Positions 1 to 64,000 of a DNA stretch of 64,000 nt are shown one piece after another. How positions within the stretch are numbered: position 1 is the first letter of the stretch; each line of letters starts with the position of its first letter. The notes below the pieces were generated by a model, which saw nothing but the letters and a program-made list of their open reading frames with translations, was not told the origin of the DNA and did no database searches. The stretch is from a virus, in the IMG/VR virus record IMGVR_UViG_3300037493_002747, positions 1-64,000 of that record; one strand, 5' to 3'. A program made the translations under genes and the position numbers.

Positions 1-8
1 GATGGAAT

Positions 9-716
9 ATGAATAGGATCGACAGGATTGCAGACATGGTTGCTGCTGACGTGGAGGTCAAGTATCCACGAACTCCTCATTTGCCATGGTCTGAGGGAGC
101 ATCCGAAGACGACATTCAACTTATTAACGCGGAAATGTTTGCAGGCAAGAATGTTGTTGTTACGGAGAAGCTGGATGGTGAAAACACCACAATGACATTT
201 GACCGGGTTCATGCCCGCAGTTTGGACAGCAGAGATCATCCTTCTAGGCATTGGGTGAAATCACTGTGGTCTCAGATGTGCTTTGACATTCCAGCAGGGA
301 TGCGGATTGTTGGTGAAAACCTTTATGCCAAGCATTCGATTTCCTACGAACGGTTGCCGTCTTACTTTTTGGTGTTTGCAGTGTTTGATGGTTCGACTTG
401 TCTGTCTTGGACAGAGACGGAGGAATGGTGTAGACTGTTTGGACTGCATCATGTCCCTGTGATTTATACGGGGCCGTGGGAGCGGACGAGGATCATGCAG
501 TGTTATACTGGACAAAGCAAATGTGGGGGATTACAGGAGGGATATGTCGTTAGAGATATGGGAAGATTTTCTTTCGGCCAGTTCTCGTCCAATGTTGCCA
601 AGTTTGTTCGCAAGGGACATGTGCAAACTTCCGAGCATTGGATGATGCAGAAGATTGTTCCTAACGGATTGATTCGGGTCGAGATTCCAGATTTCGTAGA
701 CCTCAAGGAGGCATAG
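9..716 (+). CDS. RNA ligase (nucleotidyltransferase superfamily)
   Basis: A 235-residue protein with the ordered motifs of covalent nucleotidyltransferases: motif I EKLDGE (residues 53-58, K54 the expected AMP-accepting lysine), motif III-like RIVGENLY (99-106), motif IV EGYVVR (177-182) and motif V AKFVRK (197-202). The short length and lack of OB/BRCT domains fit the Rnl2-like RNA ligase family rather than a DNA ligase. Such enzymes seal RNA nicks, for example after host tRNA cleavage. The N-terminus (MNRIDRIADMVAAD) resembles several unrelated proteins in this window. It precedes a glycosyltransferase by one base. The start near the window edge is plausible but upstream context is cut off. 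Confidence 0.85.
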   Translation: MNRIDRIADMVAADVEVKYPRTPHLPWSEGASEDDIQLINAEMFAGKNVVVTEKLDGENTTMTFDRVHARSLDSRDHPSRHWVKSLWSQMCFDIPAGMRIVGENLYAKHSISYERLPSYFLVFAVFDGSTCLSWTETEEWCRLFGLHHVPVIYTGPWERTRIMQCYTGQSKCGGLQEGYVVRDMGRFSFGQFSSNVAKFVRKGHVQTSEHWMMQKIVPNGLIRVEIPDFVDLKEA

Positions 717-717
717 A

Positions 718-1503
718 ATGTTGATAGTCATGGCAGTATGGAATACGGTTGAGAACAAACGCACGGAGATGACCCGGAAAACATTGGAGTCTCTAGCAAA
801 ACAAGTCAATATGGTAAAACATAGGGTCATTGTCTCTGATAATGGTTCATGTGATGAAACCCAAAAGCTCTATGAGGAAATGGGCGAGTTGATGCCTCTC
901 ACTGTTATCAAGAACCGAGAGAACCTAGGGACGGCAAGGGCGATCAATATCGGATGGAGTTTCAGAAATCCAGGAGAACACGCAGTTAAGATGGATAATG
1001 ACTGCGTGGTGAATTACTCCAATTGGGCGGATGACATGGAGGAAGCATTCAAGTGTGATCCTTCTATCGGAATTTGCGGATTGAAGCGGAAGGACTTGGA
1101 AGAGCGTCCTGACCATACAGTTGAGCATTATCGTTCCACATTGAGGATGTTGCCTCATCAACCAGGACAGAGGTGGATTGTTGTAGAAGAGGTAAGCCAC
1201 GTTCTTGGGACATGTCAGGCATTCAGTTCGGCTCTGTTGGACAAGATCGGTTATCTATATCAGGGAGATTGGAAATACGGTTTCGATGATAGTCTGGCGA
1301 GTCTGCGGGCGCATGTGGCAGGGTTCAAGACTGTGTTTTTGCCAAACATTGATATGGATCATATTGATCCTGGTGGTGATGCATATGCGAAGCAGAAACA
1401 AGACGATGCAGGTCTTGTCATTCAGAGGTATGGGGAAATCGTATTGGAATATAGGATGGGGAAAAGACCGGTATTCTTTGATGGCGGACAAGACATCAAC
1501 TGA
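718..1503 (+). CDS. Family 2 glycosyltransferase
   Basis: A 261-residue GT-A-fold glycosyltransferase. Seen: an N-terminal nucleotide-binding strand (LIVMAVWN), VIVSDNGSCDET near residue 40, the NLGTARAINIG segment near residue 70, and a metal-binding KMDNDC (DxD-like) near residue 95, the usual GT2 order. It would transfer a sugar from an NDP-sugar; the acceptor (phage DNA base, virion protein or host glycan) cannot be inferred. The start lies one base after the RNA ligase stop, and the gene overlaps the next by one base, so the cluster is probably one transcript. Confidence 0.85.
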   Translation: MLIVMAVWNTVENKRTEMTRKTLESLAKQVNMVKHRVIVSDNGSCDETQKLYEEMGELMPLTVIKNRENLGTARAINIGWSFRNPGEHAVKMDNDCVVNYSNWADDMEEAFKCDPSIGICGLKRKDLEERPDHTVEHYRSTLRMLPHQPGQRWIVVEEVSHVLGTCQAFSSALLDKIGYLYQGDWKYGFDDSLASLRAHVAGFKTVFLPNIDMDHIDPGGDAYAKQKQDDAGLVIQRYGEIVLEYRMGKRPVFFDGGQDIN

Positions 1504-2201
1504 TGGAGAAGCATATGAGGATCAACTTTGGCGTAGATTACTACAACGACAAGCATCCTGAGAGACAACGAGAGCTAGAGCATTGTTTGGCTAAAAACAT
1601 CGAGAACTCACACATAGATCATATCTACATGTTTTTGCAGCCTAATTGCGTGGCTCCCGAATTTTCTAAAGTGGACAAGGTCACTATTCTGCAACAGACT
1701 GAGCAGATAACGTATGCCGGTTTTTTCAGGCACACGCAGCAGTTTCCTGATGACATCAACATTGTAGCGAATGCGGATATTTATTTTGATGAGACAGTCA
1801 TACATGCCTTGACTATAAAGAAAGAAGAGGCTTGGGCGATATCAAGGTACAATTTGGACTCCAACAATGTTCCATTTTTACAAGGAAGTGTTGTGGGAGA
1901 ATATCCTACACAGGCTGCGCATGTGTCGCAGGATGTATGGGTCTTCAAGGGTGCGGTGGACCCTGTTGAAGGCAGTGAGATGCATATGGGGACAGGAGGG
2001 TGTGATAATCGGATTGCCTATTTATTGGTAATGGCAGGTTATCAGGTTACAAATCCGTGTGGAAAATTGCGGGCGTATCATTACCACATGACGAATATCC
2101 GTTATTGGACAACCGGTGGCATGCATCCATATCCTCATTTTTTTCCAAGACCAGATGTTGAATGGGATACGAATAACATAGTTAGTTTTCAGAGTCCGTA
2201 A
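1503..2201 (+). CDS. Putative glycosyltransferase-like protein
   Basis: A 232-residue protein whose start overlaps the preceding TGA (TGATGG). It has a DxD-like NADIYFDET segment near residue 97, SQDVWVFKG near 145, GCDNRIAYLL near 170 and AYHYHMT near 195. This pattern resembles a GT-A-like family without a firm functional name, so the assignment rests partly on its place directly after a family 2 glycosyltransferase. A role in the same glycan or DNA-modification pathway is inference. Confidence 0.6.
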   Translation: MEKHMRINFGVDYYNDKHPERQRELEHCLAKNIENSHIDHIYMFLQPNCVAPEFSKVDKVTILQQTEQITYAGFFRHTQQFPDDINIVANADIYFDETVIHALTIKKEEAWAISRYNLDSNNVPFLQGSVVGEYPTQAAHVSQDVWVFKGAVDPVEGSEMHMGTGGCDNRIAYLLVMAGYQVTNPCGKLRAYHYHMTNIRYWTTGGMHPYPHFFPRPDVEWDTNNIVSFQSP

Positions 2202-2221
2202 CAGAAAGAGGGGGTATAACG

Positions 2222-2920
2222 ATGGGAACGAGATTTATTGACAAAATGGACCTAGTGGACGAGTTCGCGAAGATACACGCGACAGGGGATATTCAGAACG
2301 AGGAGTTCATGGTGGACTTTGCTATGAATCGTATTGGGATATTCTTGGAGTTCGCCAAGTTGAATGACAAGATGAAGAAGGTGAACAGTCCCAACACGGG
2401 TGGCATGAATTGCGTCCAGTACCCAGAAGAGATGGCCAAGTTCCTGATGTTTATCTACAACAACAGGCACAGGATAAACAGCTACTGTGAGATTGGGATT
2501 TTCCACTGTGGAATGATTATGACGATTGATAGTTTGCTGAGAGCCACAAACCCCAACTTCAAGGGAAGCATCGGGGTTGACACGTATATTAGTGGCAGTT
2601 TCTTACAGTACATTCAGAAGTACAAAACAACACGGGCCATGGGTGTATCATCACAAAACTTGAAACTCGATGCGCCTGTTGACATGTGTTTCATAGATGC
2701 TGACCATTCCTACGAATCAGCCAAGCATGATTATGAACTGGCGTGTACGTTTACGAAGGAATTCATCGCGATACACGACATTCATACAAAATCTTTCGGT
2801 CACCAAGGTTATCGACACTGGGATGAATTGAGGGTGAAGAAGATTGAGATATTGAACACAGACTTGGAGAATTTCCCTGACCCAATGGGCATCGGGATAA
2901 TTGACAGGCGAGACGAGTGA
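2222..2920 (+). CDS. Class I SAM-dependent methyltransferase
   Basis: A 232-residue protein with a Rossmann methyltransferase core. YCEIGIFHCGM (about residue 88) is the SAM-binding motif I, and CFIDADHSYESAKHDYE (about residue 158) is the acidic post-strand motif seen in the Methyltransf_24 and cephalosporin-hydroxylase-like families. It follows two sugar-transferring enzymes, so O-methylation of a glycan is a reasonable but unproven role. A usable AGAGGGGG-type ribosome binding site lies upstream of the ATG. Confidence 0.75.
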   Translation: MGTRFIDKMDLVDEFAKIHATGDIQNEEFMVDFAMNRIGIFLEFAKLNDKMKKVNSPNTGGMNCVQYPEEMAKFLMFIYNNRHRINSYCEIGIFHCGMIMTIDSLLRATNPNFKGSIGVDTYISGSFLQYIQKYKTTRAMGVSSQNLKLDAPVDMCFIDADHSYESAKHDYELACTFTKEFIAIHDIHTKSFGHQGYRHWDELRVKKIEILNTDLENFPDPMGIGIIDRRDE

Positions 2921-2928
2921 GTGGACAC

Positions 2929-2982
2929 ATGAACAAGGTTCTAACTGCTTATGAAAATCCAACAAAATCAAAAATATATTGA
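2929..2982 (+). other. Short truncated reading frame before the DNA methylase
   Basis: An ATG followed by 16 sense codons (MNKVLTAYENPTKSKIY) ends in a TGA lying inside the -35 box of the methylase promoter. It reads like the first codons of a gene cut off where an AT-rich methylase cassette was inserted. It could equally be meaningless, since its length is within chance. Confidence 0.25.
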
Positions 2983-3007
2983 CAAAACCTAACCGATAGA
3001 TTATACT
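2979..3007 (+). promoter_or_regulatory. Sigma70 promoter of the DNA methylase
   Basis: TTGACA (2979-2984), a 17-bp spacer and TATACT (3002-3007) form a near-consensus host sigma70 promoter. It is unlike the phage-type elements elsewhere in this window and sits just upstream of an AT-rich gene, suggesting the methylase came with its own promoter and is expressed early by host polymerase. Confidence 0.8.
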
Positions 3008-3013
3008 GGAAAT

Positions 3014-3775
3014 ATGATAAATCAAGTTATAAAAGGCGACTGCCTAATAGAAATGCCAAAAATACCCGATAAGAGTATTGATATGATTTTATGCGACTTA
3101 CCTTATGGGACGACTGCCTGTAAATGGGACACCATTATCCCATTTGAGCCACTTTGGAAACAATACAAACGAATTATTAAAGATAACGGGGCGATAGTCC
3201 TAACTGCTTCACAACCATTTACCAGTGTTTTAGTGTGTAGCAATCTTGATATGTTTAAGTATTCGTGGATTTACAAAAAGAGATGTGCCTCAAACTTTGC
3301 TCAAGCAAAATATGCACCAATGAAAGAACACGAAGATGTTTTGGTTTTTGCTAAAGGGAGGGTAAATTACCACCCAATAAAAGAGCAACGACAAGGAAGT
3401 GGTAGTGAGAGAGTTAAACATCTATTTAGCGAGGTCACCAGACATAAAAGTGGAGAGTTTGTTGGTGCTATGAGTGGGGAGTATAACGATAAAGCAGACG
3501 AGCTGAGATACCCAAGTTCTGTTCAAGAGTTTAATAATCGGGCAAAAGGGGATAGAGGTTTCCACCCCACCCAAAAACCAGTAGCCCTCTTTGAGTACCT
3601 CATAAAGACCTACACCAACGAAGGAGATTTAGTTTTAGATAACTGTGCGGGAAGTGGCACAACTGGAGTAGCCTGTAAGAACCTAAACAGAAACTACATC
3701 TTAATTGAAAAAGAGCCAGAATATGTGGAGATTATAAATAAAAGATTAAATGAGACACCCGATAAATTACTATGA
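3014..3775 (+). CDS. DNA methyltransferase (N6-adenine or N4-cytosine, beta class)
   Basis: A 253-residue amino-methyltransferase with the circularly permuted beta-class order: catalytic DLPYGTT (about residues 28-34), then HPTQKP (about 180) and the SAM-binding LDNCAGSGTTG (about 210-220). DPPY-type motifs methylate adenine N6 or cytosine N4 in duplex DNA. Probable roles are protection from host restriction or epigenetic control. The gene is visibly richer in A+T (many AAA, ATA, TTA codons) than its neighbours and has its own sigma70 promoter, both signs of recent acquisition. No cognate restriction enzyme is visible. Confidence 0.9.
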   Translation: MINQVIKGDCLIEMPKIPDKSIDMILCDLPYGTTACKWDTIIPFEPLWKQYKRIIKDNGAIVLTASQPFTSVLVCSNLDMFKYSWIYKKRCASNFAQAKYAPMKEHEDVLVFAKGRVNYHPIKEQRQGSGSERVKHLFSEVTRHKSGEFVGAMSGEYNDKADELRYPSSVQEFNNRAKGDRGFHPTQKPVALFEYLIKTYTNEGDLVLDNCAGSGTTGVACKNLNRNYILIEKEPEYVEIINKRLNETPDKLL

Positions 3776-4509
3776 ACCAGTCGAATCTAATGGAATTTGA
3801 AAAGGAGGATTGGATTCATGATCTTCCTGAAAAGGGGGTTCACATATATTCACAGGTATGTCAAGATGGGCGTCTCGACTATATTTTTGAAAATGTGGGA
3901 ACCACCAACAAGATTTGTGTAGAATTTGGTTTCAACACAGATGTATTGACGGGTGGTTCCGGGGCCAATACTGCCAACCTAATACTCAACAAAGGATGGA
4001 CGGGGGTATTGTTTGACAGAGATTTTGAAAACCACTCTATCAATCTTTACAAAGAAACACTTACATGTGAAAACATAAGTGAGGTGTTCAAGAGATACGC
4101 CATACCACCCATCTTTGATTACTTATCCATCGACGTTGACAGTATCGATTTGTGGCTGATGAAAGCCGTGTTAAGTGGTGGCTTTAGGCCGAGAGTTATG
4201 ACGGTCGAATACAATTCCGGCTTTGATATAGGCACAAGCTTAACACTCAAAAAGCAAGGGTCGTTGGTTGGTGGTGCGGGGTATGGAGCATCATTACTGG
4301 CATTGGTAAGGGCTGCCGCAGAGTTCAATTATTCTCTGGTCTGTGTTGAAAGCGGACTAGACCTATTTTTTGTAGACAATGCGTTGCTGGCGGATTGCAA
4401 CATTCCAGACATATCCTCCTTTGAGAGCCACACAAAGATATGTTACCACGGGGGATTCACTCAAGAGATTTTGGCAGAATTTGTGGAGTATCCAGTGGTA
4501 GACGAGTGA
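3772..4509 (+). CDS. FkbM-type SAM methyltransferase
   Basis: A 245-residue protein whose ATG overlaps the methylase stop (ATGA). KICVEFGFNTD (about residue 47) followed by GWTGVLFDRD (about 79) matches the FkbM/Methyltransf_21 SAM-binding site, and DYLSIDVDSIDLWLM (about residues 120-134) is the second conserved block. These enzymes usually O-methylate sugars or small molecules. Codon usage returns to that of the rest of the phage, so the preceding methylase, not this gene, looks foreign. Confidence 0.7.
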   Translation: MNQSNLMEFEKEDWIHDLPEKGVHIYSQVCQDGRLDYIFENVGTTNKICVEFGFNTDVLTGGSGANTANLILNKGWTGVLFDRDFENHSINLYKETLTCENISEVFKRYAIPPIFDYLSIDVDSIDLWLMKAVLSGGFRPRVMTVEYNSGFDIGTSLTLKKQGSLVGGAGYGASLLALVRAAAEFNYSLVCVESGLDLFFVDNALLADCNIPDISSFESHTKICYHGGFTQEILAEFVEYPVVDE

Positions 4510-4515
4510 TTCTAG

Positions 4516-4544
4516 CCGTATTTTAGCTCACCTCCGGCAATGTA
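4516..4544 (+). promoter_or_regulatory. CCGTATT-N14-GCAATGTA element, copy 1
   Basis: CCGTATT at 4516-4522 and GCAATGTA at 4537-4544 are separated by exactly 14 bp. The element lies in the gap before the 4566 gene, with an AAGGAGATT ribosome binding site downstream. It is the first of nine copies in this window. Confidence 0.75.
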
Positions 4545-4565
4545 CTATTACAAGGAGATTGAGCT

Positions 4566-5063
4566 ATGAATACGGAAAACTATAAGGGTCGGGTTGTTGA
4601 GACGGGGACTCATGAGTATCGGATGAGCGACTACAGCGAGTTCGGTCGGTATGCCATCATTCTCTTGAACGATGGTACTTACTTCCGGGTTCAAGGTTAT
4701 GACCTCAAGGTCGAGGTAGATGCCTCTCCTGAGCAGGTTCAGGCGTACAAAGACCATGTTGCGGCTGCAAAGGCTGCTTCTATGGCCAAGATTGCAGCCG
4801 ACAGGGCTGAACTTGAGGCCAAAACTCCCAGAATTGGCAAGCTGGTTCGTGTCGTCAAGGGGCGCAAGGTGGCCATCGGCACGGAAGGTATCCTCTTCTG
4901 GATGAAGGAAATGACCTTCACTCCCCGGTTTCGGAATGGTTACAAGAAGGGTCCGGATACAGTCAAGATCGGGATTGCCTTGGATGATGCCAAGGATGCC
5001 CGTGGCCGGTTCGTCAACGTGGCGTGGAGCTACATCCAGAACATTGAGGTTGTGGCGGCATGA
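4566..5063 (+). CDS. Unknown protein with KOW-like segment
   Basis: A 165-residue soluble protein of unknown function. The middle is an alanine-rich helix (about residues 60-85), and GKLVRVVKGRKVAIGTEGILFW (about residues 95-116) resembles a KOW-type beta-barrel motif found in nucleic-acid-binding proteins. It is the first gene after promoter-like copy 1 and ends in an ATGA overlap with the next gene, so the two are probably cotranscribed. Confidence 0.65.
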   Translation: MNTENYKGRVVETGTHEYRMSDYSEFGRYAIILLNDGTYFRVQGYDLKVEVDASPEQVQAYKDHVAAAKAASMAKIAADRAELEAKTPRIGKLVRVVKGRKVAIGTEGILFWMKEMTFTPRFRNGYKKGPDTVKIGIALDDAKDARGRFVNVAWSYIQNIEVVAA

Positions 5064-5278
5064 AGTGGGTTGGGAATACACTTGTTCTATCTGATGGTAG
5101 CCTATTCACAGTCAACGAAGGCAATCTGGAACTTCGGGGGCAAGGCTGGGAGAGGCGGCGGAAGAAGGGTGATACCGAGAACACTGATTTGGCACGAATC
5201 TGTAGGTTTGAAGACGACGGCATGGCACGGAAAATCGCAGAAATGTTGGGGGAAATGGTAGAGGACACCGTATTCTGA
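5060..5278 (+). CDS. Small unknown protein
   Basis: A 72-residue charged protein beginning in an ATGA overlap with the gene upstream. It has a basic WERRRKK stretch near residue 31 and an acidic C-terminus. No family is recognised. Its stop codon lies inside the next CCGTATT element. Confidence 0.6.
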   Translation: MKWVGNTLVLSDGSLFTVNEGNLELRGQGWERRRKKGDTENTDLARICRFEDDGMARKIAEMLGEMVEDTVF

Positions 5279-5296
5279 CGGACTTCCGGCAATGTA
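5268..5296 (+). promoter_or_regulatory. CCGTATT-N14-GCAATGTA element, copy 2
   Basis: CCGTATT at 5268-5274 and GCAATGTA at 5289-5296, spacer 14. It overlaps the stop of the preceding gene. The ATG of the next gene begins at the last base of the box, with another ATG six bases on, so the transcript would have no room for a leader. Confidence 0.75.
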
Positions 5297-5850
5297 TGAG
5301 TATGAAAGTCACAGACATCAATCGTTATTACAGGAGTCCCAATACCACAACAGTGACTTGGGCATATCTCGAAAACACACTAGCTAGTTACGCCGATACA
5401 TGCGGTCTTCCTGGATGTCTTGGTCTGAATCTTGACCCAGACTTTCAGCGGGGACACGTTTGGTCTGAAGACAAGCAGATCGCATTTGTCGAGTTTTGCC
5501 TTCGTGAAGGGCAATACTCTCGTACCATTTTGTTCAATCACCCCGGATGGAATGATGACTATGCAGGGGAGATGGTCCTAGTGGACGGGAAACAACGGCT
5601 GGAGGCAGTCCGGAAGTTCATGCGGAACGAATTGCCCATCTTCGGTGGGAATCGGTTGAATGACTTCGATAATCCAAAGAGACTTTTGCGTACGAATGGG
5701 GCACATTTATTGTTCGGCATCAATACCTTGCAGACTCGCCGGGAGATTTTGGAGTGGTACTTGCAGATCAACACTGGTGGTGTTGTCCATACGGCTGAAG
5801 AGATTGCCAAGGTTGAGAGAATGCTTATCTCTGAGAATGGAGTTCAATGA
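5296..5850 (+). CDS. DUF262 / GmrSD-type ParB-like domain protein
   Basis: A 184-residue protein with the DUF262 signature: an N-terminal helix region, the PDFQRGHVWSEDKQ box (about residues 48-61) and LVDGKQRLEAVRKFM (about residues 95-109), equivalent to the DGQQRL motif of GmrS/ParB-like nucleotide-dependent proteins. In larger relatives this domain binds nucleotide and works with an HNH effector; here it stands alone. The start (5296, or 5302) is placed by the match of the N-terminus to the family. No Shine-Dalgarno precedes it, and it begins at the edge of a promoter-like element, suggesting leaderless translation. Confidence 0.75.
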   Translation: MSMKVTDINRYYRSPNTTTVTWAYLENTLASYADTCGLPGCLGLNLDPDFQRGHVWSEDKQIAFVEFCLREGQYSRTILFNHPGWNDDYAGEMVLVDGKQRLEAVRKFMRNELPIFGGNRLNDFDNPKRLLRTNGAHLLFGINTLQTRREILEWYLQINTGGVVHTAEEIAKVERMLISENGVQ

Positions 5851-6581
5851 AGACGTTACTGTCTGTCGATTGGGACTACTTTGTGCCTGAGCTACAGGAA
5901 TACGATCTTACACATTCTGAGTCACTGATCTTCTTGGACATGATATGGCGTAGTAGGAGTGGTCTACTGGATCACATCAAGACGACTGGGACAGAGGAAG
6001 GCTTCTGGGATCGTCTGGGAGGCTCTATGGACGGGGTAGGGCCAACATACGTTTCTGACTCCCACATGTACGCCTACCGCCTCCTGAGTGTCGTGGATCA
6101 CGTTGTATTGGTAGATGCTCACCATGACTGCTGGAAAGATGGTCGTAAGGACCATGTTTACTGTCACAACTGGTTGAGGGTGTGGTTAGCTGGTGGTAAG
6201 CATCGCAGGGTTACTTGGGTTCAGCCGGAATGGTCGAAAGGGATATTCGAGGTACCCAAGGACTTGCGGAAGCGGGTCATCATCGAAAGCGAGATCAAGG
6301 GCAAGATTGACATGGTTCATGTTTGCCGGAGTGGCTGTTGGACGCCTCCATGGTTGGACAAACAGTTCATTCAATTCGTTGATTCGCGCAAGTCGTTGAA
6401 GATCAACATGCAGGGCGAATTGCCATGGAATCCTATGGCGGAGCGATGGACTGAGGAGGATTTGAAGGAGTTGCGGGATCGTGAGGATCGGATTCAGGAT
6501 GCCATTAGGGGGATCAAGACAGGGGTTATGTCGAGTTCCTCATTTTTGGAAGCTAGGGTGGAATTGGCGGCTTCGGCATGA
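5847..6581 (+). CDS. Putative arginase-fold (UPF0489-like) hydrolase
   Basis: A 244-residue protein opening with SVDWDYFVPE and carrying VLVDAHHDCW (about residues 87-96). Paired acidic and histidine motifs of this kind coordinate metals in the ureohydrolase/UPF0489 fold, hence the tentative name. The substrate is unknown. The start overlaps the preceding stop (ATGA), and the end overlaps a small cysteine-rich gene. Confidence 0.5.
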   Translation: MKTLLSVDWDYFVPELQEYDLTHSESLIFLDMIWRSRSGLLDHIKTTGTEEGFWDRLGGSMDGVGPTYVSDSHMYAYRLLSVVDHVVLVDAHHDCWKDGRKDHVYCHNWLRVWLAGGKHRRVTWVQPEWSKGIFEVPKDLRKRVIIESEIKGKIDMVHVCRSGCWTPPWLDKQFIQFVDSRKSLKINMQGELPWNPMAERWTEEDLKELRDREDRIQDAIRGIKTGVMSSSSFLEARVELAASA

Positions 6582-6751
6582 AAATGAGGAAAAGGCGTTG
6601 TCGTTGGAGGGCCATTACTAGGGAGTGGAATCATCTGGAAGAACGCATGGGATTCTATTGCAGAAATGAAAGATGTCGTTGTTATCCAGGTCTATGTATT
6701 GAGGATTGGAGGGTGAAGAAGGTATTTTGCGAGCATTATTGCTCTGTGTGA
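6578..6751 (+). CDS. Small cysteine-rich basic protein
   Basis: A 57-residue frame starting in an ATGA overlap with the gene before it. The product has a very basic N-terminus (MKMRKRRCRWR) and seven cysteines, including CRNERCRC and a terminal CEHYC, which suggests zinc binding. No family is recognised. Tight coupling and its place directly before a promoter-like element support it as a real gene. Confidence 0.6.
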   Translation: MKMRKRRCRWRAITREWNHLEERMGFYCRNERCRCYPGLCIEDWRVKKVFCEHYCSV

Positions 6752-6757
6752 TTTCAT

Positions 6758-6786
6758 CCGTATTCTGACTGACTTTTGGCAATGTA
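6758..6786 (+). promoter_or_regulatory. CCGTATT-N14-GCAATGTA element, copy 3
   Basis: CCGTATT at 6758-6764 and GCAATGTA at 6779-6786, spacer 14, intergenic, 22 bp before the ATG at 6808. Confidence 0.75.
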
Positions 6787-6807
6787 TTGGTGTGAAGGGG
6801 AAGCATT

Positions 6808-7158
6808 ATGAGAATTTCTAGTTTGGATGATAATCTCGTGGCAGCCGATGAGAAAATCGGAGCAGCCAGACAAGCTCTCGACCAGGCTCGCAGGGAGTTG
6901 AAGAGAGAGCGGATACCCGCCGATCATCCCTTGATCCTAGCCTATAACAAGGCATCTCAAGAGTATAATGAAGCTGTGCTGGCATGGAGTGCTGGGAGAG
7001 AAGCGATTGGTTGGCAGGTCAAGGCGGATCACCCGATTCTGGCAAGACCAGATAGGGCTTTCAGAGGAGATGATGCAGAGGCATCGGCAAGGCTTTTTGC
7101 GAAAGACCTTGAAGGTATGGGATTCGACAATATCACGGTGACTCCGATAAAGGCGTAA
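6808..7158 (+). CDS. Unknown helical protein
   Basis: A 116-residue protein, mainly predicted helix (AADEKIGAARQALDQARREL near residues 12-31), with a C-terminal beta-like tail. It is first in the transcript after promoter copy 3. Its start (MRISSLDDNLVAAD) weakly resembles the N-terminal motif shared by other proteins here. Function unknown. Confidence 0.6.
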   Translation: MRISSLDDNLVAADEKIGAARQALDQARRELKRERIPADHPLILAYNKASQEYNEAVLAWSAGREAIGWQVKADHPILARPDRAFRGDDAEASARLFAKDLEGMGFDNITVTPIKA

Positions 7159-7182
7159 TCATGGGAAGGACAAGGTGGGAAT

Positions 7183-7488
7183 ATGTCGTTTACGGGATAT
7201 GAGTGGGCCAAATCGGAAGTGCCAGAACATCTTGAAGGACTGCGTGCTGCGTTTCAAGATGGTTCCTGTTACATAGGCGATATTGACGAGGAAGAATACG
7301 CAAGAATAGCCTTCCAACTTCTCAAAATTTCCACTGGGGAAAAGGACTCATTGAAAGAAGTTGCCGAGTATATTCAGAAACAACACCAAGCTTTGAAACA
7401 GGCAAAAGAGCAACACATTGTCTTTGCAAAAGCTGTCTCTTCGTGGCTTTACTGGGCGAAAAACTGGACTGTACGAAAGCCTAGCTAA
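7183..7488 (+). CDS. Unknown small protein
   Basis: A 101-residue protein, acidic in the first half and helical in the second, with a tryptophan-containing basic end. AAGGTGGG lies upstream of the ATG. No family recognised. Same transcription unit as its neighbours. Confidence 0.6.
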   Translation: MSFTGYEWAKSEVPEHLEGLRAAFQDGSCYIGDIDEEEYARIAFQLLKISTGEKDSLKEVAEYIQKQHQALKQAKEQHIVFAKAVSSWLYWAKNWTVRKPS

Positions 7489-7491
7489 GAC

Positions 7492-7746
7492 ATGATTACA
7501 AATCGTCTGAATAGGAGAGGTGAGGTAGTTGTAAGGTTATTCGACGGGGAAACAACGATAAAGCCTGGCGATGTCGTTACTGTCGCAAGATTCTGCTGTG
7601 ATAGTCTGGTGGGCAACCGGGGTACAGTGTGGGGCTGGCGGAATACTGCCACTGGGATAAAGATCATCGTTGATTATGGCAAGAATGCAGGTGGACAACG
7701 GCTGTTGAAACCGTATCCGTCTAATGTTCTGCGTCTGGGAAACTGA
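7492..7746 (+). CDS. Unknown small beta-rich protein (KOW-like)
   Basis: An 84-residue protein. GDVVTVARFCCDSLVGNRGTV (about residues 26-46) and the following strands suggest a small SH3/KOW-like barrel of the type often found in phage accessory proteins. The assignment is only a fold guess. It closes the operon that begins at 6808. Confidence 0.55.
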   Translation: MITNRLNRRGEVVVRLFDGETTIKPGDVVTVARFCCDSLVGNRGTVWGWRNTATGIKIIVDYGKNAGGQRLLKPYPSNVLRLGN

Positions 7747-7752
7747 TTCCAT

Positions 7753-7781
7753 CCGTATTTTGACCGATTTCTGGCAATGTA
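7753..7781 (+). promoter_or_regulatory. CCGTATT-N14-GCAATGTA element, copy 4
   Basis: CCGTATT at 7753-7759 and GCAATGTA at 7774-7781, spacer 14. A GGAGG ribosome binding site follows at 7787-7791, before the ATG at 7800. Confidence 0.75.
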
Positions 7782-7799
7782 TTGATGGAGGATAAAACG

Positions 7800-8135
7800 A
7801 TGAAGGTGAAGTTTCTTACGAGTGTGGATCGGTCGAAACTCCCGGCTCTTTATGCCACGGAGAATATTCCAGAGTCTGACAAGGTCGTTCAGGTCAAGTT
7901 TTTCAATCCGTATGGTGCGGCAACTTGGTTGGCGATGGAGTTTGACGGAAATGACACGTTCTTTGGGGCGGTCAACCTGTTCGGCGGCAAGGATGACTGG
8001 GAATTGGGTTATTTCAGTCTGGCTGAGTTGATGTCGGTCAAGGCTCGGATTGGTGGGCGGCAATATCCCTTTCAGGGGATTGAGAGGGATCGGTCTTTCA
8101 AGCCGATGAAGTACAGTGAGGCGAAGGCAGCATGA
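7800..8135 (+). CDS. DUF2958 family protein
   Basis: A 111-residue protein matching the DUF2958 pattern: KLPALYATE near the start, VKFFNPYGAATWLAMEFDG in the middle, DTFFGAVN, ELGYFSLAEL and a closing IERDRSFKP block. The family is common on plasmids and phages, and its biochemical role is not known to me. The start at 7800 is chosen because GGAGG at 7787-7791 is correctly spaced; an in-frame ATG at 7785 overlaps that site. The end overlaps the next gene (ATGA). Confidence 0.8.
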   Translation: MKVKFLTSVDRSKLPALYATENIPESDKVVQVKFFNPYGAATWLAMEFDGNDTFFGAVNLFGGKDDWELGYFSLAELMSVKARIGGRQYPFQGIERDRSFKPMKYSEAKAA

Positions 8136-8350
8136 AATATGCAGTACAGAGAGAAGACGGCACCTTACTTGAAATCTGTGGCAAGAAAGTAGGGTTCAAT
8201 ACCAAGGAAGAGGCGGTCGAGTGGTTTCGTGAACATTGCCGTCTTCTTGGCGGTCTCGACTGGAGTGTCGGGTTTTACTTCAAGGCCAGGGGAGATCAGA
8301 GTCCATTGAGGATTGTGTGGTCTCGGAGTCTCAAAGAACTGAAGTGGTAG
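8132..8350 (+). CDS. Unknown small protein
   Basis: A 72-residue protein coupled to the DUF2958 gene by an ATGA overlap. It starts with beta-hairpin-like sequence (YAVQREDGTLLEICG), followed by a helix and further strands. No family recognised. Confidence 0.6.
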   Translation: MKYAVQREDGTLLEICGKKVGFNTKEEAVEWFREHCRLLGGLDWSVGFYFKARGDQSPLRIVWSRSLKELKW

Positions 8351-8353
8351 GCA

Positions 8354-8590
8354 ATGAAACTTCGAGACAAGGTACCGGAATGCTTCATGCTTGAGTTTTC
8401 GGACACTCGGGCGGCGAAGTTCTTGGATGTCGAGGTGGTTAAGGAACATTCACCGGATGAGGATAATGTTCGATGGCCTGGTTCGCATCATCATGTTCAC
8501 ATTTGGTGGGAGATGGCGAATGGGTACGGGGTAGCCTGGAACGAGAATCCGGCTCGTGGATATTCATTTCCTGTCGTCAAAATCGTCTAG
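8354..8590 (+). CDS. Unknown small protein
   Basis: A 78-residue protein with a histidine cluster (GSHHHVHIWW near residues 43-52). It is the last gene of the operon led by promoter copy 4. No family recognised. Confidence 0.55.
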   Translation: MKLRDKVPECFMLEFSDTRAAKFLDVEVVKEHSPDEDNVRWPGSHHHVHIWWEMANGYGVAWNENPARGYSFPVVKIV

Positions 8591-8595
8591 TTGAA

Positions 8596-8624
8596 CCGTA
8601 TTGTGACTGACTTTCTGCAATGTA
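8596..8624 (+). promoter_or_regulatory. CCGTATT-N14-GCAATGTA element, copy 5
   Basis: CCGTATT at 8596-8602 and GCAATGTA at 8617-8624, spacer 14, followed by GGAGGAC and the ATG at 8640. Confidence 0.75.
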
Positions 8625-8639
8625 GTGGTGGAGGACAAT

Positions 8640-9047
8640 ATGAGCAATGTTAAAGCTATTCGTATTCAGGGGGAGTTGAACACACTGGCGTTGATGTCTG
8701 CTCCGGAATCTACCGACCCTAATTTGGAAGGGTTTAGTTTTGGAGCCAGCGACTTGATTCGGGGACATAACATTCCTGGGGACAAGGTCAATCTTGCGAT
8801 TGAAGCAGCCAAACGTATCAACAAGTTATTGGCGACCACTACGTTCCCGCACAGTGGATTGAAAGTGTATTTCGACAAAGTCCAGTGTCGGGTAGAGAAG
8901 AATGGATACAACGGTCAGATCAACTATTTTCGGTATACTATCGAGGGGCGAGAGGCTGTTTCCTTTAGGTGGTTCGATGAGTTGGTTGCGGCACTTGAAA
9001 TTTTCGGCAAGGTGACTCTTCGGGCTTGCCGGGATATGGATGCATAA
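8640..9047 (+). CDS. Unknown protein
   Basis: A 135-residue soluble protein of mixed helix and strand. The ATG at 8640 is preferred over an in-frame GTG at 8625 because GGAGG lies between them at the right distance. First gene after promoter copy 5. No family recognised. Confidence 0.6.
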   Translation: MSNVKAIRIQGELNTLALMSAPESTDPNLEGFSFGASDLIRGHNIPGDKVNLAIEAAKRINKLLATTTFPHSGLKVYFDKVQCRVEKNGYNGQINYFRYTIEGREAVSFRWFDELVAALEIFGKVTLRACRDMDA

Positions 9048-9049
9048 AT

Positions 9050-9244
9050 ATGAAAGTAATTTGTCCAGTATTTGTAGTCGGCAAATGTCCTGTTGAAGCT
9101 TGTGATCACTCCATAGATCATGACCATTCTATTCACTGTACAGGAAACGAGCGTAACGGATTGTGTAAGAATTGTATTCCTACAGAGGAGATGCAAACTG
9201 GAAAGACGGAATCAGAAACCGGAGAAACGGTGGTAATGGAGTAG
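9050..9244 (+). CDS. Small Cys/His-rich protein
   Basis: A 64-residue product with CPVFVVGKCPVEACDH near the N-terminus, then HCTG and CKNC, an arrangement likely to bind zinc, followed by an acidic tail. The start is taken at the ATG two bases after the preceding stop. Function unknown. Confidence 0.55.
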   Translation: MKVICPVFVVGKCPVEACDHSIDHDHSIHCTGNERNGLCKNCIPTEEMQTGKTESETGETVVME

Positions 9245-9245
9245 T

Positions 9246-9437
9246 ATGAGAAAGATGGTGAAATGCGGGTTGGACTTTATTCGGGACAAGAACTGGAATC
9301 CCGTGGTTCGTGATCGTGCCGGGGCGGCTGCGGTTGGTCGTAGGACCATGTCAGAAGACCTGAAGGCTCTAGGGTTTAGTGTGGCGATATTTGAAGCAGC
9401 GGATTACTACCGCGTGAGTTACGGGAGGAAGGCATGA
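9246..9437 (+). CDS. Unknown small protein
   Basis: A 63-residue basic protein that ends in an ATGA overlap with the next gene. No domain recognised; the support is tight packing in an operon. Confidence 0.5.
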   Translation: MRKMVKCGLDFIRDKNWNPVVRDRAGAAAVGRRTMSEDLKALGFSVAIFEAADYYRVSYGRKA

Positions 9438-9667
9438 GTGCCAAGTGGGAAGAGAATCATGCTCTTTTGAGGGGGAACTGGGTTAAATCTGACGGTTATA
9501 CTATGCCTGCATACGGCAGGGAAGCAACCAACGGGAAGGCTCAAACTATCATTCAGTTGCCGAATAAGTTGGGCTGGCGTTTGTTTGTGATGGGGAACGA
9601 GGTATTCTTGCACAAGAGTTTGTTTCAAGTGCTTCGACGGGCGAATGAAGAAGGAGTGACGGTATGA
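9434..9667 (+). CDS. Unknown small protein
   Basis: A 77-residue protein starting in an ATGA overlap and ending in another. A beta-hairpin-like middle (QTIIQLPNKLGWRLFVMG) is followed by a helix. No family recognised. Confidence 0.55.
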   Translation: MSAKWEENHALLRGNWVKSDGYTMPAYGREATNGKAQTIIQLPNKLGWRLFVMGNEVFLHKSLFQVLRRANEEGVTV

Positions 9668-9984
9668 AGACTCTGAATCAGGCGTTCAAGGCGGCGAACA
9701 AAGGCCCGGTGTCGGTGGATAAACACCTGATGATCGTGGCGGCTGACGGTGACTATCTGGCTCGGATTGATGCCAGTGAAGGCCGAAAGTGGAGGGCTTC
9801 TGCGGGATTGCTGGTTCATGGATTCAACCAACTTCAGGGATCGGAGAGGGTTCTGTGGAATGCTCTTGAAGTCATCAGGGATTGTCAGATGCCAAAGACG
9901 TATCATCGGACCAAGGAAGAGGTTGTTGCGGAGATCGAGGACCAGATTTTGAAACTCAACCAAGTGAAGGAGATTGGAGAATGA
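9664..9984 (+). CDS. Unknown protein
   Basis: A 106-residue protein, translationally coupled on both sides by ATGA overlaps. It has an N-terminal helix and a C-terminal charged helix (TKEEVVAEIEDQILKL). Function unknown. Confidence 0.55.
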   Translation: MKTLNQAFKAANKGPVSVDKHLMIVAADGDYLARIDASEGRKWRASAGLLVHGFNQLQGSERVLWNALEVIRDCQMPKTYHRTKEEVVAEIEDQILKLNQVKEIGE

Positions 9985-10238
9985 TCTGCGCGAGATTTCT
10001 TCAAAAGGTTAAGGACATCTTCCGCAGGCCAGATAGGGAGATGGAAGTTCCGAAGGTTGAATTGCGATACATCGATGGTGTAGAGTATTCGGAAAGTTTG
10101 GCCAAGTTGAACCCGAATAACTGTGCTGTGATTGAGAGAACGGCGGACGGAAGATGCGTGGGAGCATGTTACTTCCATATGAAAGATGGCAAGACTTGTC
10201 CTCGTCACGGAGTCGTAAAAACCGGAATCGTAAAATAA
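9981..10238 (+). CDS. Unknown small protein with Cys residues
   Basis: An 85-residue protein. The ATG at 9981, overlapping the previous TGA, is chosen over upstream in-frame starts that would run through the preceding gene. The C-terminal half has CVGACYFHMKDGKTCPRHG, a possible metal site. No family recognised. Confidence 0.55.
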   Translation: MICARFLQKVKDIFRRPDREMEVPKVELRYIDGVEYSESLAKLNPNNCAVIERTADGRCVGACYFHMKDGKTCPRHGVVKTGIVK

Positions 10239-10249
10239 TTCATATTGTC

Positions 10250-10456
10250 ATGCATGTACCATTGCAAAGAAAAAAGAAGTACAGCAAGTTAAAGCACAAG
10301 GTAGTCTGTTCGTGGAGAGGACACATTCTCATTCCGGTTGAGATGAATGAAGAAGCCCACAAGGCAGTATATCTTCAAAGATACATAGGCGATCTTTATG
10401 AATGCGCCTGTTGTCATGGAAGAACGTATCGATTGAGTGTTGTAGGAAAACAATGA
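10250..10456 (+). CDS. Small CxxCH protein
   Basis: A 68-residue basic protein with YECACCHGRTYRL near the C-terminus (possible zinc knuckle). The start is uncertain because no good ribosome binding site lies before the ATG. It ends one base before promoter copy 6. Confidence 0.45.
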   Translation: MHVPLQRKKKYSKLKHKVVCSWRGHILIPVEMNEEAHKAVYLQRYIGDLYECACCHGRTYRLSVVGKQ

Positions 10457-10485
10457 CCGTATTTTGGCACTGAAATAGCAATGTA
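10457..10485 (+). promoter_or_regulatory. CCGTATT-N14-GCAATGTA element, copy 6
   Basis: CCGTATT at 10457-10463 and GCAATGTA at 10478-10485, spacer 14, followed by AAAGGAGA before the ATG at 10505. Confidence 0.75.
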
Positions 10486-10504
10486 GTATAAAGGAGACCG
10501 GGAA

Positions 10505-10969
10505 ATGAAAAGGGAAATTTTGAAGGCATTGGTTCGTGAAGGTAAGAAGCCCATGGTACGTCTCACGGGCGAACTGTGGGATGAGTCGTTTGGTCAGGAG
10601 GGAATGATTGCTCGGGTGATATCTGCGGTGGATCAACCTGATGATACTCTGGTCGAATTCGTTTTCGACTACAACGAGAAACGGGACCTCAATCTAACGT
10701 TTGATCAACCGAATTGGTTTCTCCGTTGTGGGGATTCCAGCAAGATGGGTACGGCGATTGAGGCAGGGAAATTCAAAGACCCAACGAATCTTACAGAAGA
10801 AGTGGTGTTTGACGAGAATGAACCGGTGCCTGTCGAATTCATTGAAAAGGAAACACCTCTTGGGGAGTATTTGGAGTCTGACAGCAAAGTCGGTTATGTT
10901 GAGTGGTTGGAGGCGAAGTTGGAAGAACTTGTGCCTAACGCCATGAAGACTTGGAAGAATGGTCTATGA
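10505..10969 (+). CDS. Unknown acidic protein
   Basis: A 154-residue acidic protein with a beta-rich N-terminal half (MVRLTGELWDESFGQEGMIA) and a charged C-terminal region. Leads the operon after promoter copy 6 and ends in an ATGA overlap. No family recognised. Confidence 0.6.
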   Translation: MKREILKALVREGKKPMVRLTGELWDESFGQEGMIARVISAVDQPDDTLVEFVFDYNEKRDLNLTFDQPNWFLRCGDSSKMGTAIEAGKFKDPTNLTEEVVFDENEPVPVEFIEKETPLGEYLESDSKVGYVEWLEAKLEELVPNAMKTWKNGL

Positions 10970-11397
10970 GCACAAGACTGACGAAAGGGAAGATGGTGTC
11001 TGCAATTCAGGACATGATGCAGGGATTGGGAATTCCATCGGTTGAGTTTGCAGATGAGAACGGCAATGTAAAAGGACGGATTGACGTTCCGAAGCCGAAG
11101 GATGTTGCTTGTAAGGTTCCTGCGTATGGCGGCGGCATGGTTTCGATCAAGCAGGGAGATCATATCCGTTTGTGGTTGAGAGACGAGTACACCGGGATAT
11201 GGAAGCCCGAAGGGGAAAATGGTAGAGAAGCTGTTGGAAAAGTCATGTGTGTCAGGAAGGACAAATTCATGGCTGGGAGATGGTCGTTGGCGTATCTGGG
11301 GGATAACAGAGACAAGACAGATGGTCCGTCTTCGTGTATTGTGCAAAATTTCCCGAGTGGATGGGCAAGGGTAGTGGAGAAACTCAATGGCAAGTGA
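10966..11397 (+). CDS. Unknown protein
   Basis: A 143-residue protein whose ATG overlaps the preceding TGA; an in-frame upstream ATG at 10951 would overlap more. GDHIRLWLRDEYTG (about residues 63-76) suggests a small beta barrel. Function unknown. Confidence 0.55.
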   Translation: MSTRLTKGKMVSAIQDMMQGLGIPSVEFADENGNVKGRIDVPKPKDVACKVPAYGGGMVSIKQGDHIRLWLRDEYTGIWKPEGENGREAVGKVMCVRKDKFMAGRWSLAYLGDNRDKTDGPSSCIVQNFPSGWARVVEKLNGK

Positions 11398-11605
11398 ACG
11401 GAACAAGTTTCAGGCAGAGACGATGGTTGAGAAGTGTAAGCAATTGCGGCTTCACGTCCGGTGTCATTTGGACAGTTGCAAGAAACATAATCATCCAGAG
11501 ACGCCGGAACAGTGTGAGGACAATGATATTGTATTGCACTTGATGTTAATTGCTAGGGAGTTGGAAATCAGTGAGAAGGCATTGAAAGACCTTTCCAGAG
11601 GGTGA
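11387..11605 (+). CDS. Unknown small helical protein
   Basis: A 72-residue protein overlapping the previous gene by 11 bases. It has cysteine/histidine pairs (CKQLRLHVRCHLDSCKKH) and a helical C-terminus. No family recognised. Confidence 0.5.
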   Translation: MASERNKFQAETMVEKCKQLRLHVRCHLDSCKKHNHPETPEQCEDNDIVLHLMLIARELEISEKALKDLSRG

Positions 11606-11639
11606 GGTCTAACATAGGATCGAACTAGGAGGTAAAGTG

Positions 11640-11993
11640 ATGAACTTTGAAGATTACAAGGTGAAGATTCCATATCCAGACAGACCCAGCAAGCCGATCC
11701 TGGCAAGGATTGCTAAGGGGCATGTTTCGTCCAAGGATGCTCGTGCGTATGCGGACGCTCTTGAGCAGTGGGAAAAGGACATGGAGGTATTCCGCGAGGC
11801 AGAAAAGGTATACCGCCAGGCAGATCATCTGCTTCAGGTACAGTTTCAGAACGATGTATTGAAAGAGAACGGTTTGGGAAACCATCCCAAGGCGGACAAA
11901 GTGTATGCTCTGGCTTGGGAAGAAGGCCATGCTAACGGGTACAGTGAAGTCGCTGATTGGGTGGAAAAACTGGCAGAACTGGTAAAAGACTAA
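11640..11993 (+). CDS. Unknown helical protein
   Basis: A 117-residue protein with a long charged helical centre (about residues 35-75). The ATG at 11640 lies 7 bases after an AGGAGG site at 11627-11632, so the GTG just upstream is not used. Function unknown. Confidence 0.6.
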   Translation: MNFEDYKVKIPYPDRPSKPILARIAKGHVSSKDARAYADALEQWEKDMEVFREAEKVYRQADHLLQVQFQNDVLKENGLGNHPKADKVYALAWEEGHANGYSEVADWVEKLAELVKD

Positions 11994-12012
11994 CCGTAGT
12001 GGGATAGGAAGT

Positions 12013-12228
12013 ATGAGTCAACCAAACGTAGAGAAGATTAAGACGTTGATCAAAGTTGGAGAAGCCTTCGTTAAAGAGGTCAAGGCATTACTCGGAGGGT
12101 GGGAATGCAATGAAGTCGTTTTGACGCAACAGGATTGGGATAATGCTGAGGTGGTCAACCATGCAGAATCGTTGATTGAGGATGTTGAGGCAACAATCGC
12201 GGTGATGCGGGAAGAGATCGAAAACTGA
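12013..12228 (+). CDS. Unknown small acidic protein
   Basis: A 71-residue, mostly helical acidic protein, the last gene before promoter copy 7. GATAGGAAG precedes the ATG. No family recognised. Confidence 0.55.
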   Translation: MSQPNVEKIKTLIKVGEAFVKEVKALLGGWECNEVVLTQQDWDNAEVVNHAESLIEDVEATIAVMREEIEN

Positions 12229-12238
12229 AAAAGACTAA

Positions 12239-12267
12239 CCGTATTCTGGACAGATTTTAGCAATGTA
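12239..12267 (+). promoter_or_regulatory. CCGTATT-N14-GCAATGTA element, copy 7
   Basis: CCGTATT at 12239-12245 and GCAATGTA at 12260-12267, spacer 14, followed by GGAGGG and the ATG at 12286. Confidence 0.75.
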
Positions 12268-12285
12268 TGGATGGAGGGCACAACA

Positions 12286-13176
12286 ATGCTGACAGACATA
12301 CAGAATATGATTGATGAGAAGTTGGTTGAACCGACTGGTGGCAAAATGACCGAATCGAAGCTTTTGAGTGAGTGTGGACCTGTTTTGGTCGTAGATGGTA
12401 CGCCTGGTGAGCAATATCAGGTGGAGATTGAGCCGGGAGACTATCTGGTGATTCGGGCTGGAGCTACGGCGGGTAAGGCATCGGCTCGGTTCAGTCATCC
12501 GAATGTGGCAGCTTCTGGCAAGGTAATCCACGAGTTCAAGCACTATCGGTCTGGAGGAAGCAAGTTCTGGTCGGCACGGGCTGGCGTGGATCACTACTTT
12601 GTGGTTCCTCGTACTGCCGTCAAACTACTCCCGGTGAAGGGTTATTCATACATCCCGGCGGAGATCAATGGCGTCAAGGTTCGATTCAATGTAAGTGGCG
12701 GTACCGCAAATGGATGGACTGATTGGCTGCATACTTCTGTCGTGATCAGTGTGAATCACAAGGTTTCGGACCTGAAGAAGATTGCGGAAGTATCTGTTCG
12801 GAATTCCCCGTTTGAGCCGATTGTCCATAAACCACTGGATGCTGGGGATGAGATTCGTTGGAATCGTCTGGCGTCTCGGTTGTCCAAGGATTTGATCGAG
12901 AAGATTGCAAAGTTGGCGGAGGAGAAGAAGGCTCCAATTGTGAAGTTCCTGCCGGGGTTTGCGGGTAATGAAGGGAGAGTTGTGGAGGTTACTCGCCGGG
13001 CAAAAAAGGTGAATATTGAGACGGAGGCTGGGTTTGTGAAGTCATGGCGCATTGAGTATACTGGGGCCGTGAAGGGGCTGATTCTGGTGATAGACGGTAC
13101 GTGGGGGCGAGTTCGTGCGAAGGTTGGACAGATTGATTGGGCGGCGACGGCTGTCGCCAATGGGATAGCAGCATGA
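12286..13176 (+). CDS. Unknown protein, about 296 residues
   Basis: One of the larger products of the small-gene region. It is mostly beta-rich; a short KOW-like segment (FAGNEGRVVEVTRRAKKVNIE) lies near residue 228. The ATG at 12286 is preferred over 12271 because the GGAGGG ribosome binding site lies between. It heads a two-gene unit behind promoter copy 7. No family recognised. Confidence 0.6.
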   Translation: MLTDIQNMIDEKLVEPTGGKMTESKLLSECGPVLVVDGTPGEQYQVEIEPGDYLVIRAGATAGKASARFSHPNVAASGKVIHEFKHYRSGGSKFWSARAGVDHYFVVPRTAVKLLPVKGYSYIPAEINGVKVRFNVSGGTANGWTDWLHTSVVISVNHKVSDLKKIAEVSVRNSPFEPIVHKPLDAGDEIRWNRLASRLSKDLIEKIAKLAEEKKAPIVKFLPGFAGNEGRVVEVTRRAKKVNIETEAGFVKSWRIEYTGAVKGLILVIDGTWGRVRAKVGQIDWAATAVANGIAA

Positions 13177-13394
13177 AAGCAGCATATGAACGAATAGACA
13201 AGGATGACAAAAAGAAGATTATTTGGGCTGTGGCTGATACATATCGAGAAGCTAGACTTCTTGCATCAAAAAGGGCAACGGGCCATTATGGAGAGAAGGT
13301 AGCCCCCGAATATTTCATGGTTTGTGAGGCTATGCAGGGGTGGGATAAGAAATGTGGCCTTGCCGTGGCAGATTGGAGCATGATTTTTACTTGA
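13173..13394 (+). CDS. Unknown small protein
   Basis: A 73-residue helical protein coupled to the previous gene by an ATGA overlap. It contains KDDKKKIIWAVADTYREARLL near the start. No family recognised. It is followed by a late-type promoter box. Confidence 0.55.
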   Translation: MKAAYERIDKDDKKKIIWAVADTYREARLLASKRATGHYGEKVAPEYFMVCEAMQGWDKKCGLAVADWSMIFT

Positions 13395-13406
13395 GTTTGT
13401 GTCATT

Positions 13407-13420
13407 TTTTCTTGATATTC
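13407..13420 (+). promoter_or_regulatory. TTCTTTGATATTC-type element
   Basis: TTTTCTTGATATTC lies 30 bp before the ATG at 13451. It matches the second recurring motif of this window (consensus TTCTTTGATATTC) and marks the change from CCGTATT-driven operons to another promoter class. Confidence 0.5.
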
Positions 13421-13450
13421 CATCCTACTGATAGGACGGGGGATCAATAA

Positions 13451-14200
13451 ATGGACGATTCAAGAATATCAATACTGGCCAATTCTGTTGTCAACGGTAC
13501 ATACCCAAGACTAGAATTGAAGCGGACGATTTTTTGCGAACAAGCTCCAGAGCAGTCTATTCAGGCTTGGGTGGTTGACGGCGAATATGTCCGTACATTC
13601 ATTGATGAAGAGTTTACCAATTTTGGTCAGCACTACCGTTTTCCGTTCATCCCGGAGTATGAGTTCTGGATCGACAAGGAATCGGTTTGCGATGAGACAG
13701 ATTTCTACATAGAGCACCTTAAGGTTGAATGGAATTCGATGCGCCAGGGGAAACCTTACAGTGTGGCGATTGTTGAGGCGGATAATGTCGAAAAGGCGAT
13801 TCGCAGGCTAACAGATGATATCAGCAAGGTGATTGATCCAGTACGCAATGTTGTTGACCCCAAGTTGTTCCGTTTGAGGCTGTTAAAGTCCCTAGAGAAT
13901 GGTGTGAATGTTTGGTTGGTGAATGGTCGTTTGGTTCGGAGCGTACTTCATATTGACTTTACGCAGGGCGGACACCAATATGTCTATGAGTATGTTCCCG
14001 AAGGGGATGTCTGGATTGACAATGATATAGATTGGAATGAGCGAGGGTTCGTGATCTTACATGAACTTCATGAGCGTAATAGGATGGAGCAAGGACTTCC
14101 ATATTCCAAGGCTCACGCAGAATCAAGTGCATTGGAACTGAGTTGCCGGAAACAGATTGATGACTTGCATGATGCGTTGGCGGTAGAAGGCTGGGCGTAA
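13451..14200 (+). CDS. Tandem-domain protein with one HExxH metalloprotease-like site
   Basis: A 249-residue protein made of two similar halves (about residues 30-120 and 155-240). Each runs V-x-G-x-V-R, F-x-x-G-x-x-Y, F/VWID, then E-H-L/HELHE and M-x-x-G-x-PYS-x-A. The second copy keeps VILHELHERNRM, a HExxH zincin-type motif with a following glutamate; the first has the unusable FYIEHLKVEW at this place. A single active zinc-peptidase-like domain with a decayed duplicate is a reasonable reading, but activity is not established. Confidence 0.6.
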   Translation: MDDSRISILANSVVNGTYPRLELKRTIFCEQAPEQSIQAWVVDGEYVRTFIDEEFTNFGQHYRFPFIPEYEFWIDKESVCDETDFYIEHLKVEWNSMRQGKPYSVAIVEADNVEKAIRRLTDDISKVIDPVRNVVDPKLFRLRLLKSLENGVNVWLVNGRLVRSVLHIDFTQGGHQYVYEYVPEGDVWIDNDIDWNERGFVILHELHERNRMEQGLPYSKAHAESSALELSCRKQIDDLHDALAVEGWA

Positions 14201-14219
14201 GTTAAGACTGGAGACTTGT

Positions 14220-14681
14220 ATGACTCGTGAATATGCAATTGCTAGCCGGTTGGTTTCTGCTTCGCACCAAAGGAAGGCGGCGACAGTTGACATTGTTCAG
14301 GATAGAATTTCAGAAGCCATAAGGTCTCTGAGTTATCTTCCAGTGGAACACTCTTTCCAGGATAGTCGTCAGGGGAAGATGGCCAAGGATAAGGTCAGCA
14401 AGGCATTGTCTTTATTGGAGGAAGTTCTATCGGACCTGCCGACACCTGTGACATACACGGTATATGGGTTGCCTGGGGTGGGCTCATTCTCCGATGTTCA
14501 GGATTTTGAAAGAGCGTTGGCGGCTAAGGGTATTCGCAAGATTGGTGTGTCAAGAAGCCAGTCTCTCCGTAAAGAATTGCAGGGGCAACCGATGTTTGAT
14601 AGTCTTCTTGGGCCGATGTATGATGGTCCTAAGAAGGTCAGGTATGAGACCTCTGACGTGAATGACACGCTTTCGAGGTAG
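14220..14681 (+). CDS. Unknown protein
   Basis: A 153-residue protein. Its N-terminus (MTREYAIASRLVSA) resembles the recurring RIAxxLVA-type motif of other proteins here. A helical half is followed by a glycine-containing segment. GAGACTTGT before the ATG is a weak ribosome binding site. Function unknown. Confidence 0.55.
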   Translation: MTREYAIASRLVSASHQRKAATVDIVQDRISEAIRSLSYLPVEHSFQDSRQGKMAKDKVSKALSLLEEVLSDLPTPVTYTVYGLPGVGSFSDVQDFERALAAKGIRKIGVSRSQSLRKELQGQPMFDSLLGPMYDGPKKVRYETSDVNDTLSR

Positions 14682-14685
14682 GATT

Positions 14686-15558
14686 ATGTCACAGAATGCA
14701 AACGAACGTTCGGGACTGGCCTCAAAGTATCTGCCAGTTACACCACCTAGAAAGAATCTTCATCGCATTGCTATGGACTTATTGGGGATGGCCAAGTCTT
14801 TTCTAGCAGATGATAAATGGGAAGCCCCGGAAGGTGATCGTAAGAATTGGCGGAAACGGAATCAGGATGGCAGTTACGAGTACCGGGAAACTCCGCCAGA
14901 TGGTAATGCCCCAAGTCAGAAGAAGGATGAGTCGCAAGTAAAGATGTCTCCAAAGAATGAGGAGACAGGTGAAAAACCAAAGAAACGAATTCAGTATAAG
15001 TCGTACCTCAAGTTGGATAAACCTAAGCTGCAAGAGATTCTCACAAAGGGACATTATTCGCTAATATCGGCTGGCAAGAATAGTAGTGATCCCAAAGAAG
15101 CACTGATGAAAGCAGATGACGAGTTTTTCCATAAGAGACATGAGGAATTGAGAGGTGAGTTGGAGAAGGCTGGACTTCCTTACACGGAAGTAGTTGGACA
15201 TTATGGCGGAGGAAAGGAAAACACATTCTTGGTGTTTCACGATGATACTGAACTTACTCCGAAAACGGAAAAAGCCATAATGGTACATCATCGAGACGAA
15301 GATGATGCTAAGAAGAATCGGACGATTCTGAATGACATGGGAAAGAAGTTCAATCAAGAGAGCGTCCTACATGCCGGTAATGGTAGGAATGATATGTCTT
15401 TCACAACTGGTCCGAAGGCAGGAGTAACTTGTGGCGGCAATGGGTGGAATGAATCTGATGACGCTCTTGACAATTACACGGATATTGAATTGGAAGGAAC
15501 AAAACACACGAAGTTTCAGTTAGACATACGGGAGTGTTTTGAAAGGGGACTGTTGTGA
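14686..15558 (+). CDS. DUF3293-like protein
   Basis: A 290-residue protein. The N-terminal 100 residues are basic and low-complexity and contain LHRIAMDLLGMAKSFL. After that come YSLISAGKNSSD, the helix HKRHEELRGELEKAG, YTEVVGHYGG and ENTFLVFHDD, which follow the DUF3293 order (S/T-A-x-N, R-x-x-x-L-x-x-L, G-x-Y-G, E-x-SFLV). The function of that domain is unknown to me. The ATG at 14686 is chosen over 14662, which lies inside the preceding gene. Confidence 0.6.
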   Translation: MSQNANERSGLASKYLPVTPPRKNLHRIAMDLLGMAKSFLADDKWEAPEGDRKNWRKRNQDGSYEYRETPPDGNAPSQKKDESQVKMSPKNEETGEKPKKRIQYKSYLKLDKPKLQEILTKGHYSLISAGKNSSDPKEALMKADDEFFHKRHEELRGELEKAGLPYTEVVGHYGGGKENTFLVFHDDTELTPKTEKAIMVHHRDEDDAKKNRTILNDMGKKFNQESVLHAGNGRNDMSFTTGPKAGVTCGGNGWNESDDALDNYTDIELEGTKHTKFQLDIRECFERGLL

Positions 15559-15881
15559 TGTCTACTCGAATCTCAGAGGAAATTTTGGCGATAGCAGATG
15601 AACTGCAAGCACAGCCAAAGGAGAATCCACCATTCAAGCGGGATGAAGAAGGATATGCCACGGTCACTTTCAAGATCAAAGGTGACGCCCTGAATGAACT
15701 CTTGAAACTCATAAAACAGTGTGAGTATATGGGGAATATAGGGCATTCTTTTTCAATCGTTGTTGATCCCAGAGGTGGTAAAGATCGTAGACGCAATATT
15801 GGGTTCGACGGAGATGGGTCAGATCGAGTGAAGGACATTCTGGTGAATGGTGAGCCTTTACCGGAGAAGTTCGACTGGTAA
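15558..15881 (+). CDS. Unknown protein
   Basis: A 107-residue protein starting at an ATG that overlaps the previous TGA. It begins MSTRISEEILAIADELQAQ, another variant of the shared N-terminal helix. A strand-rich core follows (YATVTFKIKGDALNELLKLI). Function unknown. Confidence 0.55.
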   Translation: MSTRISEEILAIADELQAQPKENPPFKRDEEGYATVTFKIKGDALNELLKLIKQCEYMGNIGHSFSIVVDPRGGKDRRRNIGFDGDGSDRVKDILVNGEPLPEKFDW

Positions 15882-15892
15882 TGGAGGTGAAT

Positions 15893-16219
15893 ATGAGAAT
15901 TGGAAACATGCTCTCTAATATTGCATATGGAATATCTGGTACAAAGGTGTGTTGGGTTCGTGATGGTTCCGCTGTTTCGATTATGGCTATTCTTCCAGAG
16001 TCGAATCGGATGGCAAATAGAGAACAGTCTATTCGACTAGCAGAGAAGGCGGAACGAATAGCAGAACGAGAAGCTTCTCGCATTGGTGTTGTTATTAAGA
16101 CGGGTGCATTTATGGGTGGCGAGGGCAATGGACACATCCAAGCAACCGGCGTTGCTGAAATACCTTGGGCTCCAGACATTGAACATAGGCTATCTCTTGT
16201 CGGAATACATGAAGGTTGA
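15893..16219 (+). CDS. Unknown protein
   Basis: A 108-residue protein; the ATG at 15893 follows GGAGGTG at the proper distance and replaces an in-frame ATG at 15881 that overlaps this site. It has a charged helix (RLAEKAERIAEREASR). Function unknown. Confidence 0.55.
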   Translation: MRIGNMLSNIAYGISGTKVCWVRDGSAVSIMAILPESNRMANREQSIRLAEKAERIAEREASRIGVVIKTGAFMGGEGNGHIQATGVAEIPWAPDIEHRLSLVGIHEG

Positions 16220-16224
16220 TTTTT

Positions 16225-16287
16225 TTTACAAATACTTCCCTTGTGAGTGTATAATGTTAGTGTTCCCGCAGTAATGGGACTAACACT
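16225..16287 (+). promoter_or_regulatory. Sigma70-like -10 box and 5' leader hairpin
   Basis: TATAAT at 16250-16255 is a consensus -10; the best -35 candidate (TTTACA, 16225-16230) is 19 bp away and weak. Immediately downstream AGTGTT (16259-16264) can pair with AACACT (16282-16287), and CCC with GGG inside, forming a leader hairpin 14 bases before the ATG of the next gene. It may control translation or mRNA stability. Confidence 0.5.
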
Positions 16288-16301
16288 TAAAGGGAGATAA
16301 T

Positions 16302-16682
16302 ATGAGTCAGACCAAAGCGCAGCGCAAGAAACAACAAAAGTCGAAGTCGCGTGAGAAGCAGATCAAGAAAAACAGGAACATTCTGCGGAATGTTGCTGTA
16401 AAGAGATTCCGTCTTGATGTGCATATGGGGGATGATTGGAAGATTGGAGTACGACAGTGGTCCAATATTCAGCAGGTAGAAGCTCATAGAGTAGAAACTG
16501 AAGCTCGTCGTGCCAAGGGCGAGGAGATTCTGATGGGTCGGGTGGTTGATATGGCCATTGGCAATGGCAAGGTGATCTTGAACATTCCTGGAGCAACGCC
16601 AAAGCCAAAGGGTATGGCACCTGACAAGATCGCAGATGGTGCAAAGGCTTGGGATTGTGAGTACGATTCTGGCACCAAGTAA
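16302..16682 (+). CDS. Unknown basic protein
   Basis: A 126-residue protein with a very basic, glutamine-rich N-terminal 30 residues (KAQRKKQQKSKSREKQIKK), likely nucleic-acid binding. AAAGGGAGA precedes the ATG. It is the last protein gene before the RNA island and has its own sigma70-like -10 box and leader hairpin. Family unknown. Confidence 0.6.
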   Translation: MSQTKAQRKKQQKSKSREKQIKKNRNILRNVAVKRFRLDVHMGDDWKIGVRQWSNIQQVEAHRVETEARRAKGEEILMGRVVDMAIGNGKVILNIPGATPKPKGMAPDKIADGAKAWDCEYDSGTK

Positions 16683-16701
16683 GAAACTCTGAAAATTTCT
16701 C

Positions 16702-16730
16702 CGTATTTTGCAGGGCGGTTGGCAATGTAT
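16702..16730 (+). promoter_or_regulatory. CCGTATT-N14-GCAATGTA element, copy 8
   Basis: CCGTATT at 16702-16708 and GCAATGTA at 16723-16730, spacer 14. No coding frame follows; a long RNA stem starts at 16745, so this copy probably drives a noncoding RNA. Confidence 0.75.
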
Positions 16731-16744
16731 GGATGTGCGGATGT

Positions 16745-16914
16745 TCTACTGAGGATTCGGGCGTTGTTATAGCAAACCGAGTCATTGGTTTAGCGGCCAA
16801 CAAGACAGGGGCGTAAGGCGACAACGAAAAGTGGTTTAGCGGCCTCTCCCGAGTCTTCAGTAGAGCATCTGAGTGTGAGGCGATAAAGTGGGTTCAATTC
16901 CCATCAGTAGTAGG
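16745..16914 (+). ncRNA. Structured RNA with tRNA-like T arm (candidate Y-type RNA)
   Basis: CTACTGAGGATTCGGG (16747-16762) pairs with 16849-16864 along 16 bp with two wobbles; two further pairs extend it outward. Inside, CGTTGT pairs with ACAACG and AAACC with GGTTT. Downstream, GTGGG-TTCAATT-CCCAT (16889-16905) is a textbook T arm, and CAGTAG right after it can also pair with 16747-16752 like an acceptor stem. A long terminal stem plus tRNA mimicry is the plan of bacterial Y RNAs (YrlA type), partners of Ro60/TROVE proteins, and a TROVE gene lies 2.2 kb downstream. Promoter copy 8 ends 14 bp upstream. Y-RNA identity is inference; a degenerate or interrupted tRNA is the alternative. Confidence 0.45.
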
Positions 16915-16957
16915 GTCAGCCCGAACCTGGGACGGTATGGATCGTGGCTTTACATGT

Positions 16958-16969
16958 TCTTTGACAATT
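16958..16969 (+). promoter_or_regulatory. TTCTTTGATATTC-type element in the RNA island
   Basis: TTCTTTGACAAT followed by TTGAGACGAGTG strongly resembles the sequence at the tmRNA start (TTCTTTGATATAT then GGGGACGAGTG). It probably starts a further noncoding transcript near 16971. Confidence 0.45.
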
Positions 16970-17509
16970 TGAGACGAGTGATGGGTGGTAGGCTCAGAAG
17001 CAGCCATCCATAAAAAGTGAGTCGCTGAGTTCTAATCCGTGAGAGCCGCTGGAAAAGTGGCTAGTCGGATAGGCGAACAGAGATTGGGTAGGCGGGACGG
17101 GACCCGATGTCAGGACTTGTAGTGTTGTAGTCTAAAGCTGTAGATTTTTACGGCATAAAGTCTACTGTAGCTCAGTCTTGAGTGTACTGCTCTGTTGTGC
17201 GGCGTTAGAAGGTTGCGGCTTCCATGGAAGATGTAGAAAGTTCGTGTGGTTGACTTAGTATCTTCCAAGGCCAAACTCAACTGCATGGTGGACTCTTTGG
17301 CGTAATAGCAAACCCATCACAAGTCTTTTCTGGGATCAGTCGTGGAGCTAAGAATGTTAAAAACATTTGGACTAAGAAGCGACTCAAGTCATGGCTATGA
17401 AAGTGGGCCATGAGATTCCAGCGGACCATCAGCGAGCCGAATTACGCTGGGATGAAGCGAGTTGCAAAAGCGGCAAGCGGATTCCGAATAGAGTCGGTGG
17501 GATCGAGAT

Positions 17510-17585
17510 CTGATTGGATTCGGTGGGTTCCTGTTCTGATTAGAGTAGTCTGATTAGATTCGGTGGGTTCCTGTTCTGATTAGAA
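17510..17585 (+). repeat. Two-copy 36-bp direct repeat
   Basis: Copies at 17510-17545 and 17550-17585 differ at one position (G/A at 17517/17557) and are separated by GTAG. Core: ATTCGGTGGGTTCCTGTTCT. A shorter related run (AGTCGGTGGGATC) lies just upstream. With two copies and a 4-bp gap this is not a CRISPR array. Confidence 0.85.
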
Positions 17586-17849
17586 GATCATCCCGTAAAC
17601 TTGTGGTCCGGTCTTTTTTGAATCTCGTGATAACAGAAGTTAAATCTCCTGTAGTATGCCAAGTTGTATAGGTATAGGAGATTCTTATGCGGCAAGACGG
17701 TTTCTAAGCCCGTCTACGAGCATTTTTGTAGCATTGTGTGCAAACCCGACAGGAGAGGCACACGACAAGCGCAGATAGAAAAGGCCGCTCATGGCTCGTG
17801 AATAGGGAAGAGAGAGGTCGTAGGGTGTACAACCGAAAACCCAATCTTG

Positions 17850-17929
17850 TCTAGCTTAGATGGTGGAGGGTGACGGGGAAACCTGTCGCCCCTGACTCGA
17901 AAGGGCGTTCGTGGAAATCGAACTAGACC
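17850..17929 (+). ncRNA. tRNA-like multi-hairpin fold of unknown identity
   Basis: An 80-base segment closed by GTCTA/TAGAC and containing three arms in order: GACGGG-GAAA-CCTGTC (17873-17888), GCCC/GGGC (17889-17907) and GTTCG-TGGAAAT-CGAAC (17908-17924, 5-bp stem and 7-base loop). The layout is cloverleaf-like, but the last loop lacks TTCRANY and no 7-base anticodon loop is seen, so it is not a normal tRNA. It could be a tRNA mimic or part of a larger RNA. Confidence 0.35.
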
Positions 17930-18085
17930 TGTGATGGCGACCGTAGCACCACAGAGACGAGTAGCAGGTCGAAATAAACGTGGATCGGTGACAGTCGGGA
18001 GAGTACCGACAACTTTTTTGTTAGGTTTTGCTGTCTGTGGGTATAATGACTCATGGAGAAAAGAAGTGTGTGATGATTTTTCTTC

Positions 18086-18114
18086 CGTATTTGACACGGA
18101 GTGTGGCAATGTAG
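18086..18114 (+). promoter_or_regulatory. CCGTATT-N14-GCAATGTA element, copy 9 (tmRNA)
   Basis: CCGTATT at 18086-18092 and GCAATGTA at 18107-18114, spacer 14, ending 29 bp before the mature tmRNA 5' end. With the element at 18131 it gives the tmRNA two phage-type promoters. Confidence 0.75.
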
Positions 18115-18130
18115 TGTCAGATTTGATTGT

Positions 18131-18143
18131 TCTTTGATATATG
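18131..18143 (+). promoter_or_regulatory. TTCTTTGATATTC-type element at the tmRNA start
   Basis: TTCTTTGATATAT immediately precedes the GGGGACG 5' end of tmRNA at 18144, as expected if this motif acts as a -10-like box with initiation about 7 bases downstream. This anchors the position of the motif relative to an RNA end. Confidence 0.55.
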
Positions 18144-18554
18144 GGGACGAGTGGTTTCGACGAGTGTTATTGAAACTGGTCGACATGCCGAGGACACAGG
18201 TGGGCCTCGTAAATCATCCTGTAAAAAAACAACTGCCAACACTTTTGGCAAGGTGATTCGTGGTTTCTTTGGAGTGGCTGCTGAGGCTACTCCGATGCTT
18301 GCCGCTGCCTAAACAGGCACACCTCCAAAACTCCGGAGTTTCTATGACAACCGGATGAGGATCAAAGAGAATAGATGACGGTCTGCAAAGACAGGCGATG
18401 CCGGGAATGAGACGCACCGGGGCGGATAGTCGAAGACATCCCTGAAAGAAGGGATAGACCAAGTCCGTGGTCGAGAAACATCGTGACGAAGCATGTGTAT
18501 GTTCAGTTGATTTATTATTCGGACAGGGGGTTCGACTCCCCCTCGTCTCCACCA
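18144..18554 (+). ncRNA. ssrA: Transfer-messenger RNA (tmRNA)
   Basis: A complete 411-base tmRNA. The 5' end GGGGACG pairs with CGTCTCC near the 3' end; the third pair is G-U, the alanine identity signal G3-U70. GGGGG-TTCGACT-CCCCC is a perfect T arm, and ACCA is encoded (18551-18554). CATGCCGAGG and GGCCTCGTAAA are the conserved stem preceding the tag region in bacterial tmRNAs. The resume codon is GCC at 18235. It would rescue stalled ribosomes and tag nascent chains, either supporting or redirecting host trans-translation. No smpB gene is visible in this window, so host SmpB is presumably used. Confidence 0.95.
18235..18312 (+). other. tmRNA tag-peptide reading frame
   Basis: Twenty-five sense codons from the resume GCC to TAA. 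The peptide begins A-N-T-F-G-K-V-I and ends P-M-L-A-A-A. It keeps the AN start and the hydrophobic LAA-type protease signal of bacterial tags but is longer than the 10-11 residues common in well-known bacteria and ends in three alanines. Confidence 0.8.
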
Positions 18555-18588
18555 TTTTCAGAGATAATGAGGAAAGTTTGAAAAAGTG

Positions 18589-18618
18589 TTGAAAACTTAC
18601 TCGTTGTCGGAGTATAGT
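18589..18618 (+). promoter_or_regulatory. Sigma70-like promoter after tmRNA
   Basis: TTGAAA (18589-18594), an 18-bp spacer and TATAGT (18613-18618). Initiation near 18625 would produce the hairpin-array RNA listed next and perhaps read into the tRNA. Confidence 0.5.
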
Positions 18619-18624
18619 GATTTG

Positions 18625-18815
18625 TGAACGAAGTCAGGCTCCTTCAGGACTGGGTTACTTCATTACAAAAGCGAAAAAATCTCGGCGGTCTATGAGGACC
18701 GAAATTGAGATGACGATCTGCAAAGACAGAGTGGAATTCCGGGAAGACGGAATGGAGGCGTGGGAAGACACGCAAATGACAGCTCGGAAAGACGGCTTAC
18801 CTAGGACGAATATCG
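18625..18815 (+). ncRNA. Hairpin-array RNA sharing a block with tmRNA
   Basis: A run of short hairpins: GAAGT/ACTTC at the 5' end, CGGTC-TATGA-GACCG (near 18686-18701), TTCCG-GGAAGA-CGGAA and GCGTG-GGAAGA-CACGC, the last two with the same GGAAGA loop. GATGACGATCTGCAAAGACAG (18709-18729) matches 20 of 21 bases of the tmRNA segment 18374-18394, so part of this RNA may derive from a duplicated tmRNA 3' domain. A 68-codon frame crosses the region but has no ribosome binding site or recognisable product and is not called. Confidence 0.45.
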
Positions 18816-18855
18816 GAGTTTGATGGAGTTCTTGAGTTTTTGCTTGATACCTTCA

Positions 18856-18890
18856 GTTTGGGGTTACTTCTTGGTGAAAAACCCCCAAAC
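18856..18890 (+). other. Stable hairpin upstream of the tRNA
   Basis: GTTTGGGG (18856-18863) pairs perfectly with CCCCAAAC (18883-18890). It has no T tract, so it is more likely a processing or stability element of the tRNA precursor than an intrinsic terminator. Confidence 0.5.
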
Positions 18891-18914
18891 GATTATTGGT
18901 GTCGGCTATATTAT

Positions 18915-18991
18915 TGCGGGGTAGAGCAGCCCGGTAGCTTATCAGGCTCATAACCTGAAGGTCGCTGGTTCAAATCCAGCCCCCGCAACCA
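18915..18991 (+). tRNA. tRNA-Met(CAT), initiator type
   Basis: A 77-base cloverleaf with TGCGGGG/CCCCGCA acceptor stem, anticodon loop CTCATAA (anticodon CAT), T arm CTGG-TTCAAAT-CCAG and encoded ACCA. The sequence follows bacterial initiator tRNA-fMet closely (AGAGCAGCCCGGTAGCTT D region, AAGGTCG variable region). The first pair is T1-A72 rather than the strong G-C of elongators, keeping a weak end as initiators do. The anticodon stem has two of the three usual consecutive G-C pairs. A phage initiator tRNA could favour phage start codons. Confidence 0.9.
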
Positions 18992-18997
18992 ATAAAG

Positions 18998-19030
18998 GCC
19001 GGACATCAATAAAAGGATGTTCGGCTTTTT
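18998..19030 (+). terminator. Rho-independent terminator after tRNA-Met
   Basis: GCCGGACATC (18998-19007) pairs with GATGTTCGGC (19016-19025, one G-U), followed by TTTTT. It separates the RNA genes from the TROVE gene. Confidence 0.85.
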
Positions 19031-19054
19031 CTTTGTATCGAATCGTGTAGGTTC

Positions 19055-19098
19055 AATGTTCTGTGTGGAACATTGGGAATAAGGGTGCCGAAAGGCAC
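19055..19098 (+). promoter_or_regulatory. Structured 5' leader of the TROVE gene
   Basis: Two clean hairpins lie between the terminator and the TROVE start: AATGTTC/GAACATT (19055-19074) and GTGCC-GAAA-GGCAC (19085-19098, a GNRA tetraloop). GGTG/CACC can form a third stem just before the AAGGAGGT ribosome binding site. Because the encoded protein family binds structured RNA, autoregulation through this leader is possible. Confidence 0.4.
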
Positions 19099-19140
19099 AA
19101 AATTGGTGGTAGAGATATCACCTTCAAGGAGGTAAGAGAA

Positions 19141-20895
19141 GTGAATAAGGTAAAGAAGGTCGCAAGGAGTAGGGCTTCGGTAGCAAGTCTGCCGAGCAAC
19201 GCAAAGGCCGCATCGGTAAACCGGGCGGGCGGAGTGGCATTCGAGGTAAATGATCCGGCATTGAAGTTGATCACCATGACTGGTGGGTCTTTCTTCGCCG
19301 AGCCGAGGTTCTATAACGCAGAGGCATGTGTACCTAAGCGTGGGACTGGCGGTAAGTTCGAGAAGCTGGCAGCGAGGCTAGAGATCGTGGATGGCAAGCT
19401 GAAGGGCTTTGTCACCTGTGATGAGCTTCCTGAGACGGCTCGTGAGGTTATCGCAACGGCTATCGATGTCGCCAAGGGTAAGACCCCGGAGGACATGCTG
19501 GCAATCGCCAACTGGCTTCGTAATGAGATGAACATCCGGATGACCCCGCAGATTTTGCTGGTGTTGGCATCTCAGATGGATGGGACTAAGTCACTGGTTC
19601 GGAAGTATGCGACTCACATCGTGAAGCGTCCGGATGAGGTTAAGACCTGTCTGTTGACTCATCGTTTTCTGTTCGGGCTGAAGAATCTCCCGAATGGCCT
19701 AGCGAGTGGATTGGCTGATGCTACGAGTAAGTTCGGTGAGCGTGGGTTGATGAAGTACGACGACTCTGGCTTTCCGACTTGGAAGGACGTTCTTTGCTGG
19801 CTTCCGCGTAAGGCTGGATGGCCGCTGAGTGCTGAGGTCGCCAAGTATTTCATCACCGGCAAGATTGATGACCCGGCTAAGACTCCGATCATCGCGGCTC
19901 GTAAGGAGTTGGTGAAGAAGACTGTGTTCGATACCGAGGCTCGTGACCTGGCAAAGAAGTCCCAAGTCAACTGGGAGGTCTTGCTGTCTCAGTTCGGTAA
20001 GGAGAAGAACAAGGTGTGGTCGTTTCTGATCGACAACGGTCTGATTGGCTACATGGCTCTGCTCCGTAATCTGAAGAACATCTTGGAGGCGAAGGTTTCC
20101 AAGGGTGTCATTCAGAAGGTATCGGATAAGCTCTCGAACAAGGACGAGGTTGCCAAGTCAAAGCAGCTTCCGTTCAGGTTCCTGTCGGCAAAGACGGTAT
20201 TGGATACTATGTCTAGTGGTTTCGATCTTGCGGACTACTCGGAGGTCGTGGCGGCTATTGAGTTGGCGGCAAATGAGGCATGTGCCAATATCCCGGTAAT
20301 GTCGGGTGAGACCATGGTGTTTGCAGACAATTCTGGTTCGATGACGAGTGCAAAATTGTCGGAGAAGTCGGCACGGAACTGTCGTGATGCTGCAAATATG
20401 CTGTCTGGTATCGCCGCCAAGGTATGTGAGAGGCCGTACCTGTTCGCATTTGGATCGAGTCTTCAGGAGATTCGTTTTGCCAAGACGGATACCGTAATGG
20501 GTATCTGTGACAAGGTAAAGCGATCAGGGGACGGTGGTTCTACGAATGGTCACCTGTGCATTGAGCATTTGATCAAGTCTGGGAAGACTCCGGCACGGGT
20601 TATCATCCTGACGGACTGTCAGATGTGGAATGATAACAGTAACGGTGGTGGTCAGCCGTTTGCGAATGCATGGGCGAAGTACCGGAAGTCAAGTAAGGCT
20701 GCGGCGGAGACTTGGCTTCATATCGTTCACCTTTCGGGATACGGGGATAGTCCAGTGGATGTGGGAGAGAGGGTGAATCAGGTCTCTGGGTTCTCAGAGA
20801 AGGTATTCACATCGATCCTCACTGTCGAGGGAGTTATGGGATCTACTCCACTCCCTACGGTGGAGCAGGTAAGGAATGGGTGGACGGTGAAATAG
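19141..20895 (+). CDS. Ro60-like TROVE RNA-binding protein with vWA domain
   Basis: A 584-residue homologue of the Ro60/Rsr autoantigen family. Residues about 30-370 form the HEAT-like TROVE ring; the conserved GYMALLRNLKNILE (303-316) is the strongest landmark. The C-terminal von Willebrand A domain has an intact metal site, FADNSGSMTS (DxSxS at 396-400) and IILTDCQMW. Bacterial Ro proteins bind misfolded RNA and Y RNAs and can tether the exonuclease PNPase. The GTG at 19141 is chosen as start because AAGGAGGT lies 8 bases upstream; a frame extending to 19063 runs through leader hairpins. Position after tmRNA and tRNA and before a terminator suggests an RNA-handling module. Confidence 0.92.
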   Translation: MNKVKKVARSRASVASLPSNAKAASVNRAGGVAFEVNDPALKLITMTGGSFFAEPRFYNAEACVPKRGTGGKFEKLAARLEIVDGKLKGFVTCDELPETAREVIATAIDVAKGKTPEDMLAIANWLRNEMNIRMTPQILLVLASQMDGTKSLVRKYATHIVKRPDEVKTCLLTHRFLFGLKNLPNGLASGLADATSKFGERGLMKYDDSGFPTWKDVLCWLPRKAGWPLSAEVAKYFITGKIDDPAKTPIIAARKELVKKTVFDTEARDLAKKSQVNWEVLLSQFGKEKNKVWSFLIDNGLIGYMALLRNLKNILEAKVSKGVIQKVSDKLSNKDEVAKSKQLPFRFLSAKTVLDTMSSGFDLADYSEVVAAIELAANEACANIPVMSGETMVFADNSGSMTSAKLSEKSARNCRDAANMLSGIAAKVCERPYLFAFGSSLQEIRFAKTDTVMGICDKVKRSGDGGSTNGHLCIEHLIKSGKTPARVIILTDCQMWNDNSNGGGQPFANAWAKYRKSSKAAAETWLHIVHLSGYGDSPVDVGERVNQVSGFSEKVFTSILTVEGVMGSTPLPTVEQVRNGWTVK

Positions 20896-20915
20896 TGGCC
20901 TAGAAAGGCTATTTG

Positions 20916-20953
20916 GAGGGGGTGGTGTCGAAAGGCATTGCCCCCTCTTTTTT
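20916..20953 (+). terminator. Rho-independent terminator after the TROVE gene
   Basis: GAGGGGG (20916-20922) pairs with CCCCCTC (20941-20947), with an inner stem closed by a GAAA loop, followed by TTTTTT. Confidence 0.9.
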
Positions 20954-21006
20954 GTTGTTGTAACAAATCTTTGATAAGCGGATAACAGGTATAGGTAGTG
21001 TAATAA

Positions 21007-21018
21007 TTGTTTGATATT
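21007..21018 (+). promoter_or_regulatory. TTCTTTGATATTC-type element
   Basis: TAATAATTGTTTGATATT shares the AT-rich flank and core with the copies at 25293 and 30222. A related ATCTTTGATA lies 40 bp upstream. It precedes the gene at 21066. Confidence 0.5.
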
Positions 21019-21065
21019 TGATACAAGGGTGTAGGGTAGTGAAAGACAATATGGAGGACAAAGTC

Positions 21066-21302
21066 ATGGGCTACAGGAAGAATCCGACGGATAAGAACCA
21101 GAATGAGATTGAGGGAGCAGCATTTGAGCAAGGCGTTCCGGTTTTTACAGATGATAAGACTCGTGTTGTTGCCAAGGGGTTGCAGACGGCACCTCTGAGA
21201 ACGGCGCATGGTTCTGCACAAGGTGGAGAGCGAAACAACGCTGGTGTTGTGATGCCGCCTAGTGACAAGCCTGGCAAGTTCGAGCAACCTGGGAAGGCGT
21301 AA
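21066..21302 (+). CDS. Unknown small protein
   Basis: A 78-residue glycine/proline-containing, probably flexible protein. The ATG at 21066 lies 8 bases after GGAGG (21053-21057); longer in-frame starts would cover this site. Function unknown. Confidence 0.55.
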   Translation: MGYRKNPTDKNQNEIEGAAFEQGVPVFTDDKTRVVAKGLQTAPLRTAHGSAQGGERNNAGVVMPPSDKPGKFEQPGKA

Positions 21303-21309
21303 CCCAAAC

Positions 21310-21552
21310 ATGAAAAACGACATCAAAGTCGCAAAGGAACTTGTGGCAGTTGCTCGGGAATTGTCAGCATTGGGGATTGACCCTGATATGATGGTAGACC
21401 AAGATGCTGTTGGCAAGTTGGCTGAAAAGCTTTTATCTCGTCTTGGACCTGCAAAGTCCAGACAGATAAGGACATACGGAGTAGAAATCCGTCCTACTGA
21501 CACGGTTGAGCAATTGGCTCGTGCGTGGTCTACGGTTCTACTCGCGCAGTAA
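21310..21552 (+). CDS. Unknown small helical protein
   Basis: An 80-residue helical protein (KVAKELVAVARELSALG near the start). The ATG at 21310 follows the preceding stop by seven bases; upstream in-frame starts lie within that gene. Function unknown. Confidence 0.5.
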   Translation: MKNDIKVAKELVAVARELSALGIDPDMMVDQDAVGKLAEKLLSRLGPAKSRQIRTYGVEIRPTDTVEQLARAWSTVLLAQ

Positions 21553-21653
21553 ATAGCCTATGCCCAAAAGGCTGGCGTGGACGATGGGTGTCGGATCACG
21601 CTGGGGTTGCTCCGTTGAGTAACCCCCGAAGGGCAAAAAACGGAGGAAGTGTT

Positions 21654-22073
21654 ATGTCTGCAAGTACAACAGCAAGCTGGTGGCAATATTCGGCATGGGT
21701 GAAGAACATCGCTCGTAACATGCGTATTACGCCTCCTACGGACAACAGTTTAGAGGCGCAAATCAAGACGTTTATCAAGTACTTCTGGAATCCTCAGACC
21801 CAGACCGGTACTCGTCCTTGGTTGGCTGAGAAGTTCATGCGTCTTTCTGTGACGGCAGCAGCTTCTAACTATCTTGGAGATATTGATCAGGAGCCCTTTG
21901 CGGTTCAGGACAAGATGTTGGAAGTAATTGGTCGTGATCTGAAGAAGATTCCAATCACGGATGCCGAAAAAGCTCAAGCAGATGCATTGATTGCCTTGTG
22001 TGAGAATCGAAGATATGGTACAGGTCCTTACTTCGGTGGCGTGATTGGATCGACAGTTACAATTCCATCATGA
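21654..22073 (+). CDS. Unknown protein, about 139 residues
   Basis: A mostly helical protein with aromatic residues near the start (ASWWQYSAWVKNIARNM). GGAGG lies 8 bases before the ATG at 21654, so the long in-frame extension upstream is not used. The 100-bp gap before it holds a GGGGTT/AACCCC hairpin. It ends in an ATGA overlap. Function unknown. Confidence 0.6.
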   Translation: MSASTTASWWQYSAWVKNIARNMRITPPTDNSLEAQIKTFIKYFWNPQTQTGTRPWLAEKFMRLSVTAAASNYLGDIDQEPFAVQDKMLEVIGRDLKKIPITDAEKAQADALIALCENRRYGTGPYFGGVIGSTVTIPS

Positions 22074-22243
22074 CGGCTAGAGACGACCAGAGAGAAGTCA
22101 ACAATCTACCCAAGTTGCATGAGGAACAGCAACAGGGTAGAATGTTGGTGATTGATGAGGCAAAGGCTGCTAGGATAGCATCCAGAGTAGCAATTGCTTG
22201 GGAGAAGAATTTCAAGTCTAAAGTCCATAGACAATTGGACTAG
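22070..22243 (+). CDS. Small helical protein
   Basis: A 57-residue frame starting at an ATG that overlaps the previous TGA. The product is charged and helical (EAKAARIASRVAIAWEKNF). Translational coupling supports it; no family recognised. Confidence 0.5.
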   Translation: MTARDDQREVNNLPKLHEEQQQGRMLVIDEAKAARIASRVAIAWEKNFKSKVHRQLD

Positions 22244-22322
22244 ACACAGGTATTTCCGGGAGTACCGGGAAGCGGAGCTGGGGGTTCCAGTTCTGGTAGT
22301 ATTAATAAGTATGGAGGTATAT

Positions 22323-23254
<932 letters not shown>

Positions 23255-23258
<4 letters not shown>

Positions 23259-23554
23259 TCTTCCCGTTTCAGTGTCAAAAATGTAGTAAGAGTTTTGATG
23301 AGGAGTTCCCGATAGGTAAAGCACCTCGCGTGACTCCTTGTCCTCATTGCAAGGGTAATGGCAAACGCATTTACGATGGAATGTGCGTTGCTGTTAAAAT
23401 TGGAGGGGCATTTTGTCATTCGTCAACCTTTGGCGAACAGATGAAGGCCCGGAATATGCAGGCAGCGCAACGGATGAAGGGGCGTAAGGCCCCGGTACGA
23501 CTAGCCGCAATGGATCATGGCGGTGGTGACGTACGTGAGGTGAAAGCAAAGTGA
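23255..23554 (+). CDS. Zinc-ribbon protein (FmdB-like)
   Basis: A 99-residue protein with FQCQKCSKSFDEEF and CPHCKGNGKRIYDG, the paired CxxC knuckles of an FmdB-type regulatory zinc ribbon, plus a basic C-terminal half. It is coupled to the preceding gene by an ATGA overlap. The target is unknown. Confidence 0.65.
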
Positions 23555-24306
23555 TGATATGGACGGCAAGCAAAACCTTCTTTCGAGATTTGACAGGGCA
23601 TCATTACGGGATGCTTGCCGTCCTGTCTTTACATAGCAAGGTGGGTAATTTCAGAAAGTGGAATTGCCGATGTGATTGTGGAACGGAATGCGTTAAGTAT
23701 GGACATCAGATTCGGGCCGGACAAGTAGTATCCTGTGGTTGTGAACAGAAAAGAAAAGCGAAAGAGACCGGCAATAATAATGCGGTTGATTTAACAGGCA
23801 GGAGATTTGGAAGGCTTGTTGTTATTGGAAGGAGTGGGAGTAATAAGCATCAGAAGGCAAGATGGAAGTGTAAATGTGATTGTGGTAAGGAGAAGTTGCT
23901 TGTTGCTGGATCATTGATTTCTGGAAATTCAGAGTCTTGCGGTTGTATTCAGAAAGAGACGATGCACGAGATTCGATGGAATCCAAATCTTTCACAGGAA
24001 GATCGAGAGACGAATCGAAATCGAGAGATTACCATCCCTGGACTCCATCTATGGCGTAAGGCGGTTTACGAACGGGACGGGTATCGGTGTGTCGTTTGTG
24101 GTGGAAGTAAGAGTGGTCGTTTTGTTGCTCATCACATTGCCTCTTGGGCTGCGAATAAAGATGTGCGGTTAGATGTAGAGAATGGGGTTACATCATGTGT
24201 TGATTGTCACAAGGAATTCCATTCGAGATATGGTTGGGGCGGAAACACTCTCGGACAATGGTCCGAGTTTTTGACTATAAAAAGTCGGATCGGAATCGCA
24301 GTATGA
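23554..24306 (+). CDS. HNH homing endonuclease with two zinc-knuckle repeats
   Basis: A 250-residue free-standing endonuclease. Two N-terminal repeats each contain a L-T-G-x-x-x-G-x-L core, W-x-C-x-CDCG and a SCGC end (about residues 12-65 and 78-130). The C-terminal HNH domain has RDGYRCVVCGG, FVAHHIASW and a final SCVDCHKEFHSRYG, the complete H-N-H/zinc pattern. The start overlaps the previous stop. Such genes spread by cutting allelic sites lacking them; its target is not visible. Confidence 0.85.
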   Translation: MIWTASKTFFRDLTGHHYGMLAVLSLHSKVGNFRKWNCRCDCGTECVKYGHQIRAGQVVSCGCEQKRKAKETGNNNAVDLTGRRFGRLVVIGRSGSNKHQKARWKCKCDCGKEKLLVAGSLISGNSESCGCIQKETMHEIRWNPNLSQEDRETNRNREITIPGLHLWRKAVYERDGYRCVVCGGSKSGRFVAHHIASWAANKDVRLDVENGVTSCVDCHKEFHSRYGWGGNTLGQWSEFLTIKSRIGIAV

Positions 24307-24575
24307 GTGATGTAAGTAGTTCTGAATCAAAGAGTAAACTCTATAGGACCTCGGACATTTATTTTTCAGCCTTTCTGTGTTCTTTGGATTTTCCGCTTAA
24401 GACTACGGAGACTACAGGAACAGCGGATGGCGGGAAGAAGGTTGTTTTTGTATTTTCTGTTCCGGACGTTGATTTGGCGAAAGTCAAGGCACTGTACTTT
24501 GGTGGATCGGGGACAGTCAAAGCTCGTGTATTTGTAGATCATCTGCGAAGTTTCAAGCAAATGTGCTTCACCTAG
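24303..24575 (+). CDS. DUF5659 family protein
   Basis: A 90-residue protein with YRTSDIYFSAFLCSLDFPL, KVVFVFSVPD and YFGGSGTVKARVFVDHLRSFK, characteristic of DUF5659, a small domain seen in phages and bacteria without a known function. ATGA overlap with the HNH gene upstream suggests that gene was inserted ahead of it within an operon. Confidence 0.7.
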   Translation: MSDVSSSESKSKLYRTSDIYFSAFLCSLDFPLKTTETTGTADGGKKVVFVFSVPDVDLAKVKALYFGGSGTVKARVFVDHLRSFKQMCFT

Positions 24576-24630
24576 AATATGTGCTTTACTTGACACCTGA
24601 TTTGTGGTCTACTTCTTATGGAGGTAGATC

Positions 24631-25269
24631 ATGGATAAGATTTGTACAAGATGTGGTCAGGCCAAATCGGATGATTGTTTTGGGAGAGATAAGAATCGAA
24701 AAGATGGCTTGAATTCTTGGTGCCGTGAGTGTGTGAAGGAAACTTCTAAGGCTCATTATGCGGCGAATACTGAAAAACGTCGGGAAGCTAGTTTAGCCAT
24801 CTATCATCGTAACGCTCAGGACGAAGGATTTCGGGACTCTAGGAATGCTCGTCAGCGGGTGTATTCAAAGGACTATATGCGGCGTCCTCGTACTCGCCAG
24901 TTGGCGAGGGGGTGGATGAAGCGGTACATGTCCAAGATCAAGAATAGAATATCCAAACAGTTGTCGTATCAGGTCTGGTACTCGTTGCGTTTGGTACTGG
25001 ACAAGTCGAGGAGTAAGAACGGGAAGCATTGGCCCGAATTGGTAGGATGGACTGTCGAGCAGTTGATGACTCATTTGGAGTCGAAATTTCAGTCGGGGAT
25101 GACCTGGGACAATTATGGTGAGTGGCACATAGATCATGTGACTCCGAGAAGTTGGTTTCCGATTAAGGTTGTCGGGGATGAGGCATTTCGGTCTTGTTGG
25201 AGGTTGGAAAATCTTCAACCTATGTGGGCAAGGGATAATTCGGCAAAGGGCAATAGGTTTTCTGGGTAG
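24631..25269 (+). CDS. HNH-type homing endonuclease with N-terminal zinc finger
   Basis: A 212-residue protein. CTRCGQAKSDDCF and WCRECVKE near the N-terminus form a zinc knuckle; the C-terminal part has EWHIDHVTPRSWF, NLQPMWARDNSAKGNR, the H-N-H-like catalytic block of phage endonucleases. TGGAGG precedes the ATG. It is free-standing, 55 bases after the DUF5659 gene. Confidence 0.8.
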   Translation: MDKICTRCGQAKSDDCFGRDKNRKDGLNSWCRECVKETSKAHYAANTEKRREASLAIYHRNAQDEGFRDSRNARQRVYSKDYMRRPRTRQLARGWMKRYMSKIKNRISKQLSYQVWYSLRLVLDKSRSKNGKHWPELVGWTVEQLMTHLESKFQSGMTWDNYGEWHIDHVTPRSWFPIKVVGDEAFRSCWRLENLQPMWARDNSAKGNRFSG

Positions 25270-25292
25270 TGTTTCACCTGATTGTGTGATAA

Positions 25293-25305
25293 TTCTTTGA
25301 TACTC
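25293..25305 (+). promoter_or_regulatory. TTCTTTGATATTC-type element
   Basis: TTCTTTGATACTC, preceded by GATAA, 24 bp before the ATG at 25330. Strong match to the second recurring motif. Confidence 0.6.
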
Positions 25306-25329
25306 GGTCTACTTGTGAAGGAGTCGGGT

Positions 25330-25722
25330 ATGGACAGAAGAGACAGAATAGCGGGAATAGCCACGAAAGTGGTTTTTCGATTTATCGCAGCGGGGCAGCA
25401 AGAAGAGACAATCTTCGACGCTGCTTTTTCAGTTTTGAGGAAAAAGGCTCGGGAGTACAAGGACAGCCTGGAACAGTCAGCCCGAGATTCCTTACAGGGA
25501 AATTTGATAAAAGACCTTACTGGTAGAGGGTACGATGTAGTATCAGTCGAGATTAGCCTAGGAAAATACCGTGGATCACGGTTTGTTACCTCGGCGAAAG
25601 TGACAGTCAGGATGAAGGATGCTAAGGCTACGAAGAGCCTAGAGAAGGAACTACAACGGTATCATACCCGGTACAATCTCAAGTCGTTTGAAGATGGAGT
25701 GGCGGTATACAACATTAGGTAG
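25330..25722 (+). CDS. Unknown protein with shared N-terminal motif
   Basis: A 130-residue protein starting MDRRDRIAGIATKVV, the recurring N-terminal motif. The rest has a helical half and a strand-rich half (SVEISLGKYRGSRFVTSAKVTV). GAAGGAG lies before the ATG. Function unknown; the motif and late-type promoter make a virion or prohead role possible. Confidence 0.55.
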   Translation: MDRRDRIAGIATKVVFRFIAAGQQEETIFDAAFSVLRKKAREYKDSLEQSARDSLQGNLIKDLTGRGYDVVSVEISLGKYRGSRFVTSAKVTVRMKDAKATKSLEKELQRYHTRYNLKSFEDGVAVYNIR

Positions 25723-25733
25723 GGAGAAGCAAA

Positions 25734-26516
25734 ATGAATTGTGTTACAGCAGGTGTACATGAGGACTATGAATGTCCAAACTGTGGGTGGAAAGGCAACA
25801 AGAGTTATATGGACTATGACGATAAAAAGCTTACGCTGAACTGCCCTCAGTGTGGGAAAACAATTATCCGTCATTACCGTGAAGCAAAAATAGTGGATAG
25901 GGTAGTGGCATCAACGATGCACCTGGCATGGGGTGGAACTTCAATAAGACTGCCATTGGATCGTAGTTTCTATCATCCCAAAGATATTGCGATTGAGACG
26001 ATCACTCCCGAAGGTACTGATTTGGACATTAGGGCCTATCAGCAAAATGGGAGATGGATTGGAGTTGCCTTCGCAGGGAAGGCCAATCGTCCATTGTGGA
26101 ATTACTCATTCCGTGATCGTTCCCAATTGGATCGAAAGGTCGCTGAGACAGTTGAAGACCGTAAAAAGAAAATGGAATACAAACAGAACCGGATGGAGGA
26201 AAAGCGGCAATTCACACACAGTCTGAAAGAGGGAGACATCCTGTATGCCAGTTGGGGATATGATCAGACGAATGTTGATTTCTATCAGGTAACAGAAGTC
26301 GGGGCAAAGAGTGTGAAGATCAGGGAGATTGGACAGAAGGTGGTTGGTGGCTCGGTTGGCTCTGATTTGGTTGTTGCAGTACCGAATCATTTTACTGGTC
26401 CGGAACAGATGAAGATTGTGAGTACTGGCAACTCAGTGAGAATCAAATCCTACTCTAGCGCATATCGCTGGGATGGTAAGCCACAGCATCAAACAGCATC
26501 TGGATATGGGCATTGA
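25734..26516 (+). CDS. Zinc-ribbon protein with phage-type C-terminal domain
   Basis: A 260-residue protein. N-terminal zinc ribbon YECPNCGWKG and LNCPQCGKTI (about residues 12-45); the middle has a charged helix (about 145-165); the C-terminal LKEGDILYASWGYDQTNVDFYQVTE block (about 170-195) begins a beta-rich domain that I recognise as common in phage accessory proteins but cannot name. Function unknown. Confidence 0.6.
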   Translation: MNCVTAGVHEDYECPNCGWKGNKSYMDYDDKKLTLNCPQCGKTIIRHYREAKIVDRVVASTMHLAWGGTSIRLPLDRSFYHPKDIAIETITPEGTDLDIRAYQQNGRWIGVAFAGKANRPLWNYSFRDRSQLDRKVAETVEDRKKKMEYKQNRMEEKRQFTHSLKEGDILYASWGYDQTNVDFYQVTEVGAKSVKIREIGQKVVGGSVGSDLVVAVPNHFTGPEQMKIVSTGNSVRIKSYSSAYRWDGKPQHQTASGYGH

Positions 26517-26527
26517 GGGGGTTCAAG

Positions 26528-26905
26528 ATGGACAGAATAACGCGAATAGCAAGTAAGATGGTCGCAGGCACTTCTCTGGATGGAATGAGTAACCAGCGGG
26601 CAAAGAGAAGGATCAATGAGGTTCTAAAGAGACACACGAAGGGATTCTTCTCGGATGAGTATTGGGCTCCGGTGAATGAGACATGGAAGGCTTTGACGGA
26701 TGAGGGCATAGATTGGACTCTTGAAGGAACCAAATACGACCATGATAGGGATAACGTGCCTACCAGTAAGACATGGACGTTCAAAGTGGAATTCCTAAAT
26801 GACCGTGGAAGGCCAACTACGGTATATGGGGTGATTGTGGCTTCAGGATGCGCCTCTGTGAAATCACCACTTGACAGATACGATTTAGTTGCTTATGTGA
26901 GTTGA
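26528..26905 (+). CDS. Unknown protein with shared N-terminal motif
   Basis: A 125-residue protein starting MDRITRIASKMVAGTS, the clearest copy of the recurring N-terminal motif. A GAGGGGG ribosome binding site precedes the ATG. The C-terminal part is strand-rich. Function unknown. Confidence 0.55.
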   Translation: MDRITRIASKMVAGTSLDGMSNQRAKRRINEVLKRHTKGFFSDEYWAPVNETWKALTDEGIDWTLEGTKYDHDRDNVPTSKTWTFKVEFLNDRGRPTTVYGVIVASGCASVKSPLDRYDLVAYVS

Positions 26906-26915
26906 GGAGTTGATT

Positions 26916-27713
26916 ATGAGCTTTTTCCCTGGAACTTTCATTCCTACAGGGCTAGGTACTACACCAAGGTTCAGTCACCTTGTTGATGATTTGATGACGC
27001 CTCGTTTGATGTCTTTCAGGATGATTCATATAGCAGATGAGCCTTGTGAGTTGAAGCCAGACAGGGTTACATGGAAGACTACATTCGGCAATTGGCTCCA
27101 AGGAGAGAACATCGTCCTTCGCAAGGGCGGAATGATGTTGGATATGAGCACTGAGGTAACTGACATTAGTTACACTTACGGGACATTCAAGGCAGGCATT
27201 CCGGATTTGGATGGTCAGAGGGTATCGAGAGATACCCTAGAAGCGACGTATGTGTTTGATTATTTCCCAGAAGTGGTTTTGGAGGGTTTCATTACGGCTG
27301 CGGTGAGTATAATCAATACGACTGCGGTAGGTCCTCCGACAAGTTACACGGTTGATTCATCCCCAACAAACTGGGAAGGCGTCATTGTAGATGTGGCATA
27401 TGCTATGTGTATGGAGAAACTTCTTTTGGATTATGATCTATGGCGGTACCGTTTGGTATTTGCTATTGGTCCGAATGAGATGGAGGGTGGTGGTGGAGAT
27501 ATTGCCAGTCAGCTCACTACGCTCAAACAGAATGCGGAACAGCGGGCGGAGAAGGCCATGGACAACCCGAAGTTCAAGACTGGTAACTACTTATCACCTC
27601 CGACGGGTATTTACTTCAGTTCAATACGGGGATTTGGTAGTTCGATGGGAGGGCATGGAGTGCCATTCGTGACAGGAAGGCTTCGCGGATGGAAACCTAA
27701 CAAGTGGATTTAG
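26916..27713 (+). CDS. Probable virion structural protein
   Basis: A 265-residue protein rich in beta strands with phage-structural character (Gly/Ser/Thr-rich loops, few charged residues, FKAGIPDLDGQRVSRDTLEATYVFDYFPE). It opens the run of virion genes leading to the tail block. The exact role (connector, neck or minor capsid) cannot be read. Confidence 0.55.
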   Translation: MSFFPGTFIPTGLGTTPRFSHLVDDLMTPRLMSFRMIHIADEPCELKPDRVTWKTTFGNWLQGENIVLRKGGMMLDMSTEVTDISYTYGTFKAGIPDLDGQRVSRDTLEATYVFDYFPEVVLEGFITAAVSIINTTAVGPPTSYTVDSSPTNWEGVIVDVAYAMCMEKLLLDYDLWRYRLVFAIGPNEMEGGGGDIASQLTTLKQNAEQRAEKAMDNPKFKTGNYLSPPTGIYFSSIRGFGSSMGGHGVPFVTGRLRGWKPNKWI

Positions 27714-27728
27714 TCTGTGAGGTAAGTT

Positions 27729-28103
27729 ATGGCTAATGAGATACAATACAGTTTCAACATTGGACTGACTAATGGCTTGCTTTCAGACAAGTACAATACT
27801 GCTTCAAAGGCAAACCAGAGCAATGCCAATATGGTTAGGAATACTCAGACTCTCCTATCTGCTTCGGCTCAAGGAGATCAATTGGATGTTGGAGGTGTGC
27901 TTGTTCCTGGGCTTGCAGTTTTCACTAATCTTGATTCGACGAATTTTGCAGAGATTGGGATAATAGTTTCAGGGACTTTTTATCCATTTTTGAAGTTGTT
28001 GAGTGGTCAGAGTAGTGGACCATTATTCCTTGGTGCAACGGCAATTTATGGACGGGCTAACACTGGTAATGTCAAGTTGTTCTACATCATTTACGATACG
28101 TGA
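27729..28103 (+). CDS. Small virion-like protein
   Basis: A 124-residue protein of low charge, serine/asparagine/glycine-rich, with hydrophobic strands in the second half (EIGIIVSGTFYPFLKLL). Composition and place suggest a virion component. AGGTAAG precedes the ATG. Family unknown. Confidence 0.5.
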   Translation: MANEIQYSFNIGLTNGLLSDKYNTASKANQSNANMVRNTQTLLSASAQGDQLDVGGVLVPGLAVFTNLDSTNFAEIGIIVSGTFYPFLKLLSGQSSGPLFLGATAIYGRANTGNVKLFYIIYDT

Positions 28104-28106
28104 CAT

Positions 28107-28403
28107 ATGGACTATTCACAAGAAATTGAAGAGATTGGCAGTTTGATTGTTTCGGCGGCATTGATTCTTGAAATTCGCCGAGAGGTCGCCACAGTAATGC
28201 GCGAAGGTTTTGTAGTTTCTGATGGGAATCATCATCCTCTTGGAGAAGGTTATGATGTAGTGGTAAAGTGTGGTAATACAGATCGTCCAGATGTATATCG
28301 GCGACTTCGAGGGAATATACAGGATGTTCATGTTGAGAAGATAGCTGAAGGTGTATTGGGGATTCGTTCGGCTCGAAGGATGCGTGGAATGAAGGGGATT
28401 TGA
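28107..28403 (+). CDS. Unknown small protein
   Basis: A 98-residue protein, helical N-terminus then strands, basic C-terminus (GIRSARRMRGMKGI). Three bases after the preceding gene. Function unknown. Confidence 0.5.
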   Translation: MDYSQEIEEIGSLIVSAALILEIRREVATVMREGFVVSDGNHHPLGEGYDVVVKCGNTDRPDVYRRLRGNIQDVHVEKIAEGVLGIRSARRMRGMKGI

Positions 28404-28404
28404 A

Positions 28405-29184
28405 ATGAGTGATATTAGCCCTAGCACTGGAGAGCAGTTTTACAGTGGGTCATGGCAGGACATTCAAGATGTATTGAGGGTTCTGAACATTGGTGAAGGC
28501 AAGATGTCTCAGGTCACTCAGCCGATGGTGAATCGGTATCAGGAGATGGTTGACCGGGATATTGATGCTCTTCTTAATGATACGTACCATACCCCGATTC
28601 GTTCGTTCAACATGGTGCAACCGACGATCAGTAGTACACCTGCTGTACCGGGCGGTTCGGTGAGTGGAGTGATTGCAATAACATCTGGAGTCAATTCTAT
28701 TACTGTATCTGGGGCGGGGTGGGTCTTTACCCCTACAACGGTTGTAGTTACGGTTACCATGCCTGCTGGCGGGGATCATATTTTTGCCACGGTGGATGAG
28801 AGTACGATTACAATGAATGGGTTTACGGCGCATTTGTCTGCTCCTACACCGGCATCTGGATATTCTTTGTCTTACATTGTTACGGCTGAAGCTATTCCTG
28901 GGTCATCTGTTCCAAGTACGGGAACACAGGTTCGGGTATTTCCGGGAGATGTTCGTAGGGCAGCTCGGTATTGGACGGCTGGACAGCTCTTAGTTAATGA
29001 GTTTCAACAGCTTGAATCCAATCTTACGGAACAGGCGACTCAGATGGTATCGGATGCTAGGATGCAGGTATATGCGTTTAGTCGTCCGAATCACAGGATT
29101 CCGGGACAAAGGAGAAAGAGTAATATATCACATTTTCTTCCGGCATCGTTGCAGCCATCAGCTTTTCCAGAGAGACCATCGTGA
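28405..29184 (+). CDS. Putative head-tail connector with inserted Ig-like domain
   Basis: A 259-residue protein. Helical ends (about residues 15-65 and 195-235; MVDRDIDALLNDTYHTPIR and QFFQ-type helices) flank a serine/threonine/valine-rich beta domain (about 80-170, GVNSITVSGAGWVFTP) resembling an immunoglobulin-like insertion. Helical-shell adaptor proteins at the neck of tailed phages often have this layout. The assignment is by composition and position. Confidence 0.45.
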   Translation: MSDISPSTGEQFYSGSWQDIQDVLRVLNIGEGKMSQVTQPMVNRYQEMVDRDIDALLNDTYHTPIRSFNMVQPTISSTPAVPGGSVSGVIAITSGVNSITVSGAGWVFTPTTVVVTVTMPAGGDHIFATVDESTITMNGFTAHLSAPTPASGYSLSYIVTAEAIPGSSVPSTGTQVRVFPGDVRRAARYWTAGQLLVNEFQQLESNLTEQATQMVSDARMQVYAFSRPNHRIPGQRRKSNISHFLPASLQPSAFPERPS

Positions 29185-29194
29185 GGATTAACAT

Positions 29195-29524
29195 ATGAAT
29201 AGGATAGCCAGAGATATCCTTCAGGTTGCATCGGAACTTTTACCAAGGCTCAAGGTAACGTTCACTCGTACACCGAAGATTGAGGAACGAGATTTGACTT
29301 CTATTCATATCGACATTCAGAGATTCGTGACAACGCTGAGGAAGAATGAGGATTTGGAATGTCTTGTGTCGCGGAGGGATGATGACAAGGTTATGGAGAT
29401 CACCATTGGTTTTACGGATCATGAGGAGATGAAGGGCATCGTAGACAGTATGGAAGAAATGATCAAAAAACTTGGCAAGAAATCCAAAATAGATGTGAAT
29501 ATCGAACGGTCTTGCAAAAAGTGA
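29195..29524 (+). CDS. Unknown protein with shared N-terminal motif
   Basis: A 109-residue protein starting MNRIARDILQVASELL. The remaining sequence alternates strand and helix in a ferredoxin-like pattern (KVTFTRTPKIEERD, EITIGFTDHEEMKGIVDSM). Function unknown. Confidence 0.5.
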   Translation: MNRIARDILQVASELLPRLKVTFTRTPKIEERDLTSIHIDIQRFVTTLRKNEDLECLVSRRDDDKVMEITIGFTDHEEMKGIVDSMEEMIKKLGKKSKIDVNIERSCKK

Positions 29525-29604
29525 AGAAAAATCTGTAGAAAATGTACACTAGTTTGTATATCAATCACTATTGTCTGTGGTTTATGGATTAGGGGAATTC
29601 GACA

Positions 29605-29673
29605 ATGGAGCAATGGGAACAATATAAGACAGAGATGAGAGGTGTTTTATCTATACAAATCCCTCAAATTTGA
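29605..29673 (+). CDS. Short leader frame coupled to the next gene
   Basis: A 22-codon frame (MEQWEQYKTEMRG...) preceded by AGGGGA. Its TGA overlaps the TTG start of the next gene (TTGA), as ATGA overlaps do elsewhere here. It may be a leader peptide ensuring re-initiation, or the true N-terminus of the next gene displaced by a frameshift. Confidence 0.35.
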   Translation: MEQWEQYKTEMRGVLSIQIPQI

Positions 29674-30218
29674 TTCAGACGCTGATTGGTCTTCTTGATC
29701 GTAATTCACCATCAATTAATCAGGTGGTCCGTGCATATCAAGGCAATCGTAAGTTGATGGTATTACCGGGGATGCGTAGGGTAGTACCTGCGGATGCCTA
29801 TCCTGTATTGGAGATTGAGCCTGGGGATGTCCCTAATCAGTGGGCAACGACTAGGGCACAGAGACCAAGATATCAATTTCGGTGTACTTTGACGGTGAAA
29901 GTGGATAAGGAGCAGTATGGGGTAGAGTATATTTGCACCTTGGGGACGACCATTGTGGAGATAATGACCAGTCCTGAGAATCTTCAAATGCCAGTGGTGA
30001 ATGAGACGAAGTGGGATTTAGTGGGAGGGCTCTGTCAGACATTTATATTGGACAGTTTGGTGGATTCGGCGAATTATTCGGCAGACAAGCAGGGATCGAT
30101 CAGAAAGGCAGAGTTCAATTGGTTTGCTTTAATCCATGAACCGTACCCGGAATCAAAGTGGAAAGTCAATAGTTCAAGTACTCCTACGGTGATTCGACCG
30201 ATCATTCTGTCATCGTAA
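29670..30218 (+). CDS. Putative tail-completion or terminator-type protein
   Basis: A 182-residue protein with the alpha-beta pattern of phage head-tail joining or tail-terminator proteins (LIGLLDRNSPSINQVVRAYQG; VPNQWATTRAQRPRYQFRCTLTVKV). No ATG or GTG start exists in this frame because it opens after a TAA at 29625, so TTG at 29670 is the only usual start codon. It has no ribosome binding site of its own and overlaps a short upstream frame. The role is inferred from position between connector-like and tube genes. Confidence 0.5.
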   Translation: MIQTLIGLLDRNSPSINQVVRAYQGNRKLMVLPGMRRVVPADAYPVLEIEPGDVPNQWATTRAQRPRYQFRCTLTVKVDKEQYGVEYICTLGTTIVEIMTSPENLQMPVVNETKWDLVGGLCQTFILDSLVDSANYSADKQGSIRKAEFNWFALIHEPYPESKWKVNSSSTPTVIRPIILSS

Positions 30219-30221
30219 TAA

Positions 30222-30234
30222 TTCTTTGATATTC
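30222..30234 (+). promoter_or_regulatory. TTCTTTGATATTC element
   Basis: TAATAATTCTTTGATATTC, the best copy of the second recurring motif, 17 bp before the ATG at 30252. Confidence 0.6.
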
Positions 30235-30251
30235 AGACTATAGGTAGAGAC

Positions 30252-30479
30252 ATGAAAATAAGCAGTAGAACACTTAGGGATGAGATGACCCAGATCATCA
30301 AGACTGGTGATATCCCATACCAGTCTAATAGAAGGGCTGTAGAAGCATTTGACATTTATCGTGATGATGAGGAAGGTCGTCAAGAGTTGATTGCGATGCT
30401 TGAAGGGTTGGATGTTTTCATCATGAATTTGGAGATTATGGGATATGACTTCGAGACGGTTGCAAGGACGAGTGGGTAA
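30252..30479 (+). CDS. Unknown small protein
   Basis: A 75-residue acidic helical protein. It directly follows a late-type promoter element with GGTAGAG before the ATG. Function unknown. Confidence 0.5.
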   Translation: MKISSRTLRDEMTQIIKTGDIPYQSNRRAVEAFDIYRDDEEGRQELIAMLEGLDVFIMNLEIMGYDFETVARTSG

Positions 30480-30510
30480 TCCATTCGTCAGACAAGGAAC
30501 GATACGGGAT

Positions 30511-30750
30511 ATGGCAGCCGTTGCGAAGAAACTCGCAATGATCCGTTCTGCCGTAGAAGAGGTTGAAAAGGCTGAAGACATGATATCGTCGTCGAATAAG
30601 GGATCGCGGGAGTGGAGCAAGGCGGTTGAGAAAATGAACTTGTCCGGTAAGAAGGGGCAGGAATGGTGTGGTGAGGCAGTTGCGATTTTGAATGGAGTAA
30701 AGAGGAAGTCCGAAGGGTATTTGAGGGGATTGCAGAATGCCGCTTATTGA
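30511..30750 (+). CDS. Unknown helical protein
   Basis: A 79-residue helical protein (AAVAKKLAMIRSAVEEVEKAE near the start), basic C-terminus. The start is uncertain: a GTG at 30472 overlapping the previous stop is an alternative. It overlaps the next gene by 14 bases. Function unknown. Confidence 0.45.
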   Translation: MAAVAKKLAMIRSAVEEVEKAEDMISSSNKGSREWSKAVEKMNLSGKKGQEWCGEAVAILNGVKRKSEGYLRGLQNAAY

Positions 30751-31534
30751 TACAACTACGTTGTTGAAGGTTGCAGATAGGGCTGCTTATCAGTATGGCC
30801 AGCTTCAGGATACTTGTACCGCAATTCAGGCGGAAGGCAATGGGTATTACTTCGATATCGTTTCGGCTACGGAAGACCCCGATGTTGAAATCCCTTGTGA
30901 TTCTGAGTATTACGACGTTGATGAGGATTTTAACGTTGGATTCATGGTTGCGTATGGCACAAGATTGTCGAATATTTTGGGTGCAATGGAGGCTCATTTC
31001 AGCCGGGATAATGGGTCGGGATTACCATTACAGGTAGGTGGTTGGGATGGTTACCTGACAGCGAAGAATAAGCGTGTAAGCTACTACTTTGCTCAGTTGT
31101 TTTTTGCAACACATGGGTTTTATATGCTTGCGAATGATGTGTTTTCGGAGAGTGTGGACCAGTTTGCTAGGTTACAGGTTACTACTGGACCTGTTTTGAC
31201 ATATACAGATGGAGTGAATTACGGAACTGGGGCAGCGGCAAACCCCGCGAATGGAACATTCTATGCTGCTACGCAATTGAAAGTGGTCGTGACAACGATG
31301 GGAGCGACACAGTTGGATGTTCGTTTATCCGTAAAGGACCTCAACAACAACTTGGCGACTATTGATGTTACGATTCCAGGAGGATCACTGCCGGGAGCAG
31401 AGATTCCTATTGGTACGACGACTGATCGGTTTCTTGATGTGACTGCGGCGATTTTCAAGCCAGCGGGTTCAACAGGGACGGTCGGAGATGATATAAATGT
31501 GATGAACTTAAAAGAGCGACAGATTGCTTTGTAA
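30737..31534 (+). CDS. Probable virion structural protein
   Basis: A 265-residue beta-rich, threonine/asparagine-rich protein just upstream of the tube genes. The C-terminal 100 residues (LKVVVTTMGATQLDVRLSVKD) look like a small beta-sandwich. Position suggests a tail or neck component; no family is recognised. Confidence 0.5.
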   Translation: MPLIDTTTLLKVADRAAYQYGQLQDTCTAIQAEGNGYYFDIVSATEDPDVEIPCDSEYYDVDEDFNVGFMVAYGTRLSNILGAMEAHFSRDNGSGLPLQVGGWDGYLTAKNKRVSYYFAQLFFATHGFYMLANDVFSESVDQFARLQVTTGPVLTYTDGVNYGTGAAANPANGTFYAATQLKVVVTTMGATQLDVRLSVKDLNNNLATIDVTIPGGSLPGAEIPIGTTTDRFLDVTAAIFKPAGSTGTVGDDINVMNLKERQIAL

Positions 31535-31545
31535 TCCCGTCATTA

Positions 31546-31558
31546 TTCCTTTATATTC
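31546..31558 (+). promoter_or_regulatory. TTCTTTGATATTC-type element
   Basis: TTCCTTTATATTC differs from the consensus at two positions. It lies 75 bp before the intron-containing tail-tube gene and would drive the tail block. Confidence 0.5.
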
Positions 31559-31633
31559 TATCATGTATAGAGTGGCAGGAGTTAGATCGGAAAGAAACCG
31601 AGATGTTGCTGAGGAACAAAGGAGGATACTAAT

Positions 31634-32972
31634 ATGGGTATGGGTTAAGATTAGCCCATCTTAAATCTTCTCTGATTGACTCGGAAGGCCAAGAGTGGGC
31701 TGACGAGGCGGAAGGCGAAAGCCACCGTGAACGACTGAGCGAGAAGACCGTCTACGGACGGATGCAACAGTCTGCTCTCCCGCAATAACTCAAGATGAAA
31801 CGGGAGAGGGAAATCCGAAGAGATTTCCCCGCCATCGAAAGATGGTCAGTAGGTCGCAAGACTGAAGTAACAGCAATAGGTATCAAGGCTACGCGAAATT
31901 TTACAAGACTGGTCCATCAACTGATCCACTGGTTGTGTTGGCAACTGGCGCAAGCGTCAATCTGGTGTTGGAGCCAATTATGTCAACGGCAGTGTGGGGT
32001 GCTGGCTGGTATAACGCGGCAGATGCTGCGCACTATGCTGACAACGCGGTGCGTTATGAGGGAAGTATTGATCTTGAACTTCAGATGGGTGCTTCAGGAA
32101 ACTTCTGGAATTTCTTGCATCAGTTCATTGTGACAAATCGGGCATATCCTAGGTCATTGGAAATCAGTCCGGATGGAGCACACGTTTACAAGTATCTGAC
32201 GACTGGTGCCTATGATGCCAACTATGACACGAAGGGTGCATGGTGTCGTTCGGCTAACTTCTCGACATCGGAAGGTTCGTTTGTTACTTGCTCTCTTGGT
32301 GTTGTGGCTATTTTCAGAACTGAGGGCGATCCAGCAGGTGGAACAAGCTATTCGAGTTACAGTTACATCAAGCAGGTCAAGGGCGTAATTGCGTCTGACT
32401 GCACGGTGTTGTCTAAAACGAATCCGTTAAACCCGTCTGGTAACAATGTTGATCCAATCCCTTACTGGAGGTCTAATGCTCAGTTGGGTGTTGGTACATA
32501 TCCGGGGCCTTTTGGAAGTGTGACACTGCCTCAGACTGGAACGGAGACGGTCGATTGGAGTATTGATGTCTCTAACAATGAGAAGATTCTGTACACTTGC
32601 TCTGGCAGTCGTCTGCCTCGTGCGGTGTTGATGGGTGCTATGAGTGTTGATGGAAACGTGACTCTCTATCACCCGAATGGTGTGTTCGACCCGATTCTTG
32701 GACCTTCTGGTACAGGAACAATTACTTCTCCGTACTCCAGAGCTGAGAATACATGGTTCCAAGTGGGTATCAACTATGGTTCGGGAACGGCATACATCGA
32801 AATTCCAGCAGCCCTTATCAGCAGTGATACATACAACATTCAGGGAGCCGATTCGATTACGAATCGTGCGTTCTCGATCAAGGGGTTGGGTGGAAGGTGC
32901 GACGGAACGACGACACTTCCTCCATGTATCATCTCTGACTACGCTGGTGCATTGCCAACTCCTCCAACCTGA
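31634..32972 (+). CDS. Tail tube-like protein, paralogue 1 (gene split by group I intron)
   Basis: The coding sequence is 31634-31645 joined to 31881-32972, giving 367 residues. Exon 1 is ATGGGTATGGGT (MGMG), 8 bases after a GGAGG site; unspliced RNA meets TAA immediately. Exon 2 continues YQGYAKFYKTG, so the spliced start MGMGYQGYAKF aligns with MALGYEGYVKI of the next gene, which confirms both splice sites. The protein is beta-rich with repeated strand patterns shared with the genes at 32985 and 35232. Stacked tube rings are the expected role. Alternative start codons inside exon 2 (for example GTG 31935) would remove this conserved beginning. Confidence 0.75.
31646..31880 (+). ncRNA. Self-splicing group I intron, 235 nt, no ORF
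   Basis: P1: exon ATGGGT (31640-31645) pairs with GCCCAT (31654-31659), with the required U-G at the 5' splice site (T31645-G31654). P6 tip GGC-GAAA-GCC (31714-31723). P7: GACTG (31733-31737) with CAGTC (31768-31772), within a typical ACGACTGAG R element. P8: CCGTC-TACG-GACGG (31748-31761). P9 stems: CTCTCCCG/CGGGAGAG (31775-31808), GGAAATC/GATTTCC and CCATC-GAAA-GATGG. The last base is G (31880). No homing endonuclease is encoded. It is removed from the tail-tube transcript by guanosine-initiated transesterification. Confidence 0.88.
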
Positions 32973-32984
32973 TATGGGGGCAAG

Positions 32985-33872
32985 ATGGCTCTTGGATATG
33001 AGGGGTACGTCAAAATTGGCGACAAGTATGCTCTTGGGACGGGAACAGCCGTTCCAAGGGCACGTACCCGCATAACTTCTCAGGGTGCTTACGGCGGCGA
33101 GATAAATACACCTGTTGATGAAATAGGGCTATGGGGTCCTAGAGTATATGACTGGGAGGTCTTTGACGGATCAGTGAATTTCGAGATTACCAAGGATATG
33201 TTCTCCTTGCTCAAGGCGTGGGTACTGGACAGGGATAGTCAGAAGGATATCCTGTTTTCGACCCGGAAGGACAATGAACAAAAGTTCGTTGATACATTCT
33301 GGAATTCCATATCGATTTCAGCCGCTGAAGGTTCCTTATTGGATGGTTCTCTTGGGTTCGTGGCTATGGATCGGGACACTTACTCCTATGGGGCGCAAGG
33401 CATAGATAGTTATCCTGGGAATGTGAAAGGCAAGGGGTTGTTATGTACGTTGGCGACGGGAATGCCAGCTCCATTAAATGTTAGTGGTGAAAATTACAAT
33501 CCGATTCCTTCATGGTATTCTAAGATTACACTGGGTGTAGAGGTATACGACTTTCTTGCTTGGACGTTGAATTTCTCACAAGACGTGGTGAAATTTTTTG
33601 CTTGTACCGGGGTACAAGGGCCACAGGCACCTGCGTATGTTGGGGTGGGGCCGATGTCGGTAACATTTGGTGGGTCTTGGATGTGGTTAGACAAAGATGC
33701 TCAAACCAGTTTCCCGGCTGATGATGTTACCGATTTGAAGGTAGAGGTGGCGGATACGAGTATGAGTTTCAAGACTTTGGAGTTACAGAGTATTTCTGAT
33801 GATGTACAATCTATGGATTCGACAACGCCGGTACAGATGGAGTATGCTATCTACGAGTTGCAGTCTACATAG
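32985..33872 (+). CDS. Tail tube-like protein, paralogue 2
   Basis: A 295-residue beta-rich protein beginning MALGYEGYVKI, matching the spliced start of the preceding gene. Shared patterns continue: a DWEVFDGSVNFEI strand pair, a central LGVEVYDFLAWTLNFSQDVV block and a PMSVTFGGSW strand equivalent to AMSVDGNVTLY in paralogue 1. It is probably the main or a minor tail tube subunit. A terminator follows it, as often after highly expressed tube genes. Confidence 0.65.
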   Translation: MALGYEGYVKIGDKYALGTGTAVPRARTRITSQGAYGGEINTPVDEIGLWGPRVYDWEVFDGSVNFEITKDMFSLLKAWVLDRDSQKDILFSTRKDNEQKFVDTFWNSISISAAEGSLLDGSLGFVAMDRDTYSYGAQGIDSYPGNVKGKGLLCTLATGMPAPLNVSGENYNPIPSWYSKITLGVEVYDFLAWTLNFSQDVVKFFACTGVQGPQAPAYVGVGPMSVTFGGSWMWLDKDAQTSFPADDVTDLKVEVADTSMSFKTLELQSISDDVQSMDSTTPVQMEYAIYELQST

Positions 33873-33931
33873 TCGAAGACGAATTCGGGCGAAAGCTCGG
33901 TAGTATGGAAAAACCGAAGATGAAAGATGGG

Positions 33932-33979
33932 CGCAGATGCACGGGTGTTTTTTGATACCATTGGTGTACTGCGTTTTTT
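33932..33979 (+). terminator. Rho-independent terminator inside the tail block
   Basis: CGCAG (33932-33936) plus TGCAC pairs with GTGTA plus CTGCG (33964-33973), one bulged A, followed by TTTTTT (33974-33979). It would lower transcription into the chaperone-like and tape-measure genes. Confidence 0.65.
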
Positions 33980-33998
33980 GTTTTAATGGAGACGTTTT

Positions 33999-34490
33999 AT
34001 GGCGATAGTACAAGCAAAACAGCAAGATAGTCAGAAGACTGCCGGTACAGAACAGTCTCGTGTCGACGAGAGATTGATGAAGCCGGGAAAGTTTGAAATC
34101 ACCAAGGAAACGACTTTTACGGTTATGATTCATGCTAAGGAGAAGGATGGTCGCTGGATCATAATGAATGGTCCGGGTAAGGGTATTGAGAGCAATAGCA
34201 TAATCTTCAGGATGTGGACTTACGACGAGATGATAGAAATGCGCAAAATGGCGACAAACTATGATTCTCAAAAGAGAGTTCACATGATTGATAACGATGT
34301 CTTGAACAGACTAAAGATACAGAGGCTTATGGTGTCTTGGACATTCGATACTGACAACCCGAGACTAAGGATACAGCATGTGAATGGAGTAATGACAGAT
34401 GAGAGCTGGAAGGCTTTTGCGAGTCTACAGCCAAACATTTCTTCATACATAATTGACGAGATCAACAAGGTTTATGAATTCAACGGCTGA
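33999..34490 (+). CDS. Tail assembly chaperone-like protein, paralogue 1
   Basis: A 163-residue protein. After a variable polar N-terminus (about 35 residues) it shares with the proteins at 34474 and 36043 the order: strand pair (FTVMIHAKEKDGRWIIMNG), polar loop, LKIQRLMVSWTFD (LxxxNLLxSWxx-type strand) and a helix FASLQPNISSYIIDEINKVYEF. Similar small proteins upstream of tape measures act as tail chaperones. The role is inferred from position and paralogy. Confidence 0.55.
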   Translation: MAIVQAKQQDSQKTAGTEQSRVDERLMKPGKFEITKETTFTVMIHAKEKDGRWIIMNGPGKGIESNSIIFRMWTYDEMIEMRKMATNYDSQKRVHMIDNDVLNRLKIQRLMVSWTFDTDNPRLRIQHVNGVMTDESWKAFASLQPNISSYIIDEINKVYEFNG

Positions 34491-35232
34491 ACAGAATGCT
34501 CGCAAGAATTGTGCGGAGTTGTATGACCCTAACCGTGTTATGGTTCGGGTTAGGACTTCACGACGTTATGGATGTTGTTTACCGGACGAGGGTGGGAATG
34601 AAGAGCATGTTGCTGTTTTCGCTACGATGACATTTGGAGATAACTATGCCATCGATAAGGCGATAACCTATGAGGTAGAGGTTGGAGAAGCGTTCGGTAC
34701 TGGCAGGAAGATCAAGGCACATGTAACAGACATCAATGAGTACAAGCGATTGGTAGTAAAAAAGAACCTTCTTTCGTGGAGTTTGGATGTGCCGATTGAG
34801 AGAGATCCGTCAGGATGGATGACGCCAGAAAGTTATGCGCGGGTATCATCTGTTCCAGGGCCTCTTATGGAAGCATTTGTTAGGAAGTACGAGGAATCGG
34901 TGGAGGTATCAGACGAAGAGGAAGAGCGCATATCGAGACAGTGTGCGGTATTATTCTCGAAGACCTCACATGGCGTATCAGATGCTTGTGAGGCTGTTAG
35001 CAGATTTTGTACGTTGGGAAATTTCTCTGAGAAGTTTGGTATCAACAGGGAGGCTTTGCCAAGGATGCCTTACAAGGAGTTCTTGCTGTTGAAGATTATG
35101 ATCGCAAAGGAGTCAGATTCGTTGAAGTCTTCACAGCCTAAGACAAGCCCTAGTAGTGTCATAGGAGCTGGTGGAAGGGCAAAGCCTAGTCGTGGGATAA
35201 GGATTCCGATGCCAGGATCGGATGGTGGATAA
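34474..35232 (+). CDS. Tail assembly chaperone-like protein, paralogue 2, extended
   Basis: A 252-residue protein. The first 150 residues follow the same plan as the gene before (TYEVEVGEAFGTGRKIKAHVTD, LVVKKNLLSWSLDVPI, PLMEAFVRKYEESV), followed by a C-terminal extension with a second helical domain (SEKFGINREALPRMPYKEFLLLKIMIAKESD) and a Ser/Gly/Pro-rich tail. A short form plus an extended form is the usual pattern of tail chaperone pairs. The ATG at 34474 overlaps the preceding gene by 17 bases in a different frame; a frameshift fusion is an alternative. Confidence 0.55.
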   Translation: MNSTAEQNARKNCAELYDPNRVMVRVRTSRRYGCCLPDEGGNEEHVAVFATMTFGDNYAIDKAITYEVEVGEAFGTGRKIKAHVTDINEYKRLVVKKNLLSWSLDVPIERDPSGWMTPESYARVSSVPGPLMEAFVRKYEESVEVSDEEEERISRQCAVLFSKTSHGVSDACEAVSRFCTLGNFSEKFGINREALPRMPYKEFLLLKIMIAKESDSLKSSQPKTSPSSVIGAGGRAKPSRGIRIPMPGSDGG

Positions 35233-36020
35233 TGATATCTGTAAAGAAAAAGTTGGGTTATGGTGGTTCGGCAACTATCGGTACCCACCAAGTGTTGATA
35301 ACATCTGGTGGGTTTGAAAAGGCAGTTTCCATACCATACCTCAACATGATTAACACTCCACCGGATACTACATTCGCTGGCAGGGTAAAGCACGCTGATG
35401 GAACTAATGGTTATACTGGTTCGTTGTCATTTGATGTTTACGATGATACACTATCTCTTTTCGAGACTACGGACGGTCTTTTGGAGCGGTATTACGAGTT
35501 CGATATTGGGATTAATGACGGAGAGAATGATTGGAAGATGGAGGCTTGTAAGCTGACTTCGATGACGATTTCAGGATCGGCGGGTGGGTTGGTGAGTGCT
35601 CAGATTTCATTTTTGGCCAAGAGTGGGAAGGTTGCGGGATCGACGACGAATGATTTTATCAGGGATGATGCTCCTCTAGGGTATTGGTATACTGGAACAG
35701 GTGATGCTAATGACAAGGTGAAGGATTGGAGTCTGGCGATGACTCAAGAGGCAAGCATAGTCTACAAGAATGAAGACAGTATGGAACCGGCCTATATTAA
35801 GGTGGGACTGGTGATATATGTTCTTTCGATAACATCATTTACTGAAATAACGACACCAAGTCAGATAAAGATATCTACAAAGAATTTCACGTTGACGGGA
35901 GACACAACGGGAATGGGGTACGCTCCTGGCGGACTCACAGATCTAGGGACGTATAGTTATACGTTCGAGACAAGTGCTCAGAGTAGTGATGCGGTATCGG
36001 ATGCTCTCGTGATAACATAA
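35232..36020 (+). CDS. Tail tube-like protein, paralogue 3
   Basis: A 262-residue beta-rich protein (GYTGSLSFDVYDDTLSLFE; TSMTISGSAGGLVSAQISF; VKDWSLAMTQEASIVYKN). Strand order resembles the two tube-like proteins upstream, though it is shorter and more diverged. Start TAATG overlaps the preceding stop. It lies between the second and third chaperone-like genes. Confidence 0.5.
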   Translation: MISVKKKLGYGGSATIGTHQVLITSGGFEKAVSIPYLNMINTPPDTTFAGRVKHADGTNGYTGSLSFDVYDDTLSLFETTDGLLERYYEFDIGINDGENDWKMEACKLTSMTISGSAGGLVSAQISFLAKSGKVAGSTTNDFIRDDAPLGYWYTGTGDANDKVKDWSLAMTQEASIVYKNEDSMEPAYIKVGLVIYVLSITSFTEITTPSQIKISTKNFTLTGDTTGMGYAPGGLTDLGTYSYTFETSAQSSDAVSDALVIT

Positions 36021-36042
36021 TCGCGAGGGGGAAAAGGATAAT

Positions 36043-36654
36043 ATGGACAATGACACAGTAGGAACGGATAAAGAGGTAGTAGTGACAGTTCAGCCAGTGG
36101 TTGATCCAGATGCTGAGAAGCGTAGTGGAGTTCAGGAAATGGTTCAGAATGCTGAGGCGATTGTGGTTGCGAAGGAGAAGCCGGAGACGGAGAAGCCTGC
36201 TGCTAGACCTTCATTCTTCGTAAATAAATCAGTCAGACATATCGTGAAGATGGATGTTTTGACGGGTAAGGACGATGGTCGGGTAGTCAGTGTGTCGAAG
36301 TCTGGACTGGGGATCAACTTTGAGGCAGATTTCCCGTTCATGGTTCATACAGAGTTGATTTTCGAGTTTTCCATACCAAACTATGAAGATATGAGCACAT
36401 ATCGGCAGCGTAGTTCAGTGTATCGTCGGGAATCAGAGAAGATGATGGTGGACAAGCTCCAGCTCAGGAATTTCATGTTGATATGGCATCTGAAGGATTG
36501 GAATCTGACGGATGAGAATGGTAAGAAGATTGTTCTGTCGTTTGATTCAAATGGATCTATGTCAGAGGAATCTATTGCCGTGGTATATGCAATGTCGCCT
36601 ACATTGCTGGATGTCGTGATGACGGTATACGAAAAAGACATCCTGCTGACCTAA
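36043..36654 (+). CDS. Tail assembly chaperone-like protein, paralogue 3
   Basis: A 203-residue protein with a charged N-terminal extension (about 65 residues). The core matches the other two: VHTELIFEFSIPNYEDMSTYRQ, LQLRNFMLIWHLKDW, then MSEESIAVVYAMSPTLLDVVMTVYEKDI. It ends 19 bp before the tape-measure gene, the classical place of a tail chaperone. GGGGGAAAAGG precedes the ATG region. Confidence 0.55.
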   Translation: MDNDTVGTDKEVVVTVQPVVDPDAEKRSGVQEMVQNAEAIVVAKEKPETEKPAARPSFFVNKSVRHIVKMDVLTGKDDGRVVSVSKSGLGINFEADFPFMVHTELIFEFSIPNYEDMSTYRQRSSVYRRESEKMMVDKLQLRNFMLIWHLKDWNLTDENGKKIVLSFDSNGSMSEESIAVVYAMSPTLLDVVMTVYEKDILLT

Positions 36655-36673
36655 TAGGTGGTAGGAGGGGAAA

Positions 36674-39600
36674 ATGCCCTTTAGTACAGAAGAACTTGCC
36701 AAGAAGTTTGGCGATAGTGCCGAAGACGTTAAGAAGAGCCTTGAGGGAATGCTCGGGGCTGCTGACGACGTTGACAAGGTATTTGAAAAGATGACAGAGC
36801 GACAGGAAGCTGCCGCTCAGATTCAGGACAAGTTTGCGAAGGCTTTGGCTTCATCGTCAAAGTCTTTGACTGGCATTGGGCATTCTGGGATATCGGCGGC
36901 ACGGGGAATAAAGACCATTGATTCTGTATCTAGGTCTGCTGCATCATCTTTGGGTTCTCTGGGTATTGGAGCAGTCTCCGCTGTCGCCGGGTTCAAGGCA
37001 TTATCATCTGGTGCATCATCTTTCTCGTCAGATATTGAGAACACTGAGAAAAGCATTGCTGGTCTCGTTAAGGGTATAGGAGGTCTGGAAGCGAAACTCG
37101 GTGGCCTCAAGGCGGCATCTGTCTCGGTTGATGTTGTGATTGGAAGTCTTTCAGCATTGGATGACTTTGAGAAAAGAATCAAGGCGTTGCCTCAGAACGT
37201 GTCTGTAAATGTTTCTACTGGAGCTGCGGCTAAAACCGGGGCAGGAGCGGCATCGGCATCGGCAGGAGCGGCATCGGCGAAAGCAATGGCTAATGCGGCG
37301 GCTAAAGCAATGGCATCCAGAAAAACTCCTGCCTCAGCGGGAACATTGAGTGCGGCGATGTGGGGTGGACCTAATGCTGCCAAGAAAGCGGGGAGACTTT
37401 CCGGTGAATATGGAGGAAAGGCATTCGCAGAAAATTATGCTGAACAAGTAGCTAAGAACATTCGGAGTAAGTCGATCAAGTCAATGAAGGATAAGATGAC
37501 TTTGATGGCAGACGATACCGAGAAAATTAAGACTCCTGAAGGGAAGAAGAAGTATGTCGAATTGGCGGTAAAGATTGGCAAAAAGGGAGAAGTGTCGGAA
37601 ATTTTGGACGAGCTGAGTGACAATCAATCTAAGCTCTTCAAAAGGAATGTTGGCAAGATGGGCATGGAAAAGGCGATAGACAGTCTTATCGCCAAAACTC
37701 CAATTTTGGCTCTGCGTGTGAAGAAGGCGATGTCGGAAGCGGCGGAGGCTGCGGAAGAGGCAATTTCTCCATTTAAGAGACTTGAGGATCAAGTCAACAG
37801 TGAAGCAAAGACTTTCAAGGAGTTCATTTCACAAAATGTTGCTAAGGGTGGGGTGGAGTTCGGAGAGTTCGCAGGAGGATTGACGAAGAGTGCAACAGGG
37901 ATGTTTGCGGTTGGACTCGCTGCTGCATTTGTGGCAACGAAGATTTCTGAAATGGCTGAGAAATATGCGAATTACGCTTCTGAACTTGCCAAATATCGGG
38001 TAGAGACATCCGCATTGGAAGATACGATTGCCGGATTGGGTAAAAACGGGTTAGAGCCGTTACGTAAAGAACTTGGTCTTACTCGTGACCAAGCTGCTGA
38101 TTTCTACCAAGTTCTCAAGACTGGTGTGAATGAGCTTGGAATGAGTCCAGGGAAAATCATGGAGGTTTCCAAGGCACTGAGTGATACTTTTGGTGGAGAC
38201 CAAACAGCAAGGTTGAAGCAGTATGTTGATTTGCTCAAGGAGATTCCAACTATTGATGCGGACTTGAGCATTACGGCCAGCATGGATGATCAGGCAGCAT
38301 CGATTTACGCTTTGGCCAAAAGTGGTAAGATGGATGTGGTAATGGATTTACAGTCTGCTGGATTGTTTGGAGGGAAACAGGAAAGGAAAGAAGGAGCGGA
38401 CCTCGCTGATTCCAATCAAGCAGTTGCAAAAAACACAGAGGCCATTAAGGATTTCTTAACTGGATCATTATTTGGAACATGGACTCCGTATCTTGTTGCA
38501 TTGACGCAAGGTGTTTCTGCTCTTGTTGCAGCATTTGTGTCAGGATTAGCGATATGGGGAGGAATGAAAGCAGTACAGGGCGTATTCAAAACAGCTAGTA
38601 TTGCTACGATGTGGGCAACATGTAAAGCGATGGTTGCTGCAATACTTAGTTCTAAATCTGGCGGTAGGGGAAGAACTGGCAAGGGAGCTGTCAAGGGGGC
38701 TGTCAAGGGGGCATCGACGACAGCGGCCAAGGCAGCGGCCAAGGCAGTAGGGAGTAAGGCTGCGGCTACGGTGGCTACAACAGCTTCTAAAAAGGTTGCG
38801 ACGACAGCAGCTAAATCCGCCATATCACTTTCAAAATTTGGAGGTATCGCAGCTAAAATTGGTCCAAAATTGTTAGGAATTGGTCTTGCAGTAGTTGGAG
38901 TCGAGTTGGCTTGTGGTATGGCAGCAGACAAACTGGAAGAGACTGGTAAAACAGCAGCAGCGGCTGGAACTAGGATCGCTGGCAGTGCGGCAAGTATCGC
39001 AGGATTTGCACTTACCGGGGCTACTATTGGTGGGGCTATTGGGCTACTCGGAGGTCCCTTGGCGGCAGTTACTGCCACGGCTGGAGCAGTAGTTGGTGCA
39101 TTGGTTGGATTGGCAGTTGAGGCTAAAACTCTGTATAAGTCATTCAAGACTTTGGGTGTGTCGGCTTGGGAATATATTAAGAAATTCGGGTCGAGCAAGA
39201 AGTCTGAACCGACAACAGCATTGGGAAAGGCAGCAATTGAATTAAACGCGCAACTAATAGAAGAGCATGCGAAGATGGCTAAGTCTGGGATGGCCCTAGA
39301 ACAGTCTATGAACAGATTGAAGGCGGCTGTTAATAGTGCCAAGTTTGAATTCCTAGAGTTGAGTGCAAGACTTTCTAAGATTCAACTAAAAAACATTGGA
39401 GAAATTGGCGGTTCAATGGCGGGATTCACAAGTGCGATGCAGAAAGGTGAAGATGCCGCCAGGAAGATATTTAACGAGAAAAAGGCAGTAAATGAAGCAG
39501 AGCGTAAGAGAATCATGGGTAGTACGGATATGCAACCGGACCAGCGTCAATCTGCATATGATACTGTTCGAGAAGCAGAATTGAAGGCAGCCAATGATTT

Positions 39601-42600
39601 CGCAGAGGCATTGAGTGATCTTGCGACTACCTTGTATCAGACTCCTGAACTCATACAGAATGGATTGAAGCGTGAAATCGCAGGGACTACTCTTGGGCAA
39701 GCACAAGATACTGGAGCTTTCACAAGAGAATACAAGGATGTTGCTGAATCTAAAGATATTGGTTTGGCGAAAGAAGCCGTAACGAAGACTCAAGAAGCCA
39801 TGGTGAAATCATCAAAAATGGTTAGTGATTCTGTCAAAGCATATGAGGAAGCAAAGGTTGCGGCAGTTGCTAGTGGCAATGATTTGCTCAAAAAATATGA
39901 TGAAGAACTCCTTAATGATAAGATGGATGGGGCCAAGAGATTGGCCATGCAAGAGGAAAGGAACAGACTGAAGGCACTTCAGGATTCTAAGGCATTCGGT
40001 ACGGATGCTTCTAAAGAGTTGGTTGCAGCAAAAGGGAGACAGGGAAAGAAGAAAGCTGAAATTGAAATTCTGGAAGATAAACGAAAGGGAGAGTTTGAAA
40101 TAAAGCCGATGGCTGATGCAGCTAGTTCTAAGAAAGAACTTGATATCTATGGCAAGCAGAAGAAGAAGCTGGAAGAAAAACGTGATATAAAACAAAAAGA
40201 ACTTACAGATGTTGGTGGTAGCGATGAAAAATCGGAGGAGGCTCTTAAGGAAGTAGACAAGTTGAAAGGTGAGATAAAAGAGTTGAATGAGAAGATGACT
40301 CCTCTCATGAAAACAGTTTCCGAAGTTTCTTCTGATTTAAGTATAAAGATAAAAGCAATAAAGCCGGATTTGCCTACCGAGAAGATAACAGAAGCCGTAG
40401 AAGCGATTATGAACTCAGGCGGCGACATTGACAAAATGAGTAAGGCTCTAGAAGGATTCGGTCTTGCGGAGGTAGTAAAAGAAAGTATCAACAAGACAAA
40501 AGAGATTACTAAGGAGATAGGTGCTCTGAAAGACCAGAAGGGAGTTATTGACCAGGTTGTTGTACAGCATGAGTCGGTAGTCTCTAAAGAAGATGGGGTT
40601 ACAACGACACTGAAGGCGCAACTTGAGGCTGTTAAGAAGCATAGTGATGCTGTCAATGAATTAGTAAATTCTTACAAAAGATCTCTTGAGGGTGATTACA
40701 AAGAACTTCGCGTTAAGAGAGAGTCAGTTACTGCAACACAAGAGCAGGTAGCAATAGCCGGGCTTCATGGTTCTGCAACTGCGGAGTTGGCAAAACTTGG
40801 AGAGGAAGAAGGTAATTTAGCCAGAGAAGAATATGCTTATGCCAAGTCCAGTGTTAAACAGTTAGAAGGCATAATTGCAGAACATCAGAAAGCTGTTGAT
40901 TTAGCAAAACAAGTATCAGATGCGAACCCGAAAGATTTGTCTTTGAAGAAAGTATATGAGAGGGCATTAATCGAAATGGCAGGATATGAGACTCTGGCTT
41001 CTAATGCTAAAGATAGTTCGGAGAGAGCTATTCGCAAGTTGAAATTGGCAGGAGAGGGTGTGGATGAAGGATTGCAAGGATTTGCAAAGAGTATTACTGG
41101 AATCAATCTGACGAATATATCAGATTTGGCTAGTACACTGGCAGAGAGTGCTGAGTATACAGGAGATGTAGGAAAGGCTTCAGCGGAAAGTTTCAGGTTA
41201 GCTAAATATGCGTCTGATGAATGGTTGAAGAATGAGAAGGAGATTATCAAGGCGAGGATTGCTACTGCTAAAGCCAATATTGAAGCTGAAGCTGAAATTG
41301 TAAAACAGGATGCTCTGACCAAGAACAAGGATATGTCTCCGGAAGCAGCAGAGGCATTGAAGCAGCAGACGATAGCAGATATGAAGTCGGCGGTAGCGAA
41401 TAAGGAGAAACTTGCGTATGCCCAGGCGGAACTCAAACACAAGAAAGATGTTGTAGGAGCCGCAAAGAGGTCCAAGGAACTGAAGGAGGGTGAGCTTAAT
41501 ATTCAGCAGGGTTTGATTGATGACGCTATGTCGTTTGCGTCGGAGTTCGGCGGGTCTTTCGCATCAATCAATGCATTGCAGAATTTGAGTGTTGGTGTTG
41601 CCAGACAACAGTTGGATGTTGCCAAGGAATTCAGAGACAATATTCAGCAGGCATTCGAGGCTGCGGCAGGTGATGCTAATAAGCAGGCTGAGGTCGGCAA
41701 GGCATTGTTTCAGGCTCAAGCGGATGTGGCTACGCAGACTCTTAATCTTCGCAGGAAGGAGCTTGGCGTTCAGAAGAATATGATGGAGCAAATGCTTGGA
41801 GGTGTGTTTGGAGAGATGAGGAGCAATTTTGGAGCACGTCGTCAGATGGGTTCGGACGTGTCGATGATGGGCATAAATGCTACTCGTATGAAGTCAGCTT
41901 CTGGAATGTATGTCAATACTCCTGGTGGTAAGCCCGGAACAATCGAAGAACGGCGTAATAGACGGATGTTGGGTGGGGCTGGTGGGGCCGGTCCTTTGGA
42001 TGAATTGGCGAAGATGGGTGGGCCGATGGCTGAGGTTGCCAAGGCGATGAACAAGTCTCCTTCACGAGAACAGCAGGCGAAGTTGTTGGAGGAAGCAAAT
42101 GCTACTAGTAAGAACACGAAGGACGTGGCGAACTCAACTAGTCGAGGAGATCAGCCGGGATCATTTTACACGCATGATACGACAGCAGAGGGATTACTTG
42201 GAGGTATTCTCGGGGTATTGAGGGAGCTTACGGTAGGCATGTTGGATTCAGCGTTTACATCAAAATCAAAAGATGCAGGAGTAGTTGGAAAGAGATTGGA
42301 CGATGTTATTGCTGGGGCAGCTAAGACAGCGGCATCGGTAAAGGCGACTACGACACAAAAAGAGGATACGACTGCCGGTGTAGAGACAATTAAGAAGAAT
42401 TCTGAAAAGGTGGCTGGTCTGGAAGATGCTATAAGGATTCGGGAAAATGAGAATCCGATAGCAACAGGTGTTGAAGACCATAACAGGGTTCGGGCAGGCA
42501 GACCAATGACGGCAGATGGGGCCAATAAGGCATACATGGAGGCTTACCAGAAGTTTGGGGAAGGCTCTAAGGAAGTTGAAGCTGCAAGGAAGGACTATGA

Positions 42601-43219
42601 GATTGCTTCAAGCAATTCAGTGGAGGCGAATAAGGCATCAGTGGGTGAGAATAGGGCTAGCCCAGTTTCGGCTGCGAAAAAAGCCAGAAATATGTCTAAA
42701 ATGGTTGGGATTGGTGGTCGTTCAAGTTTGATGGGTACAATGCTTGGTGGGATGAGGACTGGAATAAAAGAGATGGGTGGTTTGGGGAACACCAAAGAGA
42801 TGAGTGGTTTGGGCAGCATGAAAGAGATGCGTGGTTTGAAGCCTCTTGGTGGTGTGACGAAGCAGGGTGGAAACACATCGGGTGGGGTTAAGACGGTTGG
42901 CGGTGCGACTGCAACTGGACTTGGCATGACTAAGGCGGGATATGCAGCGAATACCGCAGGTGGGGATACAATGGCTAGTAGGGCTGCGGGAACGGAAGTA
43001 GCACCACCGTCAGTTGGTATGACAGCAGCAAGGGCTCCTGGTGGTTCTACAGGAGGTGGCGGGATAGAGGCTGGGTCGAGTATCACTGTAAAAGGAGAGA
43101 TGATGGTCAAGTTTGACAACAAAATGTTCCAGCAGCAGATGACGGCTGTAGTATTGACCATCATGAACAATAGTCAGGCGCAGAAGCAGATTCAAAACGC
43201 CGTCTTGAAGAAGTCTTGA
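36674..43219 (+). CDS. Tail tape measure protein
   Basis: A 2181-residue protein, by far the longest here. The N-terminal third is alanine/serine-rich; hydrophobic segments lie near residues 410-430, 605-630, 728-745 and 770-815 (the last GATIGGAIGLLGGPLAAV); long charged coiled coils fill about 860-1700; the C-terminus is glycine/methionine-rich. This architecture is typical of tape measures, which set tail length and enter the cell envelope. At about 0.15 nm per helical residue it would correspond to a tail of roughly 300 nm. AGGAGGGG precedes the ATG. No peptidase domain is recognised. Confidence 0.88.
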   Translation: MPFSTEELAKKFGDSAEDVKKSLEGMLGAADDVDKVFEKMTERQEAAAQIQDKFAKALASSSKSLTGIGHSGISAARGIKTIDSVSRSAASSLGSLGIGAVSAVAGFKALSSGASSFSSDIENTEKSIAGLVKGIGGLEAKLGGLKAASVSVDVVIGSLSALDDFEKRIKALPQNVSVNVSTGAAAKTGAGAASASAGAASAKAMANAAAKAMASRKTPASAGTLSAAMWGGPNAAKKAGRLSGEYGGKAFAENYAEQVAKNIRSKSIKSMKDKMTLMADDTEKIKTPEGKKKYVELAVKIGKKGEVSEILDELSDNQSKLFKRNVGKMGMEKAIDSLIAKTPILALRVKKAMSEAAEAAEEAISPFKRLEDQVNSEAKTFKEFISQNVAKGGVEFGEFAGGLTKSATGMFAVGLAAAFVATKISEMAEKYANYASELAKYRVETSALEDTIAGLGKNGLEPLRKELGLTRDQAADFYQVLKTGVNELGMSPGKIMEVSKALSDTFGGDQTARLKQYVDLLKEIPTIDADLSITASMDDQAASIYALAKSGKMDVVMDLQSAGLFGGKQERKEGADLADSNQAVAKNTEAIKDFLTGSLFGTWTPYLVALTQGVSALVAAFVSGLAIWGGMKAVQGVFKTASIATMWATCKAMVAAILSSKSGGRGRTGKGAVKGAVKGASTTAAKAAAKAVGSKAAATVATTASKKVATTAAKSAISLSKFGGIAAKIGPKLLGIGLAVVGVELACGMAADKLEETGKTAAAAGTRIAGSAASIAGFALTGATIGGAIGLLGGPLAAVTATAGAVVGALVGLAVEAKTLYKSFKTLGVSAWEYIKKFGSSKKSEPTTALGKAAIELNAQLIEEHAKMAKSGMALEQSMNRLKAAVNSAKFEFLELSARLSKIQLKNIGEIGGSMAGFTSAMQKGEDAARKIFNEKKAVNEAERKRIMGSTDMQPDQRQSAYDTVREAELKAANDFAEALSDLATTLYQTPELIQNGLKREIAGTTLGQAQDTGAFTREYKDVAESKDIGLAKEAVTKTQEAMVKSSKMVSDSVKAYEEAKVAAVASGNDLLKKYDEELLNDKMDGAKRLAMQEERNRLKALQDSKAFGTDASKELVAAKGRQGKKKAEIEILEDKRKGEFEIKPMADAASSKKELDIYGKQKKKLEEKRDIKQKELTDVGGSDEKSEEALKEVDKLKGEIKELNEKMTPLMKTVSEVSSDLSIKIKAIKPDLPTEKITEAVEAIMNSGGDIDKMSKALEGFGLAEVVKESINKTKEITKEIGALKDQKGVIDQVVVQHESVVSKEDGVTTTLKAQLEAVKKHSDAVNELVNSYKRSLEGDYKELRVKRESVTATQEQVAIAGLHGSATAELAKLGEEEGNLAREEYAYAKSSVKQLEGIIAEHQKAVDLAKQVSDANPKDLSLKKVYERALIEMAGYETLASNAKDSSERAIRKLKLAGEGVDEGLQGFAKSITGINLTNISDLASTLAESAEYTGDVGKASAESFRLAKYASDEWLKNEKEIIKARIATAKANIEAEAEIVKQDALTKNKDMSPEAAEALKQQTIADMKSAVANKEKLAYAQAELKHKKDVVGAAKRSKELKEGELNIQQGLIDDAMSFASEFGGSFASINALQNLSVGVARQQLDVAKEFRDNIQQAFEAAAGDANKQAEVGKALFQAQADVATQTLNLRRKELGVQKNMMEQMLGGVFGEMRSNFGARRQMGSDVSMMGINATRMKSASGMYVNTPGGKPGTIEERRNRRMLGGAGGAGPLDELAKMGGPMAEVAKAMNKSPSREQQAKLLEEANATSKNTKDVANSTSRGDQPGSFYTHDTTAEGLLGGILGVLRELTVGMLDSAFTSKSKDAGVVGKRLDDVIAGAAKTAASVKATTTQKEDTTAGVETIKKNSEKVAGLEDAIRIRENENPIATGVEDHNRVRAGRPMTADGANKAYMEAYQKFGEGSKEVEAARKDYEIASSNSVEANKASVGENRASPVSAAKKARNMSKMVGIGGRSSLMGTMLGGMRTGIKEMGGLGNTKEMSGLGSMKEMRGLKPLGGVTKQGGNTSGGVKTVGGATATGLGMTKAGYAANTAGGDTMASRAAGTEVAPPSVGMTAARAPGGSTGGGGIEAGSSITVKGEMMVKFDNKMFQQQMTAVVLTIMNNSQAQKQIQNAVLKKS

Positions 43220-43220
43220 T

Positions 43221-45737
43221 ATGAGTAACCCAGTAGTAACATTTACGAACAGCATTGATGAGCCGTCTGATCCTCAAACGGTTCGCAAGACGTACACTAT
43301 GAAGGTGTTTGATTCGATCAACTTCTTCCTCTATAACGAAGGAGAGGATTCCTCTAATTTCACTCCAGGGGATATGGGAATGGAGTTTTATCTGTGGTAT
43401 CGTGTAAGTGGCGCACAAGGTCCACAAGGGTTTACCCAGAAGCCAAATTTTATAACGGATACTAGTTGGACAAGTATGAAGGCGGCTCCTTCAGGATTCA
43501 TTACTCCGAATAAGTCGGTTATGCCCAAACTTCTTGGTCCATCGACGCTTCTGGTCGATAATGGATTAAGAACAACAGTAGGAGTGTTTCAAGCATTGCG
43601 TTGGGATGCTGTAACGAGTACTTGGTATGACGGATTTAACTGGAATATGGACAAGTTTAACAATTTGTCTATTCCTTCTGATAAATGGTTTAAGTTTGGA
43701 CAAGTAGGTTCTACCTTCGGTGCTCAATATGTTTCAATCAAGGCCAAGGATGATAATCTTGGCACCAATAAGATGGAGATGTATTTGGAAAGTCCTAACC
43801 CTCCTTTAATCCCAGGTGATTGGGATAATACGACTTTGGTAGTGGGAGGGGCTTTCACATTAATGTTGAACATTGTAGGAATCACTCCTGGGAAGGCAGG
43901 AGCAACGAATACAGATTTGAGCCGGTGGAAGATTACGATCAAGTTCGGCGACGTAACGATGACGATTGCTGATGCTAGTACGATGAATGTCAATATTGCA
44001 GGGGATGGTCCTCTTGGTAATGACACAATGGTAAATTTGGCAGAAGGTGCGGCTAAGGAAGGGCCACCGCAACAGAGTTTTATTGCAGATAAGCCTCCTT
44101 TACTTATCAATGTGATTCCGTGTTGGAATGGGGTTATCGTATCTACGGGGCAGCAGGAAACTCGTGAAGTCGTTAGGTCTGCGCCAACATTCTGTCGCAA
44201 GTTGAAGAATTCATCGATCCAAATGGCTCCTTATTCCACATGGTTTGACCCTATGAACCCGGCAGATGTTGAGGTTGGAACGGATTCGGGGGCGGTAATT
44301 GTGGATTTCGGAACACGGATGGATGTGGTTGCTGAAAATTGTAGATTTGAGATCGCTTATTTGCCCAAATTTTTCGTAAAGGCTATGGCGTTTGATGGAT
44401 GGTTATTGCTGTCAAAAGATACGGATGACATTACTTATGATTACAACATCTACACTATTTACACCTATAATGACGATAGTGATTGGGTAGTTGCCCTACC
44501 GACGGTTACTGACTCGGGGACAGCAGGAACGCCTGACAATAGTTCTTATTTCTATATTCCTTGGTCTATGGCGACTACTTCTGAGAAGCATAAAAGGTAT
44601 GCAGGTGAAATCTTTGCATACATCTTGGAAACAAAGGAGACTAGGACAACTAGCATCAAAAATGGGAATGGCAATTTTGACATAACATGGTCCGGCGGAA
44701 CAGCAGGAGATTCTGAAGTTACTGATGATACTGATTGGGAGAAGTATATCAAGAATGTCAGTGTTACTATTGGATTAGATGGTTCGAGTGGTACGATGAC
44801 GGTAGATAAGTATGGTGTGGCTGGACAGGACGCTATTGCAGATCAGAGTATTGGAGCCGTTGTTCTTGAAGTTACGGGCGGAATCAGCACAAAGGAAGGA
44901 ACGATTTTCAAGGGACTTGGGATGGGGATATCGAATGCAGAAACTTCGGGAGACTCAGTCTGGACAGTTCCGCTGCTAGGATTAGAGAAGAAGCTTGAAG
45001 ATATAGCTCTCATCAATCCGCCATATATGGATGGAGAAACTTTAGCTACGGCATTGGATTACTTGTGTCGTAGTGCAGGTATAATACATGATATGTCGGC
45101 AGCAGATGGAACAGTAACCCTTTCAGCTTCGGAGGAAATAAATACAGCAAGATTTGATTGGAAATCAGGAACATCTATCAAGACTGCATTGGACGATGTA
45201 ATGGGCGATACGAAACATGTGTATGTTGTCAGAGATGGTAAAATCTTCTTTTACGAATTAGGGACAGATGGACTTCCAACTACGTTGGGAGATGATCAGT
45301 CTACGGGATATGATTTTACCAACATGGTGGCGATAGATAAGACTCCGGATTTTGATGATCTTCGTAACTATGTCGTTGCAATGGCAATGCAGAAAGTTCC
45401 TGAAGGACAAGGAACGGAAATCCAACAAGTTCCAACATGGCCAATGATCGAAACCAGAACGAAGACAACGACACCGGATGTTCCATGGGCCAAATGTATG
45501 GTTGCAGTATATTCTGGCTTATTGGACCCTGCGACTCTAGCAGATATTGCAGATAAGTTGGATAATCAAACTTCCACTTACGAATTAAGTGGAAGGATTA
45601 CAATTCCTGGGAATGCGGAGATCAAGCCGTATGACCAGTGGGGCACTGACTATGTGATTATGTCTGTGACACACAATGTAGATCTTGACGCGAAGACGTG
45701 GACGACGGATTTGGAATTTATGAGGAAAGCGTTGTAA
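43221..45737 (+). CDS. Distal tail / baseplate hub-like protein
   Basis: An 838-residue beta-rich protein directly after the tape measure. The C-terminal 400 residues have the run of a tail hub (LLGLEKKLEDIALINPP, LATALDYLCRSAGI, TSIKTALDDVMGDTKHVYVVRDGKIFFYE, final IPGNAEIKPYDQWGTDYVIMSVTH), like gp27/late-control-type proteins that carry tail tip components. Position after the tape measure supports this. The N-terminal half is unique and contains Ig-like strands. Confidence 0.6.
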   Translation: MSNPVVTFTNSIDEPSDPQTVRKTYTMKVFDSINFFLYNEGEDSSNFTPGDMGMEFYLWYRVSGAQGPQGFTQKPNFITDTSWTSMKAAPSGFITPNKSVMPKLLGPSTLLVDNGLRTTVGVFQALRWDAVTSTWYDGFNWNMDKFNNLSIPSDKWFKFGQVGSTFGAQYVSIKAKDDNLGTNKMEMYLESPNPPLIPGDWDNTTLVVGGAFTLMLNIVGITPGKAGATNTDLSRWKITIKFGDVTMTIADASTMNVNIAGDGPLGNDTMVNLAEGAAKEGPPQQSFIADKPPLLINVIPCWNGVIVSTGQQETREVVRSAPTFCRKLKNSSIQMAPYSTWFDPMNPADVEVGTDSGAVIVDFGTRMDVVAENCRFEIAYLPKFFVKAMAFDGWLLLSKDTDDITYDYNIYTIYTYNDDSDWVVALPTVTDSGTAGTPDNSSYFYIPWSMATTSEKHKRYAGEIFAYILETKETRTTSIKNGNGNFDITWSGGTAGDSEVTDDTDWEKYIKNVSVTIGLDGSSGTMTVDKYGVAGQDAIADQSIGAVVLEVTGGISTKEGTIFKGLGMGISNAETSGDSVWTVPLLGLEKKLEDIALINPPYMDGETLATALDYLCRSAGIIHDMSAADGTVTLSASEEINTARFDWKSGTSIKTALDDVMGDTKHVYVVRDGKIFFYELGTDGLPTTLGDDQSTGYDFTNMVAIDKTPDFDDLRNYVVAMAMQKVPEGQGTEIQQVPTWPMIETRTKTTTPDVPWAKCMVAVYSGLLDPATLADIADKLDNQTSTYELSGRITIPGNAEIKPYDQWGTDYVIMSVTHNVDLDAKTWTTDLEFMRKAL

Positions 45738-45738
45738 T

Positions 45739-45942
45739 ATGAAAATGGCAGTACAATGGTTTGCAAAACATACTCAGCAGGCGGTTATGGCTAGGACTTC
45801 TGTTTTGCCAGTAATTGCAAGGACAGGTCCGTCTAATAGGAAGTCATCTTCTCCCATAAAGACGAAGAAAAATGGAGAAGGTGTCTTTATTGTGGGGCAA
45901 TCAGAGGTCGGCGGAGATCATCGAGTAGGAGGAACACCATGA
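45739..45942 (+). CDS. Unknown small basic protein
   Basis: A 67-residue basic protein between the hub and the next tail gene, beginning one base after the hub stop and ending in an ATGA overlap. Perhaps a small baseplate component; no family recognised. Confidence 0.45.
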   Translation: MKMAVQWFAKHTQQAVMARTSVLPVIARTGPSNRKSSSPIKTKKNGEGVFIVGQSEVGGDHRVGGTP

Positions 45943-46838
45943 ATAAGAACATGTATAAGCAGACAACCAAATATTTCGGGATTCCCGTTCCTGGGTGGGG
46001 AGATGGCATTTGGCCAGAGATTGAACTACTGAAGTGGCAGATGATTGAAAATATGCTCATGGCAGCAATGCGTGGGAATGTTAATGCGGTATTCCGTGAA
46101 GGTGATATGCAGTTGAAACGAGAAACTAATGGCACATTTTCAGCACTGCTAACATCGGCAGGGAATGAGCCGTCCATTCAGGGTTCTGTGGGCGGGGCTT
46201 ACTTCGATCCATCTAAATCAGTGATATGGACAGGCTTAGAGGCTGGATCGTCGTACTACTTGTACATTAAGGGTTCAGAAAATACCTTTCAGGATGCAAC
46301 GGCGGTTATTCCGATTGCGTCACAAACGAGGTTGAATACAAAGTATGCGACACTCGTAGCCAAGGCGGATTTGACGGGAGACAAGTATACAATCGACCGA
46401 AACCCACCCGGAAAAGTTAATGCTAGAGACTTGGCACAGCATGTTCTTGACTATGATAACCCTCACGGTGATAAGATAGTTCAGGACGAATTACTCGTTA
46501 GGAATCATCTGGCGATAGGAGATGATAACGATGCAGACTTGGAACTCAATGTGAATGGGGTTGCCCACCACTTTCCAGTGTCAAAATTGGTATCAGTTCT
46601 ATCGAGGACGATTTTGGATTTCACCTCTGAAGGCTTGGAGGGGAAGATATTGACAGGAACTGGCAAAGTGGTATTTGCAAATGTTGTACGAACGACTTAT
46701 GATGTTGGGGTGGTTGCAGGAGAGATCATAATCGGATTCTACGGAATTGACCCAGATGTTAAGTCTCCAAATCAAATCATAGTTCGCAACAATGGCGGTG
46801 TTGGCATTGCGATGCGGGCGATGATTTCAAGCGAGTAA
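45939..46838 (+). CDS. Putative baseplate or tail fibre-associated protein
   Basis: A 299-residue protein. An N-terminal segment with FGIPVPGWGDGIWPEIELLKWQMIENML resembles the opening of phage tail-appendage proteins; the middle is strand-rich (GSVGGAYFDPSKSVIWTGLEAGSSYYLYI), and DYDNPHGDK with flanking sequence is a pattern found in tail fibre connectors. It precedes the collagen-like fibre gene by three bases. The function is inferred. Confidence 0.5.
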   Translation: MNKNMYKQTTKYFGIPVPGWGDGIWPEIELLKWQMIENMLMAAMRGNVNAVFREGDMQLKRETNGTFSALLTSAGNEPSIQGSVGGAYFDPSKSVIWTGLEAGSSYYLYIKGSENTFQDATAVIPIASQTRLNTKYATLVAKADLTGDKYTIDRNPPGKVNARDLAQHVLDYDNPHGDKIVQDELLVRNHLAIGDDNDADLELNVNGVAHHFPVSKLVSVLSRTILDFTSEGLEGKILTGTGKVVFANVVRTTYDVGVVAGEIIIGFYGIDPDVKSPNQIIVRNNGGVGIAMRAMISSE

Positions 46839-46841
46839 ATC

Positions 46842-49800
46842 ATGTCGGATTGGACCAGTTACGAAAAAGAGCGATTCTATCATATCGCTCGACAAGCAGA
46901 AATCGTGGTCATCAAGGACCGTGATGTCATCGCGTTTATCCCCGAAGCCATAGGGCTTGCAGCTACACAGGGGATTGATCTTTATCGTAAAAGTGATGAG
47001 ACATATTCCATGTGGAAGTCTACTCCGCCTGTTGCAGTAGAAGCTTCCGAAAGATTGCTTTGTTGGACTAGAGTTTCAGGAACAGAGATGGTGTCGGGTT
47101 ATAGATGGGTTCCTTATATTACTTCCGACAACCCGGACACTACAAAGATATTGCCATTGCGGGAAGTGTTTTCCCCACGAGTAACCTATGACAGAACTAG
47201 CAATATGTTACATCTGTGGTTCTGGACGAATGTCAAATGGGATTACACGGGAACGGAATATTCCGAGGACAATATTTTCAAGATTGGGTACAAAGACTAC
47301 AAAAGCTTTTTTGACAATGCCGCTAACAAGATGACGTGTAAACGAGTCTTGTGTTATGCGGTAGGACAGTTTGGAAATTACTGGATAAAGGGCGGATTGA
47401 TTGATGGTTATCAAGGATTTTTGGGGCTACAAGGTGTCCAGAATGATCAGTATGACATTATTCCTGTTTTCACTCGACCGACGATCATTACAAATTTTTC
47501 GGTAACGAGTTTGGATGACGCTCCCGGACTTATTACTGATGGATGGTACGAGATTCAGGGTATCCAAAGTGGCTTTCAAGGATTCCAAGGCTTTCAGGGA
47601 TTTCAAGGCTTTCAGGGTTTTCAGGGCTTTCAAGGATTTCAGGGTTTTCAGGGATTTCAAGGATTTCAGGGATTTCAAGGATTTCAGGGATTTCAAGGAT
47701 TTCAGGGATTTCAAGGCTTTCAGGGCTTTCAAGGATTTCAGGGGTATCAGGGTTTTCAAGGATTCCAAGGCTTTCAGGGATTTCAAGGATTTCAGGGTTT
47801 TCAGGGATTTCAAGGCTTTCAGGGTTTTCAGGGATTTCAAGGCTTTCAGGGTTTTCAGGGATTTCAAGGCTTTCAGGGTTTTCAGGGTTTTCAGGGATTT
47901 CAAGGCTTTCAGGGTTTTCAGGGATTTCAAGGCTTTCAGGGTTTTCAGGGATTTCAAGGCTTTCAGGGTTTTCAGGGATTTCAAGGCTTTCAGGGTTTTC
48001 AGGGATTTCAAGGCTTTCAGGGTTTTCAGGGGTATCAGGGCTTTCAAGGATTTCAGGGGTATCAGGGATTTCAAGGCTTTCAGGGATTTCAAGGCTTTCA
48101 GGGTTTTCAGGGATTTCGAGGCTTTCAGGGTTTTCAGGGATTTCAAGGATTTCAAGGTTTTCAGGGCTTTCAAGGCTTTCAGGGTTTTCAGGGATTTCAA
48201 GGATTTCAAGGTTTTCAGGGCTTTCAAGGCTTTCAGGGTTTTCAGGGGTATCAGGGTTTTCAGGGGTATCAGGGCTTTCAAGGATTTCAGGGGTATCAGG
48301 GTTTTCAGGGGCTTCAAGGATTTCAGGGTTTTCAGGGGCTTCAAGGATTTCAGGGTTTTCAGGGGCTTCAGGGTTTTCAAGGGTTTCAGGGTTTTCAAGG
48401 AAATCAGGGATTTCAGGGGAATCAGGGTTTCCAAGGGAATCAAGGATTTCAGGGGAATCAGGGATTTCAGGGGAATCAAGGTTGGCAGGGCAATCAGGGA
48501 TTTCAGGGGAATCAAGGTTGTCCGGCGTGCATGACTGCCAGCGATATCTATCTACCAACATCAGGGTCGGGGTATGCATACCCCGACGTGAATAGTGATT
48601 GTTGGTCAGCAGGAGAGATAATTTGCATATCGGTTAGTGGGAAAGTAGATCAAGGCACCATCTCGTACATTAATGAGGGTTCTATTCGATTTACACTTGA
48701 TACTAATCCTTCGACGGGGGGGTACTATTCAAATGGAACCATATGTCATGGTGGTTGTGCTATCGGAATGCAGGGTTTTCAAGGAAATCAGGGATTTCAA
48801 GGCAATCAGGGATTTCAAGGGAATCAGGGATTTCAGGGGAATCAGGGATTTCAGGGAAATCAGGGAAATCAGGGAAATCAGGGCAATCAGGGCAATCAGG
48901 GAAATCAGGGAAATCAAGGGAATCAAGGGAATCAAGGGAATCAAGGGAATATGGGGTGGCAAGGTCCGCAAGGTTTTCAGGGATTTCAAGGGAATCAAGG
49001 ATTTCAAGGGAATCAAGGAAATCAGGGATGTTCGGCGTGTGTTAAGGGTGAGTTCAATGATCAGGGATCAGGCAATATCTTTATCAGGGTCTTTACACCT
49101 GATTCGGCAGATTGTTTCATTACTGGAGAAACGATTTGTATTTCTGATAATAGTAGTGGAGTAGTTTTATGTTCCGCAACAGTTACCAGCATTTATTTGG
49201 AGAACAACGGTTTCTACGGCAATAATACTAATCCTTCGACGGGGGGGTACTATTCAAATGTAACTGTATGTCATGGTGGTTGTGCTATCGGGAATCAGGG
49301 ATTTCAGGGGAATCAGGGATTTCAGGGGAATCAGGGGAATCAGGGATTTCAGGGCAATCAGGGATTTCAAGGGAATCAAGGGATACAAGGGAATCAAGGT
49401 ATTCAGGGATTTCAAGGATTTGCAGGATGTGCGGCATGTGAGCAGACGCACAGCTCTTCTCAGGGCATCAGCATACCAACATCGGGGACTGGTAGTGCCC
49501 AGTTGGATTATACTCACAAAGATTGTTGGACTGTAGGAGAAACAATATGCGTATCGGTTAATGGGGGGGTATCATATCAATGTTCCCTTACGAGTAAGAG
49601 TGAGATTGGCGGGTTTGATATCTATTTTACACCTAATACTTATCCTTCTGTCGCCATAAGCAATGCTGGTGGAATGGTATGTCATGGTGAATGTGTAACC
49701 CAAGGACTTCAGGGATTTCAGGGGAATCAAGGTTGGCAAGGGAATCAAGGATTTCAGGGGAATCAGGGCTGGCAAGGAAATCAAGGTTTCCAAGGAAATC

Positions 49801-50126
49801 AGGGATTTCAGGGGAATCAGGGTTTCCAAGGGAATCAAGGCTGGCAAGGGAATCAAGGATTTCAGGGGAATCAAGGCTGGCAAGGGATACAGGGGCTACA
49901 GGGATTTCAGGGCTGGCAAGGAATACAGGGTCCGCAAGGGATACAGGGGATACAGGGGCTACAGGGATTTCAGGGCTGGCACGGAATACAGGGAAATCAA
50001 GGGCCACAAGGGTACCAAGGCCCTGAGATGACATTTGCAACGATTGGAACACCTGTGTATATTCTTGGCAAGGATGCGGGCGGGAACATAGGATGGGTTG
50101 CAGTACAGACATTTACATGTCCATAG
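46842..50126 (+). CDS. Collagen-like tail fibre protein with Cys modules
   Basis: A 1094-residue protein. Residues 1-243 form a globular head. Then come four Gly-X-Gln arrays: the first (about 244-557) almost pure GFQ, later ones GNQ, GWQ and GIQ. Between arrays lie three related modules of about 85 residues, each opening with C-x-x-C, containing C-W/F-x-x-G-E-x-I-C and closing with CHGGC or CHGEC. The C-terminus is a short cap (GTPVYILGKDAGGNIGWVAVQ). Gly-X-Y periodicity suggests a trimeric, collagen-like stalk, but prolines are almost absent, so stability would rest on Phe/Gln packing. Probably a host-binding fibre. Confidence 0.75.
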   Translation: MSDWTSYEKERFYHIARQAEIVVIKDRDVIAFIPEAIGLAATQGIDLYRKSDETYSMWKSTPPVAVEASERLLCWTRVSGTEMVSGYRWVPYITSDNPDTTKILPLREVFSPRVTYDRTSNMLHLWFWTNVKWDYTGTEYSEDNIFKIGYKDYKSFFDNAANKMTCKRVLCYAVGQFGNYWIKGGLIDGYQGFLGLQGVQNDQYDIIPVFTRPTIITNFSVTSLDDAPGLITDGWYEIQGIQSGFQGFQGFQGFQGFQGFQGFQGFQGFQGFQGFQGFQGFQGFQGFQGFQGFQGFQGFQGYQGFQGFQGFQGFQGFQGFQGFQGFQGFQGFQGFQGFQGFQGFQGFQGFQGFQGFQGFQGFQGFQGFQGFQGFQGFQGFQGFQGFQGFQGFQGFQGYQGFQGFQGYQGFQGFQGFQGFQGFQGFRGFQGFQGFQGFQGFQGFQGFQGFQGFQGFQGFQGFQGFQGFQGYQGFQGYQGFQGFQGYQGFQGLQGFQGFQGLQGFQGFQGLQGFQGFQGFQGNQGFQGNQGFQGNQGFQGNQGFQGNQGWQGNQGFQGNQGCPACMTASDIYLPTSGSGYAYPDVNSDCWSAGEIICISVSGKVDQGTISYINEGSIRFTLDTNPSTGGYYSNGTICHGGCAIGMQGFQGNQGFQGNQGFQGNQGFQGNQGFQGNQGNQGNQGNQGNQGNQGNQGNQGNQGNQGNMGWQGPQGFQGFQGNQGFQGNQGNQGCSACVKGEFNDQGSGNIFIRVFTPDSADCFITGETICISDNSSGVVLCSATVTSIYLENNGFYGNNTNPSTGGYYSNVTVCHGGCAIGNQGFQGNQGFQGNQGNQGFQGNQGFQGNQGIQGNQGIQGFQGFAGCAACEQTHSSSQGISIPTSGTGSAQLDYTHKDCWTVGETICVSVNGGVSYQCSLTSKSEIGGFDIYFTPNTYPSVAISNAGGMVCHGECVTQGLQGFQGNQGWQGNQGFQGNQGWQGNQGFQGNQGFQGNQGFQGNQGWQGNQGFQGNQGWQGIQGLQGFQGWQGIQGPQGIQGIQGLQGFQGWHGIQGNQGPQGYQGPEMTFATIGTPVYILGKDAGGNIGWVAVQTFTCP
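47571..48515 (+). repeat. Nine-base GFQ codon repeat array
   Basis: About 105 tandem 9-bp units of GG(A/C/T)TT(T/C)CA(A/G), with occasional GYQ, GLQ or GNQ units. Because the unit has few stop-like triplets, all six frames stay open here for hundreds of codons; only the frame of the fibre gene is meaningful. Higher-order near-identical blocks indicate expansion by unequal recombination. Confidence 0.9.
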
Positions 50127-50140
50127 TGGGAGTTTATTAG

Positions 50141-50362
50141 ATGGCTGGACCATATTTTATATTTTCCAATTCAAGCTTTCCGGTACAGGGCGGCGTTCCC
50201 GTGTTAATAACTCAGGCAGAATTCGAGGCTTGTTGTTGCGGAGCAAGGGGCGTGTCTCCAAATGTCCGATCTTTACAATTACCACGCATTGAAAAGGGGA
50301 AAGCATCTAGGACTCCCCCTGTTGCATGTTGTGGTGGAAAGATTACAGAAGCAGGAGAGTGA
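50141..50362 (+). CDS. Small Cys-rich tail-region protein
   Basis: A 73-residue protein with ACCCGARG and ACCGGK cysteine groups. It follows the fibre gene by 14 bases; a cysteine-linked fibre partner is possible. Family unknown. Confidence 0.5.
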   Translation: MAGPYFIFSNSSFPVQGGVPVLITQAEFEACCCGARGVSPNVRSLQLPRIEKGKASRTPPVACCGGKITEAGE

Positions 50363-50365
50363 GTG

Positions 50366-50830
50366 ATGCCAATCGTACTTTTTGATGCATCGAAGTTGCA
50401 CCCTGACGATTTAACGGGGATACTTCAATATGAGACGCAGTTGTGTGGAATTGTGAACAATTATCCCGTAGGGAGGTCTGCCGTGCCTTATGAACCAATG
50501 GACATCTATGCTAATAACGACCGGACTCTTCGTGTATACATAAAGACGCCGGAACTAAACATTGTGAATTTGACTGGTGCGCAAGGACTTCTGTCAGTAA
50601 AGACAGACAAGGATGCCACTTCGCCGGTAATAACGAAGTCTACGGACATCGGGTCAGAGGGAGCCATTGGATCGCCGGATCAAGGTGAGATGTTTTTCTA
50701 CCTTGTTCCTTTGGATACTGCGTCGTTGTCTATTAGACAGTATGTCTATGATGTTAAGGTGACTTTGACGACGGGGAAGAAGTATACAGTACTGGAAGGT
50801 GTCATTAATTTGCTTGAACCAGTAGGATAA
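50366..50830 (+). CDS. BppU-like baseplate/fibre adaptor
   Basis: A 154-residue beta-rich protein. NDRTLRVYIKTPELNIVNLTGAQ, VKTDKDATSPVITKS, GEMFFYLVPLDT and RQYVYDVKVTL follow the strand order of BppU N-terminal domains, which attach receptor-binding proteins to the baseplate. It is the last gene of the tail block. GAGTGAGTG before the ATG at 50366 is a weak ribosome binding site. Confidence 0.55.
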   Translation: MPIVLFDASKLHPDDLTGILQYETQLCGIVNNYPVGRSAVPYEPMDIYANNDRTLRVYIKTPELNIVNLTGAQGLLSVKTDKDATSPVITKSTDIGSEGAIGSPDQGEMFFYLVPLDTASLSIRQYVYDVKVTLTTGKKYTVLEGVINLLEPVG

Positions 50831-50885
50831 TTCCACAAGACCTGACGCATTGGTATATAATGAGGTGGTATTGCTGGAGGTCTAT

Positions 50886-53800
50886 GTGGCTTTTGTAAGT
50901 ATTGATTTGTCGAATTCTTTGGTTGTGCATGATGCCTACGAGCAAAGGACGGCTATTGCCGATCTTGGTGGGTATTGGGACGCCCAAAACAAGGCTTGGC
51001 GTATCGTATTCACGATTGCCAATTTGGAAGCACTCCTTGACGCTATTCCCGACATTTCAACATCGGAAGACTTGGCTGTAAAGGTCAAGGATCAGATGGA
51101 TAAGGAAGCCAAGCTGGAAAAACTTCGGGTGATGTCAAAGCAGGATACGCAGGTGTGTCTGCGTATTCCGGGTATGAAGCTTTCACTATACAACTACCAG
51201 CGGCTTGGCGTTATGTATGCGGCAACTAATCGTGTAGGACTATTGCTGGCGGATGAAATGGGACTAGGGAAAGGGACAACCATTGATAGCCAAGTATTTA
51301 CGACTTTTGGAAAGGTTAGAATCGGATCGTTGAAGGTGGGCGACGAGGTAGTAGGCAAGGATGGAAAACCTCATAACGTGATTGGAGTTTACCCCCAGGG
51401 AATGCGAGAAGTTTACCGTGTGTGGTTCAACGATGGGTTCTATCTTGACGTGGACAGTTCTCACTTATGGGAAGTAAGGTCTAACAACCAGCACAGCAAG
51501 GTGAGGAAAACGTCTGGGGTCGTCCTTTCGATGGAACAACTTCTGGACAAGGACGGTGTTGCGGAACGTGTCGGTGAAGGAAGGAATAGCGGTAAGACCT
51601 ACAAGTTCAAAACCTACTACAAGAAAACGAACGGGAACAACTCATGGGGAATACCGATGGTTGACCCCATCCAGTTCGTACACCGCACCATAGACATAGA
51701 CCCGTACCTCCTCGGAGTCTGGCTTGGCGATGGACATATTATGAAAACAGGGTATGTAAACCTAGTAATGCTAAAGGCAGACCTTGCTGATATGAATGTT
51801 GGAGGCAAGATTGGAAGAGTAGACGCATCACACATGGAAGCTCGTCTTTTCAATACACATAAACAGGAGTTGGTCAATCTTGGTTTGAACGGAAAGAGAG
51901 CTTGGGAGAAGTTTATACCTGATGACTATAAATACAATTCCGAAGAAGTTAGACTTGCGGTGATTCAAGGATTGATGGACACAGACGGACACGCATCGGA
52001 TTGTGCGACCGAGTATTCGACCAGTTCTAAGCAGTTGTGCGACGATGTGGTTGAGATTGTGCAGACGCTTGGTGGTATCGCAAGGGTCAGGTCCAGGATT
52101 CCACGTTACTGGTATAAGGGAGTAAAGAAGACGGGAAGGACGAGTTACAGTGTCAATATCAAGTTGCCTCCTAGTATTGTTCCGTTCCGTCTACCAAGAA
52201 AGGTTGTGGACTATGATAAGTGTGACAAGTATAGTCCCGAGCGATACATTTGTAATATAGAAAAACTCGCAGAAAAGAAAGAAACGGTTTGCATCTCAGT
52301 CGATGCTCCTGACAATCTTTATGTCACGGAACATTGTATCGTTACCCACAACACCCTCCAGGCCATTGGTACAGCAATGTTCTTAAAGGCTTCGGATGGG
52401 GCGAAGAAGGCACTTATTGTTACGCCAGCATCACTCAAGTTTAACTGGCCATTGGAGATCGAGAAGTTTACAGATGAGAAGTACGTGGTCATTGATGGTA
52501 CGCCGGATGAGAGAGTTGCGCAATGGCTTCGGGATGATGTGTTTTTCTATGTCGTCAATTTCGAGCTGTTACTGGAAGATTTGTTTGGAGGCAGGAAGTT
52601 CAGGGAGAAGAAGGGTGAGTCCGATGAGGACAGGCAGAGAAGGTTGGACAGGCATGAAAAGATTTCTACTAAAGCGAAACAGAGGCGGGGGATACTGACG
52701 ACAGTTAGGAATAGGGTATGGGATGTAATAGCGGTGGATGAATGTTTTCCGTATGGAACGATGATCGAAACGGATAAAGGACGGATGAGTATTGGAGATG
52801 TCGTATCTCAAAAATTGCCAGTGTCCGTTTTGTCTTGTGATTTTTCAAGGAATGTGTCATCGTATCGACGTGTTGTTAGATGGATGGAAAAATCTATGTC
52901 TGGACACCTCGTGGAGGTGACGCATGAAAGAGGAAGTTTTGTCTGTACTTGGAATCACAAAATCTGGACAGATGAATGGGGATATATCAAAGCGGGTGAA
53001 GCCACGAAGTATGGTGAAGCGCATTTGCGAGTTTTGCCATCACGAGTTCGATGCACCTCGCAAGGGGAAGTCAACACCGAGATTTTGTTCGGTGGTTTGT
53101 TCCGGAAGATTCAGACAGATGTGTCAGGACACCGTGGCGAAACAAGTGGCAGCAAGAACGATGCCAAAGATAGTGTTCAATTGTATGGAATGCGGTCGAG
53201 AGTTTGTGGTCAGGACGACAAAAGAGCAGGAGAGGAGATTTTGTTCGAGGAGGTGTGTGGCGATCTGGAGGTCAAAAACAGAGGATCGGAAAGACAGAAT
53301 GTTGAAGATGCAGGTGGCCTGCGGGTTAGTAACGAAGGGAAAGCCGAATCTGAGATTCTCCAAGTTTATGACAGAGAAGAATCAAGACCCGGTATTCCGA
53401 CAGAAGGTGATGGAGGGGGCAGCAAAGTGGAGGGAGACACATCCATCATTTCTTGTGAGGGGCGGGAAACCATTCATAACGAAGCCGCAGAGATTGTTGG
53501 CGGAAGCTCTTGGAGAAGAATGGGAGATGGAATACAAGGTCTCCGACAAGAGAATGGCAGATGTGTTGGTGAGTCCACCTCGGTTCTATCAGATAGACAT
53601 TGCAAATGTGGGAATGAAGATTGCTGTAGAGGTGGACGGAAGAACCCACAGGATGACGAAGTGGAAGATAATCGATGCTCGGAAGGAGAAGGCTTTGTCT
53701 TATCTCGGTTGGAAAGTATTAAGGTTCTGGAACGAAGAGATTTTGAAAGACTTGGACTTGGTAGTCCGGAAAATCTCCGAGTCTATAATCTCGAAGTAGA

Positions 53801-54842
53801 AGCTGATACGGACGACGATCATTGTTATGTTGCTGATGGTGTCCTAGTTTCTAATTGTCAAGCACTCAAGCATCATTCGTCCACCCGGACTCAGAATGTG
53901 CTGAACTTAAAGGCCAAGTGTCGTATGGCTTTAACAGGGACTCCGATGGATGGAAGGCTTGAGGAATTGCACAGTTTGATGCAGTTTGTGGCTCCCGGAC
54001 TTCTCATGTCCAAGACTCGGTTTTTTCAGAGGCATGTTGAGACGGACTTTTGGGGTAGGGTGACTGGGTACAAGAGAATGGGAGAGGTATCTCAGAAGAT
54101 TCAACAGTTCTTTCTTCGCAGGTTGAAGAGGGACGTTTTGAAGGACTTACCGGACAAGGTTTATGAGAATCGGCTAGTGTCCTTGACGGCTGAAGAACAC
54201 AAAATTTACAAGGCTCTGGCGGAGCAAGGGCATGAGGCGACAGAAGATGTTTTGGCAGTAGTTTCAGTTATTCGTTGTAAGCAGTTTTGTAATTATCCTC
54301 AGATGGTGGATGCGTCGTGTACGACAACGTCAAAGATGGATTCCTTCAGAGAGGTTCTGGATGAGGTTGTGGTCCAGAATGGTCATAAAGCATTGGTGTT
54401 CAGTCAATACAAAGAAATGCTGAATATCCTTGTCCCTGAATTGGAGAAGATGGGTATAAAGTACATGAGGATCGACGGAGACACTCCTCCAATAGAGCGG
54501 GCTTCGATGCAGAAGAAGTTCAATGAGGATAAAAGTCTTGATGTGATGATTGGAACTGAGGCTATGTCAACAGGGCTGAATTTCCAGTCAGCGGATTATG
54601 TTATCAACTATGATGACAATTGGTCTCCGGCTATTATGGCGCAACGTGAAGATAGGTGTCACAGGAATGGGCAGAGGAATGTGGTTACGGTAGTGAACTT
54701 CATTTGTAGAGACACGATTGAAGAACGTATCCGTGGAGTCATCTACGCGAAGAACAGGGTTACGGCACAAGTCCTTGGAGATGAGACTGATGATATGGTC
54801 TTGAGAAGACTTGGTCCAAAAGATGTTTGTCAGTTGTTGTGA
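50886..54842 (+). CDS. SNF2-family (SF2) DNA helicase containing two inteins
   Basis: The precursor has 1318 residues. Removing inteins at 51273-52352 and 52743-53855 leaves a helicase of about 587 residues. Joined motifs: DEMGLGK+TLQAIG (Walker A), VTPASLKFNW (Ia), AVDE+CQALKH (Walker B), ALTGTPMDG (III), KALVFSQYKEML (IV), GTEAMSTGLNFQSADYVINYD (V) and AQREDRCHRNGQ (VI). SNF2 ATPases of this size move along DNA in replication or recombination. The GTG at 50886 is chosen because GGAGG (50876-50880) lies 5 bases upstream; the open frame extends to 50850. Both inteins interrupt ATPase motifs, so the helicase is inactive until splicing. Confidence 0.9.
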   Translation: MAFVSIDLSNSLVVHDAYEQRTAIADLGGYWDAQNKAWRIVFTIANLEALLDAIPDISTSEDLAVKVKDQMDKEAKLEKLRVMSKQDTQVCLRIPGMKLSLYNYQRLGVMYAATNRVGLLLADEMGLGKGTTIDSQVFTTFGKVRIGSLKVGDEVVGKDGKPHNVIGVYPQGMREVYRVWFNDGFYLDVDSSHLWEVRSNNQHSKVRKTSGVVLSMEQLLDKDGVAERVGEGRNSGKTYKFKTYYKKTNGNNSWGIPMVDPIQFVHRTIDIDPYLLGVWLGDGHIMKTGYVNLVMLKADLADMNVGGKIGRVDASHMEARLFNTHKQELVNLGLNGKRAWEKFIPDDYKYNSEEVRLAVIQGLMDTDGHASDCATEYSTSSKQLCDDVVEIVQTLGGIARVRSRIPRYWYKGVKKTGRTSYSVNIKLPPSIVPFRLPRKVVDYDKCDKYSPERYICNIEKLAEKKETVCISVDAPDNLYVTEHCIVTHNTLQAIGTAMFLKASDGAKKALIVTPASLKFNWPLEIEKFTDEKYVVIDGTPDERVAQWLRDDVFFYVVNFELLLEDLFGGRKFREKKGESDEDRQRRLDRHEKISTKAKQRRGILTTVRNRVWDVIAVDECFPYGTMIETDKGRMSIGDVVSQKLPVSVLSCDFSRNVSSYRRVVRWMEKSMSGHLVEVTHERGSFVCTWNHKIWTDEWGYIKAGEATKYGEAHLRVLPSRVRCTSQGEVNTEILFGGLFRKIQTDVSGHRGETSGSKNDAKDSVQLYGMRSRVCGQDDKRAGEEILFEEVCGDLEVKNRGSERQNVEDAGGLRVSNEGKAESEILQVYDREESRPGIPTEGDGGGSKVEGDTSIISCEGRETIHNEAAEIVGGSSWRRMGDGIQGLRQENGRCVGESTSVLSDRHCKCGNEDCCRGGRKNPQDDEVEDNRCSEGEGFVLSRLESIKVLERRDFERLGLGSPENLRVYNLEVEADTDDDHCYVADGVLVSNCQALKHHSSTRTQNVLNLKAKCRMALTGTPMDGRLEELHSLMQFVAPGLLMSKTRFFQRHVETDFWGRVTGYKRMGEVSQKIQQFFLRRLKRDVLKDLPDKVYENRLVSLTAEEHKIYKALAEQGHEATEDVLAVVSVIRCKQFCNYPQMVDASCTTTSKMDSFREVLDEVVVQNGHKALVFSQYKEMLNILVPELEKMGIKYMRIDGDTPPIERASMQKKFNEDKSLDVMIGTEAMSTGLNFQSADYVINYDDNWSPAIMAQREDRCHRNGQRNVVTVVNFICRDTIEERIRGVIYAKNRVTAQVLGDETDDMVLRRLGPKDVCQLL
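51273..52352 (+). mobile_element. Intein 1 (class 3-like) in Walker A, with LAGLIDADG endonuclease
   Basis: A 360-residue intein between K and T of the Walker A lysine-threonine pair. Residue 1 is glycine, not Cys/Ser. The class 3 signature is present: Trp in block B (SSHLWEV), Cys in block F (VCISVDAPDNLYV) and Thr in block G (IVTHN, followed by extein T). Class 3 inteins use the block F cysteine instead of residue 1 to start splicing. Two LAGLIDADG motifs (LLGVWLGDGHI and IQGLMDTDGHA) give a homing endonuclease. Confidence 0.85.
52743..53855 (+). mobile_element. Intein 2 (class 1) in Walker B, overlapped by a separate gene
   Basis: A 371-residue intein between DE and CQALKH. It starts with Cys (CFPYGTMIETDKG), has block B (SFVCTWNHKIWTDEWGYIKAGE), block F (VYNLEVEADTDDDHCYV) and ends GVLVSN followed by extein Cys, all canonical. 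The middle (about residues 110-345) has no LAGLIDADG or HNH motif in this frame and looks compositionally odd; in the +1 frame the same DNA encodes a different endonuclease. The frame stays open over the entire overlap, as it must for splicing. Confidence 0.85.
52924..53799 (+). CDS. Vsr/DUF559-like endonuclease nested out of frame in intein 2
   Basis: A 291-residue protein in the +1 frame relative to the helicase, with its own ribosome binding site (GGAGGT at 52913-52918, ATG at 52924). Two zinc knuckles: CEFCHHEFDAPRKG...FCSVVC (about residues 35-60) and CMECGREF...FCSRRC (about 82-106). The C-terminal nuclease core has MADVLVSPPRFYQIDIAN, KIAVEVDGRTH and KALSYLGWKVLRFWNEEIL, the Vsr/DUF559 (EDxHD-like) fold known from phage homing endonucleases. 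Its reading frame is the one that looks like a conserved protein, while the intein frame tolerates it. It probably mobilises the intein. Confidence 0.85.
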   Translation: MKEEVLSVLGITKSGQMNGDISKRVKPRSMVKRICEFCHHEFDAPRKGKSTPRFCSVVCSGRFRQMCQDTVAKQVAARTMPKIVFNCMECGREFVVRTTKEQERRFCSRRCVAIWRSKTEDRKDRMLKMQVACGLVTKGKPNLRFSKFMTEKNQDPVFRQKVMEGAAKWRETHPSFLVRGGKPFITKPQRLLAEALGEEWEMEYKVSDKRMADVLVSPPRFYQIDIANVGMKIAVEVDGRTHRMTKWKIIDARKEKALSYLGWKVLRFWNEEILKDLDLVVRKISESIISK

Positions 54843-54849
54843 GGTATTT

Positions 54850-56550
54850 ATGTCGAGCTTCCATGACACAGTAGAACTTGAACGTGCCTTTCTTCGTGCG
54901 GTTACGAGTGGCATCATTATGGCCCGTACCTACATAAATCAAGGCAGGGAGGAGATGTTCACATCCGATCCTCGAAGATTCATATTTGCCATAGCGGTTA
55001 TGACTTTGAATGAGTCGAACTCTCTTTTATCTAAGCAGATATACGAATATGAGGTGAGTTCAAGACTGGGTGAAAATGATGCGGCAGACTTCATTGGCGA
55101 ATGGAACATGATTGATGGGGTGGCGTCATATGATTCACCAGAGGTACTTTTGGCGAAGATTCGTGATGCGGAGATTGGCCGTAGGGCATTGAGGTTGTCT
55201 GAAAATGTTGTCGATATGCTGACAAAGGGCAATATCAAGGATGCCGTTTCATTTCTAAAGCGTGAGGCGATGATGATTGGTGGTGGTCCAAAGGATGACC
55301 GCCCGGTAATACCATTGTCAGACATTTCCATTCGACTGAAATTGTATCAGGATAGGAAGGAAAACCCGGAGAAGTACCAAGGATTGAAGATTGGATTCAA
55401 GACATTCGATCAGTGGACTGGTGGTTTGTTTCCTGGTGAGTTGACCCTGATTGCTGGCGTTACTGGATTGGGCAAATCGACTCTTTGTCGTTCGATTGCC
55501 AAGGGGATTGTGACGCTCAATGGGGCGAAGAATGTTCTTCATGTCGCTAATGAGGAATATCTGGAACAGGTTCAGTATAAATATGATGCCTTGTTTATGG
55601 GGATTCCGTATACAGACTTCAAGTATGCTAGACTTACGGACGATGCCTTGGACCGATGGCAGAAGCAGATGCAGAAGGGAATGCAGGAATCCGGGATGGG
55701 GCAGATTTTCACGAAGGAGGTTCCGGCGTTTACGGATGTGTCTTTGGTGGAGCAGCAATATCGTATCTTGGAGAATCGTGGGATACCTATTCATGCTATC
55801 ATTATTGACCATCTTCCCCATGTGAAGCCGATTCAACAGTCGTGGGGAGAGAATGATGAGCGGTTTAAGGCGGCGGCAGATTGTAAGGAGTTGGCTCGTA
55901 GTCTTCGGGTGCCGGTAGTCACTCCTACTCAGGCGGCTACAGAGGTGGAGAAGAAACAGGCTAAGGGTCAGAGAGCCAGCAAGATGGATGTTTACGGGTC
56001 CAAGGGGCAAGTCCATGTAGCGAACACGTTTCTTATCATAACGTACAAGGGGACGGATGATACGCAACAGGATATACCCGACTATCTTCGGGATGTCTAC
56101 TGGTTGTGTGATGCTAAGAAGAATCGTGATGGACCTCCGTTCTATTTCATGGCGAAGCATCAGGTAAAGGATGGTCAGGTAACAGAGATCGCTGATCCGA
56201 GCAAGAAACCCAGCAAGGAGGCCAAGGATGGGGTAGAAAAGGCTCTGAATGAGGCGGAAGGTACTGGTAAGCCTCCAGTGGCGAAGACGGCTTCTGTGGT
56301 TGATCAGACGCCTGTGGTTCTCAATACTGGTCTTAGGGACGCTCAAATGGACTATGTTGAGGCTATTGATGGTGGAGGGGACAATGAAGATGTTCCCTCA
56401 GTTTCTGGACAAGAGGTCCAGGGTATTGATTCGGTCATATCGGAAGCGGAGCAGGATACTGTAAAGGAAAGGCCAGAATCTGCGAATTCCGCACCGAAAT
56501 CACTAATGGATAGAATTCGTGCCTCAAAGATTGCAATCCCCGGTGTATAA
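54850..56550 (+). CDS. DnaB-type replicative helicase
   Basis: A 566-residue protein. An N-terminal helical domain (about 1-140) is followed by the RecA-like core: LKIGFKTFDQWTGGLFPGELTLI, Walker A GVTGLGKST (203-211), Walker B AIIIDHLPHV (about 315) and an arginine-finger region near KGQRASKMDVYGSKG. The first 450 residues fit DnaB; the last 110 form an acidic, low-complexity tail with no known counterpart. The ATG at 54850 follows a GTGAGGT site; a frame from 54811 overlaps the helicase upstream. It would unwind the replication fork with the primase at 57951. Confidence 0.88.
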   Translation: MSSFHDTVELERAFLRAVTSGIIMARTYINQGREEMFTSDPRRFIFAIAVMTLNESNSLLSKQIYEYEVSSRLGENDAADFIGEWNMIDGVASYDSPEVLLAKIRDAEIGRRALRLSENVVDMLTKGNIKDAVSFLKREAMMIGGGPKDDRPVIPLSDISIRLKLYQDRKENPEKYQGLKIGFKTFDQWTGGLFPGELTLIAGVTGLGKSTLCRSIAKGIVTLNGAKNVLHVANEEYLEQVQYKYDALFMGIPYTDFKYARLTDDALDRWQKQMQKGMQESGMGQIFTKEVPAFTDVSLVEQQYRILENRGIPIHAIIIDHLPHVKPIQQSWGENDERFKAAADCKELARSLRVPVVTPTQAATEVEKKQAKGQRASKMDVYGSKGQVHVANTFLIITYKGTDDTQQDIPDYLRDVYWLCDAKKNRDGPPFYFMAKHQVKDGQVTEIADPSKKPSKEAKDGVEKALNEAEGTGKPPVAKTASVVDQTPVVLNTGLRDAQMDYVEAIDGGGDNEDVPSVSGQEVQGIDSVISEAEQDTVKERPESANSAPKSLMDRIRASKIAIPGV

Positions 56551-56602
56551 TGGGGCAAGAAGTAATGCTATTGGGGCTTACGGAAATAATAAGGAGACTA
56601 GA

Positions 56603-57601
56603 ATGACACAGGCAAGTGCAGAGCACGCATTGATACAGCATCAGGAAATCGGGACAGCATTTGAGAGCGTTTATTACGTTGAGAGTGCGTTCATCCGGCA
56701 GACGGTCCAGAAGAAGGATTTCACAGACTTGATTCTGAGGGACAGGTCAGGATCGCGGAATGTCAAGTACTGGGGACGAGTTGACGGGTTAGTAAAGGGG
56801 GAATACGTCTTTATTGCAGCCAATGTTGAGGAGTACATGGGTAATCCCAGCATTGTTGCGAAGAATATCGAGAGGGTGGACGTTCCTGACGACTTATCTG
56901 ATTTCATTCCCGTCTACGATGATTCTGGTTCTAAGAACAATGCATCGAAGTTCGATGATATTCGGGCTGTGTTGTCGGAAATTGAGAAGGGTATTGGGGA
57001 TACCACGGCTGGCCAGATTGTGGATGAGGTATACAAGAACTCTTCGTTCTTCGCCAGATTTGTTGTGGCACCTGGAAGTGGTCGTCCGCATTATGGTCGG
57101 CAGGGTGGTTTGCTCGCAAACACGGTTCGTGTGGCAATGGCAAGTCTTATCGGGGCTGAGTCGTATGGGCTGAACGATCAGGAGAAGGCAGTTCTTCTAG
57201 CTTCGGCTCTGTTGGCCAGAATTGGAGCCATTGAGTCGTTCGAGTTTAAGGATTGTATGCCCATTGTCACTAAGAAGGGCATACTGTTGGGGATCAACAA
57301 CTTGACGATGAATCGGATAACGTCAGCATTGAAGAGGGCTGTTGCGACACTTAATAGTGAAAACAAGACGGTCAACAATGATACGATCATTCGTATTTTG
57401 CATGCCGTAGCATCGCATGATGGAATTTCTGTGAAGCCTATGACGAAAGAAGCGATGGTTCTTCATGCGGCATTTAAGACAGACTCCGAGATTGTGGATG
57501 CGATGGACTTCATTGAATCCGACAAGAATAAGACAGAAGAGTTCACGGCATGGGACTCGTCAATGGGTCGTAAGTATTACATAGGCGGCGTTCCGGCTTA
57601 G
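56603..57601 (+). CDS. YhaM-like OB-fold + degenerate HD-domain protein
   Basis: A 332-residue protein. Residues about 35-100 form an OB fold (KDFTDLILRDRSGSRNVKYWGRVDG) and 140-310 an HD-type helical domain like the 3'-5' exoribonuclease YhaM. Key metal ligands are lost: GGLLANTV instead of GGLLEHT, SALLARIGA instead of the HDIGK motif, and LHAAFKTDS where Asp is expected; ASHDG is kept. It is probably a nucleic-acid-binding protein without nuclease activity. AAGGAG lies 6 bases before the ATG. Confidence 0.6.
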   Translation: MTQASAEHALIQHQEIGTAFESVYYVESAFIRQTVQKKDFTDLILRDRSGSRNVKYWGRVDGLVKGEYVFIAANVEEYMGNPSIVAKNIERVDVPDDLSDFIPVYDDSGSKNNASKFDDIRAVLSEIEKGIGDTTAGQIVDEVYKNSSFFARFVVAPGSGRPHYGRQGGLLANTVRVAMASLIGAESYGLNDQEKAVLLASALLARIGAIESFEFKDCMPIVTKKGILLGINNLTMNRITSALKRAVATLNSENKTVNNDTIIRILHAVASHDGISVKPMTKEAMVLHAAFKTDSEIVDAMDFIESDKNKTEEFTAWDSSMGRKYYIGGVPA

Positions 57602-57622
57602 TCGCCAAAGTGGAGACAAACA

Positions 57623-57910
57623 ATGGGTGATCTTTCCAAAGACTCTGCGGAAATGTTCGGAGGGTTTGATCCTGAAGAGCATGCCCTTATGACGATGGAC
57701 GGATATGATGACTGCATTGTGGGTGTGGTTGAACAGTTCGGTAGACCACCCATTGTTTGTTACTCCAAGCCTATGGTGATTGCCAAACTGATGAAAGATG
57801 GTATGTCGGAAGAAGAGGCAGAAGAATTCTGGTCTTTCAATCAAATCGGGGCATATTGGGGTGAAAACACTCCATGCTTCTTGTCTCCGAATCCACTGGC
57901 AAGAACCTGA
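57623..57910 (+). CDS. Conserved small phage-type protein of unknown function
   Basis: A 95-residue acidic protein (EEHALMTMDGYDDCIVGVVEQFG; a segment PPIVCYSKPMVIAKLMKDGMS; SFNQIGAYWGENTPCFL). I recognise the pattern as recurring in phages and some bacteria, but no function is known to me. It lies between replication genes and may act with them. Confidence 0.65.
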   Translation: MGDLSKDSAEMFGGFDPEEHALMTMDGYDDCIVGVVEQFGRPPIVCYSKPMVIAKLMKDGMSEEEAEEFWSFNQIGAYWGENTPCFLSPNPLART

Positions 57911-57950
57911 TTCCTTTGAATGATTTGGTTCATGGTAGATATGGGACCTC

Positions 57951-59036
57951 ATGGAAGCTGGAATCAGAGAGCGTAATAGGTACAAAGACATATCTTGGTT
58001 GATGCCTAGCATTGATTTAGACAAGGTCTTTGAACAGCTTGGTATTCTGGTGGATCATAAGTCTGGCGACCAGATCAGGGCATTCTGCCCGGATCATCAT
58101 TTGTTTACTGGAAGGAAGTCGTCAGACGCAAATTGGACAATCAACACGGAAACTGGCGAGACGTTCTGTTTCACAGAGGCAAGAGGCAGCAACCTTGTTT
58201 TCACGATATGTCGTTTGCTCAAGAAGGAGCCGGATGATGCTGCAAAGTATTTGACAGGAAATTTGACGGGACCAGAATTTGAAGAATTGAAGATTTCGGC
58301 TGTCAAGATCAAGGCGTCAAAAATATGGAAGACGAAAGAGGAAGAGGATAGGAAGCAACCACCTATAAGGGGGTTGGATGCTATTGCCAAGGATGCTTTG
58401 GCTCCTAAGATGTCAGAACGTGCGTATCAGTTCTTCATTCATCCTCCGGGCAAGAAGTATCCTACGAATATCAGTCGTGAAACGGTAGATCGGTATCATG
58501 TGTTTGAAAGGACATGGGGATTTTATGCTAATCGTGTTGTCATTCCGTACTTTATGCGGAATGAGATTGTCGGATTTTGTGCCATAGACTTGCTGGGTAA
58601 AGAGGCGTGGGTTCAGGCACATCCAACACAGGACGATAAACAGTATCGTAAGGTTCGGTATCCAGAGAATTTCCAATCTACAGAGTGTTTGTTTGGTTTT
58701 GATGATTGTCCAAAGGGGGCGGAGTACATCATTGTCACGGAGGGTGCTCGTGAGGTGATGAAGCTAAATCAGGAAGGATTCCCGGCAGTAGCGATTTTGG
58801 GGGCGTATATCAGTCAGACTCATAGGACTTTGTTGTCGGAATTACATCCTAAGAGGATCATTTTGATGTTTGATGGAGATGATGCGGGTGTGGCGATTAC
58901 GACTCGTGCGGCGAATGCTTTGACTGGTGGTGGGGTGTACTCAAAGGCGACGGTTCAGAAGTGTTTTGTACCGAGAGGGAGAGACCCGAAAACTTTGGAC
59001 AGGGAGGCTCTCAAACTTCTCGTTGAAAAACCTTAA
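57951..59036 (+). CDS. DnaG-type DNA primase
   Basis: A 361-residue protein. FCPDHH and a following CF pair (about residues 43-75) resemble a shortened CHC2-type zinc domain (one Cys/His set altered). The TOPRIM centre has IIVTEGAREVMKL (catalytic Glu) and IILMFDGDDAGVAI (DxD), plus the RNA polymerase-like basic region YHVFERTWGFYANRVVIPY. It makes RNA primers with the DnaB-type helicase nearby. It is shorter than bacterial DnaG and lacks the C-terminal helicase-binding domain. Confidence 0.85.
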   Translation: MEAGIRERNRYKDISWLMPSIDLDKVFEQLGILVDHKSGDQIRAFCPDHHLFTGRKSSDANWTINTETGETFCFTEARGSNLVFTICRLLKKEPDDAAKYLTGNLTGPEFEELKISAVKIKASKIWKTKEEEDRKQPPIRGLDAIAKDALAPKMSERAYQFFIHPPGKKYPTNISRETVDRYHVFERTWGFYANRVVIPYFMRNEIVGFCAIDLLGKEAWVQAHPTQDDKQYRKVRYPENFQSTECLFGFDDCPKGAEYIIVTEGAREVMKLNQEGFPAVAILGAYISQTHRTLLSELHPKRIILMFDGDDAGVAITTRAANALTGGGVYSKATVQKCFVPRGRDPKTLDREALKLLVEKP

Positions 59037-59044
59037 AATATGTA

Positions 59045-59078
59045 TTGACGATGTTCGTTGCGAATGATAGTGTACACT
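59045..59078 (+). promoter_or_regulatory. Sigma70-like promoter with palindromic operator candidate
   Basis: TTGACG (59045-59050), a 17-bp spacer and TAGTGT (59068-59073). The perfect 10-bp palindrome AGTGTACACT (59069-59078) covers the -10/start region. Downstream, GTCGA/TCGAC and a GGCC-flanked palindrome lie in the 60-bp leader before the sigma-like gene. Confidence 0.5.
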
Positions 59079-59134
59079 TTGTTTTAGGCCATATTGGCCA
59101 TATATGTCGATTTTCGACGAAAACAAGGAGGCGT

Positions 59135-60331
59135 ATGATTGGGCAAACTGGGCAAAATTTAGGCATTTCTGTTCGCGACAAGATTCAAGCAATCAAATCT
59201 TCTGGTAAAAGTTCAGAACCTTATTCCTCTGCATCTGCAATCCTAGCGATTCGAGCAATCAGGAATGACGTACTTAAAGGTTCAAAACCTTGTTCTGTCA
59301 TAGGTGTTACTGATCCACCTGTAGTCATTTCCGTTCGTGATAAGATTAAAGCAATCACTGCTGCTGGCAAAGGTTCAAAACCTTCTGATTTTCCTGTATG
59401 TGTTTCCATCATAGACGGTATTCGATCACTCACGAATACTGTGATCAAAGGGTCAAAACCTTGTGCTGTTGTACCTCCAACTGTCAATACGCATAAGGTT
59501 ACTGTAGCTCCTCCAACTCCTCCAACTGTCAATACGCATAAGGTTCCAGATAGTCAGAAGCTTGAACTTGTTAAGCAACTTGGCAAGTCGAATGCGGACA
59601 ATCTTGGGACTGTAATTGTTGCGACTCCATTGGCAGATGACGATAAGGATGTCGAACTAACGCGGGACCAGATGGCAGTAGCTGTGGCTCGTGATATGTC
59701 TGGAGTCAAACCTCTTTCAGAAAAGGATCGTATTCGGTACAACCGGATGTTGTATGATTCGATTCATGACTTGGTCTATCAGCGGGCGTCTCGATACCAT
59801 ACGACTTGTCCCGACGAGTCTGTTGATGACCTTTCGCAAGAGTGTATGTATCAACTTATGAGGAAACTACACGGATTCGATCCTAAGAGAGGTGCCTTCT
59901 CGACTTGGTCGTGGCATGTCTGCAAGGCAACGTTGAATAGGAAGTATCGAAAAGGCAAGCGAGATAGAAACGTCATTGTGAGTGGCCATTTTGTGAATGA
60001 AGATGGTGAAAGCACGCTGGAGAACAATCCTAAGCAACTTATTGAGGGTGTACAGACACACGAATGCCCTGGAGTTCTGGCATCAGAGATGATGACTGCT
60101 GTAAGGGAGTTAGTTGAAAAACACCCTAGGGAGAAGCATCTTCTCTTAGAGATATTCGGAAACCCAGATTCGGAAGATTTTGTTATGCCGAGCTATGTCT
60201 GTGTGGCAAAATCTGCAAAGGCTGTTGGGATGAAATACAGTCAGGCTCAGTTCTTTTTCAAAAAGGTAGTCCGACCGTTCATGTGGAGTAAGTTTATGGG
60301 GGGTGATAATGACAACGACATTGTGGACTAA
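59135..60331 (+). CDS. Sigma70-family RNA polymerase sigma factor with N-terminal repeats
   Basis: A 398-residue protein. Region 2 is clear: YDSIHDLVYQRASRYH, DESVDDLSQECMYQLMRK (2.1/2.2) and GAFSTWSWHVCKATLNRKYRK (2.3/2.4), about residues 205-275; a shorter region 4-like helical end follows (VCVAKSAKAVGMKYSQAQ). The first 117 residues form about four degenerate repeats with I-R-x-I...GSKP, for example ISVRDKIQAIKSSGK and ISVRDKIKAITAAGK, then a Pro/Thr linker with NTHKV twice. AAGGAGG precedes the ATG. It may direct host polymerase to one of the two phage promoter classes. Confidence 0.75.
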   Translation: MIGQTGQNLGISVRDKIQAIKSSGKSSEPYSSASAILAIRAIRNDVLKGSKPCSVIGVTDPPVVISVRDKIKAITAAGKGSKPSDFPVCVSIIDGIRSLTNTVIKGSKPCAVVPPTVNTHKVTVAPPTPPTVNTHKVPDSQKLELVKQLGKSNADNLGTVIVATPLADDDKDVELTRDQMAVAVARDMSGVKPLSEKDRIRYNRMLYDSIHDLVYQRASRYHTTCPDESVDDLSQECMYQLMRKLHGFDPKRGAFSTWSWHVCKATLNRKYRKGKRDRNVIVSGHFVNEDGESTLENNPKQLIEGVQTHECPGVLASEMMTAVRELVEKHPREKHLLLEIFGNPDSEDFVMPSYVCVAKSAKAVGMKYSQAQFFFKKVVRPFMWSKFMGGDNDNDIVD

Positions 60332-60743
60332 ACATCAGTACGCCAGATGTTATGGACACTGGGTCGTATCTGATCCAGAATGTGTCAAGTGTGCTCTCTC
60401 GGATGGTTGTGAGAAGAGGACAAAGGCTAAGGTTTCGGAAGTTGATCACGCGAAAGAAGTGGAAGTTGACAGTGGTCCAGAAGATGTAAAGACGGTTTTG
60501 CCTCTCGATTATTTACTTCAGAGTCTTGGGGGAAAGTTCGATCAAGAGACAGAAGAGAAGGAGAAGGAGCGGGCGACAATTCACAAGTTTCATGATGTTA
60601 AGACCAAAAAGGCTATGATTGCTGTAATTGTTGGATCTTCTGGGAGAGTCAAGATCGTCTCTGTTCCTAGGAACATTTCCAAGGTGTTAGAAGGAATAGA
60701 TAGCATTGAACAGGTTGAGTTGGTTTTGGCGGAGATATTGTGA
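60309..60743 (+). CDS. Unknown protein with N-terminal Cys cluster
   Basis: A 144-residue protein. RCYGHWVVSDPECVKCALSDGC near the N-terminus is a likely zinc site. The rest is charged with a strand-rich end (AMIAVIVGSSGRVKIVSVP). The ATG at 60309 is preceded by GGGGGG; it overlaps the sigma gene by 23 bases and ends in a GTGA overlap. Function unknown. Confidence 0.5.
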   Translation: MTTTLWTKHQYARCYGHWVVSDPECVKCALSDGCEKRTKAKVSEVDHAKEVEVDSGPEDVKTVLPLDYLLQSLGGKFDQETEEKEKERATIHKFHDVKTKKAMIAVIVGSSGRVKIVSVPRNISKVLEGIDSIEQVELVLAEIL

Positions 60744-61642
60744 ATACTATTGACTATCCTTGGTATCACCCTCCTTTCCCGGAGTATAATGAGGCACAGA
60801 CGGCTGTTATACCTTTCATAGACAAGGACTTGAACTTGGTAATCTCTTTTGCTACAGCGGTAGGTAAGACAGTTCTGGCAGAGTGTTGTTTCGGTTATCA
60901 CTTGGCAAATAGAGAGGACTGTAGGGTGGCATACATTTGTCCGTTCAAGAGTCTGGCATCGGAAAAGTTCAAGGCTTGGACGGATGACTCGCAACTCGGG
61001 CAATATGGAGTTGTGCTATGGTCTAGCGATAGTAATGATGATAGAAGGGATGGAAGACTGATTGTATCTACGCTGGAATCATTCGATATGAAGACTCGGT
61101 CAAAGGGATGGGATGATTGGATTAGCAGTTTTGATGTGGTCGTTTTTGACGAAGCACATATTATCGGTGATGAATCGAGAGGCGGGGCAATGGAGGCAGC
61201 AGCCATTAGGCTGGCAGATAAAAATCCAAAGGCGAGGATTGTTTTCTTATCAGCGACAATGGGGAATGCCGGAGATTTAGCAAAGTGGGTCAAGACGCTT
61301 AATGGTAAAAACACGAAGTGTATTACGAGTTCATGGAGGCCGACGAAGGTACGAACGGAATACCATATCGTGGATGGTCACGACGAGAAGACAGCCAAGG
61401 CCGTGGAGCTGGCAACACAATCTGCATTCCAGAAGACATTGGTGTTTGTGCATTCTAAGGTGACTGGTGGTAAAATAGTCAAGAGTTTGAGATCATCAGG
61501 AGTTCGATCCGTATTCCACAATGCCTCCTTATCGGCGGCAAAGAGGAGAAAGATCGAGGAGGCATTTAACAACCCAACATCGGGACTAAACGTTTGTGTG
61601 AGTACATCGACGTTGGGTGCCGGGGTCAATATGGGGAATTGA
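60740..61642 (+). CDS. Ski2-type (SF2) helicase, N-terminal half
   Basis: A 300-residue protein ending inside a helicase domain. Motifs: FATAVGKT (I, 38-44), CPFKSLASEK (Ia), VVFDEAHII (II, DEAH 137-140), FLSATMG (III, 171-173), KTLVFVHSKVTGGKIVKSL (IV) and CVSTSTLGAGVN (V). The chain stops three residues after motif V. Motif VI and the winged-helix/ratchet part are encoded by the separate gene at 62529. Start is GTG at 60740 overlapping the preceding stop (GTGA). It cannot be an active helicase alone. Confidence 0.85.
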   Translation: MNTIDYPWYHPPFPEYNEAQTAVIPFIDKDLNLVISFATAVGKTVLAECCFGYHLANREDCRVAYICPFKSLASEKFKAWTDDSQLGQYGVVLWSSDSNDDRRDGRLIVSTLESFDMKTRSKGWDDWISSFDVVVFDEAHIIGDESRGGAMEAAAIRLADKNPKARIVFLSATMGNAGDLAKWVKTLNGKNTKCITSSWRPTKVRTEYHIVDGHDEKTAKAVELATQSAFQKTLVFVHSKVTGGKIVKSLRSSGVRSVFHNASLSAAKRRKIEEAFNNPTSGLNVCVSTSTLGAGVNMGN

Positions 61643-61669
61643 CTCGTTTTCATAATTTAGGAGGATGAC

Positions 61670-62263
61670 GTGGATAAGACAGCGCAGCTTACAGCATTGA
61701 AGGCAGAATGTTTGGCGTGTCGGCGTTGTGAGATCGGTGGACAGATGATTGGAGATAAGTTCTTGGGGAATGTGTTCTCCAATATGAACTGTACGGCAGA
61801 GTACATGGTTGTAGGGCAGAACCCCGGCAAGGAGGAGACGGAGAGGGAAGAGCCGTTCGTTGGTATTTCAGGAAAGATGTTCGACCAGCTTGTTGAAGAA
61901 ATCCTTGGCATGAAGCGATCTATGTTCTACATCTCCAATACCGTTCATTGCTACACTCCTGGCAATAGGAAGCCAACAATGGGAGAGGTGTATAACTGCA
62001 AGTATTTTATGGATTTGGAAGTTAGGGCTCTCAATCCCAAGGTGGTTATATCCCTTGGAGGTCCGGCATTTGAGCAGTTGACGGGGATACATGGAATTAT
62101 GAAGCATCATGGTAACCCGGCATTCTCTCCACGGTATAAGGTACCTGTGTTTCCATTGTTGCATCCTAGTCCGATCAACCTGAATGACCCGGCGAAGCTG
62201 GAGTTGTTTGTAGCTGACTTGGTTAAGTTGGAGGAGTTCATCAAGAAAGGGTGTGTGATGTGA
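61670..62263 (+). CDS. Uracil-DNA glycosylase, family 4 (Fe-S type)
   Basis: A 197-residue protein. ECLACRRCEI supplies the first cysteines, YMVVGQNPGKEE is the catalytic/uracil-pocket motif, NTVHCYTPGNRKP and YNCKY supply the other cluster cysteines, and VFPLLHPSP is the C-terminal conserved block. It removes uracil from DNA. AGGAGG precedes the GTG start. The gene lies between the two halves of a split helicase. Confidence 0.88.
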   Translation: MDKTAQLTALKAECLACRRCEIGGQMIGDKFLGNVFSNMNCTAEYMVVGQNPGKEETEREEPFVGISGKMFDQLVEEILGMKRSMFYISNTVHCYTPGNRKPTMGEVYNCKYFMDLEVRALNPKVVISLGGPAFEQLTGIHGIMKHHGNPAFSPRYKVPVFPLLHPSPINLNDPAKLELFVADLVKLEEFIKKGCVM

Positions 62264-62529
62264 GATTCAAGGACTCCCTTCATCTGTACCAAGATGTTGA
62301 AGACTTCTTAGGAGACATGCGTGATGGAACATTGAAGGAAGGGTTCATATTTTCACAAGAAGTGTGGAATGGATTGATGGAAAAGGTAAATACCGATCCG
62401 GTATTCGCGGGCGACATTATTGACAATGGGATCTTATTGCTCATGGCGGCTGATTCCAAGTCAGAGATTGATGGATTGATGGTACTGGCAGAGGTATGTC
62501 GTGAAAATACTGTAAAGACAGGTGATTGA
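62260..62529 (+). CDS. Unknown small acidic protein in the helicase split
   Basis: An 89-residue acidic, helical protein (LYQDVEDFLGDMRDGTLKEG). Start GTG at 62260 overlaps the glycosylase stop (GTGA); its TGA overlaps the ATG of the helicase C-terminal half (TGATG). Function unknown; perhaps a partner of the glycosylase or of the split helicase. Confidence 0.55.
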   Translation: MRFKDSLHLYQDVEDFLGDMRDGTLKEGFIFSQEVWNGLMEKVNTDPVFAGDIIDNGILLLMAADSKSEIDGLMVLAEVCRENTVKTGD

Positions 62530-63551
62530 TGTCAGATGTGGTTATAGTGGTAGGGACTAAGCGTGGTAAGGAGAATGTCTCCACGATAGAACTCAAGCAG
62601 ATGGTGGGTCGGGCTGGTAGGAAGCATGGTGGTGAAACGGCATTGGCTCATGTTCTGGTAGAGGATGATCGAGTCGCTGAAGTTCAAGATGGCCTAGACC
62701 ATGGCACCAATATGGAAGTTCATTCCACATTTGGGGCAGGAGACCGATTGATTTTCCATTTGATGCCAGAGATAGTATCGGGAAGGGTTGTGAATGCAGC
62801 TACGGCACATAAGTGGTATTCCAGAAGTTTGGCGTCTTATCAGGGTGACAATGTTGACTTCTTAAGGCTCTTTGACAAGATGAGTAAGATGGGGGCGGTA
62901 GAGTTGGAGTCTTCCGACGAGGTCCGTCCGACTAAGATTGGAAAGATTGCATCTGATTTGTATTTTCATCCGGGAGATGTTCAAGCTTGGAAGGACAATT
63001 TCACCAAGTTGTTTGAGATGGGATTGGAGAATGATAATGCGGCGATAGCCTGGGCATTAGGAACGAGGACACATACGAAGTGTTATGGGGATTTTGGGGA
63101 TTCGAGGTTCATCATTGGAGAATGTAAGAGTGCTTTGCCATTGGGATTAGAGATGGAGGCTGGAACGGTTACGCAGGTTGTGTTGTGGTGGTGCGCTATG
63201 GGTGGGCCTCCTGCTGGTAAAATGAGAAACCAGATGCTTACACTCCGGGAAGACATTGGAAGGATCAAGAGGGCATTGGTGAGGATTGACCGGGAAGAGG
63301 CTGGATGGAATAGGGGCAGTTTCTTTGACGATGTTGAGTTAATGGTTAGTAAGGGGATAGGCGTCAACTTGATTGATTTATGCAAACTTCCCGGAATTAC
63401 GAAAGGAAGAGCGGATTTCTTGTATAATGCAGGAGCAAGGGGTGCCGACAGTATTGCAGACATTATCCAGAACATAGAGGACGATATTGACGAACCTTTT
63501 AGAATGGCATTGAAGGAGATAGCAAGTGGGATTCGCAAACAGAGCCGTTGA
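62529..63551 (+). CDS. Ski2-type helicase, C-terminal half
   Basis: A 340-residue protein starting MSDVVIVVGTKRGKENVSTIELKQMVGRAGRKHGG: the strand after motif V followed by motif VI (QMVGRAGR, 24-31). Then come a winged-helix and ratchet-like helical region (about 100-250) and a HhH-like end (GVNLIDLCKLPGITKGRADFLYNAGARG, about 275-302). Together with the product of 60740-61642 it makes a complete Ski2/Hel308-like enzyme. The ATG overlaps the preceding stop. Alone it has no ATP-binding motifs. Confidence 0.85.
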   Translation: MSDVVIVVGTKRGKENVSTIELKQMVGRAGRKHGGETALAHVLVEDDRVAEVQDGLDHGTNMEVHSTFGAGDRLIFHLMPEIVSGRVVNAATAHKWYSRSLASYQGDNVDFLRLFDKMSKMGAVELESSDEVRPTKIGKIASDLYFHPGDVQAWKDNFTKLFEMGLENDNAAIAWALGTRTHTKCYGDFGDSRFIIGECKSALPLGLEMEAGTVTQVVLWWCAMGGPPAGKMRNQMLTLREDIGRIKRALVRIDREEAGWNRGSFFDDVELMVSKGIGVNLIDLCKLPGITKGRADFLYNAGARGADSIADIIQNIEDDIDEPFRMALKEIASGIRKQSR

Positions 63552-63981
63552 AGTATGTCTTCGGGATTGGTCAGTTGGAAGGGTTGATGAAGGACATATC
63601 CGGGATGTCCTCAAATGCAGGAATGTGGATGTGAATGGGATGGAAGAATTTCTGAATGATAAATATCCTACGGAAATTCGATGGGCTGCGGCAAGGGTCT
63701 TGATGGATAAGGGTCAGGCGAAAGAGGTGGTTGCTGCGGCAATGTTGTCTCAGGACCGTGAATCCATATTGGCTTTGTTAAGTTTGATGGGGAGGAACAA
63801 GCAGGGAATAGAAGTTTTGGAAGGACTGGTCTCATCCGAGGATACAATGATTCGAGATGCGGCGGTTGAAATGTTTAGAAAGGCAGGAAAGGTGGATGCT
63901 ATCTTTCCGCTGATCTTTGACAGAGATGACATTGTCGTAAAAAGGATTAAACGGTACATAGATGAAGCGGGACAGCGTTGA
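63526..63981 (+). CDS. HEAT-repeat-like protein
   Basis: A 151-residue helical protein. Repeats such as YPTEIRWAAARVLMDKGQAKEV and EDTMIRDAAVEMFRKAGKVDAI have the two-helix spacing and conserved R/A positions of HEAT-like repeats, which mediate protein binding. The GTG at 63526 overlaps the helicase gene by 26 bases. It may be an accessory subunit of that helicase. Confidence 0.5.
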   Translation: MGFANRAVEVCLRDWSVGRVDEGHIRDVLKCRNVDVNGMEEFLNDKYPTEIRWAAARVLMDKGQAKEVVAAAMLSQDRESILALLSLMGRNKQGIEVLEGLVSSEDTMIRDAAVEMFRKAGKVDAIFPLIFDRDDIVVKRIKRYIDEAGQR

Positions 63982-64000
63982 TAGGCATGCAGTTCCAGAG

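Follow-up and report, generated by a model that had tools for sequence, protein, structure and literature searches.

A 64,000-nucleotide stretch of phage DNA (the window, from a virus record of 75,760 bases) contains a segment that almost certainly copies the GTPase-associated centre of 23S rRNA (helices H42, H43 and H44), with an insert placed within H44. In E. coli 23S rRNA this centre spans positions 1051 to 1108 (H42-H44); uL11 and thiostrepton bind there, and on the bacterial ribosome it is the docking place of translation GTPases. The mimic is very probably an independently folded, trans-acting RNA, presumably transcribed as a separate species, and about 30 distinct members are found in unrelated phages, many of them beside tRNA genes. 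A phage RNA of this kind, widespread, stand-alone and based on a functional 23S rRNA centre, is apparently undescribed; nothing on a phage copy of the GTPase centre was found in the open-access literature searched, a body of work that most subscription journals lie outside.

The mimic lies in approximately 1.4 kb of conserved non-coding DNA (16683 to 18142) between an ORF ending at 16682 and the start of the tmRNA (Table 1). There is no convincing gene in this interval, the longest ORF starting there being about 106 aa long and on the opposite strand. Identity to the related phage L001 is 77% across 16721 to 17409, equal to that of the tmRNA, and all of the RNA parts of the island, including that following the tmRNA, fold better than shuffled sequences (z values in Table 1). 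The first-pass annotation had described an RNA island here in which a tmRNA, an initiator tRNA, a hairpin RNA and a Ro60/TROVE gene lie together, and each of these components stands, but the conserved stretch with its 23S rRNA mimic had been missed. Eight related loci were found via the Ro protein (49 to 83% identity) and an alignment search added three more divergent ones. Apart from the window, seven lineages (L001, L002, L004, L005, L017, L021, and L022, with near-duplicates counted once) keep the order tmRNA, tRNA-Met, Ro, whereas L006 and L007 have Ro without the tmRNA and tRNA-Met. The island is thus real, and because the co-location of the tmRNA, fMet-like tRNA and Ro is kept in these lineages, a unit devoted to translation and RNA handling would be a fair reading of it. 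Blastn comparison of the island with phages gave, among the best 40 matches listed, only tRNAs, and comparison with E. coli genomes gave no match, so that short motifs were needed for searching. The window phage also codes for an RNA-ligase-like protein (9-716).

Table 1. Features of the RNA island in the window
Feature	Position	Strand	Details
Promoter-like site, TTCCGTATT-type...GGCAATGT	16699..16728	+	Precedes module 1; motif match, putative function
Module 1	16738..16871	+	Closing helix of 24 bp and two UUAGCG-loop hairpins; fold z=-3.97
tRNA T-arm-like hairpin	16888..16904	+	GUGGG-UUCAAUU-CCCAU; 3' of module 1 helix, not inside it
boxA-like element TGTTCTTTGACA	16955..16966	+	Precedes mimic
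GTPase-associated-centre mimic RNA	16971..17327	+	63.7 bits; P1 covariation; fold z=-3.69
Further structured non-coding RNA (module 3)	17340..18075	+	z=-3.57
Second promoter-like site	18083..18112	+	Precedes tmRNA; same TTCCGTATT...GGCAATGT motif
boxA-like element	18128..18139	+	15 nt before tmRNA; spacing 14-16 nt in L001, L002, L017, L021
tmRNA, tag ANTFGKVIRGFFGVAAEATPMLAAA	18143..18554	+	ARAGORN; Rfam RF00023, 117 bits
Hairpin-rich RNA	18605..18905	+	Fold z=-4.35
tRNA-Met (CAU), CCA encoded	18915..18991	+	Initiator-like
Terminator-like hairpin with T run	18996..19031	+	After tRNA; from sequence
TROVE/Ro60 protein	19141..20895	+	GTG start after AAGGAGG

The mimic is organized as the 5' strand of a closing stem (P1), H43 (16991 to 17005), the insert, H44 (17296 to 17310), and the 3' strand of P1. 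It shares with the 23S GTPase-associated centre a near-identical H43, an identical H44 loop, and the order of junction and closing helix, and differs from it in being a separate gene with an unrelated closing-helix sequence, an insert in H44, and an altered H44 flank. H43 (GGCTCAGAAGCAGCC) has a single mismatch to E. coli 23S 1062-1076, and the island of L002 matches E. coli 23S 1057-1077, the H43 hairpin of the centre, without a mismatch over all 21 nt. H44 (GGCGTAATAGC) has a GUAAUA loop closed by GC, and an H44-like loop, GGCGUAAYAGC, is located 178 to 353 nt after H43 in the window, L001, L002, and L017, with flanks that pair. At the position of H42, P1 pairs 16971-16985 with 17313-17327 (core 16978-16985 with 17313-17320), a duplex of -21.8 kcal/mol that is the best among 26 partners. 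H44 does not directly follow the H43 junction, as approximately 70 to 330 nt are inserted in all phage members, and the element is hence a mimic and not rRNA. A position model trained on members from unrelated phages, with all Ro-phage members left out, gives the mimic 63.7 bits and the next best site in the 64 kb -11. The H44 flank has UUUG before it and an A in place of U1101, changes that could weaken the predicted binding of uL11.

All family members share the P1, H43, variable insert and H44 loop architecture. When IMG/VR was searched for the H44 half only, 30 contigs were found, and 18 of the 26 non-Ro contigs among them have the H43 half upstream; searching for the H43 half only gave 25 sites, every one of which has the H44 half downstream within 400 nt; the two halves therefore predict each other despite separate searches. 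Among 26 non-redundant members, P1 strands pair with their own partners at a mean of -16.9 kcal/mol and with swapped partners at -7.65 kcal/mol (sd 0.65), and none of 20,000 permutations is as low as the own-partner mean. The equivalents of A1067 and A1095, the loop residues at the factor site of the centre, are invariant in 28 members, but such counts at 23S positions hold partly by construction because the members were found by sequence patterns, unlike the reciprocal test and the P1 covariation, which do not. The patterns were exact and miss diverged members. The insert is at the same position throughout and is variable in length, and no insert motif is common to all members. No Rfam family covers the mimic; the Rfam bacterial LSU model matches the L032 member at model positions 1096-1145 (21.7 bits, E=6.5e-5), below the gathering score as expected for a fragment.

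The mimic appears to be essentially phage-specific. Across 84,980 genomes of bacteria and archaea, a 21-nt H44 pattern occurs on a single contig, and a near-identical pattern is present in 12 viral contigs; the single prokaryote match is a Pricia assembly (L083) with a complete element. A match in Paenibacillus Pd_22F comes from true 23S rRNA and was left out of the family. Named carriers include Aeromonas phage 4_4572, Pseudomonas phages pf16, UNO-G1W1, and Astolliot, Cronobacter phage GAP32, Pectobacterium phage CBB, Xanthomonas phages XacN1 and XbC2, Serratia phage BF, and Erwinia phage SNUABM_12, with diverged forms in Vibrio phage 2.275.O and Acinetobacter phage ME3. None of the named phages has the mimic annotated as an RNA, and in UNO-G1W1 a small reverse-strand ORF is annotated over it. 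Examination of the available flanking DNA shows tRNA or tmRNA genes within 3 kb in 15 of the 26 non-Ro-phage members, and in L017 and L060 the mimic is close beside a tmRNA. Ro60 and tmRNA adjoin the mimic in a minority of members, so it need not belong to a Ro particle; nor is it tied to Ro, since the model trained without Ro-phage members finds no mimic in the Ro phages L004, L005, L021, and L022.

From the sequence comparisons, the best overall explanation, although it falls just short of an even chance, is a stand-alone mimic RNA that would compete with the ribosome for ligands of the GTPase-associated centre, uL11 first, with uL10/L12, translation GTPases, and RelA as further possible ligands. 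Such capture would lower ligand activity at host ribosomes and could, for example, blunt the stringent response. The C-terminal domain of uL11 is known to bind this rRNA region as a 58-nt fragment on its own, and the chances that the mimic binds uL11 are evenly balanced; that it acts mainly as a decoy or scaffold is somewhat less likely than not. A broader model is rather unlikely, in which tRNA-rich large phages of many hosts use a ribosome-free copy of the centre, together with host uL11 and perhaps uL10/L12, to capture or trigger translation GTPases or RelA; if true, an RNA by itself would give phages control over host translation or the stringent response. The mimic is a testable lead on the role of some phage tRNA-cluster RNAs, and ready assays exist for the classic complex of uL11 with the 58-nt rRNA fragment.

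What was known before is rRNA mimicry in host mRNA leaders and large phage RNAs of unknown function near tRNAs. Leaders of ribosomal-protein mRNAs mimic the rRNA site of a protein such as uL1 (PMC10931766), but these act in cis on ribosomal-protein mRNAs, whereas the mimic is a phage RNA located in non-coding gaps or tRNA clusters. GOLLD, ROOL, and other abundant large phage RNAs (PMC12286853 and PMC7567579) are, like the mimic, structured non-coding phage RNAs often found near tRNAs, and ribosome binding in pull-downs is reported for GOLLD (PMC12286853). The mimic, smaller than these, is built on an rRNA fold, and neither the members scanned nor the island has a GOLLD or ROOL match at the Rfam gathering score, so that this identity was also rejected for the island RNAs.

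Two other functions for the mimic can be envisaged, both improbable. The copy of the GTPase centre could be offered to rRNA-aimed host toxins, nucleases, or modifying enzymes, sparing the ribosome, by analogy with phage tRNAs, which are thought to counter tRNA-cleaving defences. The frequent location in tRNA clusters (the 15 of 26 members above) and the RNA-ligase-like protein of the window phage are consistent with such a defence, but we know of no host defence that targets H43/H44, and the rRNA-cleaving toxins of which we are aware act elsewhere. Alternatively, the mimic with uL11 and uL10/L12 could form a phage scaffold that recruits or triggers translation GTPases off ribosomes or to phage mRNA, the insert being the phage-specific part. 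Retention of the full GTPase-centre topology, beyond the uL11 contact, and the constant place of the insert fit a scaffold, although the lack of an insert motif shared by all members does not.

Less probable still is that the phage TROVE protein has a Y-RNA-like partner in module 1, the hairpin RNA, or the mimic. The protein itself is genuine, with matches to PF05731 (E=1.5e-21), vWA_Ro60 (1e-7), phrog_850 (6e-38), and Ro60/Rsr structures in the PDB, and it has both a TROVE domain and a vWA domain with a DxSxS...T...D metal site, whose residues (D396, S398, S400, T468, and D492) are invariant in nine relatives. A peptide-pattern search of bacterial genomes found no Ro relatives, and TROVE proteins are known in jumbo phages (PMC7824862). 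The conserved neighbourhood of tmRNA, tRNA-Met, and Ro in seven other lineages and a CUUCAG...UUACUUC element that in several of them closely precedes the tRNA and Ro would suit a Ro-associated RNA. However, there is no Y-RNA-type Rfam match, module 1 is restricted to three lineages, no Ro gene is known beside most members of the mimic family, and a terminator-like hairpin stands between Ro and the island RNAs.

Module 1 is the first module of the conserved non-coding DNA and had been proposed as a Y-like RNA at 16745 to 16914, with a terminal stem of 16 to 18 bp and a perfect tRNA T arm. The structure is real, but the closing helix (16738-16761 paired with 16848-16871) is 24 bp long, and the RNA does not end at 16914, as the conservation with L001 described above runs on. 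The T arm is also present, but outside the closed stem, and although kept in L001 it is missing from L002, in which boxA comes immediately next. The conserved tRNA-like module joined to a Ro-binding stem that characterizes Y RNA and YrlA is not found at module 1, and a covariance model search of 16201 to 21100 gave no Y-RNA-type Rfam match at E<=10; because of this, and of the location of the T arm and its absence from L002, the Y RNA/YrlA assignment is unsupported and was dropped. Compared with bacterial Ro60 and its Y RNA/YrlA, the locus has the genuine TROVE and vWA protein beside structured RNAs, but no Y-RNA-type match and a T arm that is unconserved. Module 1 is found in three Ro-phage lineages only (the window, L001, and L002), across which the stems of its hairpins change together and the loops are kept. 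Phage T4 stable RNA C (species 1), which lies in a tRNA cluster, is like module 1 plus T arm in carrying a T arm close to the 3' end; no sequence similarity was noted, and inspection of T4 rnaC and rnaD found no GTPase-centre mimic. Finally, a functionless captured 23S fragment or contamination, to which the short and local 23S identity might point, is extremely unlikely, being contradicted by the P1 covariation and the reciprocal prediction, and by the recurrence of one rRNA region alone, with a constant insertion point and a shared H44 flank specific to the phages, in members that include assembled genomes of isolated phages.

The tmRNA is a full-length RF00023 match with a tag ORF ending in -LAAA, and the tRNA-Met is initiator-like, judged by its similarity to E. 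coli fMet tRNA. Within module 3, 17899 to 18003 is 77% identical to L001, and 17640 to 17730 resembles a twister-P5 region of L001 and L002; the Rfam gathering score for twister-P5 is reached in L001 and L002, but no Rfam score is reached by this segment of the window. In the hairpin-rich RNA the hairpin loops read (C/G)(A/G)AAGA and the element CUUCAG...GGGUUACUUC...AUUGG recurs, and the segment 18580 to 19034 is conserved in L002 at 75.5%. Its GGAAGA hairpin loops might be read as a CsrA sponge, but Csr/Rsm-type Rfam matches are far below the cut-off.

The promoter annotated directly upstream of module 1 agrees with the promoter-like site there, a motif match that may function as such; the TTCCGTATT...GGCAATGT motif is also present at 6756 and 7751 in the window and in L001, L002, and L004. 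The sequence TGTTCTTTGA(A/C/T)A occurs twice in the 64 kb, both times in the island, before the mimic and before the tmRNA. The 9-mer GTTCTTTGA, which has the form of rRNA boxA, is present at 15 places in the RNA islands of the window and its relatives and at four places elsewhere (window minus strand 8339, L016 3019, L017 minus strand 13570, and L022 10534). The boxA of rRNA binds NusB/uS10, and the probable role of the boxA-like elements is to bring host NusB/uS10 antitermination to bear on the long untranslated RNA. A boxA before the mimic is not general, being present among 30 members only in the four from Ro phages; in L083, GTTCTTTAA is located on either side of the mimic. A consensus promoter before the mimic is unsupported family-wide (mean score 7.6 of 12, versus 7.1 for shuffled sequences), but L034 and L048 each have a perfect one.

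An element of the form CUUCAG...GGGUUACUUC...AUUGG recurs in the window (18641-18905) and in Ro-phage relatives, that is, contigs of phages with a TROVE/Ro60 (Ro) gene (L004, L005, L017, L021, and L022). It is closed by a stem of the GAUACC/GGUGUC type, has a tRNA immediately downstream, and may be a partner of Ro or an element involved in processing.

The Ro-phage RNA island of L022 also contains a 22-nt near-copy (5930-5952) of Escherichia coli 23S rRNA positions 1916-1937, with one mismatch; these positions belong to the H69-H71 region, which is also the I-CeuI site. The segment is possibly a second rRNA mimic, in addition to the phage RNA that copies H42/H43/H44 of the 23S rRNA GTPase-associated centre. 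The latter mimic is also found outside Ro phages. Its jumbo-phage subtype (contigs L075-L081) sits in an intergenic gap, and the inserts share the motifs CAGGGGAAG... and GACCCUUAGAG, the latter preceding H44. The mimic is complete in a contig of a Pricia antarctica assembly (L083:200-420), where GTTCTTTAA is present on each flank.

In L002 (4400-4850), an intron-like insert of ∼400 nt appears to interrupt the T-loop region of the tmRNA, which scores weakly with the tmRNA model. In L004, the tmRNA is followed by a minus-strand open reading frame resembling an HNH-type endonuclease (4863-5443), beyond which the tmRNA 3′ end is duplicated, a pattern resembling that left after mobile-element insertion. 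RNA downstream of the tmRNA has a tRNA-Ser-like D arm in both L005 (4090-4130) and L021 (6760-6930), accompanied in L021 by a T arm with CCA, and is predicted to be another tRNA-like RNA.

Twister-P5 ribozymes exceed the Rfam cutoff in the RNA islands of two relatives (L001:2182-2270 and L002:3436-3512); the homologous window stretch, 17640-17730, is degenerate or divergent. The noncoding island of the window also carries GATTCGGTGGGTTCCTGTTCTGATTAGA in tandem copy (17512-17583).

Other proteins encoded in the window
Feature	Position	Match
RNA-ligase-like protein	9-716	phrog_24030, E=2e-65
Weak S-adenosylmethionine lyase family match	14662-15558	PF23780, slightly under family cutoff

Follow-up and report, generated by a model that had tools for sequence, protein, structure and literature searches.

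Results

A phage tail gene split after its fourth codon

Can a phage gene be expressed when its start codon leads into a stop after four codons, and the long frame behind that stop has no start codon of its own? The question arises in virus record IMGVR_UViG_3300037493_002747, which is 75.8 kb long and of which we analyzed 64 kb (the window; coordinates are window positions, and all features given for the tail-gene locus are on the + strand). A Shine-Dalgarno sequence, AGGAGG (31620-31625), is located 8 nt ahead of a start codon at 31634, and the frame that opens there reads ATG GGT ATG GGT (ATGGGTATGGGT, 12 nt, 31634-31645) and then a TAA stop. The frame from 31881 to 32972 has no start codon of its own. 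Excising the 235 nt between the two (31646-31880) fuses them into a frame beginning MGMGYQGYAKFYKTG, with a predicted product of 367 amino acids. Judged by its sequence, the excised stretch is very probably a group I intron, small and free of any endonuclease gene, that interrupts a phage tail-tube gene, and it is predicted to splice itself. An earlier note on this DNA had drawn the feature from 31634 to 31890; an intron does lie within that span, with exact limits of 31646 and 31880, and exon 2 begins at 31881. The same note placed the start codon and ribosome-binding site directly ahead of the intron's P1 helix, which is indeed where they are in the sequence. Exon 1 ends in a U (U31645) and the intron in a G (G31880). 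The 3' end of the intron (31867-31880), which includes a conserved GTAACAG at 31867-31873, was set by the reading frame and by comparison with relatives.

The leader of about 100 nt ahead of the tail gene (window 31540-31600) contains a block, GTATAGAGTGG...AGGAGTTAG, that is common to the intronless relatives L004 and L005, so we place the leader outside the intron. A terminator scan found none beyond chance, and there were 2 promoter-like sites against 0.8 expected. Elsewhere the window has a complete tmRNA gene (18143-18554; 117 bits; tag ANTFGKVIRGFFGVAAEATPMLAAA) with a tRNA-Met gene nearby (18915-18991).

We also considered other kinds of element. An intein is ruled out by stop codons in every copy, a programmed frameshift was considered and dropped, and for a group II intron Rfam reports nothing and the anatomy is wrong.

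Relatives carry the same gene with an empty site

By searching viral contigs with the exon 2 protein we found 15 relatives of the tail gene; a profile search found the same 15 and added one more (L164). In 12 of these 16 relatives (L004-L010, L013, L014, L016, L017 and L164) the gene reads straight through the empty site, with an N-terminus of MGMGYQG followed by F or Y in ten of them and MAMGYMG in two (L014 and L016); the proteins of L004 and L005 are identical. The other four (L011, L012, L015 and L018) have an intron at the same place. A first exon of only 12 nt, as the earlier note had proposed, is what the empty sites indicate. Exon 2 is under purifying selection as judged by its dN/dS ratios, which are 0.09 in comparison to L004 and 0.10 in comparison to L006.

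The host gene is followed by an uninterrupted paralog (32985-33872) whose product begins MALGYEGYVKI. The N-terminus restored by splicing, MGMGYQGYAKF, resembles it as had been suggested (6 of 11 residues identical by eye), and BLASTP aligns the two proteins beyond the N-terminus, with 26% identity over 202 columns (E = 8e-12). The paralog matches PF18906 (Phage_tube_2) with an E-value of 1e-4, below that family's cut-off, and the host gene has a weak match to PHROG 290 (minor tail protein). No hits were found by tblastn of exon 2 against named phages. We made an AlphaFold2 model of the host protein from an alignment (A2), and its best Foldseek matches are tail tubes or major tail proteins, from SH-Ab15497, DT57C, P74-26 and T5, with E-values down to 1.4e-8. 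Structural comparison with tail tubes gave Z-scores of 13 to 15.7, the highest being to the P74-26 tube (237 residues aligned). The identification of the host protein as a tail tube is well supported, though from a model of modest confidence (mean pLDDT 60.3, pTM 0.68), and it agrees with the earlier note.

The intron has a covarying group I core

At the 5' splice site, P1 (31640-31659) pairs AUGGGU (31640-31645) with GCCCAU (31654-31659), ending in a U31645-G31654 wobble, and is extended by the pairs U31646-A31653 and A31647-U31652. The minimum-energy fold holds this extended P1, and the entire stretch folds 4.0 sd better than shuffled sequences. The U-G wobble, the U before the intron and the terminal G are present in the window and in 4 of 4 intron-bearing relatives. 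P10 with exon 2 consists of only two pairs in the window.

The helices of the core could be followed through an alignment of 64 introns (A1), which was built from the family of related sequences described below. Group I introns are defined by a bulged base in P7 beside an invariant G-C pair that forms the guanosine site. In the window, P7 runs from A31731-U31773, past a bulged C31732 and the guanosine-site pair G31733-C31772, to G31737-C31768. It is 100% paired in A1; its guanosine-site pair is G-C in 64 of 64 introns, and two of its pairs vary (the outer A-U becomes U-A in 4 of 64, and another A-U becomes G-C in 19 of 64), with the neighboring bulge base staying unpaired when the flanking A-U is replaced by U-A. 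P3 (31666-31672 with 31741-31747), which is pseudoknotted with P7, has 98.2% of its cells paired and two-sided changes at 7 of 7 pairs. P4 (31680-31683 with 31704-31707; 100% paired) encloses P5 (31687-31690 with 31698-31701; 88.3%), and P6 (31709-31711 with 31725-31727) is 100% paired with swaps between CG and GC. P8 (31748-31752 with 31757-31761) is 99.0% paired, counting its outer three pairs. Three further helices follow: P9 (31777-31782 with 31801-31806; 95.4%), P9.1 (31808-31815 with 31822-31829; 85.3-90.6%) and P9.2 (31832-31836 with 31841-31845; 81.3%).

Over P3 to P9.2 as a whole, 94.4% of 2723 cells in 44 pairs are paired, in a structure drawn up after inspection of the same alignment. 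Two-sided changes occur at 36 pairs and in 591 cells, compared to 174.5 in shuffled alignments (0 of 500 were as high), and the pairing signal collapses when the partner strand is shifted by 1-3 columns. The P7 and P4 motifs were within our search patterns, so our own selection accounts in part for the lack of variation in their inner pairs; GTAACA, which was a selection criterion for A1, is invariant there by selection. P3, P6, P8 and P9 played no part in selecting the sequences. The earlier note's description of a group I intron with a P1 wobble, helices P6 to P9 and a terminal G is thus confirmed by the covariation and the empty sites, and by a covariance model of the intron core (R1, from 56 sequences), which has a single match in the window, of 106 bits (E = 7e-22), the window intron being among its training rows.

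The core departs from the textbook layout, a point that, like the two-pair P10, weighs against our reading. Subgroup IA2, to which the introns of Twort and T4 belong, is defined by helices P7.1 and P7.2 between P7 and P3. These are absent here, the P7 and P3 strands being just three bases (A-A/G-Y) apart in A1, and J3/4 is long (UGAUUGA).

Could the insertion be dead, with an RNA that no longer splices, leaving the phage without the gene or with one translated from an internal start codon? A GTG at 31935 opens a frame of 345 amino acids and could serve in this way, but it has no Shine-Dalgarno sequence ahead of it. The R1 match shows the core helices in the window to be intact, and the purifying selection on exon 2 and the conservation of the N-terminal MGMGYQG in relatives also argue against this explanation, which we regard as very improbable. 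An intron that is predicted to splice is our preferred reading.

A family of introns passed over by the standard Rfam model

In BLASTN searches of phage and plasmid collections, copies of this RNA with 69-70% identity turned up in the coat gene of phage MW202674 and on a Rhodanobacter plasmid; the only other hit in these collections was a weak 31-nt match to a Bacillus phage, in exon 2. The MW202674 record (L001, 2692-4207) splits its P22-type coat gene into two CDS, separated by a hypothetical protein. P1 of the intron there would be AUGUGGAU/GUCCACAU (by eye), and predicted splicing gives ..FHVD/TQFTTQD.., which L114 has unbroken as FHVDTQFTTQD. In CRP-118 (L149, 1038-3111) the annotation likewise breaks a ribonucleotide reductase gene in two, with a family intron between the parts. 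As these public records illustrate, a family intron can cause exons to be annotated as separate CDS, leaving phage gene calls split or truncated.

To collect the family we scanned viral contigs with a two-motif pattern, which gave at least 120 stretches. A regular expression run over the collected sequences gave 135 matches, 83 of which had the S and GTAACA motifs; removal of near copies left the 64 of A1. Of the pattern-found viral loci listed, 76 of 80 in one set and 36 of 40 in another have an R1 match, as do 9 of 9 bacterial genome loci picked by a stricter three-motif pattern. These results show most pattern matches to be whole predicted cores; the loci were picked by family motifs, so the figures are not a frequency for the family. 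Six contigs (L065, L079, L028, L094, L044 and L034) each have three or four R1 matches, some of them weak, which suggests multi-intron genes. Heuristic splice-site calls across the family put the 3' end of the window intron in the wrong place, and counts based on them were discarded.

The earlier note had proposed a covariance search with group I models, and its outcome was divided. R1, the family's own model, makes the match given above, but the Rfam model RF00028 has no match in the window even at E = 10, and none in the full 75.8-kb record. RF00028 also matches none of the 27 R1 matches in 15 loci at its gathering score, and in 6 loci with 12 R1 matches it matches just one of the 12 at any score (L060; 35.3 bits, E = 1.3e-5, gathering score 50). 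Because siblings with clear covariation are missed too, we do not count the failure of RF00028 in the window against a group I assignment. The 14 GISSD subtype models perform better than RF00028. The poor capture of group I diversity by RF00028 is described in parts of PMC6125680 and PMC11878797. The RF00028 match of L060 is an independent sign of group I ancestry, and a 40-nt match at 90% identity between L060 and introns of Staphylococcus phages, some annotated as Intron_gpI, is a second sign. The element is of a known kind and its family apparently new, as judged against RF00028: a large family of compact phage group I introns that the standard Rfam model passes over. In the open-licence literature, which was the scope of our search, no paper among those listed deals with this family or with a group I intron that immediately follows the start codon of a phage gene.

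One of the closest known parallels is in Staphylococcus phage 812 and its derivative 812h1, where an excerpt of PMC6445280 describes two non-coding introns in the tail-tube gene, missing from some derivatives. Like the window intron these are group I introns without an internal endonuclease gene, and the 40-nt stretch shared with L060 is theirs. R1, however, finds the phage 812 intron only weakly (17.5 bits, E = 0.17), a start-codon position is not seen in that excerpt, and the tube protein is much shorter (orf103, 426 nt). A part of PMC3706429 also describes small group I-like introns in cluster J mycobacteriophages, in the capsid gene of LittleE and the tail gene of BAKA, one of them 265 bp long and without an endonuclease, with splicing demonstrated by RT-PCR. 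The likeness to ours is one of description, and in that part of the paper a position next to the start codon is not described.

Two registers of insertion in the tail gene

The pattern of presence and absence among close relatives suggests that the intron is a mobile passenger. Most likely it lies beside the start codon because the target sequence there is well conserved. The tail-gene introns occupy two registers. One, GGGT/TAY, is that of the window and L015, with GGGT closing exon 1 and TAY opening exon 2; in L011, L012 and L018 the exon is one base longer and exon 2 begins with ATC (GGGNT/ATC). In the intron tree each register forms one clade (support 100/93, with L048 from another gene inside it, and 100/94), and the clades are near neighbors (96/72). 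On the protein tree, no fewer than two changes per register are required. L015 and L018 have exon 2 sequences that are near-identical past about base 66, but before that point they differ. Their introns differ too, and the DNA upstream of the two genes is unrelated; exchange between phages, of the element or of what surrounds it, has therefore taken place.

These observations bear on the origin of the two registers. Two independent insertions into the tail gene, at sites one base apart, would account for the single clade formed by each register and for the combination, in L015 and L018, of near-identical exon 2 sequences with introns of different register. We consider this origin quite plausible, if a little short of probable, since the neighboring positions of the clades also fit a single insertion followed by a one-base slide of both splice sites and then recombination.

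The 235-nt intron contains no homing endonuclease gene, and in its own 75.8-kb record we found no GIY-YIG and no HNH_3 domain. A GIY-YIG domain occurs in a 371-codon frame on 2 of the 5 intron-bearing records, L015 (2665-2907) and L018 (26661-26903), which are the pair with near-identical exon 2 sequences. This frame is some 6 kb upstream of the intron, with no clear link to it.

A second insertion next to a start codon

A family intron also follows the first two codons, ATGGCT, of another gene (MANTIVYQALWENK...), which we take to be a putative capsid gene from its N-terminus. P1 of this intron is AUAUGGCU/GGUCAUAU, with the start codon inside it. The intron is present in 4 of 22 relatives of the capsid-like gene (L166-L168, which are alike over the stretches compared, and L170, which is on the same contig as L068). 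It is absent from the other 18, of which L174 has a different start and L185 and L186 have diverged too far there to show a plain empty site. L130 also has a capsid-like gene with a family intron after ATGGCT. Read without splicing, each of the nine start-proximal copies (5 tail, 4 capsid) meets a stop (TAA, TGA or TAG) as soon as a codon includes intron bases; in 5 of 5 tail copies this is codon 5.

Splicing and translation would share the start of the gene

We propose that guanosine held at the G-C site of P7 would attack after U31645, at the U-G wobble of P1. The freed exon 1 would in turn attack behind G31880, so that ATGGGTATGGGT would run on into TATCAAGGC and the frame would again encode MGMGYQGYAKF. 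The spliced junction would read GGGT/TATCAAGG in a message 235 nt shorter, which would then be translated as the 367-residue tail-tube protein. Ribosomes starting at 31634 before splicing would be halted by UAA, the first intron codon, having made only MGMG, and this early stop would therefore keep them out of the ribozyme core. Since the initiation region overlaps P1 at 31640-31659, the geometry implies that ribosome loading and P1 formation would compete. We infer this competition, as we do self-splicing, its efficiency and the mechanism of mobility.

The unusual point is that the predicted upstream coding exon is just 4 codons long, and initiation, termination and P1 therefore share about 25 nt. 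The td, nrdB and nrdD introns of phage T4 have long upstream exons, in contrast to the 4 (or 2) codons here. They are described in excerpts of PMC3073962 and PMC3984707 as having, like the introns studied here, an in-frame stop at the 5' splice site, with ribosome and ribozyme sharing the splice-site region. More generally, according to the same excerpts, an in-frame stop just past the 5' splice site is present in most group I introns of bacterial genes and keeps ribosomes out, and translation of the upstream exon can aid splicing. Upstream exons of 4 or 2 codons are natural constructs in which initiation can be told apart from translation of a long exon as an influence on group I splicing; work on this question has so far been done mainly in T4.

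The earlier note saw in this arrangement a possible translational switch. In its fullest form, the proposal would be that the intron has been domesticated as a regulator: P1 and the 30S initiation complex would form over the same 20 nt, and ribosome supply would gate splicing and so the synthesis of tail-tube protein and, in other phages, capsid protein. The 4-codon exon here, the 2-codon exon of the capsid-like gene with its start codon in P1, the stop at the first intron-containing codon in 9 of 9 copies, and the dependence of T4 splicing on translation that is reported in parts of PMC11878797 and PMC3073962 are all in keeping with it. But an early stop is typical of group I introns (according to the part of PMC3073962 cited above), 12 of 16 relatives of the tail gene and 18 of 22 of the capsid-like gene lack the intron, and many family members are located elsewhere, for example within coat and ribonucleotide reductase genes. 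Moreover, the accessibility of the Shine-Dalgarno sequence, in a nearest-neighbor estimate that leaves out pseudoknots, is higher after splicing in 4 of 5 tail genes but lower in the remaining one; with shifts in both directions, occlusion of the ribosome-binding site is no consistent theme. We therefore do not uphold the switch as an evolved function, and consider domestication unlikely. Also distinctly unlikely is the related idea of a class of start-codon introns whose P1 is built from the initiation region of the main tail-tube and capsid genes, each transcript being either initiated or spliced, so that ribosome load in the infected cell sets the timing and amount of virion protein. A regulatory role for the intron is possible but unsupported, and we retain the reading of a mobile intron at a conserved site.

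Clostridium difficile has a known group I intron at the point where translation of a gene begins: an allosteric intron, with an aptamer for c-di-GMP upstream of it, repositions the ribosome-binding site (as part of PMC3984707 describes). In the window, by contrast, the ribosome-binding site is already present ahead of the intron and owes nothing to splicing, and we found no Rfam riboswitch family at gathering score in the window, nor at scores up to E = 10 in 31500-32000.

Insertion depth in the family as a whole was gauged by the upstream open frame: 85 of 111 introns have at least 40 open codons ahead of them, compared to 64% of random positions, a difference too weak to indicate either a preference for gene starts or their avoidance. 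In L044, L071, L076 and L133 the introns are apparently about 26-30 codons into capsid-like genes. A candidate third start-proximal case is on the minus strand of L132, near 6296 (reverse-complement coordinate), where a frame of about 23 nt, MTMTTTA, behind an AGGAG-like site enters the intron at a putative splice site with a weak P1.

What the first reader, a model, noticed from the sequence alone, without database searches (positions are those of the whole stretch)
52743..53855. Intein overlapped by an endonuclease gene in another reading frame
Seen: the helicase/intein frame stays open across 876 bases while the +1 frame encodes a 291-residue zinc-knuckle plus Vsr/DUF559-type nuclease with its own GGAGGT site and ATG (52924-53799). 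The intein keeps canonical splicing blocks at both ends (Cys1, SN/Cys), but its middle lacks any endonuclease motif. Known: inteins usually carry the endonuclease in frame, and Vsr-like homing nucleases are known next to fractured phage genes. Inference: a free-standing nuclease gene invaded a mini-intein and the intein frame has been kept open through it, giving true dual coding.
Basis: partly seen in the sequence, partly recalled or inferred. Interest (0 to 1): 0.92.

Follow-up and report, generated by a model that had tools for sequence, protein, structure and literature searches.

The report
Intein hiding an out-of-frame endonuclease gene
A protein intron inside a phage helicase carries its DNA-cutting homing enzyme as a second gene in another reading frame of the same DNA, and the same frame-locked arrangement recurs in over 90 non-redundant phage and bacterial genes, a gene layout for inteins that I could not find described.

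Summary
Intein 52743-53855 (371 codons) sits between DE and C of the SNF2-type helicase motif II; a 291-codon nuclease ORF (52924-53799), with its own GGAGGT and ATG, runs in the +1 frame. It is not chance and not a one-off. Of 117 loci of this nuclease family (window included), 111 (93 non-redundant) lie, always in the same +1 frame, inside a long open ORF; 100 show intein ends by motif, nearly all at the Walker-B 'DE|C' site. Synonymous shuffles predict 880 intein-frame stops; 0 are seen. The nuclease frame is under purifying selection (0.37); the intein frame over its core is not (0.96) and is merely kept stop-free, except at the 3' overlap, where the same DNA encodes intein RLESIKV and nuclease GWKVLRF. 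AlphaFold gives a confident HINT fold from the two intein ends joined by a disordered ~210-residue loop; the nuclease resembles I-Bth0305I. One relative (L108) has lost the open frame and has a split-intein layout. Best reading: a mobile dual-frame intein whose homing endonuclease is made by internal initiation. The closest published case found is the ShiLan element (out-of-frame HNH, no intein). Splicing, nuclease expression and homing are untested.

The parts
50850..54842 (+). SNF2-type DNA helicase ORF carrying two inteins; exteins match an uninterrupted 583-aa relative in L001
   Evidence: (SNF2-rel_dom 6.4e-30, Helicase_C 2.3e-24)
51273..52352 (+). Intein 1 in the Walker A motif (GLGK|T), in-frame LAGLIDADG type (context; not the dual-frame one)
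   Evidence: (LAGLIDADG_3 4.4e-6)
52743..53855 (+). Intein 2 (dual-frame intein), 371 codons, inserted DE|C in motif II
52743..53042 (+). N-terminal splicing half: Cys1, block A, block B TWNH (52947-52958); predicted confidently (residues 1-100, pLDDT ~95)
   Evidence: (intein-N HMM i-E 3.5e-22; window was among the sequences used to build it)
52913..52918 (+). Shine-Dalgarno-like GGAGGT upstream of the nuclease ATG; an overlapping TGA closes the nuclease frame one codon before the ATG
52924..53799 (+). Nested homing-endonuclease-like gene in the +1 frame: two zinc-knuckle CxxC...C pairs plus DUF559/I-Bth0305I-type nuclease domain
53046..53690 (+). Intein-frame linker over the nuclease core: stop-free but unconstrained, predicted disordered
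53706..53727 (+). Doubly conserved stretch: intein strand RLESIKV (53706-53726) and nuclease motif GWKVLRF (53707-53727)
53691..53855 (+). C-terminal splicing half: RLESIKV, VYNLEVE (53781-53801), GVLVSN, then Cys+1 at 53856
   Evidence: (intein-C HMM i-E 1.9e-14)

Best explanation
This is a mobile intein whose homing endonuclease is carried as a separate gene in the +1 reading frame of the loop between its two splicing halves. Ribosomes reading the helicase translate straight through the loop and make a long, disordered, functionally empty linker. The two intein ends fold into a HINT domain, splice the intein out and join helicase ...DE to CQ..., restoring motif II. Other ribosomes start inside the intein at the SD/ATG (52913/52924) and make a free ~33-kDa Zn-finger/Vsr-like nuclease. 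That nuclease would cut uninvaded alleles at the conserved Walker-B codons, so the whole intein is copied in by repair. Selection on the host gene keeps the linker frame free of stops; selection on the nuclease keeps its protein sequence. Shown here: both ORFs and their frame relation, stop avoidance, nuclease-frame constraint, intein-end conservation and predicted fold, an empty-site allele, recurrence in 93 non-redundant loci. Inferred: splicing, internal initiation, cleavage and homing.
For: Intein: a profile of 33 related inteins hits PDB inteins in two separate stretches (Spl DnaX mini-intein 4.9e-23). AF2 gives pLDDT ~95 for residues 1-100 and mostly 75-96 for 320-371, below 50 for most of 102-315, and Foldseek finds DnaE/RecA/DnaX inteins (best E 1.6e-6, prob 1). 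Empty site: L001 helicase, 69% identical, reads VDEAQ where the window reads VDE|intein|CQ. Nuclease: DUF559; 3hrl 1.5e-12 and I-Bth0305I 3r3p 6e-4 by profile; AF2 pLDDT 86; Foldseek 3hrl/3r3p TM 0.72 of target; invariant D225, E236, D238, H242, D251. Conservation: 111/117 loci nested in the same +1 frame; 93 clusters, 0 intein-frame stops vs 880 expected, third frame 1597 observed vs 1460 expected. Selection: nuclease NN/SN 0.37 [0.34-0.39], intein NN/NS 0.91 [0.85-1.00] overall, 0.96 in core, 0.72 in the 3' tail. Own start: ATG in 79/91, SD of 5 nt or more in 49% vs 16% for control codons; nuclease frame closed upstream inside the intein in 104/105. Unit: nuclease and intein-end distances correlate (Mantel r 0.51, best of 999 permutations 0.12).
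Against: No experiment shows splicing, nuclease translation or cutting. The penultimate intein residue is Ser, not the usual His (shared by several relatives). About half of the relatives lack a clear SD of 5 nt or more. Pfam Intein_splicing does not call this window's intein, though it calls relatives such as L003, L041, L079, L112. Most loci are metagenomic.
Confidence: 0.86

Rival explanations
1. Programmed frameshifting, not internal initiation, makes the nuclease as an extension of the helicase-N/intein-N chain.
For: The nuclease is always in the same +1 frame; half of the loci lack a strong SD.
Against: The nuclease frame is closed by a stop inside the intein upstream in 104/105 loci, in the window one codon before the ATG; ATG in 79/91 with SD enrichment. 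The constant frame is explained by common descent and by stops being avoidable through synonymous choice in this phase.
Confidence: 0.06
2. Degenerate or chance overlap: the nuclease is a relic, and the open intein frame is accidental or the intein is dead.
For: The linker frame has no amino-acid constraint.
Against: 0 stops vs 880 expected over 93 loci; nuclease strongly constrained; splicing residues C1, H72 and N371 invariant in the 38-intein alignment.
Confidence: 0.02
3. RNA-level removal: a group I/II intron or translational bypass removes the nuclease region, so the intein frame is never read through it.
For: Homing nucleases are often intron-borne (general knowledge).
Against: No Rfam intron match in 51000-55000; no reason for stop avoidance if the region were not translated.
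Confidence: 0.02
4. The locus really works as a split intein: two half-proteins, trans-splicing, nuclease between.
For: One relative, L108, has this layout: N-half ORF 4427-5011, nuclease 4905-5672, C-half ORF 5537-6718.
Against: In the window and 110 other loci the frame is unbroken.
Confidence: 0.04

Closest known systems
ShiLan domain (Arsenault, Gosselin & Gogarten 2025, PMC11855218)
   Same: Open in-frame insertion in a phage gene hiding a homing-type endonuclease in another frame; the host-frame reading is disordered.
   Different: HNH nuclease, no intein splicing domain, no detectable RBS, reported in methylases and presumed retained in the protein. Here a complete HINT intein surrounds a Vsr/DUF559-type nuclease, in many ATPase families.
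Fractured genes with split inteins and Vsr-like homing endonucleases (Dassa et al. 2009; from memory, paper not held)
   Same: Intein halves flank a free-standing nuclease of the I-Bth0305I/Vsr-like kind.
   Different: There the host gene is broken in two and spliced in trans; here one continuous ORF runs through the nuclease. L108 bridges the two.
I-Bth0305I (PDB 3r3p), intron-encoded homing endonuclease
   Same: Catalytic-domain fold and acidic/His residues.
   Different: Intron-borne ('mobile intron protein' in the PDB); not nested in an intein.
Spl DnaX mini-intein (PDB 7cfv) and other class 1 inteins
   Same: HINT splicing ends.
   Different: Known inteins carry the endonuclease in frame or lack it (general knowledge).

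Membership tests
Intein (class 1) | Cys/Ser1, block A, block B TxxH, C-terminal Asn followed by Cys/Ser/Thr | tested here: met
   C1, H72, N371 invariant in 38 sequences; T69 at least 90%; Cys+1 at 53856
Intein (class 1) | Penultimate His (usual, not universal) | tested here: not met
   Ser370 here; most relatives have His. Variation at this position is known among inteins (own knowledge), so treated as a deviation, not an exclusion
Intein (class 1) | HINT fold | tested here: met
   (predicted model)
Intein (class 1) | Precise insertion in a conserved motif with an uninterrupted homologue | tested here: met
   L001
Intein (class 1) | Protein splicing activity | not testable with these tools
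   needs expression
Vsr-like/DUF559 homing endonuclease (I-Bth0305I kind) | Catalytic-domain fold and conserved D, E.D, H, D residues | tested here: met
   Foldseek E is weak (0.017) but prob 1.0 and TM 0.72 of target
Vsr-like/DUF559 homing endonuclease (I-Bth0305I kind) | Cuts the empty allele and promotes homing | not testable with these tools
   only indirect: constant insertion site, an empty allele, repeated change of host ATPase family on the tree
Split intein / fractured gene | Host gene broken into two ORFs | tested here: not met
   window frame continuous; met only in L108
ShiLan-type element | Out-of-frame endonuclease within an open in-frame insertion | tested here: met
ShiLan-type element | No self-splicing domain | tested here: not met
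   intein ends present
Group I/II intron | Ribozyme core | tested here: not met
   no Rfam intron match

The most novel reading that the evidence does not exclude
Dual-frame inteins are a widespread class of mobile element: the homing gene and the splicing element share DNA in a fixed phase, the host gene's need for an open frame purges stop and frameshift mutations from the element, and breaking that frame yields split inteins, making them a plausible precursor of 'fractured genes'.
Probability: 0.6. Interest if true: 0.92.

Novelty: new variant of a known kind. Interest (0 to 1): 0.88.

Why it matters
Inteins are thought to carry their homing nuclease as an in-frame domain or to have lost it. 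This family shows a third architecture, recurrent and unannotated: in the 7 phage records opened only the helicase (or a hypothetical protein) is annotated over it. It adds many candidate homing nucleases aimed at the Walker-B motif, offers a large natural experiment in overlapping genes in which one frame is selected only to stay open, and gives a testable route between contiguous and split inteins.

Tried and rejected
Close DNA relatives in the phage collection: none. Group I/II intron: no Rfam match. Selection for a hydrophilic linker: hydropathy z -0.15, not different from stop-free shuffles; Cys count likewise; net charge was lower (mean z about -1) but not pursued. Degenerate nucleases: stops inside the nuclease profile match are almost all at its edges, so decay is not common. 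Relatives L047, L049, L074 and L088 were checked as counterexamples: they form one free-standing clade with 8-14 stops in the corresponding frame and no clear intein ends. Literature: ten searches found only the ShiLan paper as a precedent; subscription papers are mostly not held, so absence is not proof.

Full report
What is there. The ORF 50850-54842 is an SNF2-type helicase interrupted by two inteins. The second, 52743-53855, lies exactly between DE and C of motif II. In an intein-free relative (L001, 69% identical over the C-terminal part) the helicase is an uninterrupted 583-aa protein reading VDEAQ at that point. Inside the second intein a 291-codon ORF runs in the +1 frame from ATG 52924, 5 nt after GGAGGT. 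A TGA overlapping that site closes the nuclease frame one codon before the ATG.

Not chance, not unique. tblastn of the nuclease against annotated phages hit 42 records, nearly all inside genes annotated as helicases. In each of the seven records opened (Vibrio, Pseudomonas and Corynebacterium phages) the match lies one base out of frame with an unbroken helicase-like ORF, and the nuclease is not annotated. Scans of viral and bacterial contigs with a nuclease alignment added 109 loci that I classified. Altogether 111 of 117 loci, window included, are nested in a long ORF in the same phase; they form 93 clusters at 90% identity. In the 100 with both ends recognised by motif, nearly all junctions read DE|CF..GT ... 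VHN|C or close variants such as DEAHHA|C (the automatic boundaries of L086 and L107 are misplaced). Pfam finds Intein_splicing with the profile spanning the nuclease region in relatives such as L003, L041, L079, L080 and L112. Hosts include SF2/ResIII helicases, SNF2 helicases, DnaX (25 loci), helicase-methylase fusions, strawberry-notch/DarB-like giants and, in one case (L071), a D12 methylase ORF. An independent HMM search of 786 genomes from the two phyla of a cyanobacterial and a Chloroflexota locus gave five full-length hits; four show the same nesting, and the fifth has a recognised intein C end.

Frame openness is selected. Shuffling synonymous codons within each nuclease keeps the protein and codon usage. 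It predicts 880 intein-frame stops over 93 loci and 13.0 in the window; none is observed. The third frame has 1597 stops against 1460 expected. Four free-standing relatives, one split-intein relative and one generic DUF559 gene have 6-23 stops in the equivalent frame. Nested loci were picked partly by ORF length, so the 0 is partly built in; the 111/117 figure is not.

What each frame is selected for. Counting substitutions by their effect in both frames over 22 disjoint pairs, the nuclease ratio NN/SN is 0.37 (0.34-0.39) and the intein ratio NN/NS is 0.91 (0.85-1.00). With 40 pairs split by region, the intein frame is at 0.96 over the nuclease core but 0.72 (and SN/SS 0.38, few SS sites) in the tail after the GW motif, where nuclease constraint relaxes to 0.65. 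At 53706-53727 the intein strand RLESIKV and the nuclease motif GWKVLRF are the same DNA. The middle is therefore an open but empty linker, and the 3' end is doubly constrained. These are uncorrected proportions, not rate estimates.

Structure. AlphaFold2 on the window intein gives a confident HINT-like fold from residues 1-100 and about 320-371, with a low-confidence loop 102-315 over the nuclease overlap. Foldseek returns DnaE, RecA and DnaX inteins, and a profile search returns PDB inteins in two separate stretches. The nuclease model (pLDDT 86) matches 3hrl and the I-Bth0305I catalytic domain, with a two-zinc-knuckle N-terminal half.

Expression. ATG is the best start in 79 of 91 loci, typically 60-105 codons into the intein. 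SD-like matches of 5 nt or more occur in 49% against 16% for control codons. The nuclease frame is closed upstream inside the intein in 104 of 105 loci. Internal initiation is therefore the simplest route; it is inferred, not shown.

Evolution. On the nuclease tree DnaX inserts form one group, other ATPase families are mixed (17 changes overall, shuffled mean 55), and free-standing relatives form a single clade. The root is not known, so direction is open. Intein-end and nuclease distances agree beyond permutation, also within host families, so the two parts have largely moved together. L108 shows a broken-frame state: an N-half ORF ending in a stop, the nuclease, then a C-half ORF, i.e. a split-intein layout. 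It is a single metagenome-derived contig.

Novelty. The nearest published case located is the ShiLan domain, an out-of-frame HNH without a splicing domain. Split inteins with Vsr-like nucleases are known to me from memory. I found no report of a contiguous intein with an out-of-frame homing endonuclease, within a library that lacks many subscription papers.

Noticed in passing
51273-52352: Intein 1 at Walker A begins with Gly (GTTIDSQ) and its relative in L010 begins with Ala (ALAEGTE), not Cys/Ser; a possibly non-canonical splicing start.
   Followed up: partly
18143-18554: Phage-encoded tmRNA with tag ANTFGKVIRGFFGVAAEATPMLAAA, followed by a tRNA-Met gene.
   Followed up: no
46842-50126: 1094-aa collagen-like protein with long QGFQGF/QGNQGF repeats; a similar gene lies upstream of the helicase in L001.
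   Followed up: no
L108:4427-6718: Split-intein (fractured helicase) relative with the nuclease overlapping both half genes.
   Followed up: yes
L071:2642-4744: Dual-frame intein candidate in a D12-class methylase ORF (junction HPVNE|CCPAGM), outside the usual ATPase motif II site.
   Followed up: partly
L174 (same genome as L109, Ktedonobacter racemifer), minus strand 716-937: A second intein N-terminal match (TEGYDCLDRETEILTPQGW) further along the same helicase ORF, suggesting two inteins in one gene.
   Followed up: no
nuclease overlap of 93 loci: The intein-frame linker is more acidic than stop-free synonymous shuffles (mean net-charge z about -1); cause unknown.
   Followed up: partly
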